Shown here one piece after another: positions 1 through 34,770 of a DNA stretch of 34,770 nt (position 1 is its first letter; each line of letters starts with the position of its first letter). The DNA is from Phormidium tenue FACHB-886 (GTDB taxonomy: Bacteria; Cyanobacteriota; Cyanobacteriia; Elainellales; Elainellaceae), in contig NZ_JACXWX010000049.1 of NCBI RefSeq assembly GCF_014764505.1, forward strand, positions 1 through 34,770, written 5' to 3'. The position numbers and the translations under genes are program-made. The notes below the pieces were generated by a model that was not told the origin of the DNA, searched no databases, and worked only from the letters and a program-made list of their open reading frames with translations.

Positions 1-114
<114 letters not shown>

Positions 115-143
115 TTCTTGTCACAACTGACTAATTAGTCCGA

Positions 144-169
144 AGCGTCTCCAGTTGGAGGCGCTTTTT
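144..169 (+). terminator. Intrinsic terminator of psbA
   Basis: A 9-bp stem AGCGTCTCC/GGAGGCGCT (one G-T wobble) with loop AGTT runs into TTTTTATTT, 30 nt after the psbA stop. This is a standard Rho-independent layout. It separates the highly expressed psbA from the peptidase gene downstream. Confidence 0.85.
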
Positions 170-317
170 ATTTGCGTAAATTTTAAGACTGTCATGCCTC
201 TTCAGACGTAGATGTAGAAGTTTCAAAACCGGGGATCGCCCTTCAGCTCTACTGTTTGGCGCTTGACCTTTTCTATCTGCTTATGTCATGCTCACACGGG
301 GATCACGAGAAAGTGGC

Positions 318-1220
318 ATGACTCATCGCATACCAAAACGCTATACCATCCTGATTTCCTGTACGGGTAAGCAGCCGATTGTCCTGTCGTTCCACCCGAT
401 GGCTGTTCTGCTGACGTTGGGACTAGGGGTCTGCTTGCCGATCGTCGTTGCGGTCGCAATGCTTTGTTCATACGCCGATCGAAACTCACAGCTTGCCGCT
501 CGGAATTCACAGTTAACGAGGGAAGCCAGCAGCATTTTGAAGCGGCTAGAGCTGTTGGAAGATAAAGTTGGAGCTTTAAGAGATCAGTCTGCCTTGCCGC
601 AGTTAGATGAATCGACTGAATCAACACCGTCGGATGCCCTCTCTCAGTCTTACGTCAGGTCGAATTCTACAGGCTCTCAAAAATTTGAGCGAACTCAGCT
701 TGAGCCTCCAACGAAAACTGATCCAGAAGTGATGCTGAGTGTGGCGAGAGATAAAATTCCAAGCTTGCTGCAGCTCCTCCAAACTGAGAGTAGACCCTTG
801 ACCGAGCAAGATTTGATGCGGGATGCTGCCCGTCCTAGAGGGGTACCGATTTTAGGGGATGCCAAAATTTCTTCACCCTTTGGGCTACAGCCGAGTTCGT
901 CACAGTGGGGTTATGAGCTGCATCAAGGGCTTGACTTTACGGCAGCCTATGGCAGTTTGGTTCAAGCAACTGCTCCAGGTGTGATCGAAGAGGCAGGCTG
1001 GGATACCCGCTTTGGCAACCGGATTGTGATTAACCATGGCTATGGCTATCTAACTCTATACGCCCATCTTTCTAAATTGACGGTAGCTGAGGGAACGTCT
1101 GTTGAACGCAATCAGGTGCTAGGATATTTGGGCAACAGTGGGCGCTCGAGTACGCCACACCTCCACTACGGCATTTACCGAAACGGTTTCGTGGTAGATC
1201 CTCAAGATTACCTGAACTAA
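318..1220 (+). CDS. M23 (LytM-type) peptidoglycan endopeptidase, membrane-anchored
   Basis: This is a probable zinc metallopeptidase that cuts peptide cross-links in peptidoglycan on the outer side of the plasma membrane. Numbered from the ATG at 318 (300 residues), one membrane segment lies at about 28-53, followed by a coiled-coil-like stretch at about 54-95, a variable linker, and a C-terminal LytM domain. The metal and catalytic set is complete: His202 and Asp206 (HQGLD), His250 (YAHLS), and His281/His283 (HLH). So it should be an active enzyme, not a degenerate EnvC/NlpD-like activator. An in-frame ATG at 288 would add 10 residues. I prefer 318 because GAGA lies 8 nt upstream. A bactofilin gene follows after 38 nt, probably in the same operon. 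Confidence 0.9.
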   Translation: MTHRIPKRYTILISCTGKQPIVLSFHPMAVLLTLGLGVCLPIVVAVAMLCSYADRNSQLAARNSQLTREASSILKRLELLEDKVGALRDQSALPQLDESTESTPSDALSQSYVRSNSTGSQKFERTQLEPPTKTDPEVMLSVARDKIPSLLQLLQTESRPLTEQDLMRDAARPRGVPILGDAKISSPFGLQPSSSQWGYELHQGLDFTAAYGSLVQATAPGVIEEAGWDTRFGNRIVINHGYGYLTLYAHLSKLTVAEGTSVERNQVLGYLGNSGRSSTPHLHYGIYRNGFVVDPQDYLN

Positions 1221-1258
1221 ACGATCTGAGCTAACGTTCATAGATTTTCAACAAACCC

Positions 1259-1732
1259 ATGTTTAGCCGAAAGCCAGCCAGCGCGCTGACCTACTTAAGT
1301 GCGACCAGTGAGTTTCAGGGAGACCTGAGAGTTGAAGGAAATTTGCGTGTGGATGGAATTGTGCATGGAAATGTTGAGGTGCGAGGAGACATAGAAATTT
1401 CTCAGACCGGCTTGATCGAAGGGCAAGAACTGCGGGCGCGGGATGTGATTGTTCATGGCATTATCAAAGCGCGGGTTGTAGCGGCAGGGCGGCTGACGTT
1501 GAGCCGCACCGCTCGCTTAGAAGGTGATGTGGAGGCGAATTCGCTAGACATCGAAGCGGGAGCCTTTTACAGCGGGCACATTGCTACTGCGGCCGATAAG
1601 AAAGCTCTACCCATATCGCCGGGTCGTCATCTGGAACTGCTGAGTGGTGCAGAGTCAGTGGTTCATGAAGTGCCTCCAAAGGAGAATTACCTTTCTACGC
1701 CTCAACCTAACCCCCAGCCTGATGTAAAATAG
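1259..1732 (+). CDS. Bactofilin (polymer-forming cytoskeletal protein)
   Basis: The 157-residue protein has the short beta-helical bactofilin core at about residues 15-110. Short strands alternate with glycines (GDLRVEGNLRVDG, then GNVEVRGDIEIS and so on), and the two ends are disordered and proline-rich. Bactofilins self-assemble without nucleotide into filaments beneath the membrane and place cell-wall enzymes. Here the gene directly follows an M23 endopeptidase. That pairing is known from other bacteria, where the bactofilin scaffolds the peptidase to set cell shape. No Shine-Dalgarno-like sequence is seen before the ATG. The family call is secure; a shape role in this organism is inferred. 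Confidence 0.9.
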   Translation: MFSRKPASALTYLSATSEFQGDLRVEGNLRVDGIVHGNVEVRGDIEISQTGLIEGQELRARDVIVHGIIKARVVAAGRLTLSRTARLEGDVEANSLDIEAGAFYSGHIATAADKKALPISPGRHLELLSGAESVVHEVPPKENYLSTPQPNPQPDVK

Positions 1733-1759
1733 GGGACTTCGGCAATTGATTAATAGATT

Positions 1760-2848
1760 ATGGGCAATACCTTCGGGCACTTATTTCGCATCACTACATT
1801 TGGTGAATCGCACGGTGGCGGTGTGGGTGTGGTGATCGACGGTTGCCCACCTCGATTGGAAATCACCCCGGAAGACATTCAGTTTGAACTCGATCGCCGT
1901 CGCCCAGGACAAAGCAAAATCACTACGCCGCGCAAAGAAGAAGATCGGTGCGAGATTTTGTCGGGGGTGTTTGAAGGCAAAACGCTAGGAACGCCGATTT
2001 CTATCCTGGTTCGCAATAAAGATACACGCCCCCAAGACTATGACGAGATGGCGCAAAAATATCGCCCGTCTCATGCCGATGCCGCCTACGATGCTAAGTA
2101 CGGCATCCGCAATTGGCAGGGCGGTGGACGCTCTTCGGCGCGAGAAACGATCGGGCGCGTGGCGGCTGGGGCGATTGCCAAAAAGATTCTGCGACAGGTA
2201 GCTGGCGTTGAAATCATCAGCTACGTAAAGCGCATTAAAGATTTGGAAGGGGTGGTTGATCCGGCAACGGTGACCTTGGAGCAAGTCGAGAGTAATATTG
2301 TCCGCTGTCCAGATGCCGAATGCGCCGATCGAATGATTGAGCTGATTGAGCAGATTGGGCGATCGGGTGATTCGATCGGTGGTGTGGTTGAATGCGTGGC
2401 CCGCAACGTGCCGAAAGGTTTAGGAATGCCGGTGTTTGACAAACTCGAAGCTGATTTGGCGAAAGGGGTGATGTCGCTGCCTGCTAGCAAAGGCTTTGAG
2501 ATTGGCTCTGGCTTTGCCGGAACACTGCTGACGGGCAGCGAGCACAACGATGAGTTTTACATAGATGAGCAGGGTAACATTCGTACCGCAACGAATCGAT
2601 CGGGTGGCGTTCAGGGTGGCATCAGCAACGGCGAGAATATTGTGATGCGGGTGGCTTTTAAGCCCACAGCAACGATTCGCAAAGAGCAGCGTACGGTCAC
2701 GCAGGCAGGAGAAGAAACTCTGCTGGCAGCGAAGGGGCGGCACGATCCCTGTGTATTGCCGAGGGCAGTGCCCATGGTGGAGGCAATGGTGGCGCTGGTT
2801 CTGTGCGATCACCTGCTGCGGCATCACGGGCAGTGTGAGCTGCTTTGA
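1760..2848 (+). CDS. aroC: Chorismate synthase
   Basis: This enzyme converts 5-enolpyruvylshikimate-3-phosphate to chorismate with reduced FMN. It is the last shikimate-pathway step and feeds aromatic amino acids, quinones and folate. At 362 residues it has the usual length. Family signatures are all present: GESHGGGVG near the N-terminus, [15 protein letters not shown], the RPSHADAAY block, and [10 protein letters not shown]. The gene follows the bactofilin after 27 nt with no visible ribosome binding site. Its 3' end lies only 13 nt from the end of the convergent HDAC-family gene. Confidence 0.98.
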
Positions 2849-2861
2849 TGCTAGCTTAAGG

Positions 2862-3776
2862 TTAGCTTTGATGCTGATACACTTCAGATGCAGCTCGGTG
2901 CAGCAGCGAATGGCGATAGACTAGCGATCGCAAATCTTCTGCATAGCCACCGCCAATCACACAAGCCGTGGGATAGCCCTGTCCTAGACAAGTGCCGATT
3001 GTCTGCATATCCCGACAAAAAATGCCCCGATCGCTCAGCGCTAGCTTGCCAAGCCGATCGCCTGAATGCACATCTACTCCGGCATCATAAAAAATCAAAT
3101 CTGGCTTTACTGCCGACAGCACATCTGACAGATAGGCTGCCAGCGTTTGCAGATACGCCTCATCTTCCATGCCTTCTGGCAGCGGCACATCCAGATCGCT
3201 CTGCTGTTTTGTACCCGGAAAATTTGCTTCACAGTGCATCGAAAAGGTGAAGACGCTGGAGTCTTGCTGGAAGATAAAGGCAGTCCCATCGCCTTGATGC
3301 ACGTCTAGATCGATAATTAAAATCTTTTGGGCAAGCCCAAGCCGCTGCACAACCCGAGCTGCGATCGCTAGGTCGTTGAAGATGCAAAACCCTGATCCGT
3401 AGCTGGGAAAAGCGTGGTGCGTTCCGCCTGCTGTATTGCAGGCTAGTCCTGCCTGCAATGCTAGCTTTGCCGTTAGAATCGTGCCGCCTACCGCTACACA
3501 AGTTCGATTTACCAGCGCCGGACTCCACGGCAGTCCAATGCGCCGCTGGGCTTTCGGATCTAGCGTTCCTTCGCAATATGCCTGTACATATTCTGGCGTG
3601 TGAACTAATTCCAGCCAATCTTTGGGAGGGCGATCGGGCGTATGGAACTGCGACGCTAGCGCCACTCCATCAGCAATCAGCGCTTCATACAGCATCCTGA
3701 ACTTTGCCATTGGAAACCGATGCTCTGGTGGCAACGGCACGACATAATCGGGGTGATAAACCAGGGGAAGATCCAT
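2862..3776 (-). CDS. Histone deacetylase family hydrolase (class II HDAC/acetoin-utilisation type)
   Basis: The 304-residue protein has the arginase/deacetylase fold with the metal and catalytic residues of the HDAC family. These are His120-His121 (GGTHHAF), Asp158 and His160 (DLDVHQGDGT), Asp240 (DVHSGDRLG), and a glycine-rich loop ending in Tyr (GGGYAE). Bacterial members remove acyl groups from lysines, polyamines or other small amides, and the substrate cannot be read here. A longer frame reaches 3896. The first 40 residues there do not resemble the family, while MDLPLVYHPDY at 3776 does, so I start at 3776. The gene converges with aroC and diverges from the unknown gene at 3989. Confidence 0.88.
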   Translation of the reverse strand: MDLPLVYHPDYVVPLPPEHRFPMAKFRMLYEALIADGVALASQFHTPDRPPKDWLELVHTPEYVQAYCEGTLDPKAQRRIGLPWSPALVNRTCVAVGGTILTAKLALQAGLACNTAGGTHHAFPSYGSGFCIFNDLAIAARVVQRLGLAQKILIIDLDVHQGDGTAFIFQQDSSVFTFSMHCEANFPGTKQQSDLDVPLPEGMEDEAYLQTLAAYLSDVLSAVKPDLIFYDAGVDVHSGDRLGKLALSDRGIFCRDMQTIGTCLGQGYPTACVIGGGYAEDLRSLVYRHSLLHRAASEVYQHQS

Positions 3777-3947
3777 AAACAAGCCTAGAAAACCCAGCGA
3801 GGCAAACAAGTCCAGAGAGACTCCTCGCCGGGGACGCAGAAATAAGATCCTGATGACTAAGGTAGAACCAAACCGAAATATTGGGAACCTCAGCAAACGT
3901 CGATCTATCCTGGGGGGAAAGGTTACGATTCTTTTTCCTTAAGCATT

Positions 3948-3984
3948 GGGCGAGGAGCCTCTCGCCCCCACGGATTTTGGGGGG
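3948..3984 (+). promoter_or_regulatory. Two overlapping, mutually exclusive leader hairpins
   Basis: Hairpin A pairs GGGCGAG (3948-3954) with CTCGCCC (3961-3967). Hairpin B pairs CCCCCA (3965-3970) with TGGGGG (3978-3983). It is followed by GTTTT and then the ATG at 3989. The two share 3965-3967, so only one can form fully. B is placed to hide the start region or to act as a short terminator, and A would prevent it. The base pairing is seen directly; the regulatory role is inferred. Confidence 0.4.
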
Positions 3985-3988
3985 TTTT

Positions 3989-4501
3989 ATGTCTTTGATA
4001 GTTTGGCAATTTGGCAGCAGCAATCCTGATAATGCGGGTAATTTTGCGAGGATTAGCCACTGGTGGGCAGGGTTGGGCGGTCAGGAAGTGCAATGGCGAC
4101 AGCGATTGCTCACCCCAGCAGGCAATGCCAGCGAACTGGATTGGGAGCCGCAGCGGTTTGATGAAACATTTATCATTGCGGCATCGGAAATTCGGGGCAT
4201 CACGTTGTATTACCAGAAGCCAGGATCGCAGGGCGATCGCAGTACTACACCTCAAAAGCTAGAGCTTGATACGCTGCGGCAACAGCTTTATGTGTATCCA
4301 CAGTCGCAAAAAGATTTGGTTATTCGGGTGGGGTTGCCGCAGGTTACCTATCAGCAAGTGAAGTTGAATAACCCCCAAGTGGCAGTAGAGGCAGTTGCTA
4401 ACGGCACAGCTCTGACGTTTCGGGATGAAGCACAGCTGCTAGAAGTGCAGGTGAGGCTAAGCCCAGAAGCACTGGCAGAGCTGAAGCGGTTAATGGGTTA
4501 A
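3989..4501 (+). CDS. Hypothetical protein, probably cyanobacteria-specific
   Basis: I do not recognise this 170-residue soluble protein. It begins MSLIVWQFGSSNPDNAG and has no signal peptide, membrane segment or catalytic signature. The middle is rich in Gln and Leu, and the C-terminal half has alternating hydrophobic residues that suggest beta-strands followed by a short helix. The frame stays open back to 3881. The extra 36 residues would be encoded through the GC-rich hairpins and are basic and unstructured, so I prefer the ATG at 3989. The spaced GGGGGG just upstream could serve as a weak ribosome contact. The gene has its own divergent promoter region of about 210 bp, shared with the HDAC-family gene. 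Confidence 0.65.
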   Translation: MSLIVWQFGSSNPDNAGNFARISHWWAGLGGQEVQWRQRLLTPAGNASELDWEPQRFDETFIIAASEIRGITLYYQKPGSQGDRSTTPQKLELDTLRQQLYVYPQSQKDLVIRVGLPQVTYQQVKLNNPQVAVEAVANGTALTFRDEAQLLEVQVRLSPEALAELKRLMG

Positions 4502-4552
4502 GGTCCGCTCTCAGCGCCAGCAGGCAAACGCTAAAATCCAGAACATGTCTTG

Positions 4553-4577
4553 TTTCTATTTCTTTTTCTTTTTCTTT
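4553..4577 (+). other. Polypyrimidine tract in the regulator leader
   Basis: This is 25 nt of T and C with one A, built from TTTCT/TTTTTC units, ending 10 nt before the ATG of the response regulator. It could be a U-rich leader element, the T-run of a weak terminator for the upstream gene, or a simple low-complexity stretch. No stem precedes it. Confidence 0.4.
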
Positions 4578-4587
4578 AGCCGCTCTC

Positions 4588-5295
4588 ATGGAAATTCTGA
4601 TTGTTGAAGACGAATCCGAAATTGCTCAACTCATCCAGCTTTATCTGGAGAAGGAAGGGTTTAACTGTCGAACCTGTCGGGATGGGCTGGCGGCAATCCA
4701 GATGTTCCAGGAGCATCAGCCCGACTTGATCGTGTTGGACTTGATGATTCCAGGAATGGATGGGCTAGAAGTCTGCGCTCGGATTCGCCAAAAACCAGGC
4801 AGCAAAGACCCCTACATCCTGATGCTGACGGCAAAAGGCGAAGAGATCGATCGGATTATTGGGCTATCTACTGGCGCAGATGATTACATGGTCAAACCTT
4901 TTAGCCCCAGGGAGCTGGTGGCGCGGGTGAGGGCATTGCTGCGGCGGACGCTGCGCCAAGGTGGGCAAACGCGTACCTTCCAAACGCCACATTTTTCGGC
5001 AGATGTGGATCAGCGGGTTGCTCATCGCCTGCCTGAAAGCGGTGAAGCAGAGCCACTAGAGCTGACCACGCTGGAATTCGATCTGCTGACCACGTTTATG
5101 AGCTATCCCGGTCGAGTGTGGAATCGTGCCCAGCTGATCGAGAAGCTGTGGGGCAGCGATTTCTTTGGGGACGAACGGGTCGTCGATACTCACGTGGCGC
5201 GGCTTCGCAAAAAGATCGAGCCAGACCCCGCCAACCCTTCTTATCTAAAGACAGTGATTGGCGTGGGCTACAAATTTGAAGACGTTGCCAGCTAG
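4588..5295 (+). CDS. OmpR/PhoB-family response regulator
   Basis: The 235-residue protein has a receiver domain at about 1-120 and a winged-helix DNA-binding domain at about 135-232. Acidic pocket residues Glu7-Asp8, phospho-acceptor Asp51 (VLDLMIPGMDG) and the conserved Lys in VKPF are present, so it should be phosphorylated by a histidine kinase and then bind DNA. The winged-helix carries the usual YPGRVWNRAQLIEKLWG and VDTHVARLRKKIE blocks. No kinase gene lies nearby, so it is an orphan here. It is not obviously RpaA or RpaB. Its stop codon shares CTAG with the stop of the convergent glycosyltransferase, giving a 4-bp tail overlap. Confidence 0.92.
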   Translation: MEILIVEDESEIAQLIQLYLEKEGFNCRTCRDGLAAIQMFQEHQPDLIVLDLMIPGMDGLEVCARIRQKPGSKDPYILMLTAKGEEIDRIIGLSTGADDYMVKPFSPRELVARVRALLRRTLRQGGQTRTFQTPHFSADVDQRVAHRLPESGEAEPLELTTLEFDLLTTFMSYPGRVWNRAQLIEKLWGSDFFGDERVVDTHVARLRKKIEPDPANPSYLKTVIGVGYKFEDVAS

Positions 5296-6239
5296 AACCT
5301 CCGCCGCATTAGCGCAAACGGCAATCCGTCTGTGAGTTTGCCGACCTGCTCCAATGCATATCTTGGTACCCCTTGTGGGTGATAGCGCAAGGTGAGGTAC
5401 AGCGCCAGCACAGCTTCTTGCAGACGAAACTTTTTGAGGGCGCGAATTACGTCATACACCAGATAAGGGCTATAGAGCCTACACCATTGACGGATGCCTT
5501 CTCGGTGGGCGCTCGCCGTTTTGGGGTTTTGCTGCACCAAAGGCTTTTGTTTGGCAAAAACGGTGAGCGTGTCCACAAGATGCCGGAAGCTGTGCGTTGT
5601 TTCAGAAAGCGTTTTGCCGTGCTGCCGATACTCAACCACAGGCTGATTGTGGCTCTTGCCAGGAGATGCTGCTGCTGCTCTCAGGTAAAGATCATAGTCT
5701 TCTGCGACCTTAAGAGTCAGGTCAAAGTAGCCGATCGTCTCGAATAGCACTCGCCGGAAGATATGCCGCCCCGGTGGGTTGAGGCAGGTTCCCCGCAGCA
5801 ACGTCATATAAACGGAACCCTGAATGGGCTGTTCCAGAATCTTACGACCTGTTTGGGTTGGCACTCCGTTTTCATCGATCAGCCGACAGGTTCCAAAGGT
5901 AAACATCCAGTCGGGATGGGCTTTGAGCGTGTTTACCCCAATTTTGATTGCATTAGGCAAAAGGCGATCGTCACAGTCTAAAATCACGATGTATTCCCCT
6001 GTGCTGGAGGCAATTCCGTGATTGCGAGCGGCGGCTGCGCCTTGATTAACGGCAAGCGGCAAATACTTCACCTGAGGATAGCGCTCGACGATGGCTTTGC
6101 TGCCATCAGTGGATGCGTCATCCACTACAATAATTTCGGTGGCAGGATGGGTTTGAGTAAGAACGCTTTCGATCGCTTCTGCCAGAAAGCGTTCGCCATT
6201 GTAGCAGGGCATGATTACAGAGACAGTCGGTAGGTTCAC
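5292..6239 (-). CDS. Family 2 (GT-A) glycosyltransferase
   Basis: The 315-residue protein has an N-terminal GT-A domain. It shows VSVIMPCYNGERF (donor binding), VVDDASTDGS at about 39-47 and the DxD-type metal site Asp88-Cys-Asp90 (ILDCDDRL). There is no membrane segment, so it probably works at the cytoplasmic face on an envelope or exopolysaccharide intermediate; donor and acceptor are unknown. I use the GTG at 6239 because AGGAGG lies only 4-5 nt upstream on the minus strand, a strong ribosome binding site. The gene stands alone, with 299 bp of non-coding DNA before it. Confidence 0.9.
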   Translation of the reverse strand: MNLPTVSVIMPCYNGERFLAEAIESVLTQTHPATEIIVVDDASTDGSKAIVERYPQVKYLPLAVNQGAAAARNHGIASSTGEYIVILDCDDRLLPNAIKIGVNTLKAHPDWMFTFGTCRLIDENGVPTQTGRKILEQPIQGSVYMTLLRGTCLNPPGRHIFRRVLFETIGYFDLTLKVAEDYDLYLRAAAASPGKSHNQPVVEYRQHGKTLSETTHSFRHLVDTLTVFAKQKPLVQQNPKTASAHREGIRQWCRLYSPYLVYDVIRALKKFRLQEAVLALYLTLRYHPQGVPRYALEQVGKLTDGLPFALMRRRF

Positions 6240-6341
6240 AATTCCTCCTAACTGGGTGGGTAGAGTACCAAGAACAGAGCCGAATCAGATGAATGAACGC
6301 ATGCCGTGCGGAATTAGTTTTTACAGAGTTCTGAGTCTTTA

Positions 6342-6407
6342 AGGATCTTTTGTGGAAAAAGTTCATTGCGAGGACTTTTTCCCACAAAAAATCTTTCTTG
6401 AGATCCT
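6342..6407. repeat. Long imperfect inverted repeat
   Basis: The inner arms are 6348-6364 and 6372-6389 (TTTTGTGGAAAAAGTTC against GGACTTTTTCCCACAAAA, one bulge and one wobble) around the loop ATTGCGA. The outer arms AGGATCT (6342-6348) and AGATCCT (6401-6407) extend it. It fills part of the 299-bp gap between the minus-strand rarD and glycosyltransferase genes. It may terminate rarD transcripts or be a small palindromic mobile repeat. The rest of this gap holds no gene I can see. Confidence 0.6.
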
Positions 6408-6538
6408 AAGAATTCTCAAGCTTGTTTAGAAATTGTACGGATAGGGCAGCCGTTTTGGTCAGCTGTTCACATAAACTTCGTCTTGTTCCCGTAGATTTAC
6501 GGAAACTTGAAGAAACCGATAGAGAAGTTTCTGTGATT

Positions 6539-7462
6539 TTATGCCTTCTTCCGCTGAGCGGCTATCGAAGTTGTGGAATAAAGCGCTAGCGCTGTCCAGA
6601 TCAACCCAAAGGTAACGGCATGGGTTGTAGTAAATGGTTCGCGATAAAGAAATACGCCTAAAAGAAGCTGGATCGTTGGCGCAATGTATTGAAAAAAGCC
6701 TAACGTTGAAAGGCGTAGCCGTTTAGCTGCATTGTTGAACCAGAGCAACGGCATGGAGGTGATTACGCCCGCTCCCATGAACAGCAGTGTTGTTATCCAG
6801 CCTGTGCCGCCGCTGATCCCAAAATGCCCTGTGCCGATCGTCGCCCAATAGCCAACAAAGCCAAGGGCGATCGGTGTAATGAGCAGCGTCTCAACTGCTA
6901 GACCCACCATTGGCGACACTGCCACAATCTTTCGCAGCAACCCATATAAACCAAATGAAAATGCTAGCCCAAGTGCAATCCAAGGAATTGAGCCAAACTG
7001 CCACACAAAGGTGGTAACGCCCGCACTGGCTAGCCCAACTGCAATTTTCTGCGCCCAGTTTAGCCGCTCTTTGAGAAATACAGCGCCCAGCAGCACATTC
7101 ACCAGCGGATTGATGAAATAGCCAAGGCTCGACTCTATAACCTGGTTGCTATTAACAGCATAGATATATAGCCCCCAGTTAAAAGTCAGTAGCGCTGCGG
7201 TCGCCAGCAAAATGCCAATGTGTTTGGGGTTGCGCCAAACTTGTCCCAATTCAGCCTGCCGCCGCTGCACCCACAGCACCCCCGCTAGCAGCACCATCGA
7301 CCAAATCATCCGATGGCTCAGCACTTCAACCGCCGGAATTTGCCCAAACAGCTTCCAGTAGATGGGCAGTAGCCCCCAAGCGCCATAGGCAAGCATGGCA
7401 TAGACTGCGCCAGGTTGGACTAAAGACGAGGTTGAAGGATCGGGCTGAAGCTTACTGCTCAC
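6539..7462 (-). CDS. rarD: RarD-type EamA-family membrane transporter
   Basis: The 307-residue protein has about ten hydrophobic segments, a length and pattern typical of the drug/metabolite transporter superfamily. The N-terminal part (AYGAWGLLPIYWKLF, then EVLSHRMIWS) matches the RarD subgroup, as does the motif around FINPLVNVLLG. It sits in the plasma membrane; RarD-type substrates are not well established. The start at 7462 is GTG, without a clear ribosome binding site. It lies 104 nt downstream of the receiver/coiled-coil gene on the same strand, so co-transcription is possible. Confidence 0.88.
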   Translation of the reverse strand: MSSKLQPDPSTSSLVQPGAVYAMLAYGAWGLLPIYWKLFGQIPAVEVLSHRMIWSMVLLAGVLWVQRRQAELGQVWRNPKHIGILLATAALLTFNWGLYIYAVNSNQVIESSLGYFINPLVNVLLGAVFLKERLNWAQKIAVGLASAGVTTFVWQFGSIPWIALGLAFSFGLYGLLRKIVAVSPMVGLAVETLLITPIALGFVGYWATIGTGHFGISGGTGWITTLLFMGAGVITSMPLLWFNNAAKRLRLSTLGFFQYIAPTIQLLLGVFLYREPFTTTHAVTFGLIWTALALYSTTSIAAQRKKA

Positions 7463-7551
7463 AAGAAAACCGGGTAGACACTGTGACCGATCCTAACGAT
7501 TCGCCTCCTAAATTAGGCAGAGACAGTTGGCAACCGAATCAGGCAGTACAG

Positions 7552-7579
7552 TCTACTTCAGGCGCTCTACTTCAGGCGC
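7552..7579. repeat. Tandem 14-bp duplication over a stop codon
   Basis: TCTACTTCAGGCGC occurs twice head to tail. The second copy contains the TAG stop of the receiver gene (7567-7569, minus strand) and the first lies just past it. A one-unit slip would leave the reading frame end essentially unchanged. Confidence 0.7.
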
Positions 7580-8199
7580 TGCCGGATGAATGCCATAATC
7601 TGCGCGACTTGAGTTTTGAGGGTGTCTACTTCAGTGCGAAGCTGGGTGTTCTCCTGACGGAGCGATCGCAGCTCGGCTTGCAGCGTTTGGATGTCAGGAT
7701 TGGCGCTGGTTGAAGAGGCGATCGGGCTGGCTGGTTTAGCAATGGATATAGCAGGCTGCCCGCTGGGTTGTCCTGTGGATTGCCCAACGGGTTGCCTAGT
7801 GGGCTGCACTGCCTGCTGGCGGCTTCTTGCCTTTGCCATTGCTCCCTTAATTGCCTGCACCAAGCTGGGCTGCTCGAAGGGCTTGCTGACAAATTCAAAG
7901 TAATTGAACTGATCCCGGGCGGCTTGCTCAACTTCCTCGCGACGACCCGACATCATGACGATAGGAACGCTCTTATGTTTAGGATGATCCTGCAGTTTTT
8001 GCACGACCTCCCAGCCGTTCATACGGGGCATAAAGAAGTCGATCAAAATGAGGCTCAGAGATTCTCGATTGATCACTTCGAGTCCTTCAATGCCGTCTCC
8101 TGCCTCTAGAACCTCAAAGCTGCCTTTAGGAAGCATTTCTCGCACCTGCATCCGGATGACTTTGCTATCATCAACGATCAGAACTTTTTGGCTTGCCAT
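7567..8199 (-). CDS. Single-domain response regulator with C-terminal coiled coil
   Basis: The 210-residue protein has a CheY-like receiver at 1-122 with intact Asp10-Asp11, phospho-acceptor Asp54 (LILIDFFMPRMNG) and Lys106 (SKPF). A Gln/Pro/Ser/Ala-rich linker follows at about 129-168 (QPTRQPVGQSTGQPSGQPA). The C-terminal helix at about 170-205 has leucine-type heptads (LQAELRSLRQENTQLRTEV) suited to dimerisation. There is no DNA-binding or enzymatic output domain, so signalling probably goes through protein contacts, as in phototaxis or pilus PatA/PixG-like systems; that comparison is inference. AGGAG upstream of the ATG supports the start at 8199. Confidence 0.88.
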   Translation of the reverse strand: MASQKVLIVDDSKVIRMQVREMLPKGSFEVLEAGDGIEGLEVINRESLSLILIDFFMPRMNGWEVVQKLQDHPKHKSVPIVMMSGRREEVEQAARDQFNYFEFVSKPFEQPSLVQAIKGAMAKARSRQQAVQPTRQPVGQSTGQPSGQPAISIAKPASPIASSTSANPDIQTLQAELRSLRQENTQLRTEVDTLKTQVAQIMAFIRQRLK

Positions 8200-8346
8200 A
8201 CACTTCAGCTCTCCTGGCTGCTTTCTCTTCGTGGCAGACTTTGTCCAATCGCCCAGCTTGAACCAACGCGACAGAACTCAAAATACATCTCAAGTTACGC
8301 GAATAGGGAGGTGAACTTGCAACCGTAATTTTGCTTAGACTAGCGT

Positions 8347-8386
8347 ATTGGCTGGGTGCCAGCTTTCACAGTCCCTGAAAGCCAAT
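8347..8386. promoter_or_regulatory. Branched inverted-repeat element upstream of the receiver gene
   Basis: ATTGGC (8347-8352) pairs with GCCAAT (8381-8386). Inside it, GCTTTCA (8362-8368) pairs with TGAAAGC (8376-8382), and TGGC/GCCA can also form over 8349-8361. These pairings compete. The element lies about 150 nt upstream of the minus-strand receiver gene and 230 nt upstream of the aldehyde dehydrogenase. A protein-binding site or leader structure is possible. The remaining gap (8200-8616) has no gene I can support; TATAGT at 8410-8415 is a plausible plus-strand -10 box with a poor -35. Confidence 0.35.
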
Positions 8387-8505
8387 TTCTATAGAAACTT
8401 AGTATTTGTTATAGTCTTTGCCATAGCGGTTAAGACAGAGAGATTTTCGTTGGCATGCAGCGCGCCGACAAAAATGTTCTAATTAGCTTTAGCTACAGCT
8501 ATTAG

Positions 8506-8532
8506 GAAGTCAACAAGTAAGAAGTCAACAAG
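8506..8532. repeat. Direct repeat, candidate operator
   Basis: GAAGTCAACAAG occurs at 8506-8517 and again at 8521-8532, separated by TAA. The period is 15 bp. It lies about 85-110 nt upstream of the aldehyde dehydrogenase start, a position where a regulator could bind two sites. Confidence 0.45.
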
Positions 8533-8616
8533 GTGTGACATTTTCAAGCAATAGAACCGCAATTAACAAAATTGCCATCAATAAAATTAAACACGAAGTT
8601 TAGTGGAGATTACACC

Positions 8617-10017
8617 ATGGCGCAAGCAATCTTAGAAACTACTGGCGAAGTCGATCGGATTCCCGCTTTGGTGCAACAGCAAAGAGCCTTCTTCAATACG
8701 GGCAAAACCAAAGATATTTCGTTCCGGCTAGAGCAGCTACAGAAGCTGCGGCAGGCAGTCAAAGCATACCAGGATAAGGTGTTGGCAGCGGTCAAAGCTG
8801 ACTTAGGTAAGCCAGAAGTGGAGGCATTCCTGACTGAAATTGGTGTGGTTAACGAGATTGATTACGCCCTTAAGCACCTGCGATCGTGGGCAAAACCCAA
8901 GAAAGTGTCTGTGCCTGTAGAGCAAATGCCTGCCAAAGCACGGATTTATGCAGAACCGTTGGGCGTAGTGCTGATTATTTCACCCTGGAATTATCCGTTT
9001 CAGCTGATGATCGCGCCTTTGGTTGCGGCGCTTGCGGCGGGTAACTGTGCCTTGCTCAAGCCCTCAGAACTTGCACCTGCTACCTCCCGTGTGATTGCAG
9101 AACTAGTGCAGCAAACTTTTGATCCGGCGTATGTTGCGGTGATTGAGGGGGGGGTAGAATCCAGTCAAGCGGTTTTAGCAGAAAAGTTTGACCATATTTT
9201 CTTTACGGGTGGTGCGGCGATCGGCAAGGTTGTGATGCAAGCTGCCGCTCAGCATCTCACGCCTGTGACGCTAGAGCTAGGCGGCAAAAGCCCTTGCATC
9301 GTTGATGCAGAAGTGCAGGTGGAATACACCGCGAAGCGGATCGTCTGGGGCAAGTTTATCAATGCAGGTCAGACCTGCGTTGCGCCCGATTATTTACTGG
9401 TTGATCGGCGTATCAAGCCAGCTTTGCTAGAGGCGATCAAACAAACAATTCATGAATTTTATGGAGATAACCCTGCCCAAAACCCTGATTTTGCCCGAAT
9501 CATTAATGCTAAGCATTTTTCGCGAGTGGCGAGCTTGCTGAACAGCGGCAGCGTTGTCATAGGTGGGCAAACGATCGCCGAGGAAAAATACATTGCGCCA
9601 ACTGTGCTAGATCAGGTGTGCTGGGATGATCCGGTGATGCAAGAGGAGATCTTTGGTCCGATTTTGCCCGTGTTGGAGTATGGCCAGCTGGAAGAGGCGA
9701 TCGCCCAGATTAACGCTCGTCCTAAACCGCTAGCGCTCTATGTCTTCTCTAAAAATCGGCAGGTGCAACAGCAGGTGCTTCAGCAAACCTCTTCGGGTGG
9801 CGTTTGTGTGAATGACACGATCATGCAAATTGGCCCCTCAACGCTGCCGTTCGGCGGTGTCGGCGATAGCGGCATTGGTAGCTATCACGGCAAATTTGGG
9901 TTTGATACTTTCTCGCATGCAAAGAGCGTGCTGTTTAAACCCTTCTGGTTTGATTTGGCGTGGCGTTACGCGCCTTATGCCGGCAAGATAGAAGTGTTGA
10001 AGCGATTAATTAAATAG
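8617..10017 (+). CDS. NAD(P)-dependent aldehyde dehydrogenase (class 3/fatty aldehyde type)
   Basis: The enzyme oxidises aldehydes to carboxylic acids. Numbered from 8617 (466 residues), the conserved Asn124 (SPWNYPF), general base Glu220 (LELGGKSP) and nucleophile Cys254 (NAGQTCVAPD) are all present. The C-terminus is hydrophobic and basic (FWFDLAWRYAPYAGK...), as in membrane-associated fatty aldehyde dehydrogenases, so long-chain aldehydes are a likely substrate. The frame opens at 8572, but GGAG 9 nt before the ATG at 8617 marks the real start. A run of eight G at 9147-9154 encodes Glu-Gly-Gly-Val in frame. A strong hairpin follows the stop. Confidence 0.93.
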   Translation: MAQAILETTGEVDRIPALVQQQRAFFNTGKTKDISFRLEQLQKLRQAVKAYQDKVLAAVKADLGKPEVEAFLTEIGVVNEIDYALKHLRSWAKPKKVSVPVEQMPAKARIYAEPLGVVLIISPWNYPFQLMIAPLVAALAAGNCALLKPSELAPATSRVIAELVQQTFDPAYVAVIEGGVESSQAVLAEKFDHIFFTGGAAIGKVVMQAAAQHLTPVTLELGGKSPCIVDAEVQVEYTAKRIVWGKFINAGQTCVAPDYLLVDRRIKPALLEAIKQTIHEFYGDNPAQNPDFARIINAKHFSRVASLLNSGSVVIGGQTIAEEKYIAPTVLDQVCWDDPVMQEEIFGPILPVLEYGQLEEAIAQINARPKPLALYVFSKNRQVQQQVLQQTSSGGVCVNDTIMQIGPSTLPFGGVGDSGIGSYHGKFGFDTFSHAKSVLFKPFWFDLAWRYAPYAGKIEVLKRLIK

Positions 10018-10035
10018 CTGCGGCTAATATGTAGG

Positions 10036-10068
10036 TTTTGAAAGCTGCATTCCATGCGGCTTTCAAAA
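10036..10068. terminator. Terminator hairpin after aldehyde dehydrogenase
   Basis: TTTTGAAAGCTGCAT pairs with ATGCGGCTTTCAAAA over a 3-nt loop (TCC), a 15-bp stem with a single wobble. The A/T-rich base of the stem is typical of intrinsic terminators. It starts 19 nt after the dehydrogenase stop and precedes the purB promoter. Confidence 0.75.
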
Positions 10069-10073
10069 TTGGC

Positions 10074-10100
10074 TTGGTGCAACAAGGGCTGTAGTACAAT
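10074..10100 (+). promoter_or_regulatory. Candidate sigma-70-type promoter of purB
   Basis: TTGGTG (10074-10079) and TACAAT (10095-10100) are separated by 15 bp, slightly short. The -10 box is good. Transcription would start near 10107, giving a leader of about 20 nt before the TTG start. Confidence 0.4.
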
Positions 10101-10125
10101 GATCGGTTGTATTTGGGCGTGAACC

Positions 10126-11421
10126 TTGATCGAACGCTACACCCTGCCCGAAATGGGCAATTTGTGGACAGAAGCTTACAAACTGAGAACCTGGCTGCAA
10201 GTCGAGATCGCCGTTTGTGAGGCGCAAGCAGAACTGGGTTATATTCCCGCTGAGGCGGTAGAGACGATCAAGGAAAAGGCCAAGTTTGACCCGCAGCGGG
10301 TGCTGGAGATCGAAAAAGAAGTTAAACATGATGTAATTGCTTTTCTGACCAACGTCAATGAATATGTTGGTGAAGCCGGACGCTACATTCACCTCGGTAT
10401 GACCAGCTCCGACATGCTGGACACAGCGCTGGCGCTGCAGTTGGTCGCTAGTCTAGACGTAATCATGGGCGAACTGGAGCGACTAATCCAGGCGATTCGC
10501 TATCAGGCTCAGCAGCACCGCGATACTGTGATGATTGGACGATCGCACGGCATCCACGCCGAGCCGATTACCTTTGGCTTTAAGCTGGCTGGCTGGCTGG
10601 CAGAAGTGCTGCGGCATCGCGATCGCCTCTGTGAAGTCCAGCGCCGAATTGCGGTTGGCAAGATCTCTGGAGCTGTAGGCACCTATGCCAATATCGATCC
10701 TCAGGTCGAAGCGCTCACCTGCGAAAAACTTGGGCTCCAGCCCGATCCAGCCTCGACGCAGGTGGTGTCTCGCGATCGGCACGCCGAATATGTTCAAGCC
10801 CTTGCTCTGCTCACGGCTTCGATCGAACGCTTCGCCGTCGAGATCCGTAACCTGCAGCGCACTGATGTTTTGGAAGTGGAGGAATATTTCTCTAAAGGTC
10901 AAAAAGGCTCTTCGGCAATGCCGCACAAGCGGAACCCAATTCGGTCAGAGCGGCTAACGGGAATGGCGCGGTTGGTGCGCGGTCATGCGATCGCAGCGCT
11001 GGAAAATGTTGCCCTCTGGCACGAGCGCGATATCTCCCATAGCTCGGTAGAGCGGGTGATGTTCCCCGATTGCTGCATTATTACCCACTTCATGCTGGTG
11101 GAAACCACAGATTTAATCAAGAATCTCCTAGTCTATCCGGAGAATATGCGGCGCAACATGAACCTGTATGGAGGGGTTGTCTTCAGCCAGCGGGTGCTGT
11201 TAGCGCTAGTGGAGAAAGGGTTGAGCCGGGAAGAGGCGTATGCGATCGTTCAATCGAACGCGCACTCTGCTTGGAATAAAGACGATGGCAATTTTCAGGC
11301 GCTAATTGCCGCGGATCCGCGAGTGACGGCGCACCTCACACCTGCAGAAATTGAAAAATCCTTTGATCCACAAGAACACTTGAAGAATCTCGATTGGGTG
11401 TATCAACGTTTGAATATTTAA
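10126..11421 (+). CDS. purB: Adenylosuccinate lyase
   Basis: This enzyme cleaves fumarate from SAICAR and from adenylosuccinate, acting twice in purine synthesis. The 431-residue protein has the fumarase/aspartase superfamily signature SSAMPHKRNP at about 265-275, which holds the flexible catalytic-serine loop, plus the HLGMTSSDMLDTA and GRSHGIHAEP blocks. The N-terminus MIERYTLPEMGNLW is the usual one for this subgroup and begins with TTG. No in-frame ATG lies near, and the upstream GTG at 10119 is out of frame. So a TTG start is well supported. Confidence 0.97.
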   Translation: MIERYTLPEMGNLWTEAYKLRTWLQVEIAVCEAQAELGYIPAEAVETIKEKAKFDPQRVLEIEKEVKHDVIAFLTNVNEYVGEAGRYIHLGMTSSDMLDTALALQLVASLDVIMGELERLIQAIRYQAQQHRDTVMIGRSHGIHAEPITFGFKLAGWLAEVLRHRDRLCEVQRRIAVGKISGAVGTYANIDPQVEALTCEKLGLQPDPASTQVVSRDRHAEYVQALALLTASIERFAVEIRNLQRTDVLEVEEYFSKGQKGSSAMPHKRNPIRSERLTGMARLVRGHAIAALENVALWHERDISHSSVERVMFPDCCIITHFMLVETTDLIKNLLVYPENMRRNMNLYGGVVFSQRVLLALVEKGLSREEAYAIVQSNAHSAWNKDDGNFQALIAADPRVTAHLTPAEIEKSFDPQEHLKNLDWVYQRLNI

Positions 11422-11497
11422 TATCTGTAAGAAATACTAAAACATACATCTCAAATATAAATTCATTGAGAAGAGCCAGCTCACTCTTGCAAAAGCA

Positions 11498-12472
11498 ATG
11501 CCAATTACGCTTCAAGTCCTGTTGCTCACAGCCACTGCGCTCTATCAAGCGATCGCCTGCTGGCTAGAAGACCGCCATTCCCCAGCAGGACAGCTGATTG
11601 ATGTGGGCGGATATCGGCTGCACCTGTGGGTCTCAGGCAAAGCCCCTCTAAACTGCCCAACGATTGTTTTAGATCACAGTCTCGGCGGTGTTGAAGGCTA
11701 TCTGCTGATGCAAGAATTGGCGAAGCTGACGCGCGTTTGTATCTACGATCGGGCGGGCTATGGCTGGAGCGATCACAGTCCGCATGCGCGCAGCAGCCAG
11801 CACATCGTCGCAGAACTTGATACAATGCTGACTCGCGCCAGCATTGAGCCACCTTATCTGCTGATTGGCAATTCCCTAGGCAGCTACAATGTTCGGCTTT
11901 ATGCAGCTCGCTATCCAGGAAAAGTTGTTGGCATGGTGCTGACTGAAGGCTTCCATGAAGCTGCACTGCTAAAAATGCCAAGGGTGGTACGAGCGCTGCA
12001 GCTTTTCTTTTTGTCTGGCTTCCTCATGTCGGTGTTGGGCAGCAGTTTGGGCATTGTTCGGCTACTCAAACTCGCTGGGGTGTTTGAATGGCTAAAGCCA
12101 GAGTTACGTCAGTTCTCGCCAGCAGCGCTTAGAGCGGTGAAGCGATCGTTTTGCCGCCCCAAACATTGGATCACAATGAGCCGAGAAATTTGGAACTTGG
12201 ACGTGAGCGGGCGTGAGCTGAGGCAAGCCGATCAATTTGAGTCCTTGCCGATCGCCACTATCAAAGCTGGTGCTTTCTTCCACTCTTCTGCTTGGACGCT
12301 GGGACTGCCGCTGCAGGCTGCGAATCGCCTGCGTGACGAGATCCACAAGCAGTTGCTCAAGCTCTCAACCAACTGTACTCCCTTTTCAGCGCTTAGAAGT
12401 GGGCACTTCGTTTGGGTTGATCAGCCTGCTGCGATCTTAGAAGCGACAAAGACGATTTTGGAGAAGGTTTAG
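11498..12472 (+). CDS. Alpha/beta hydrolase, probably membrane-associated
   Basis: The 324-residue protein opens with a hydrophobic stretch (about 1-22) that could be a signal anchor. It then has an alpha/beta hydrolase fold: an oxyanion-loop region DHSLGG at about 59-64, YDRAGYGWSD at 83-92, nucleophile Ser126 in GNSLGS, and a C-terminal His303 in SGHFVW. The substrate is unknown; ester, lactone or peroxide hydrolysis are all possible for the family. It lies 76 nt after purB on the same strand without a visible ribosome binding site, and it converges with the GGDEF gene. Confidence 0.85.
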   Translation: MPITLQVLLLTATALYQAIACWLEDRHSPAGQLIDVGGYRLHLWVSGKAPLNCPTIVLDHSLGGVEGYLLMQELAKLTRVCIYDRAGYGWSDHSPHARSSQHIVAELDTMLTRASIEPPYLLIGNSLGSYNVRLYAARYPGKVVGMVLTEGFHEAALLKMPRVVRALQLFFLSGFLMSVLGSSLGIVRLLKLAGVFEWLKPELRQFSPAALRAVKRSFCRPKHWITMSREIWNLDVSGRELRQADQFESLPIATIKAGAFFHSSAWTLGLPLQAANRLRDEIHKQLLKLSTNCTPFSALRSGHFVWVDQPAAILEATKTILEKV

Positions 12473-12493
12473 TCACTGGAGCTATTTTGCGGT

Positions 12494-13519
12494 TCATCTT
12501 TCGGCTGGTTTTTCAGCTCGTCTTTCAGAATTTGACCAGCCCACTACCCGGTTTCGCCCTTGCACTTTTGCCTGCAGCAGACGATCGTCTGCCCGTTTCA
12601 GCAGGCTAGTCCCTTTAGCGTCATCGGTTGGCTCGAGGGTGGCAATTCCGGCACTGACAGTGACATGCAGATCGAGTTCGTCATTGATTGCGAAGGGCTG
12701 TTCGCCCACAAGCTGACAAAGCCGATTGGCAATTGTGATAGTTTCCTCGCAGTCAGTATCGTTGAGGATTACTACAAATTCTTCACCGCCATATCGAAAC
12801 GGCGTGTCATAGAAGCGCAAATTGTGGCGCAGTCGGGCTGCAAAGAGCTGCAAAGTGCGATCGCCTACCAGATGCCCGTGGGTATCGTTCACAGTTTTGA
12901 AAAAATCTACGTCCAATATCACTACGCTAAGCGGTGCGTTGCGGCTTCTGGCGTTTTGGATCTGGCGGGGCAACTCCCACTCAAAGGCGCGACGATTGTG
13001 GAGTTCAGTTAGGGGGTCGGACAGGGCAATCGCCGACAGCACATCGTTTGTGTGGATTAGCTCGCGGTGGTTCTGCACTTGGCGCAACCCTACCCGGATT
13101 TGCGCCTGCAGCCAACGGCATTGGAGCAAGAATTCTGGGTCTAAGTCAGCGTCTAAGTCAACGTCTGAATAGGTTTTGCTGAGTGGCAACCGCAGATATG
13201 CATCGGCTCCTACCTCCAGCGCCTCAATTCTTGATTTGATTTCATAGTCGTGATCGGGGGTGGAGTTTAATGAATTTTCAACTAAGACGCAGTAGATCCA
13301 GGCAAGACGAGCTTGTGATTTAATCTGACGGCAAAGATTGAGACTGCCTGCTTGGTCGGCTTGAATTAGGAGTAAATCGGATGGCTGTGTTTGGACGATC
13401 GAATTTGCTGCTAGGGGCGTGTCTACCCCTTCTACCGTAAAGTTTGCCAGGTCACAGATTAAGTTCAAGAGGCTAGCCTGGAAATCGGTGTTTCCCACTA
13501 GCAAGATCGATGCATCCAT
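12494..13519 (-). CDS. Diguanylate cyclase with degenerate receiver domain
   Basis: The 341-residue protein should make c-di-GMP from two GTP. The GGDEF domain (about 163-330) has an intact active site GGEEF at 244-248, and an RxxD product-inhibition site (RFYD, 235-238) five residues before it. The N-terminal 1-115 resembles a receiver, but the acidic pair reads Gly-Asn and the phospho-acceptor position is Gln53. So it is unlikely to be phosphorylated and may respond by protein contact. Between the domains an Asp-rich stretch (SDVDLDADLDPEF) comes from a 12-bp DNA repeat at 13139-13167. No ribosome binding site is evident at 13519. Confidence 0.9.
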   Translation of the reverse strand: MDASILLVGNTDFQASLLNLICDLANFTVEGVDTPLAANSIVQTQPSDLLLIQADQAGSLNLCRQIKSQARLAWIYCVLVENSLNSTPDHDYEIKSRIEALEVGADAYLRLPLSKTYSDVDLDADLDPEFLLQCRWLQAQIRVGLRQVQNHRELIHTNDVLSAIALSDPLTELHNRRAFEWELPRQIQNARSRNAPLSVVILDVDFFKTVNDTHGHLVGDRTLQLFAARLRHNLRFYDTPFRYGGEEFVVILNDTDCEETITIANRLCQLVGEQPFAINDELDLHVTVSAGIATLEPTDDAKGTSLLKRADDRLLQAKVQGRNRVVGWSNSERRAEKPAER

Positions 13520-13559
13520 TGATGTTTAGAAAACTTACTTTAAAAATTCATCTCACTTG

Positions 13560-13579
13560 GTCTCTGAAGCGTCAGAAAC
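13560..13579 (-). terminator. Short hairpin downstream of the candidate small gene
   Basis: GTCTCTGA (13560-13567) pairs with TCAGAAAC (13572-13579) over a 4-nt loop, one wobble. Read on the minus strand it lies about 80 nt after the 26-codon frame and is followed by a moderately T-rich stretch. It could end that transcript; the call is weak. Confidence 0.3.
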
Positions 13580-13657
13580 ATTTAACTTGATACGCCACGA
13601 CGGTATTAGGCTTAGCGGGACAGAATTTAGCAGCACTGCAACACTTTATTAACAGTA

Positions 13658-13738
13658 TTAATAGGTCACTAGAGCGGAGAGGCTGATAAATAGTAGCCCG
13701 ATAGTTTTGTAAGATACGTAGATCACAAAGTCGCTCAT
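13658..13738 (-). CDS. Candidate 26-residue membrane peptide
   Basis: On the minus strand AGGAG stands 7 nt before an ATG that opens 26 codons and ends in TAA. The product is MSDFVIYVSYKTIGLLFISL then SALVTY. It has a short polar N-terminus and one hydrophobic segment of about 15-18 residues, the size and shape of the single-helix small subunits common in cyanobacterial photosynthetic complexes. I do not recognise it as a known PSI, PSII or cytochrome b6f subunit. The ideal ribosome binding site, in an otherwise gene-free stretch, is the main support. A chance frame of this length is quite possible. Confidence 0.4.
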   Translation of the reverse strand: MSDFVIYVSYKTIGLLFISLSALVTY

Positions 13739-14501
13739 TGGAAATCTCCTAAGACAGCCTGACAATATTGCCATTGCTTCCTTATTTGTCGTAGCGCTTT
13801 GTACTCTTTAAGAACAAATTGGGGCTTACTGAAGGTAAATCCTTTAAGTTATCTGCTCGGTAGCTTCACCATGCAGTTTAGTTTGCTATTAAATTTCGCT
13901 TAATCAATGAATCAGCCTCGTTGTCTAGCACAATCGCTTCCAGAGGCTGGCTCTTAGGGCAATTAACAAAGCCTTTTGCCAAGAATTTTTAAAAGAGAAT
14001 TGATGCACCTTAATCAAGAGACAGGTAGAACGAGAGGCAGGTGATGAATGAGCTTCTATCCCTCTCAGGTTACTTATGTCTTTCCCCACTCACAAGCTAA
14101 ACTACACGGATTTCAGAGAATATCTGAGTTATGCGTAGTCCTTAACATTCGGGGAAAACACAGAGTTTTGAGTATCAAGCGCTACCAAGATTTGCGTACG
14201 GGCTGTATAAATTGTTGCACACTGAGATTGCACTTGTCAAATTTTATCTAATTTAACGGCGTGCTTTGAGCCAGTATTTAGCCCGAAATAGGCTGCTGTA
14301 GGTTGCCTGTTTGGGGTTGGTTCTGGAAAGTAGATGTTTCTATTTATACTCGCAGAGTCGTTGCAAACTGAGTTGAAGAATTTGTCTTGATTTTTCAATG
14401 GTGCGAGCGAGTTTTGAATATGTTTCTACAGAAGAGGCTGCTCACAACCCAACTCAGGATTGCTATATTTATTGATCTCAGTACTGTCATGATCTAGACT
14501 C
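13739..14501. other. Gene-poor stretch upstream of alaS
   Basis: About 760 bp without a convincing gene. A 67-codon frame at 14048-14251 has no ribosome binding site, no coding-like composition and no recognisable domain. One stem CAGCCTC/GAGGCTG (13913-13919 with 13943-13949) encloses a smaller TTGT/ACAA hairpin and could belong to a small RNA, but nothing else supports that. The alaS promoter must lie in the last 100-200 bp. Confidence 0.5.
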
Positions 14502-17141
14502 ATGTCCACCCCTCTTAGCGGCGCTCAAATCCGACAAACGTTTCTTGACTTCTATGCGACTAGAGGGCATCAGGTTTTGCCAAGTGCTTCCCTGATTCCG
14601 GAAGACCCCACGGTGCTGCTGACGATCGCCGGAATGCTGCCCTTTAAACCCATATTTTTGGGACAGCGGCAGGCTGAGTTCCCGCGTGCAACTACCTCAC
14701 AGAAGGTGATTCGCACAAACGACATCGAAAACGTAGGGCGAACGGCGCGGCACCAAACATTCTTTGAGATGCTGGGCAACTTTAGCTTCGGGGACTACTT
14801 TAAGGAGCAGGCGATCGCTTGGGCATGGGAATTAGCAACGCAGGTGTTTCAGCTCCCCGTTGAGCGCTTGGTTGTGAGCGTTTTTAGAGAAGATGACGAA
14901 GCCTTTGCCATTTGGCGCGACCAGATCGGCGTAGCACCGCAGCGAATTATTCGGATGGACGAGGCGGATAACTTTTGGAACTCGGGTCCGACGGGTCCCT
15001 GTGGTCCTTGCTCTGAAATTTACTACGATTTTCATCCAGAGCGCGGCGATGAAGCGATCGACCTAGAAGATGACTCTCGCTTCATTGAGTTCTATAACCT
15101 CGTGTTCATGCAGTACAACCAAGACGCAGAGGGCAACTTAACCCCACTGCAGGCTAAGAATATCGACACGGGGCTGGGGTTGGAGCGGCTGACGCAAATC
15201 CTGCAGAAAGTTCCGAACAACTTCGAAACCGACCTAATTTTTCCGATCATCAAAACAGCAGCGGAGATCGCTAAGCTGGATTATGCTCAGGCAGATGAAG
15301 AAACCAAGGTCTCCCTAAAGGTAATTGGCGATCACATCCGGGCAGTGGTTCACATGATCGCTGATGGGATCACAGCCTCTAATTTAGGTCGGGGCTATGT
15401 GCTGCGGCGACTAATTCGGCGGGTGGTGCGGCATGGGCGGCTGATCGGTATTCAGAAGGAATTTACCACCGAAGTAGCCGAAACGGCGATCGCCCTCTCG
15501 GAGGGTGCTTATCCAATGGTGCGGCAGCGCGAAAAGGCGATCAAGGCAGAACTCCAGCTCGAGGAAGCTCGCTTCCGCGAAACGCTCGATCGGGGTGAGA
15601 AGCGGCTAGCGGAAGTTATGGAGAAGGCAGGACTGGGCACCGGACAGGCGGGAAAAATTTCTGGTCATGATGCTTTTGTGCTGTATGATACCTATGGCTT
15701 TCCACTGGAACTGACCCAGGAGATTGCAGAAGAAAAAGGTTTGACGGTGGATGTTGAGGGCTTTGAAGCTGAGATGGAGCAGCAGCGGCAGCAATCACAG
15801 GCTGCCCGTGAAACCATCGACCTGACGGTGCAGGGAACGCTCGACACTTTAGCAGAAGAGCTGGATGAAACCAACTTTCTAGGCTACAGCCAAGCCAGTA
15901 GCAGCACTGAGGTGCAAGTCCTCTTAGTGGATGGACAGCGGGTGGAAGCGGCAGAAGCCGGTGCTGAAGTGCAGGTTATCCTCGACCAAACGCCGTTCTA
16001 TGCAGAGTCGGGCGGTCAGATTGGCGATCGCGGCTATCTCTCTGGCGATGCCGTGGTGGTACGGGTGGAGGATGTACAGAAAGCGGGCAGTCTGTTTGTT
16101 CATTACGGTCGGGTAGAGCGAGGAAACCTGCGGCAGGGCGATCGAGTCACCGCGCAGATTGACTTGGCTTGCCGTCGGAGAGCGCAGGCAAACCACACGG
16201 CAACGCATTTGCTCCAAGCAGCCCTGCGGCAAATTGTAGATGAGAACATTGCACAGGCGGGTTCGCTGGTAGCGTTCGATCGGCTCCGGTTTGATTTCAA
16301 CCTGGCTCGTCCGGTGACGACGACAGAGCTGCAGCAAATTGAAGAGCAAATTAATATCTGGATTGCTGAAGCGCATCAGGCAGAGGTGGAGATCATGCCG
16401 ATCGCTGCTGCTAAGGCAAAAGGCGCGATCGCTATGTTTGGTGAGAAGTATGGCGACGAAGTGCGGGTGATTGACTTTCCAGGCGTATCCACAGAGCTTT
16501 GTGGTGGCACTCATGTGGCGAATACTGCCGAGATTGGGCTGTTCAAGATCATCTCCGAGGCGGGAATTGCCGCTGGAATTCGCCGGATTGAAGCTGTTGC
16601 TGGTCTGGCAGCCTTGGAATACCTCAACCTGCGCGATAAAATTGTCCGGGAATTGAGCGATCGCTTCAAAACTAAGCCGGAGGAAGTTCCCGATCGAATT
16701 GCTGCTTTGCAAACGGAGTTGAAGGATGTTCAAAAGCAGGTGACTGCCCTCAAAGCAGAACTGGCAGTTGCTAAGTCTGAACAGCTTCTAGACAAGGCAG
16801 AGACGATCGGTGCTTTCAAGGTACTGGTGGCGCAAATGGAAGGCGCAGATGCCGATTCGCTCAAGACAGCCGCAGAGCGGCTGCTGCAAAGGCTGGGCGA
16901 GGGAGCTGTTGTGTTGGGATCGGCACCGGAGCCAGAGAAGGTGAGTTTGGTGGCTGCCTTCAGCAAAGGCGTGAATAGTCAAGGCTTGCAGGCGGGCAAG
17001 TTCATTGGAGCGATCGCTAAACTGTGCGGCGGCGGCGGCGGCGGTCGACCAAATCTGGCGCAGGCAGGCGGCAAAGATGCGGCTAAACTACCGGAAGCGC
17101 TAGAAGCAGCGCATCAAGAGCTGGCAGCGACGTTGAAATAG
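14502..17141 (+). CDS. alaS: Alanyl-tRNA synthetase
   Basis: The enzyme charges tRNA-Ala with alanine and edits mischarged serine or glycine. At 879 residues it has full length. The class II catalytic domain at about 1-250 includes [18 protein letters not shown]. The editing domain carries the zinc set His565/His569 (HTATH) and Cys667/His671 (CGGTH). A coiled-coil stretch at about 725-765 leads to the C-Ala domain with its glycine run ([16 protein letters not shown]). Everything expected is present. It starts at the ATG at 14502 without a clear ribosome binding site and ends at the convergent hairpin shared with serA. Confidence 0.98.
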
Positions 17142-17156
17142 TCTAATTCTTTAGTG

Positions 17157-17197
17157 CAAGCAGGAGCAGCCGCACAATGTGCGGCTGCTCCTGCTTG
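17157..17197. terminator. Perfect 19-bp hairpin between convergent alaS and serA
   Basis: CAAGCAGGAGCAGCCGCAC pairs without mismatch with 17179-17197 over loop AAT. It starts 16 nt after the alaS stop and 25 nt before the serA stop, so it probably blocks read-through in both directions. There is no T-run on either side, which is atypical for an intrinsic terminator. Confidence 0.65.
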
Positions 17198-17221
17198 GGC
17201 ACTTGGTAAACAGCTAGCTTA

Positions 17222-18811
17222 CTAAACCTCTGAAAGCGTCACCGTGTAGGCATCGCGGATGCCTGCTACTTTGGTTACTTCTTCCAAGATCCCGTCGGGC
17301 AGCGGGTCGTCAATGCTCAACACCATGACCGCATCACCCCGGACGATCTTACGACCTACCTGCATGCTGGCGATGTTGACGTTGAAGCCGCCCAACAGGG
17401 AGCCAATTTTGCCAATAATCCCCGGCATGTCGCGGTGCATCGTGAACACCATATAGCGGCTGGGCGGCACGTTAATGGGAAATTCATCGAGGCTGGTAAT
17501 GCGAATTTCTTTGTCTCCTAAGAGCGCCCCGCTGACAGAATGTTCGCCGGATGAGCCCACTGCTGAAATATGCAGCGATCCTGTGTAGTCTCGAATCGAT
17601 GCATCCCGCGTTTCAATAACCCGAATGCCACGCTCTTTGGCCTCAATGCTGGCATTGACGTAGTTGACGCGCTCCTGCAGGGCGTGCGATAGCACTCCTT
17701 TCAGAGCTGCCACCACAACGGGCTGGCTTTCGTTGGAGGCAAGATCGCCTTGCAGATGAATGTTGAGTGAATCAATCCGTCCGCCCGCAAGCTGACTGAC
17801 CATATTGCCCAGCGTTTCGGCGAGCTGCAGGTAGGGGCGCATTTTTTCCATCACCTCCGGACGTAAGCCAGGGATGTTGACCGCCGATCGCGCTGGTAGC
17901 CCCAGCAGCACATCACGGATTTGCTCTGCCACATCGATCGCCACATTCACCTGCGCTTCTTCAGTAGAAGCACCTAAATGGGGGGTCAGCACGATTTCTT
18001 TGCCCAGCGATCGCAGCGGCGACTCGCCCAGTGGTTCTTCTTCATATACATCCAGCGCAGCCCCGGCAATTTTGCCTGCCTTGAGCGCTTCGGCAAGGGC
18101 AAGTTCGTCAACAATGCCGCCTCTGGCGCAGTTAACAATGCGTACCGTCGGCTTCATTTTGGCGATCGCTTCGGCATTGATCAGATGATAGGTTTCTGAG
18201 GTTTTGGGCAGGTGCAGCGTAATGTAGTCTGCCTCCCGAAACAGAAAATCGAGTTCCACGAGCTGACAGCCAATTTGCTCGGCGCGCTCGGCAGAGAGAT
18301 AGGGGTCATACGCTAGCAGGCGCATGTTCATCGCTCTAGCAATACTAGCGACATGCGCACCAATTTTGCCCAAGCCCACAATGCCCAGCGTCTTTTTGTA
18401 GACCTCTACGCCAGTAAAGCTCTTGCGATCCCACTGACCGCCTTTGACAGACTGATTGGCATCTGGGATGTAGCGAGACATTGACAGCATCATGGCAACA
18501 GCATGCTCAGCCGCCGCAACCGTATTGCCTTCCGGAGAATTGACCACTAGAATGCCGCGACGGGTGGCAGCGGGCACGTCCACGTTATCGACTCCCACTC
18601 CTGCCCGACCGATAATTTTGAGCTGCTTGCCTGCTTCGATTACAGCCTGAGTAACGCGAGTGCCAGACCGAATCATTAGGGCATCGTACTCTGGAATAAT
18701 TTGAATGAGTTCGTCGGCGGGCAGCCCAGTTTTGATATCTACCTGAGCAACTTGGGAGAGGATGTCAATTCCAACTTGATCGATCGGGTCGGAAACAAGA
18801 ACCTTTGGCAT
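17222..18811 (-). CDS. serA: D-3-phosphoglycerate dehydrogenase
   Basis: This NAD-dependent enzyme oxidises 3-phosphoglycerate, the first step of the phosphorylated serine pathway. The 529-residue protein is the long form. The catalytic and Rossmann domains lie at about 1-315, with nucleotide-binding GLGKIG, the NCARGG block and catalytic His in TPHLGAST. An intervening (ASB) domain spans about 320-450. A C-terminal ACT domain (MVFTMHRDMPGIIGKIGSLL region) usually mediates serine feedback. The ATG at 18811 has no clear ribosome binding site. A small bulged stem at 18887-18915 lies in its upstream region. Confidence 0.97.
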   Translation of the reverse strand: MPKVLVSDPIDQVGIDILSQVAQVDIKTGLPADELIQIIPEYDALMIRSGTRVTQAVIEAGKQLKIIGRAGVGVDNVDVPAATRRGILVVNSPEGNTVAAAEHAVAMMLSMSRYIPDANQSVKGGQWDRKSFTGVEVYKKTLGIVGLGKIGAHVASIARAMNMRLLAYDPYLSAERAEQIGCQLVELDFLFREADYITLHLPKTSETYHLINAEAIAKMKPTVRIVNCARGGIVDELALAEALKAGKIAGAALDVYEEEPLGESPLRSLGKEIVLTPHLGASTEEAQVNVAIDVAEQIRDVLLGLPARSAVNIPGLRPEVMEKMRPYLQLAETLGNMVSQLAGGRIDSLNIHLQGDLASNESQPVVVAALKGVLSHALQERVNYVNASIEAKERGIRVIETRDASIRDYTGSLHISAVGSSGEHSVSGALLGDKEIRITSLDEFPINVPPSRYMVFTMHRDMPGIIGKIGSLLGGFNVNIASMQVGRKIVRGDAVMVLSIDDPLPDGILEEVTKVAGIRDAYTVTLSEV

Positions 18812-19158
18812 GGTGGGCGGTGCTAAAGAAAGAAATAGTCAGTAGATTTGTGAAACGCAAAATCCAAAACCGCAAGGCTCGCTGAATTTGCCACAGTAGG
18901 TCATTTTACTGCAAAGCCATTGCTAGCAGAATTAATTGCCCAAAAGTTTTCATTGTGTCACAGCAAGAAATTCGCAGTGTAAGTTTTACAAGAAGCTGCA
19001 AAGCCTTTTCTTCATGAAAACTAAGCCCGGAAGAGGTGCAGCTTGGAGAGTATAGAAATGAAAGTATAAAAATTAAATTCTCCAGGGTTTGCCTCTACTT
19101 ATGCCTAGACTGTCTTAGAGGAAGATTAGAAAGTCTTTTTGAATCTTCCTGTGGTGTT
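18812..19158. other. Intergenic region upstream of serA
   Basis: This is the first part of an 834-bp gap between divergent serA and tolC. It holds no supportable gene. A stem at 18887-18915 pairs TTTG and CAGTA with TACTG and CAAA, with a 3-nt bulge. A possible hairpin TTTTC/GAAAA occurs near 19016-19030. No clear promoter boxes are seen. Confidence 0.4.
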
Positions 19159-19237
19159 CGATCCCCTTCAATCCCCCTTTGAAAAGGGGACGTTGGGCTC
19201 GCTTCCTCCCTTTTTCGAGGAGGTCCAGGGGGGATCG
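19159..19237. repeat. Palindromic C/G-run repeat element
   Basis: Outer arms CGATCCCC (19159-19166) and GGGGATCG (19230-19237) enclose two small hairpins: CCCCTTT/AAAGGGG (19174-19189) and CCTCC/GGAGG (19205-19223). This arrangement, AT-CCCCCT runs facing AGGGGGGAT, resembles dispersed palindromic repeats seen in many cyanobacterial genomes. It sits between divergent genes. A 104-codon minus-strand frame through it is an artefact. The remaining DNA up to 19645 holds a TTGACA at 19544-19549, but no well-spaced -10 box. Confidence 0.65.
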
Positions 19238-19645
19238 ACAATGCAGAGGTGGAAAAAGGGACTTTTCAAACATTTTCTTAGCCTGTGTTTGGGAAGCAAA
19301 AGAGGCTTTAGTTTCTCTTAGAATCTGCCGTTTTGGTGGCTTTGAGCAGAAATTGGGTTGAAGTCCTTGGGGGATTGGGAAGCAACTTGCGCCATTATCA
19401 ATCCTTCTTAGGCATTCTGACTCAGGCATTCTGAGTGTTCAGGCTCTTAGCCTCAGCAGGCTGTGTTGCAGCTTGTAGTTAGACATCGTGTGTTCCAACT
19501 AATTTCATCTCAAAAAACTATTAACCAGTAGGGTGATAGCCGTTTGACAACTTATTAGGCTATCCTCATTTGCCAAGGTCGTATTTCTACAAGTATTCTG
19601 CTTAAGGTTCTCATCTTGTGGCATCCCGGACTGTGAAGGAGTGAT

Positions 19646-21748
19646 ATGCAATCTTCTCGTTCTCTAATTGCTTTGGGCATCGGTACAGCCGTTGCCATAG
19701 GTTCAGTAGGCGCTGCTCCAGGGCAAGCAGCTCCATTGCTTAGTCGCCATGCTGATTCTGCTGTTGCTTCCGTTTCTGAGAAGGCTGCATCTGAGGAGAC
19801 TGTAGAGGAAGCCGCTAAACTAGATCAGTCGCCAAAACAGTCCTTAGACCAGCCCTCTACACAGCGAACCAAAAGCGCAGCGCTGTCTTCCCTAACGGCA
19901 CCGACAGCAGCTCAGCCTACGATAGAATTTTCTTCCCTTAAGGCTAAAACGACTGAAGCTCAAAGCACGGCGGCTCGCAGCCAACCTGCTCAAAACCAGC
20001 CTGTTGAAAGACGCGTCGATCGAGAAGAAATTAGCCAAGATACCCCAACCCCTACACCAGAGGCTCCCACACCAGCAACGCCTCCAGAAACAGCAGTTCC
20101 CACGCCAGCGCCCTCAGAAACAGCTCCGGAGACGCCAGCAGGGACGACGCCCGCTCCAGAATCATCCCCCGCTCCAGAAGCAGCGCCTACTCCAGAAGCA
20201 ACGCCTCCAGCAATTTCACCAACCACTGCACCAACCACTATCCCACCTACTGGAGGCAGCCCCAATCCTAATGCGCCCAACAGTCTTACGAATCCTCCTA
20301 GCCAGGAGTTTTCGCCAGGTGCGCTGGATACCACAACGCCTCCCGTAATCTTGCCTAGAACAGAAACCAGTACGGAGCCTGCACCAGACTATCTCAACCC
20401 TGATCCCAATCCACTTAGTTTTCCGACCCGTCCGGAAGAGGTGGAGATTGTGGGGATACAGCCAATTACGCTGCAGCAGGCGATCGAGTTAGCCATCCGA
20501 AACAACCGTCAGCTCCAGGAAGCCCGCCTCAATGTAGAAAATGCCCAAGCTCAGCTGCGGCAAGCCGAAGCGCAGAATTCCCCGACTGTGAATTTGCAAA
20601 GTGGGTTGGTGTTTCAGGCGCAGGAGCAAGCAAACCAAACCCGCGATCCTCAAACGGGTCTGTCCACGGGCTTCGATGGCACATCGTTTCCCAACACCAC
20701 GTCGCTGAGCGCTTCGGTTGAGGCAAGCTACAACATTTTTACCTCTGGAGTGCGATCGGCAACGATCCGGGCGCAACGGGAGCAGGTGCGGTTTCAGGAA
20801 CTGCAGCTAGAGTCGGCAACAGAAGAACTCATTTTGCAGGTGACGAACAACTACTATGACCTGCAAAACGCTGATGAACAAGTGCGGATTGCTCAAGATG
20901 CCCTCACGGAAGCTCAGCAAAGCTTACGAGATGCCCAAGCGTTGGAAAGGGCAGGCGTAGGAACGCGCTTTGATGTGCTGCAGTCGCAGGTGGATGTGGC
21001 AAATGCCCAGCAGACCCTGACGCAGCAAATTAGCGATCAGGAAGTGGCACGGCGGCAGCTAGCACAGCAGATAGCACTAGCGCAGGCAATCACAATCACA
21101 GCAGCCGACCCGATCGAGCCTGCCGGCTTGTGGAATCTCACTTTAGAGGAAAGCATCGTCCTAGCCTTTAGGAACCGAGCGGAACTGGAACAGTTTTTGG
21201 TGCAGCGGGAGATTGGGGTGCAAAATCGCCGCCGAGCGCTGGGGCAAATCAGACCGCAGGTCACGGCACAGACATCGTATGGGGTAACGAGAACGCTAGA
21301 TAGCTCTTCAGGTCCGACGTTTGATGGATTCTTGTCTAACTTCCAAGCGCAGATCGGCGTGAGCTGGAATATTTTTGACGGTGGCGCAGCGAGAGCTGAG
21401 GCAGACCAGGCAGAAGTCAACATTGCAATTGCAGAAACCAATTTTGCTGACCAGCGAGAGCAGATTCGCTTTGCGGTTGAGCAGGCATATTCAGTTCTGC
21501 AGTCCAGCTACAGCAACATTCAGGTGACAACGTTGGCTGTGCAGCAGGCAACCGAGGCGCTTCGACTGGCGCGCTTACGCTTCCAAGCGGGCGTAGGTAC
21601 TCAAACCGATGTGTTGCAGCAGCAAACTGCGCTGACTCAAGCGGAAGTCAACCGCTTGACTGCTATTTTGAACTACAATCGAGCGCTGGCGACACTCGAT
21701 CGCCAAGTGAGCAACTACCCGGAAGGAAATTTGGCAGACACACCATAG
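19646..21748 (+). CDS. TolC-family outer membrane efflux protein
   Basis: TolC trimers form the outer-membrane channel and periplasmic tunnel of type I secretion and multidrug efflux pumps; the Anabaena homologue is HgdD. The 700-residue protein has a signal peptide (about 1-28, ending GQAA). A long low-complexity region at about 30-260 follows, dominated by Pro, Thr, Glu and Ala, with repeated PTPE/PAPE units at about 135-210. Then come two outer-membrane efflux repeats at about 275-475 and 495-690. The N-terminal extension is far longer than in E. coli TolC and may pass the thick cyanobacterial cell wall (inference). GGAG at 19637 supports the start. No pump partner is adjacent on this strand. 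Confidence 0.92.
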   Translation: MQSSRSLIALGIGTAVAIGSVGAAPGQAAPLLSRHADSAVASVSEKAASEETVEEAAKLDQSPKQSLDQPSTQRTKSAALSSLTAPTAAQPTIEFSSLKAKTTEAQSTAARSQPAQNQPVERRVDREEISQDTPTPTPEAPTPATPPETAVPTPAPSETAPETPAGTTPAPESSPAPEAAPTPEATPPAISPTTAPTTIPPTGGSPNPNAPNSLTNPPSQEFSPGALDTTTPPVILPRTETSTEPAPDYLNPDPNPLSFPTRPEEVEIVGIQPITLQQAIELAIRNNRQLQEARLNVENAQAQLRQAEAQNSPTVNLQSGLVFQAQEQANQTRDPQTGLSTGFDGTSFPNTTSLSASVEASYNIFTSGVRSATIRAQREQVRFQELQLESATEELILQVTNNYYDLQNADEQVRIAQDALTEAQQSLRDAQALERAGVGTRFDVLQSQVDVANAQQTLTQQISDQEVARRQLAQQIALAQAITITAADPIEPAGLWNLTLEESIVLAFRNRAELEQFLVQREIGVQNRRRALGQIRPQVTAQTSYGVTRTLDSSSGPTFDGFLSNFQAQIGVSWNIFDGGAARAEADQAEVNIAIAETNFADQREQIRFAVEQAYSVLQSSYSNIQVTTLAVQQATEALRLARLRFQAGVGTQTDVLQQQTALTQAEVNRLTAILNYNRALATLDRQVSNYPEGNLADTP

Positions 21749-21816
21749 TGAGAGATCGCTGACGACGTTTTTAAAATAGCTGGGCAGCGAGGCAGCCTGC
21801 GAAAGGCTTTGTCTGA

Positions 21817-21860
21817 TGGAATGCTTCGCTTGGTGGAATGCTTCGCTTGGTGGAATGCTT
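21817..21860. repeat. 17-bp tandem repeat, 2.6 copies
   Basis: TGGAATGCTTCGCTTGG occurs at 21817-21833 and 21834-21850, then a partial third copy TGGAATGCTT to 21860. It fills the short gap between the convergent tolC and glycosyltransferase genes. A convergent-terminator role is not evident. Confidence 0.75.
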
Positions 21861-21877
21861 TGCCTACGGGTAGCCCG

Positions 21878-23065
21878 CTATCCAACTGGGCGGAGCGATG
21901 CATCAACGTAGCTGAGAATTTTGGCGATGCGGTTTTCCCAGGAGAACCGTTGCACAAACGTCATGCTGTTTGAATAGCCATCGGGTTTGCGGGGATGGCT
22001 GGCAAAGACACGTAAAAGGGTTTCAGTGAAGGCAACGGAACTATCTGGCTTGCACCAGCCAGCCACAACGCCTGTGGGCTGAAACTCCATCAGCGGTGGA
22101 ATTTCGCTAGAAACGATCGGCGTGCCGGACGCCATATAGTCGAAGAATTTCAACGGCGAGGTGAAGGTGGCTGCTTTGCCAGTGCAATGAGGATGCGCCA
22201 GCACATCTGCTGCCTGCAGCAAGCTGGCAAGCTGTTCGTGCAGCACATAGCCCAAAAACTTGACGTTTCTAAGCTGCTTTTGGTCTGCCAGAGTGCGGTA
22301 GGCATTAACCTGAGCCGCATCGCCGCCCGCCAAGGCAAACTGAACATCGGGGAGGGCTTGGGCAACCTCTAGCAGCAAGTCAACTCCCTTGAAGGGGTGC
22401 AGCGCCCCAGAGTAAACCACTAGCTTTTGCAAATCGCTTTTCAGGAGCTTTTGCCGCCAGGCTTTGGCAGCGTTGGGCTGTCGTTTTAGAAATAGCTGAT
22501 TGAAGCCATTGTGCAGCTTCACAACTTTGTGTGGTGGCATCCCGTGGGCGATCATGCTGTCCCGCACGGGATCGGCTACCGTGACGGCAACCTGAAACAA
22601 GGGATGATGCACAATCTCTGGTTCAAATTGCTTCGCTTCGTGGTGGTGATGTTCGTAGATAGCGGGAATGCCATTGGCGACCGCTGCTTTGACAAAATTC
22701 CAATCTCGCGTGTGAACCAGTTGGGTGTGCGCTCGCATCCAGACCGGCAGGTAATATTTACAAACGATCGTGCTGGAATTTGCCCAGCCTGCTTGTGTTC
22801 TGGTCAACGACCAAGGAATGGGCAAAGCTGCCACCCGCAAATGCGCCTGAAGATTGTAGAACTTGCTCAAGCCGGACTCGGGAGACTGCGGTTGAAATGG
22901 GGAGATCCAGGCGTTAGGCTTGCGCCAATTTGTCTGCTGGCTTAGGTAGGTTAATACGGTGGAATAGCCAAGATTAGCGGCAGCATTGGCGCAGTTTGCC
23001 ACCTGAACCAGATCGGCGCGGGGCTGCGGTAAGGTGTTGCGGGTAAAAAAGATGTAGTGTTTCAT
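21878..23065 (-). CDS. Family 4 (GT-B) glycosyltransferase
   Basis: The 395-residue protein has a GT-B fold. The C-terminal Glycos_transf_1 domain is clear at about 200-370: YSGALHPFKGVDLLLEVAQ, LAGGD, the ADVLAHPH strand, and the FDYMASGTPIVSSEIP loop that holds the E/D-x7-type donor-site residue. The N-terminal acceptor domain begins MKHYIFFTRNTLPQ. The open frame extends upstream to 23125, but that part overlaps the ABC gene, so I use the ATG at 23065, 13 nt after the ABC stop. The two genes are almost certainly co-transcribed, which suggests the sugar product and the exported compound belong to one pathway. Confidence 0.9.
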   Translation of the reverse strand: MKHYIFFTRNTLPQPRADLVQVANCANAAANLGYSTVLTYLSQQTNWRKPNAWISPFQPQSPESGLSKFYNLQAHLRVAALPIPWSLTRTQAGWANSSTIVCKYYLPVWMRAHTQLVHTRDWNFVKAAVANGIPAIYEHHHHEAKQFEPEIVHHPLFQVAVTVADPVRDSMIAHGMPPHKVVKLHNGFNQLFLKRQPNAAKAWRQKLLKSDLQKLVVYSGALHPFKGVDLLLEVAQALPDVQFALAGGDAAQVNAYRTLADQKQLRNVKFLGYVLHEQLASLLQAADVLAHPHCTGKAATFTSPLKFFDYMASGTPIVSSEIPPLMEFQPTGVVAGWCKPDSSVAFTETLLRVFASHPRKPDGYSNSMTFVQRFSWENRIAKILSYVDASLRPVG

Positions 23066-23078
23066 GATTGGGCTTCTT

Positions 23079-25151
23079 CTAATAAGAGATCGCTGGCGTT
23101 TGTGTCTCGTCGGTTTCAACGCCATGCTCTGGAGAGGATAGCTCTACCCCGCCGCTAAACCTTTTCTGATGTTCTAAACTCTCCAAGCTTTTAATCAGAT
23201 TCAGCGCTGAATAATATGCGCCTTTGGTATATTCTTGTTGTTCTTCAGGGCTTTCAACCGTTCCGTCTATCATTAATCCAAGTGAGCCAATTAAGCTGCT
23301 GAGCAAGGTGCGAAACTGGTAAGAAGTTTTAGCTAGCTGTGTTTGACTCAGCTCAACTTTATGTTGTGCCTGATCGCTGAACTGAAGTTTACAGAGACGG
23401 GTGTAGTAGCCTCCTTTTTTGAGTAGCTCGCTGTGTGTTCCTAATTCCACAACCTGCCCTTGCTCCATAACAGCAATTTGATCTGCTTTTTGGACTGTCG
23501 AGAGCCGATGGGCAATCACTAATGTGGTTCGATCGCGGCTCAAGTTGTCGATCGCTTCCTGCACAAGTCTTTCTGACACAGTATCTAACGCGCTTGTGGC
23601 TTCATCTAAGATCAATATTTCTGGGTTTTGCAGCAGCGCTCTGGCAATAGCAAGCCGCTGGCGCTGCCCGCCTGACAGAAGCACCCCTCGATCGCCTATT
23701 TGCGTGGCAAAACCTTGGGGGAGCTGCGTGATAAATTCGTAGGCGTTTGCTTGCTTAGCTGCCGCAAAAACTTCGGTATCGGTGGCGTTGGGGTTGCCGT
23801 AGGCAATGTTTTCGCGGATCGTCGCGTTGAACAGAAATGTGTCCTGGCTGACGATGCCCATCGATCGCCGCAAAGATTTAAAATCTAACGTTCGTAGATC
23901 TTTGCCATCAATCAAAATGCTGCCGCTGCTAGGGTCATAGAAGCGAGGCAGTAAATCTGCTAGCGTTGATTTTCCGGCTCCAGATGCACCCACTAGCGCC
24001 AGCGTTGTGTTCTTGGGTAGGTGGAGATTTACGCTTCTCAAGACGGGCTTCTGTTGTCCTGGATAGGTAAGCGAAATTTGGTTAAAATGAATTCCTTCTT
24101 TTAAAGCAGTAAAGGGCAGTAAGCCATTGTTCATAAAAGGCTTATTGTCTCGTCGTAGAAAGTCACTGGCGATCTCAATGCTGGGAGAGACGTTGGCAAG
24201 CTGGCTGCGGGCGCTGTTGAGCTGGGCGATCAGCGGCAGGGTGCGAAACAGCAGAAATAGATAAGTGAGCAGCACGGCTGACAGGGCTTCGACTTGGGTT
24301 GTCAAAAAAGCTCGACCGATACAGACAATCAGCAACAGTGCTACAACACCCGTCATTTCGCTAATCGGTTCAATGAGCGCTGAGACTTGCTGTGCCTTAA
24401 ATTCTGCCTGCTCTCGATCGCAAATAAGCCTTTGCAGCCGCTGAAATTCTGCCTTTTCACTTGCCGTACACCGTACCAGCCGCATTCCCGACAGTAGATC
24501 TAAAACACTAGTGGAATAGGTTTTGGAAGTCTCTGAGAGCTGCTTGCCAAACCGCTTTGATTGCCCAATGCTGTACTGATTCACTAACGCAACGATCGCT
24601 AATAGCATCGTTGAAATGACCGTGAGCTGCGAGGATAGCGCCAGCAATAGCCCTACAAAGACGAGCGCAGTGATGGCGACAGTGACGGTACGCGTAAGAA
24701 TGGCGATCGCGCTAGCGGCTCTAGAAATTTCGTTGTTCAACCGGTTAATGATGTCGCCGATGCCCGTTTTCACGAAGAAATCAATGTCTACCTCCAGCAG
24801 CAGCCGCAACCCTTGCTCCCGTAGATGGTTGGTCATGGTGCGCTTAAGTGCGCCAGCGACTAACCCATTGGCATAAGCTGCCAGGTTTTTGAGCAGCAGC
24901 AGTACCACGATCGCACCTGCCATGGGCAGCAAATTTTGATTGCTCGCTGCCCCAAACGGTGACAATAGCGCCTGAATCAGGGAGGGTGTACCTTTGAGGT
25001 TAATCGGCTGACCTAAGAAGTTCAGCAGCACAGGAATGATCAGCGCTGTGCCGATACCATTAAACAAGGCGCCCGAGAATCCAAATAGAACGCTGAGACA
25101 GATTAATCTGGGATAGCGCTGCGCCAAATTGACCAGCAGACGAGAAGACAT
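23079..25151 (-). CDS. ABC exporter half-transporter (MsbA/HepA-like)
   Basis: The 690-residue protein fuses a six-helix membrane domain (about 15-325) to an ATPase domain (about 350-590), so it should work as a homodimeric exporter in the plasma membrane. All ATPase motifs are intact: Walker A GASGAGKS (388-395), Q-loop Gln436, signature LSGGQ (492-496), Walker B ILILDE with Glu517, and His548. This class often exports lipids or lipid-linked sugars; HepA in Anabaena helps build the heterocyst polysaccharide layer. Unusual is a roughly 100-residue hydrophilic tail after residue 590, of no family I know. AAGGA precedes the ATG. The co-directional neighbour is a glycosyltransferase. Confidence 0.92.
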   Translation of the reverse strand: MSSRLLVNLAQRYPRLICLSVLFGFSGALFNGIGTALIIPVLLNFLGQPINLKGTPSLIQALLSPFGAASNQNLLPMAGAIVVLLLLKNLAAYANGLVAGALKRTMTNHLREQGLRLLLEVDIDFFVKTGIGDIINRLNNEISRAASAIAILTRTVTVAITALVFVGLLLALSSQLTVISTMLLAIVALVNQYSIGQSKRFGKQLSETSKTYSTSVLDLLSGMRLVRCTASEKAEFQRLQRLICDREQAEFKAQQVSALIEPISEMTGVVALLLIVCIGRAFLTTQVEALSAVLLTYLFLLFRTLPLIAQLNSARSQLANVSPSIEIASDFLRRDNKPFMNNGLLPFTALKEGIHFNQISLTYPGQQKPVLRSVNLHLPKNTTLALVGASGAGKSTLADLLPRFYDPSSGSILIDGKDLRTLDFKSLRRSMGIVSQDTFLFNATIRENIAYGNPNATDTEVFAAAKQANAYEFITQLPQGFATQIGDRGVLLSGGQRQRLAIARALLQNPEILILDEATSALDTVSERLVQEAIDNLSRDRTTLVIAHRLSTVQKADQIAVMEQGQVVELGTHSELLKKGGYYTRLCKLQFSDQAQHKVELSQTQLAKTSYQFRTLLSSLIGSLGLMIDGTVESPEEQQEYTKGAYYSALNLIKSLESLEHQKRFSGGVELSSPEHGVETDETQTPAISY

Positions 25152-25228
25152 GGGGGCATTCCTTCTAGACTCCAGCCATAGGGTTCCCGCTGGATAGAAG
25201 GAAGCATCAACTAGATGGATGGGGAAGT

Positions 25229-26548
25229 TTATTCGCTTTCTTCTGCCGCTGCCGCTTGAGCATTGGTTTGCTCATTGGTTTGAGCATTCGGCGCAAATAC
25301 CCTGAGTCCGGCTGGAATGCATTCGACGTCGATCGGTGTCGTGCCGATAATCTCTCCATCTAGCACCACCTTTTGGGGTGGGTTTGTGGTGACGCGCAGC
25401 TTTCTAGCCGATAAATGCACTACGTTTTGTTGTTCAATTTCCGATCGGGTGACGGCAGCCCCCAGCATTTTCAGCATTGTGGTAATGCCTTGCAGCTTGG
25501 TTTCTGCCGAAGTGATAGTGACATCTAGCAAGCCGTCGTCAAATATTACCTCTCCGCCGCCATGCGCCAAGACTGAGGTGGGTGGAGCAGCGTTGGCGAT
25601 GGTGATTGCATGGGCCTCAAGCTGATAAACTGTGCCTTCGGCTTCGATTTCCGTTTCAAATAGCTGGTGGGTATCCATCGACTGCCAGCCCGCCATGAGA
25701 TATGCCAACACGCCCCACTGGTCTTTCAGTTCACGGTTTGCTAGCTCCACGGTAACGGCTTCATAGCCCACGCCCGCCAGCAAAATTAGCGGTAGACCGT
25801 TGCAGCGAGCCGCATCTACAGTGCGGACATTGCCATTCAGAATCGTCTGACAGGCATTGCGGATTGGCATCAAACGGGGAAGACCCAGCGCCACGGCAAA
25901 TGCATTGGCCGTTCCTCTAGGGATGATGCCTAGCGGAATGCCTGTGCTGATTAGGGCCCCCGCCACGGCAGACACAGTTCCATCTCCACCGGAGGCAATC
26001 ACCAGATCGGCTTTTGCCTCGATTGCTTCTTTCACCAGTGCTTCTGGCTCAACGGTGGGTGTGGTTTCATGCACTTCTAGCTGCATGTGCGGCTCCAAGA
26101 ACTGCCGAATAAAGGTAAGCTCTTGTTCGGAATTGCCTTGTCCTGCAACTGGGTTGAAGATTAAGTGGGCGATGCGCGCTCTGGCAAAGTGGTCAATGAC
26201 AGCATCGGCTGCCGCGAGGTTGGTTGCTAGCGGCACATTATGGATATTGCAAATCCGCAAGAACATTTGAATATCTGGCTCGTGCGGCTGTGTATAGAGC
26301 GGCTCAGCCAGAAAAATCACTGCCAAAACTTTGCCACTTGCGACTTCGGCAGCAATCTGAGCATCGCCACCCTGCGGGCCAGACAGCATTTTTTGCACAG
26401 ATAAACCTGTTGCCCATTCCACCCGCTCGCCTGTTGTTTGGGTGGCAATTAGACGGTAGCGGCTCAATACGGGGACATGCTGCTTAGCAAAGTCAACGAT
26501 CGCATCTTTTTTAGAGTCGTGGGCAATTAGCGCAATCGTGGTTGGCAT
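25229..26548 (-). CDS. Methylglyoxal synthase / diacylglycerol-kinase-type lipid kinase fusion
   Basis: The 439-residue protein joins two enzymes. Residues 1-122 align over their whole length with methylglyoxal synthase (dihydroxyacetone phosphate to methylglyoxal), with His10, Asp62, His89 and Asp92 matching E. coli His19, Asp71, His98 and Asp101. The position of catalytic Asp91 is Glu82 (LAEPLYTQPHEPD). Residues 125-430 form a YegS/DAGK catalytic domain with GGDGT at 187-191, PRGTANAFA at 210-218 and a C-terminal LDGE. Such kinases phosphorylate diacylglycerol or related lipids. Upstream frame to 26626 lacks family similarity, and AGGA precedes the ATG at 26548. Whether the synthase half is active is uncertain. 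Confidence 0.9.
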   Translation of the reverse strand: MPTTIALIAHDSKKDAIVDFAKQHVPVLSRYRLIATQTTGERVEWATGLSVQKMLSGPQGGDAQIAAEVASGKVLAVIFLAEPLYTQPHEPDIQMFLRICNIHNVPLATNLAAADAVIDHFARARIAHLIFNPVAGQGNSEQELTFIRQFLEPHMQLEVHETTPTVEPEALVKEAIEAKADLVIASGGDGTVSAVAGALISTGIPLGIIPRGTANAFAVALGLPRLMPIRNACQTILNGNVRTVDAARCNGLPLILLAGVGYEAVTVELANRELKDQWGVLAYLMAGWQSMDTHQLFETEIEAEGTVYQLEAHAITIANAAPPTSVLAHGGGEVIFDDGLLDVTITSAETKLQGITTMLKMLGAAVTRSEIEQQNVVHLSARKLRVTTNPPQKVVLDGEIIGTTPIDVECIPAGLRVFAPNAQTNEQTNAQAAAAEESE

Positions 26549-26636
26549 AAAAAATCCTGGGCAAAAATATCGATGTAAATCCTGAGCGTTGCACAAGTGA
26601 GGAATATTTGGCTTTGCCCAAAACATTCCTTAAAAC

Positions 26637-29561
26637 CTACCAGCCAAGGGGTGTGGGAGCGATCGGCTCGATGTCGGGATCATAGCCGCCGACCTGATTG
26701 GTTCGCAGTATCCAAACAGCAGCGTTTTGTTGAAGAAAGAGGTTGACGATCGTTTCACTGGCAAGGCGCGGCAGCAGAGTTCGCCAACTGATCAATCCCA
26801 CACGCAAACTTTCAAATGCATCTTCCTCCGGGCTTATTCCCAGCCTGCCTTCGCCGTTTTGCCAATCTGCGCGGGCTGCGCCGAACGGGAACAGCTGGTG
26901 CTTGATTGATTTTCCAAGTTTAACCAATTGCCGGAATCTCTGCGCTTGTTCCGAATTTTGCAGCAGCCATTCTTGCAGCTCCAGGCTGGCCCCTACCAAA
27001 TCTTGCAGCTGTTTGATGGCGGCGTACATTGCCTGGTTGGAGTCTTGAGCGCAGTTATGGGCTGCGCCAACATAGGTGCCACCTGTGCCATCGCCGATCC
27101 GGTAGCGGGCAGTCATGGCTTCTAGCTGCTCGATCAGCACATCCAACGCCGATCGCCGGATTGAGCCAAATTCATAGTCCTCTGTGAAGGCATCTAGCTT
27201 GATCAGCAGATCGCTAGTGGGACGGGTGCCTAGCCAGCCTACCTGCCGATCGCCCAGAAACCGATTCCAGGCTAAGGTTCCGGCAACGATGCCATCTACA
27301 TTGTGGGTATAAACCTGGTAATACTCGATCTCAAATTTCAGCTCATCGGCAAGCGGCTCCCGTACCACCGTTGCTAAACCATAGGCAAAATGCCCGAAAA
27401 AGATGGGCGATCCTGCGGCTGGCTCTCGATGTTTGCCGCCAATGCCGCCGTAGAGATGCAGCAGCAGGGCGCGGCTTCCTTCGGGGAAGAGGAAGGCGGG
27501 GGAAGGGGGGAGGGCCTTGGCGGGAAGATTTTCTGACTGCGGGTCAGATTCCTTAGCTTGGGGGTAGACCAGTACCGATCGCAGCGTTCCTTTGGCGAGG
27601 TCTTTCCAGGCTTGGTGCTTGATGTAGTTCCAGCCGTCGGTTTTGTCAGCGATAATTTCGTCGGGCTGGAGGCGGTGGAGGGCGCGGGGGGCGATCGATT
27701 GCACGACGAAATCGCCTGAGGCGTTCTTTGCACCGTAGACGTACCAACCGCTTGCATTGGCGGGTGATTTTTCTAGATTACGAGTGGTGGAGGGGTAGCT
27801 GCCGTAGTGTTTGGCAAAGACGACAGCGGGAAAATAGAGCGTTTCTTCATCGCCGTCGAACCTGCGAGTCGAGCGGTTGAAGTGGACGACGCGGAACCAT
27901 TCTGGTGGGATGTCGGGCGTGGGAGGAGGCTGGACGGGCTGCAAGAGCCGTACCAGTGCGTAAAATCGCCCGGTGATTTGGACGGGTTCATGGGCAATGG
28001 TGAGACTGGCTGGCTGAGCGGTGGTGTCAATTTCGATCGGCTCTTTGAGCTGGACGATCACATCGTCGTAGGGACGGGAACCTGCCAAAGACTCTAGCGG
28101 ATCGACCTGATGCCAGTGATCGAGGCGGTTAGGATGAACGCTGCCCTGGTTTTGACTGTATTCGGCATCTTCGCTGAAGTGCAGATCTTTGGCGACGACA
28201 CGGCGATAGCGACGGACACGCGGCTGATCGCTCCAGCGCAGCACCACCGTTTGCCCAATCAGGTGTTGATAAGGTTCAGGGGCGTGGTATAGCTCGATCC
28301 AGACGCCTTTGAAACGGCGATCGCGGGGTGGCAGGATCAGGCGTCCCATCCAAGGGGCGATCGGCTGGTAGTGGCTTGGATTAAGAGATTGGGCGATCGG
28401 ATAGTAGCTCGGCTGGTTGAAGGGTGCTTGTTGATAGAGGTCGTAGTTGCTGGGGGTAATTTGCTCAGTGTGTTGGTCAAGCGGCGACTGATCTTGCAAG
28501 ATGCCTGCCACAATGTCGAGCGTTTGCTGCAGGTGGGTGCGTCCGTCTGGCAAAATTGCCGTATCGCCGTAAGGCCCAGATTTGCCGTTGTGCCCCACGC
28601 CTTCCAGCGAAATAAAGCTAATCTTGCCGCGCCGTTTGGCTCGGTTCCAGTAGGACAGCGGAAAGATGCGCCAGCGACGAGGGAACATCACCGGGCCTTC
28701 TTTTTCGATCCAGTCTTTGTTGCCAACGATGTGGTAGAGATGCTCTAGCTCCAGGATGTTGTGGTTGCCGCTCATCACCCCCGACAGTGAAATGACTTCG
28801 ATCGGCGCTTGCAAAGCTCGTTTCAAATAAGGCGCAGCGCCTACGGCTAGCTGTCCGCCGCCGCTGTAACCCAGCAGCGTCAGGGGAATGCCGCTGCTGG
28901 GCTGGTAGCCATAGGTAAGCAGGCTGTTGTAAATGACTTGGGCAGTGCCTTGGTTGTAGATCGGTCCATAGCGCTGATCGGCGGAGACGCTGACAATCAA
29001 GATATTGCGGATATTGATGGTGGCAGCCACCAGTGCCCCAAAAATGCCGCCAGAAGGATTCATCTGCAGCCGATCGGCGAGGCGCCAAAAGAAAGACAGC
29101 AGCCGATCTTGGGTTAAAGGCTTGTTCAAGACCGAGTAGGGGATGATGCCTTTGATCAGCACAATGTCATCGGTGAGGACTTCTGCCAAACGATCGAGAA
29201 ATTGCTCTACTTCTGGCAGGCTCTCTACCTGAGCCTGCGAAATGCCATCGAGATAAACGACATAACGGGTCACCTTCAGCTCTGTAGGAAATGGTTCTGC
29301 CAAAATCCCTGGATGCTGGGTTGTGGTGATTTCATCGCCATACCACCCCGCCCACCAGCCCAGTGCTTCTAGCGGAGCCAGCAACGCGGCAAACAAAATG
29401 GCGATCGTGGCGATCGCCAGGAGATTGAGCAAAACATCCCAGGTTATCAGCAAGCCTTTAAACACCTCCAGCAATAAATCGCGCACCGGCAAAAAATACA
29501 TAGCGCTCAATAGCGCCAGAACGCCGATCGCCACTAAACGAATGATCTTGCTCAGCCGCAT
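26637..29561 (-). CDS. Membrane-anchored multidomain protein with two hydrolase-like modules
   Basis: The 974-residue protein has no family name I can give with confidence. Two hydrophobic helices (about 7-24 and 43-66) anchor it. Residues about 95-350 look like an alpha/beta hydrolase: nucleophile Ser233 in GYSGGG, then Asp283 (VGNKDW) and His324 (EGVGHNG) in the right order for a triad. A middle part (about 420-640) is rich in Pro and Trp and may be beta-rich. Near the end, His724 (FFGHFAYG), His753 and Cys837 (AAHNCAQDSN) follow the His-then-Cys order of circularly permuted NlpC/P60-type enzymes. The second assignment is inference. It starts 10 nt after the Yip1-like gene, with GAGGA as ribosome binding site, so the two are an operon. 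Confidence 0.75.
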   Translation of the reverse strand: MRLSKIIRLVAIGVLALLSAMYFLPVRDLLLEVFKGLLITWDVLLNLLAIATIAILFAALLAPLEALGWWAGWYGDEITTTQHPGILAEPFPTELKVTRYVVYLDGISQAQVESLPEVEQFLDRLAEVLTDDIVLIKGIIPYSVLNKPLTQDRLLSFFWRLADRLQMNPSGGIFGALVAATINIRNILIVSVSADQRYGPIYNQGTAQVIYNSLLTYGYQPSSGIPLTLLGYSGGGQLAVGAAPYLKRALQAPIEVISLSGVMSGNHNILELEHLYHIVGNKDWIEKEGPVMFPRRWRIFPLSYWNRAKRRGKISFISLEGVGHNGKSGPYGDTAILPDGRTHLQQTLDIVAGILQDQSPLDQHTEQITPSNYDLYQQAPFNQPSYYPIAQSLNPSHYQPIAPWMGRLILPPRDRRFKGVWIELYHAPEPYQHLIGQTVVLRWSDQPRVRRYRRVVAKDLHFSEDAEYSQNQGSVHPNRLDHWHQVDPLESLAGSRPYDDVIVQLKEPIEIDTTAQPASLTIAHEPVQITGRFYALVRLLQPVQPPPTPDIPPEWFRVVHFNRSTRRFDGDEETLYFPAVVFAKHYGSYPSTTRNLEKSPANASGWYVYGAKNASGDFVVQSIAPRALHRLQPDEIIADKTDGWNYIKHQAWKDLAKGTLRSVLVYPQAKESDPQSENLPAKALPPSPAFLFPEGSRALLLHLYGGIGGKHREPAAGSPIFFGHFAYGLATVVREPLADELKFEIEYYQVYTHNVDGIVAGTLAWNRFLGDRQVGWLGTRPTSDLLIKLDAFTEDYEFGSIRRSALDVLIEQLEAMTARYRIGDGTGGTYVGAAHNCAQDSNQAMYAAIKQLQDLVGASLELQEWLLQNSEQAQRFRQLVKLGKSIKHQLFPFGAARADWQNGEGRLGISPEEDAFESLRVGLISWRTLLPRLASETIVNLFLQQNAAVWILRTNQVGGYDPDIEPIAPTPLGW

Positions 29562-29571
29562 GCTTTATTCC

Positions 29572-30273
29572 TCATTGCTCCGAGCGATCGCTCGCTCCAG
29601 CCGCATTGCTTCTGCCAATCCGCGATACCTGCCCCACGACCTGCTCCAGCTCCCGCAAATTTGTGACCAGCTTGACTCCAGCAGCCCGATTTGCCAGCCA
29701 ACGCCCCAACCCTGCTAAGGGCCGTCCGATCGTCCGCTGCAAGACCTCAAACACTATCCAGCCCAGCACTCCACACCAAAACGCCTGCCACAGCCCCAAG
29801 CCTAAGCCGACCCGCAGCCCGGTCAAAAATGCCAAAAAGCTCCAAACCGAGAGCACCGTTGAGATCGGCACTCCCAGATAGGGCAAGGCGACCAAGAAGC
29901 TCAGCGTTAAGGGCGCATAAGACAAGCCCAATGCCCGGGCTATCACCAGCAGCGAGATCAGCGGCTCCCGAAACAGCAACACACTCGCTAACCAAGTGCT
30001 AATCGCCCAAAACACATAGCCAAAGGCAAACAAAACTGCCGCAATCAGCAAGCTCAGCCCAAAACGAAATGGCTTCACTCGATTCACAAACAGCACAATG
30101 CCCTGCCCGATTGCCTGCGAAAATCCCGCCACAAATGCCACGGTGAGCGCCGCTCGTGTTCCTAACGGCAGCGTTTGAATGTCTCGAAAAGCCTCTGGGT
30201 TAAGGAAGAGCGCTTTGACAACAAGTTCTCCCAGGTGAGCGATCGCAGTTTCAGCCATGCTAGTAGCAGTCAT
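29572..30273 (-). CDS. Yip1-like multi-pass membrane protein
   Basis: The protein has four to five strongly hydrophobic segments between about residues 35 and 185 (for example AALTVAFVAGFSQAIGQGIVL and LLIAAVLFAFGYVFWAIS in part). Conserved Pro and Gly lie in the last ones, as in the bacterial Yip1 family (PF04893), whose function is unknown. A basic and polar tail follows. The frame opens at 30330, but those codons lie in a terminator-like hairpin, so I choose the ATG at 30273 (233 residues); ATG 30258 is an alternative. It is tightly coupled to the 974-residue protein and may form a membrane complex with it. Confidence 0.7.
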   Translation of the reverse strand: MTATSMAETAIAHLGELVVKALFLNPEAFRDIQTLPLGTRAALTVAFVAGFSQAIGQGIVLFVNRVKPFRFGLSLLIAAVLFAFGYVFWAISTWLASVLLFREPLISLLVIARALGLSYAPLTLSFLVALPYLGVPISTVLSVWSFLAFLTGLRVGLGLGLWQAFWCGVLGWIVFEVLQRTIGRPLAGLGRWLANRAAGVKLVTNLRELEQVVGQVSRIGRSNAAGASDRSEQ

Positions 30274-30299
30274 GCTAATAAAACCCAGTATAAAAACAG

Positions 30300-30332
30300 T
30301 TTTGTGCAGGGATGCTGTATCCCTGCACAAAA
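30300..30332. terminator. Perfect 14-bp hairpin between the MliC and Yip1-like genes
   Basis: TTTTGTGCAGGGAT pairs exactly with ATCCCTGCACAAAA over loop GCTGT. On the minus strand, T-rich DNA follows (CTGTTTTTATA). It lies about 85 nt after the MliC-gene stop and 27 nt before the Yip1-like start. It may end the first transcript or structure the leader of the second. Confidence 0.65.
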
Positions 30333-30381
30333 CCTTAAGCCGGAAGTGGCTAGCTATAAATCATTGAGAACTAATAAACAG

Positions 30382-30403
30382 AGCCGCAGAAATTCTAGCG
30401 GCT
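30382..30403 (-). terminator. Short terminator after the MliC-domain gene
   Basis: AGCCGC and GCGGCT pair around a 10-nt loop. Read on the minus strand, the stem is followed by CTGTTTATTAG. It begins 12 nt after the MliC stop. Together with the stronger hairpin at 30300-30332 it would make a double stop. Confidence 0.5.
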
Positions 30404-30414
30404 TTGTCTAGCTA

Positions 30415-31125
30415 TTACCATAGCGCCCGCACAGGAGTCGGAGCTGTTTGAGTTCGTGCCGGAGCGGTAGTGGCAGGGCTAGTGGTGGTACGCTGCGTCG
30501 TGGTAGTTGTCGTAGACCGCTGTGTTGTGCTTGTTCCAAGGGTTGTACGACTGGTTGAGCTAGAAGCAGCGCTGGAGCCGCTGGCGCTGGAGTTCGTGGA
30601 GTTCGTGGAGTTCGTGGAGTTTGTAGAGCTAGCAGCTGTGCTCTGCTCACCCACGCAGCTTGCATAAGTTTGCTGACCGCCTTCTTCGATATATGCTTCA
30701 GTTCCTCTGCTGTAGAGCGTCGTTTCGCCATCAGAATAGCGGGTTCCCGATGCTGATTCCCCTACCTGGGGCAGCGTTCTGGTTTCTCCGTCTAGCGTCA
30801 CCGCAGCGCTGTCAGTACCGTACTCCACCTGGAAAGAACCGCCGCCGCTGCACTGGTAGGCGATCTCTCCTTGCATTTGCCCATCAGGTTGATTGGCATC
30901 AGGTGTACCAGGATCGCCTACCGCAGGTCTTCTCATGCTGGGGAGGTTTTGCCCTGGCTCCGTCTGTCTAGGCTGCGTCACACCGGGTGTCGTTGGATTA
31001 GACTGCGCTGGGATAGCACGCTCTGGCTCTGATGAGTCGGGTGAAGACTGTTGTGCCTGTACGGGCACCGCAGCAACTGCCATCATTACGGATAGCCCAA
31101 CGGTGAGAAACTGAAGTCCTTTCAT
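30415..31125 (-). CDS. Secreted MliC-domain protein (C-type lysozyme inhibitor fold)
   Basis: The 236-residue protein has a signal peptide cut after about residue 24 (PVQA) and no lipobox cysteine, so it is soluble or wall-bound outside the plasma membrane. A proline-rich linker leads to an MliC domain at about 88-158: AYQCSGGGSFQVEYG, AAVTLDG, and the inhibitory-loop motif SASGTRYSDG (124-133). Cys92 and Cys157 would form the family disulfide. The last 75 residues are almost all Ser and Thr, with four Thr-Asn-Ser units. MliC proteins block c-type lysozymes of animals; a cyanobacterial role could instead involve its own or grazers' muramidases (inference). AGGAG precedes the ATG. Confidence 0.85.
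   Translation of the reverse strand: MKGLQFLTVGLSVMMAVAAVPVQAQQSSPDSSEPERAIPAQSNPTTPGVTQPRQTEPGQNLPSMRRPAVGDPGTPDANQPDGQMQGEIAYQCSGGGSFQVEYGTDSAAVTLDGETRTLPQVGESASGTRYSDGETTLYSRGTEAYIEEGGQQTYASCVGEQSTAASSTNSTNSTNSTNSSASGSSAASSSTSRTTLGTSTTQRSTTTTTTQRTTTSPATTAPARTQTAPTPVRALW
30592..30627. repeat. 9-bp tandem repeat, four units
   Basis: GTTCGTGGA is repeated three times exactly and a fourth time as GTTTGTAGA. On the minus strand it encodes Ser-Thr-Asn units in the tail of the MliC-domain protein. Unit gain or loss would keep the frame. Confidence 0.85.
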
Positions 31126-31252
31126 GTTCTAAGCTCCTGATTTTCCAGAGTCTGAACAGCGAATTTACTTTTCTGTTCAATACGCTACTTTTTTGTAGTG
31201 CAATAAAAAACGATCGCACTACCCCGCAAATTTAATCCCTCTACATGCACCC

Positions 31253-31266
31253 TTAGATATATCTAA
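31253..31266. promoter_or_regulatory. 14-bp perfect palindrome, candidate operator
   Basis: TTAGATATATCTAA is a perfect palindrome in the 329-bp divergent region between the MliC and phosphoglucomutase genes. Its size and AT-rich centre suit a dimeric regulator, but it could be chance in AT-rich DNA. No further gene or clear promoter is seen in this gap. Confidence 0.3.
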
Positions 31267-31454
31267 AGTCAGAAATTGCATAGAAATTTTCTCCCTCTGA
31301 GGAAGAGAATGTGGCTGCACACCGAATTTTCTGGAGAATTTTGTAGCGGTGAGGCAGCGATCGCCCCGCTGATTTTACTAGGGTGTAGCCCTCCGTCTTC
31401 CTGCCTTTCAGGTTATTCTTAACATGACCAACGTGATGGGAAACGGAGACGCAC

Positions 31455-33116
31455 ATGCAAACTGTGGACGAAAAGATCAGCCCTCTTGCTGGAAAACCCG
31501 CCCCTGCGGATATTCTGATTGACGTTAACAAACTGCTAGACGACTACTACACCCTTCATCCAGACCCAGCAAATTCGCTCCAAAAGGTTAGCTTTGGCAC
31601 CTCTGGTCATCGTGGGTCTTCTGCCAATAGCACCTTTAATGAAGCTCATATTTTGGCTGTTTCGCAGGCAGTTGCAGAATATCGCAAGAGCAAAGGGATT
31701 GATGGTCCGCTTTATATGGGCATGGACTCTCATGCACTCTCGGCTCCGGCCCAGAAAACAGCCTTAGAAGTGCTAGCGGCTCATGGGATTGAGGTATTTG
31801 TTGCGCCAACTGAGGGCTATGCTCAGTTCACCCCCACGCCTGTTGTTTCCCATGCGATCCTTGCCTACAACCATGGTAAAACCAGTGGTTTAGCAGATGG
31901 CATTATTATTACCCCTTCGCACAATCCGCCTGGTGATGGCGGCTTTAAGTACAACCCACCTTCTGGTGGACCGGCAGAACCCGAGATCACCAAGTGGATT
32001 CAGGAACGTGCCAATACACTGCTGGCAGAAAAAAATCACGGCGTACAGCGCATTTCCTATGAGGCTGCGCTGCGGGCTGCTACGACGCACATCCACGACT
32101 ATGTGACGCCCTACGTTAGCGATCTAGAAAACATTATTGATATCGAGGCAATCCGCTCGGCTGGTATTCGCATTGGGGCTGACCCACTGGGTGGCTCTAA
32201 TATTGCCTTCTGGGAGCCGATCGCCAACCATTATGGACTGAATATTTCTCTGGTGAACCGAACGATTGATCCAACGTTTCGGTTTATGACGGTGGATTGG
32301 GACGGCAAAATTCGCATGGACTGCTCTTCGCCTTATGCGATGGCAAGCTTGGTCAAAATTAAAGACGACTACGATATTGCCTTTGGCAACGACACTGATT
32401 CGGATCGCCATGGTATCGTGACGCCTAGCGTGGGCTTGATGAATCCCAATCACTTTCTGTCAGTGGCGATCTGGTATTTGTTCTCCAATCGACAGGGCTG
32501 GCGGCCGGATAGTGCCATTGGCAAAACCTTGGTGAGCAGCAACATGATCGATCGGGTTGGGCAGCTGATTGGGCGATCGGTTTGCGAAGTGCCGGTGGGC
32601 TTTAAGTGGTTTGTGGCGGGTCTGCTGGATGGTTCGTTTGGGTTTGGTGGAGAAGAGAGCGCGGGAGCGTCGTTTTTGCGGAAGGATGGCAGCGTTTGGA
32701 CGACCGACAAAGATGGCATCATCATGGATCTGCTGGCTGCTGAAATCACGGCTCGCACGGGCAAAGACCCAGGACAACACTATCAAGATCTGACCGATCG
32801 CCTCGGTAAGCCCTACTACAGCCGCGTTGATGCTCCTGCCAACCCGGAGCAAAAAGCAAGGCTGGGTAAGCTTTCGCCCGATGATGTGAAGGCTTCTAGC
32901 ATGGCAGGCGATGCTATTACCGCTAAGCTGACGAACGCACCCGGGAATGGGGCGGCGATTGGTGGCTTAAAAGTAACCACTGAAAACGGCTGGTTTGCGG
33001 CTCGTCCGTCGGGAACGGAGAACGTTTACAAAATTTATGCCGAGAGCTTCAAGAGTGAATCGCATTTGGAGCAGATCCTGAGCGAAGCGAGCCAAATTGT
33101 GAACGAAGCGCTCTAA
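31455..33116 (+). CDS. pgm: Phosphoglucomutase (alpha-D-glucose-specific)
   Basis: The enzyme interconverts glucose-1-phosphate and glucose-6-phosphate, linking the Calvin cycle to glycogen and sugar-nucleotide synthesis. The 553 residues match the long bacterial Pgm type. Seen in order: [11 protein letters not shown] at about 46-56, phospho-serine Ser155 in [11 protein letters not shown], the metal loop DTDSDRHG, the sugar-binding GGEESAGAS, and phosphate-binding [10 protein letters not shown] near the C-terminus. GGAG 7 nt before the ATG confirms the start at 31455. It is divergent from the MliC-domain gene. Confidence 0.96.
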
Positions 33117-33302
33117 GTGGGCGGCAGCGGATTTGGGAATGGATCAATTATCTGGGATGTTTATAGATATGGCATCCGTTGCTGAGTCCGCTGTAGCTTT
33201 TGGCTTCTAGGGATAAACTTTTTCTCAGCTGTGTTTTGTTTTTCACCGTGACAGCGATCGGCTCGATGCACTTAAATTACCCGTGCTAGAGGAGAGTATC
33301 CT

Positions 33303-34637
33303 TTGACTTTACAGAACTCTGAGTTGCTTGAGAAGATTCGGCAGCAGTTTGATAGTTCACCCTATCCCAGAATGCCGCTGGAACTGTCGCCTAAAAATGA
33401 TGCCAATGCGCTATATCTTCACAATTTTATTACTCCGTTTTACCTGCGGAATCAGCAGCTAATTAAGCCGGAGAAAATCTCTATTTTGGATGTGGGATGC
33501 GGTAGTGGTTATACTACGTTGACGCTGGCAGAAGCGAATCCAGGTGCATCGATCGTTGGGATTGATTTGTCGGCAAAGTCGATCGAACTGGCGCGGGAGC
33601 GGTTGCGCTTTCATGGCTTTACGGACGTGCAGTTTCAGGTTTTGTCGATCGACGATGTTGGCAGGTTGGGCAGGAAGTTTGATTACATCAACTGTGATGA
33701 AGTGCTGTACCTGATGCCGGATTTGGTAGAGACGCTGAAGGCACTGAAGTCTGTGCTAAAGCCGAAAGGTGTTTTGCGGGGAAATCTGCACAGCCTTTAT
33801 CAACGACAAAATTATTTTCGAGCGCAAGAGCTGTTTACTGCAATGGGGCTGATGCAGGGAAACCCGGAGCAGACGGAGATTGGAATTGTGCTGGATACGA
33901 TGCGAGCATTGGGTGATACCGTTCCGCTGAAGCAGCAGACCTGGAATCCGAAACAGTCGGTGGAGCGTCCGCAGGAATATGTGTTGATGAATTATCTGTT
34001 TCAGGGAGACCAAGGGTATACGATCGGCGATCTGTTTGAGGCGCTGCGGGGGGCTGAGCTGGAGTTTATCTGCATGACGAATCAGCGCAGCTGGGATTTG
34101 ACGAAGCTGTTTCAAGACCCACAAAATTTGCCGCTGTTTTGGAAGATGAGTTTGCCGCAGCTGTCGATGGAGGATCGGCTGCAGCTGTTTGAGCTGCTTG
34201 CGCCTGTGCATCGCCTGCTGGATTTTTGGTGTGGGCAGGTGGGGCAAACGCAAAGCTGGCAGGTGCCGTCGGAGTGGCAGCCTAAGCAGTGGGAGGCTGT
34301 GCAAATTACGCTGCATCCACAGCTGCAAACTGAGAAGGTGAAGGCTGCTGTCGTTGAGGCAATTCGACAGCAGCGGGCGTTCGATGTGAGTAGCTATCTG
34401 GCTGCTGCGGCTCCTGCTCAGGTGCATACGGTATTGAGTCCTTATTTGGCTGCGTGTTTATTGCCTTTGTGGGAGGTGTCTCAGTCCTTTGGGGGGCTGG
34501 TGGAGCGGGCGTTGAAGATTCGGGCTTGCGATCCGGTGACTTTGGAGCCGGTTGAGCGGTCTCAGGTTGAGCAGGAGTTGCGGCAGGCTTTGATTAATTT
34601 GGAGATGTATTTGTATGTTTTGTTGACGCAGCGGTAA
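33303..34637 (+). CDS. SAM-dependent methyltransferase with C-terminal accessory domain
   Basis: The 444-residue protein has a class I methyltransferase domain at about 40-190, with motif I ILDVGCGSGY (61-70) and the ribose-binding acidic Asp88 (IVGIDLS). The next 250 residues, with many Trp, Gln and Leu, resemble the regulatory region found behind some bacterial methyltransferases (PF10119 type). Substrate unknown. The start is TTG at 33303: GAGGAG lies 7 nt upstream, and the next in-frame ATG at about codon 24 would cut into conserved sequence. It lies 186 nt after pgm; the gap shows no terminator, so co-transcription is possible. Confidence 0.85.
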   Translation: MTLQNSELLEKIRQQFDSSPYPRMPLELSPKNDANALYLHNFITPFYLRNQQLIKPEKISILDVGCGSGYTTLTLAEANPGASIVGIDLSAKSIELARERLRFHGFTDVQFQVLSIDDVGRLGRKFDYINCDEVLYLMPDLVETLKALKSVLKPKGVLRGNLHSLYQRQNYFRAQELFTAMGLMQGNPEQTEIGIVLDTMRALGDTVPLKQQTWNPKQSVERPQEYVLMNYLFQGDQGYTIGDLFEALRGAELEFICMTNQRSWDLTKLFQDPQNLPLFWKMSLPQLSMEDRLQLFELLAPVHRLLDFWCGQVGQTQSWQVPSEWQPKQWEAVQITLHPQLQTEKVKAAVVEAIRQQRAFDVSSYLAAAAPAQVHTVLSPYLAACLLPLWEVSQSFGGLVERALKIRACDPVTLEPVERSQVEQELRQALINLEMYLYVLLTQR

Positions 34638-34661
34638 TTGTTGGATACGGGATCGTAGGTT

Positions 34662-34770
34662 TATATAGCACTACGCATGTACGTTAGGACAGTATTTGAA
34701 GGCAGCATCGACACAATCACGGAAGTTCTCAAACTCATCCCACCGTTGTCGCATCCAATTCTTGAGCACA
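34662..34770 (-). mobile_element. Right end of an insertion sequence, probably IS630 family, cut by the window
   Basis: The sequence from about 34662 (TATAGCACTACGCATGTA) looks like an IS end that contains the transposase stop codon. IS630-type elements insert at TA, and TATATA occurs here. The other end and any flanking duplication lie outside the window, so the exact boundary is a guess. Confidence 0.45.
34671..34770 (-). CDS. Transposase, C-terminal fragment (IS630-like)
   Basis: The last 32 codons and TAG stop of a minus-strand gene are visible. The residues include KNWMRQRWDEFENFRDCVDA and end CPNVHA. This resembles the C-terminal end of IS630-family DDE transposases as I remember them from cyanobacteria, just after the final Glu of the catalytic triad, which is not in the window. 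Whether the full gene is intact cannot be told. Confidence 0.55.
   Translation of the reverse strand, partial: VLKNWMRQRWDEFENFRDCVDAAFKYCPNVHA

Follow-up and report, generated by a model that had tools for sequence, protein, structure and literature searches.

The window analyzed here is a stretch of 34,770 nucleotides from Phormidium tenue FACHB-886 (GCF_014764505.1, contig NZ_JACXWX010000049.1, positions 1-34,770, forward strand). Its minus strand carries, from 29561 down to 26637, an ORF that starts with ATG and runs for 974 aa with no internal stops; a search of genome contigs found 79 related loci. A sequence-only reading, which gave no strand, had described this protein as a membrane protein with two hydrolase sites, coupled to a Yip1-like gene at a distance of 10 nt, and the gap indeed lies at 29562-29571. 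An Rfam scan at the gathering threshold and a tRNA scan of the window returned no matches. The features discussed below, all on the minus strand, are as follows.

29572-30330, minus: Yip1-like multi-span membrane protein, 252 aa from TTG (homologue alignment; Pfam and profile of the family)
26637-29561, minus: 974-aa membrane hydrolase gene (ORF and translation; 79 related loci)
29334-29561, minus: N-terminal membrane anchor, residues 1-76, helices 2-22 and 24-70 (hydropathy; AlphaFold2 secondary structure)
28488-29279, minus: alpha/beta-hydrolase domain, about residues 95-358 (Foldseek PDB E 7e-5; VIA Z 14.5)
28863-28865, minus: Ser233, putative nucleophile (90/90 rows; 17/17 module-free relatives; elbow position)
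28713-28715, minus: Asp283, putative triad acid (90/90 rows; 17/17 module-free relatives)
28590-28592, minus: His324, putative triad base (90/90 rows; 17/17 module-free relatives)
26646-28451, minus: C-terminal module, about residues 371-972 (separable module; AlphaFold2; no PDB match at E≤0.001)
27474-27479, minus: Gly695-Ser696, position of the family GD motif, just before strand 697-704 (alignment; model)
27390-27392, minus: His724, putative catalytic base, opening strand 724-735 (97/97; model)
27303-27305, minus: His753, putative third polar residue, just after strand 740-749 (80 His, 13 Gln, and 4 Asn among 97)
27222-27224, minus: Arg780, directly before strand 781-788 (97/97; model)
27102-27104, minus: Tyr820, candidate fourth active-site residue, on the helix before the Cys helix (97/97; model)
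27051-27053, minus: Cys837, putative nucleophile, opening helix 837-857 (95/97 Cys, 2 Ser; model)

Every residue named in the sequence-only reading, Ser233 (within GYSGGG), Asp283, His324, His724, His753, Asn836, and Cys837, stands at its reported position in the translation. The two N-terminal membrane helices proposed there are borne out by 19-residue Kyte-Doolittle windows of up to 2.32 and 2.73 and by the modeled helices. No 19-residue window exceeds 1.4 after residue 194, so both sites are predicted to lie on the same side of the membrane, as had been suggested. Sequence clues as to which side this is, including charges, are contradictory.

The link between the two genes proved stronger than claimed. 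Among 76 hydrolase-bearing loci, the Yip1-like protein is fused to the hydrolase in 46 and encoded by an adjacent gene in 26. At the 4 remaining loci no Yip1-like gene was found; two of these (L023 and L068) lie at contig ends, and the others have 839 bases (L027) and about 8 kb (L062) upstream. Profile searches of 292 genomes, with no more than 4 to 10 candidate places scored in each, gave strong matches (E<1e-10) to the hydrolase and Yip1-like profiles in the same 34 genomes, with no discordant genome (Fisher 3e-45, phylogeny and profile construction ignored). This cut was chosen after the match tables had been inspected, and it drops weak Yip matches in G004, G018, and G146 and weak hydrolase matches in G175 and G239. 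The Yip1-like profile, A6, was itself compiled from hydrolase-adjacent genes, some of its rows coming from genomes among the 292; Yip1 relatives that lack a hydrolase may therefore be undercounted, and some matches may arise partly by construction. The two genes are unlinked in G008 and G286 and for one copy in G011; an adjacent Yip1 is also missing for the strong paralogue L245 and for the diverged paralogues L246 and L247. Of 20 strong hydrolase loci examined that lack the C-terminal module, 19 have the Yip1-like gene adjacent or fused. Outside the Cyanobacteria 12 records were found, and all 4 loci opened among them carry an upstream Yip1-like ORF; a search of phage records with a small-genome relative gave no match. 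We conclude that, in cyanobacteria, the Yip1-like protein and the hydrolase are tied together and often form one fused protein. Beyond the pair, the wider gene neighborhood shows no conservation outside single clades. A membrane-protein family, of which the one tested member is a DUF3611 protein, occurs in 10 of the 79 loci, with no usable pattern.

The translation start of the Yip1-like protein is more likely the ATG at 30273 or 30258 than the TTG: homologue alignments mostly begin at residue 18 or later, and a hairpin with a T-tract (30334-30298) overlaps the TTG start. Pfam Yip1 (PF04893) matches 16 of 56 members of the partner family (best, 4e-10); the window's own protein has no Pfam match. 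In a profile-profile comparison, the family aligned with a set of 13 Yip1 proteins at 75% (E 2.4e-5). With the first profile, seven small-genome Yip1-like proteins scored between 2e-7 and 3e-9, with 3e-6 for one; Pfam recognized none of the small-genome and noncyanobacterial members tested. Similarity to PF04893 at the level of the family, as judged from these alignments, places the partner with Yip1.

The assignment of Ser233, Asp283, and His324 to an alpha/beta-hydrolase held up in both fold and conservation. The modeled domain aligns with 9n2w_A over 211 residues (VIA Z 14.5, rmsd 3.3); further structural matches are 2o2g (VIA) and 4u2f, 1auo, and 5syn (Foldseek), the Foldseek matches including dienelactone hydrolase, carboxylesterase, and acyl-protein thioesterase 2. 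In the AlphaFold2 secondary structure, Ser233 sits at a nucleophile elbow between strand 227-232 and helix 234-250, Asp283 follows strand 274-279, and His324 follows strand 314-318; the geometry of the triad was judged from this and from residue order. Each of the three residues is present in 90 of 90 rows of the N-terminal alignment (94 rows before identical ones were removed, window protein included) and in all 17 module-free hydrolases, 15 of which stand alone and 2 of which are fused to Yip1; 11 module-free hydrolases that were aligned are 25-31% identical to the window protein. The conservation alignments exclude six fragments that were broken or short. The serine site is thus well supported as an alpha/beta-hydrolase triad with predicted catalytic function. 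Pfam and NCBIfam place neither the 974-aa protein nor its relatives in a family above the cut-off, the nearest Pfam family for the former being Thioesterase PF00975 (E 0.012, 16.3 versus 26.4 bits, below the cut-off); PADLOC and PDB sequence searches with this protein, its partner, or relatives likewise gave nothing above the cut-off.

The rest of the protein consists of a beta-rich part (about residues 388-626) and an alpha/beta part (about residues 640-974), modeled by AlphaFold2 as 609 residues with a mean pLDDT of 90.1 and a pTM of 0.92. Here the earlier claim was of a permuted NlpC/P60 (LRAT-like) site. The module family does have a conserved Cys and His, with the His before the Cys, and a polar third residue. 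In an alignment of 97 rows (102 before identical rows were removed, window protein included), His724 is invariant and Cys837 is replaced twice, by Ser, in L017 and L066; Asn836 is Asn in 72 rows and Ser in 25. Position 695 is Gly in 94 of 97, and position 696 is Asp in 79, Glu in 8, and Ser in 4, the window reading GS. The C-terminal part of the window protein has no Cys other than Cys837, and among its 18 His residues conservation in at least 96 of 97 rows is reached only by 560, 702, and 724. Since 64 of the 609 C-terminal columns show ≥97% conservation, an invariant residue carries little weight by itself. Two outcomes that the sequence-only reading had named as refuting it, a Ser233 away from a nucleophile elbow and a lack of conservation at Cys837 and His724, were looked for and not observed.

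Residue order and secondary-structure placement fit the permuted NlpC/P60 claim, and three published signatures (a GD motif, a Tyr before the Cys helix, and an Arg before a later strand) have candidate counterparts, but no profile, fold, or sequence search linked the module to that group. Sets drawn from the best matches in the phylum (17 LRAT, 24 NLPC_P60, and 16 C92 proteins, besides the 13 Yip1 proteins; three picked members were left out) gave 0.2-0.4% against the module in hhalign, compared with 83-97% for control comparisons of the sets with one another. Neither Pfam nor a PDB sequence search connected the module to NlpC/P60. Fold searches against the PDB and viral models found nothing at E≤0.001 (best 50 of 177 and of 212 matches), and VIA comparison of the 609-residue model with the PDB reached a Z of at most 4.7, with papain-like, LRAT, and YiiX structures absent among the best 50 matches listed. 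OB-fold-like matches (SSB and PriB) to residues of about 388-626, with a Z of about 3, were too weak to count. A cysteine site built on Cys837 and His724 is plausible but unproven.

The module is a separable unit, found alone or with a CPBP-type tail. Of 37 module-bearing genomes, 15 have no hydrolase, and 12 of 34 hydrolase genomes have no detected module. A paralogue in the same genome fuses it to a CPBP/Rce1-like domain (PF02517, 4.2e-8), and of the 14 distinct forms that lack the hydrolase and are near-complete, 10 have an EExxxR motif in a tail of 188-197 residues. In G011, a Yip1-hydrolase-module fusion is followed directly by a module-CPBP gene. The window protein itself gave no PF02517 match and showed no EExxxR motif with a membrane domain.

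We propose that the locus encodes a Yip1-anchored membrane acyl hydrolase that in many species bears a second, probably cysteine-based module (Cys837, His724, a polar residue at 753, and Tyr820), a reading to which we give roughly an even chance. The hydrolase would work as a unit with the Yip1-like integral membrane protein, which may anchor or assemble the enzyme and bring it within reach of a substrate embedded in the membrane. The Ser233-His324-Asp283 triad would hydrolyze an ester or thioester bond, with a lipid or an acylated protein as the most likely substrate. In many cyanobacteria the second module, in the same chain and most likely with a Cys-His site, would act on an acyl or amide group at that membrane surface, by cleavage or transfer, in the manner of permuted NlpC/P60 lipid enzymes; elsewhere, the same module is coupled to a CPBP-type intramembrane protease. 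Together, the pair and the second module suggest a membrane lipid- or acyl-processing machine that is undescribed. Among the papers listed on bacterial and cyanobacterial Yip1, YknW, Yip1-hydrolase operons, and cyanobacterial CAAX/CPBP proteases, none describes the pair or the module, as judged from titles and abstract openings, with passages of PMC11237479, PMC6682643, PMC5898192, and PMC4887032 also covered.

That a generic lipase-like gene and an unrelated membrane protein merely came to be neighbors, without working together, is already disfavored, and we put its chances as very slight. Alpha/beta-hydrolases are very common, and when clades are compared, conservation of the neighborhood stops at the pair, as such accretion would have it; however, the two strong profiles mark the same 34 genomes with none discordant, fusions make up 46 of 76 loci, the pair recurs in all 4 loci opened in other phyla, and the co-occurrence persists where the genes are unlinked (G008 and G286). 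A possible though somewhat doubtful alternative is that only the serine site is enzymatic. The C-terminal module would then have a new fold, distinct from NlpC, and bind lipid, peptidoglycan, or another protein, with structural roles or ligand or metal binding accounting for the conserved Cys, His, and polar residues. The failure of a confident model to find any counterpart in fold or profile searches, the Ser in place of Cys in two members, and the many other conserved columns all suit such a fold. Yet the Cys that opens a helix and the His that opens a strand form a papain-like arrangement, position 753 is only ever His, Gln, or Asn, residues of the kind that serve as the third member of a triad, Ser could act as a nucleophile too, and Tyr820 and Arg780 are present in 97 of 97 rows.

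The CPBP fusions raise the further idea that the module acts as a protease, or in peptide processing, together with CPBP-type intramembrane proteases, and that in the window protein it is joined to the Yip1-hydrolase pair to process acylated membrane proteins or lipoproteins. The paralogue with its PF02517 domain, the EExxxR motif kept in most hydrolase-free forms, and the gene order in G011 would all follow; such adjacency was nevertheless seen in only one genome, and hydrolase and module are each often found in genomes without the other, and we regard this idea as unlikely. We are equally hesitant about a broader synthesis, in which the Yip1-like protein and the serine hydrolase would form a hitherto undescribed, obligate two-subunit core in at least three phyla, turned in cyanobacteria into a two-nucleophile enzyme by fusion to a new papain-like, or wholly new, cysteine-hydrolase module shared with CPBP intramembrane proteases, with the two sites acting sequentially on one acylated membrane substrate. 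The full coincidence of strong matches to the two proteins in 34 of 292 genomes offers a direct route to what a Yip1-like protein does for its partner; to our knowledge, little function has been established for bacterial Yip1 proteins. The module of about 600 residues, confidently modeled, was placed by none of our searches and is shared with intramembrane proteases, and its chemistry is therefore a testable question.

Among known systems, the hydrolase domain shares its fold and its Ser-Asp-His order with the dienelactone hydrolase, carboxylesterase, and acyl-protein thioesterase branch. It is only 10-15% identical to the five matched structures and, unlike that branch, has a membrane anchor, a Yip1-like partner, and no Pfam or NCBIfam family above the cut-off. 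The C-terminal module shares with permuted NlpC/P60 enzymes (LRAT, YaeF/YiiX [C92], and PPPDE) the order His, polar residue, Tyr, Cys, as well as a His that opens a strand and a Cys that opens a helix; Tyr820, the family GD motif, and the conserved Arg before a later strand are candidate counterparts of further signatures. The excerpts of PMC3142127 and PMC10318531 from which we took the family features give these signatures as GD on beta1, Tyr near the Cys helix, and Arg on beta5; strand numbering in our module is our own, an extra strand (659-665) preceding 697-704. The His-to-polar spacing is 29 in the window module versus 15 in BcPPNE in the same excerpts, and the module differs further in its length of about 600 residues, with a beta-rich half of its own. 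CPBP/Rce1-like proteases (PF02517) share the module by fusion in the hydrolase-free forms, whereas the window protein ends with it and has no such domain.

According to the excerpts consulted, eukaryotic Yip1 proteins are mainly Golgi proteins (PMC6682643), and the bacterial Yip1 protein YknW of Bacillus serves an ABC exporter and modulates assembly of a membrane complex (PMC4887032). The partner family resembles the Yip1 family (PF04893) both by Pfam and by profile alignment; what sets this subfamily apart is that, across the 292 genomes searched, its strong matches occur only in genomes with the hydrolase, to which it is often fused.

The 974-residue membrane protein is encoded by the following ORF, read from its translation:

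29561 to 26637, minus strand: 974-aa membrane protein

All seven residues singled out by the sequence-only reading are present at their positions in this protein, and the Yip1-like ORF (29572 to 30330, minus strand) does end 10 nt upstream, as claimed. The source genome is 8.9 Mb in size, and the closest named relatives are cyanobacteria. From a scan of genome contigs, we kept 79 related loci (39 to 72% identity), mostly of filamentous cyanobacteria as judged by record title; three are metagenome-assembled genomes (MAGs) labeled Eremiobacterota (L057, L059, and L066). A search of genomes drawn from the phylum gave matches in 49 of 292. Beginning 10 nt past the stop of the 974-aa gene, a methylglyoxal synthase (TIGR00160, 1.7e-51) is fused to a YegS-type lipid kinase (NF002033, 1.8e-133; 25229 to 26626, minus strand); homologues of this ORF align only from residue 27, and relatives were present in 3/96 loci scanned (L063, L038, and L042). 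The minus-strand ORF at 30415 to 31125 combines an MliC (lysozyme inhibitor) domain (PF09864, 5.5e-10) with a long Ser/Thr-rich tail.

Based on triad conservation, modeled placement, and structural matches, the region around residues 95 to 358 is an alpha/beta-hydrolase. Ser233, Asp283, and His324, proposed earlier as its catalytic residues, are each conserved in 90/90 distinct rows (window included) and kept in all 17 module-free hydrolases (15 stand-alone and 2 Yip1 fused); the 11 module-free hydrolases that were aligned are 25 to 31% identical to that of the window. In the model of the full-length protein (mean pLDDT, 85.3; pTM, 0.83; 60 sequences), Ser233 lies at a nucleophile elbow between strand 227-232 and helix 234-250, and Asp283 and His324 follow strands 274-279 and 314-318, respectively. 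The fold search bore out this assignment: 15 PDB matches passed the Foldseek threshold of E ≤ 0.001, with values between 7.0e-5 and 9.7e-4; among them were dienelactone hydrolases, acyl-protein thioesterase 2, a carboxylesterase, and a pancreatic lipase-related protein. VIA aligned 211 residues with 9n2w_A (Z, 14.5; rmsd, 3.3). The substrate may be a membrane-located acyl ester or thioester; thioesterase models, which matched weakly and below the cutoff (PF00975, E = 0.012; PF02089, E = 0.06 to 0.1 in two relatives), point the same way. The toxin model Ntox30, also below the cutoff in the two PF02089-matching relatives (0.0026 and 0.0077), was set aside.

This hydrolase has an almost exceptionless Yip1-like partner. 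Among 76 hydrolase loci, the Yip1-like protein is fused at the hydrolase N terminus in 46 and encoded adjacently on the same strand in 26; no Yip1-like gene was found at the other four, L023 and L068 (contig-end start), L027 (839 bases upstream), and L062 (∼8 kb upstream). It is likewise adjacent or fused in 19 of the 20 strong module-free hydrolase loci examined; a Yip1-like neighbor is absent in one strong module-free paralogue (G005) and two diverged paralogues. Pfam Yip1 is matched by 16/56 members of the partner family (best, 4e-10), the window's own copy having no match, and profile comparison links the family to Yip1 (75%; E = 2.4e-5). A strong 16-pair hairpin with a T-tract (30298 to 30334, minus strand) overlaps the TTG codon listed as the start of the Yip1-like ORF; it probably serves the upstream gene as a terminator, in which case the true start would lie further downstream.

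At E < 1e-10, hydrolase and Yip1-like profiles have strong matches in the same 34/292 genomes, with none discordant. This threshold drops five genomes with weak matches to one profile only (hydrolase, G175 and G239; Yip1-like, G004, G018, and G146), and the Yip1-like profile was built from hydrolase-adjacent genes, partly out of these same 292 genomes. Genomes with unlinked genes are included (G008, G286, and one copy in G011). For seven of the 34, the co-occurrence depends on Yip1-like proteins from small genomes, which an earlier independent-clade profile matched only at 3e-6 to 3e-9; the one tested had no Pfam match. In seven 2.4- to 2.9-Mb genomes (L214 to L218, L220, and L223), the pair shares a conserved block with a membrane protein family, identified as DUF6629 from its L215 member; in six of these, the block also holds another small family, represented in L215 by a protein with a lipase-like GFSMGG motif. 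A plasmid search returned 14 records, 12 of them non-cyanobacterial. Four of the latter were examined (Microvirga, Sinorhizobium meliloti, Sinorhizobium fredii, and Nonomuraea): the hydrolase match is 33 to 35% identical, and the upstream ORF, which has no Pfam match, matches the Yip1-like profile in all four (E = 2e-4 to 1e-6, small search).

L240, L241, L242, and L244, around 4300-5800: hydrolase preceded by a Yip1-like ORF; all four lie on large replicons (Microvirga, Sinorhizobium, and Nonomuraea)

The C-terminal module (residues ∼371 to 972) is separable and carries a conserved Cys-His arrangement. It occurs in 37/292 genomes, 22 with the hydrolase and 15 without, and was not detected in 12 of the 34 hydrolase genomes. 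Near-complete hydrolase-free forms, in which the match to the query begins no later than residue 398 and runs to 970 or beyond, were found at 15 loci, two sharing a frame (14 distinct). Ten of the 14 bear a 188- to 197-residue tail with EExxxR; the L099 tail lacks the exact motif yet matches the tail profile (L233), and L072/L100, L107, and L109 have no tail. In a paralogue from the window's own genome, the tail matches the Rce1-like intramembrane protease family PF02517 (CPBP) at 4.2e-8, and in G011 (L234, 3599 to 10185) the gene directly after a Yip1-hydrolase-module fusion encodes a module-CPBP protease.

The indications of the enzyme's membrane side disagree: 90 rows are on average basic before the first helix and acidic after the second; 14 hydrolase-free N termini mostly have, by eye, one membrane helix following a basic stretch (exceptions, L107 and L109); and eukaryotic Yip1 proteins have a cytosolic N terminus and a luminal C terminus (excerpts of PMC6682643).

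The recognizable parts all have known folds; in listings and passages from an open-access subset of the literature, we found no description of the pairing, of the fusion series, or of the module. The module had been tentatively read as a permuted NlpC/P60 enzyme, and its residue order, Cys/His conservation, and modeled placement held up. His724 is present in 97/97 rows and Cys837 in 95/97; in the other two (L017 and L066), Ser replaces the putative catalytic Cys and His724 is retained. Position 753 is His in 80, Gln in 13, and Asn in 4. In the module model (mean pLDDT, 90.1; pTM, 0.92; 63 sequences), a long helix begins at Cys837, a strand begins at His724, and 753 lies just past the next strand. 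Permuted NlpC/P60 proteins are described as having a sheet of five strands and, after it, helices, one of which bears the Cys; their triad is Cys/His/polar, and there is an additional Tyr (excerpts of PMC3142127). They also have a strand 1 GD motif whose Asp meets a strand 5 Arg (excerpts of PMC10318531). The module family has Gly695 (94/97), Asp696 (79/97), Arg780, and Tyr820 (both 97/97); the comparison with the published features was drawn up after the sequence had been seen, with strands counted from 697-704 though strand 659-665 precedes it. Residue 696 of the window protein is Ser, and 64/609 module columns (about a tenth) are at least 97% conserved. On the other hand, among the matches listed, neither sequence nor fold searches recognized the module, and profile comparison gave 0.2% to LRAT, 0.2% to NlpC/P60, and 0.4% to C92, whereas these sets detect one another in the same test (LRAT-NlpC, 89%; C92-LRAT, 83%; C92-NlpC, 97%). 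We therefore call the module papain-like by analogy and do not assign it to the family. It might contribute a second acyl or amide step, and the Yip1-like protein may anchor or assemble the hydrolase, a role in line with that of YknW, a Bacillus Yip1 protein described as modulating the assembly of an ABC exporter (excerpts of PMC4887032).
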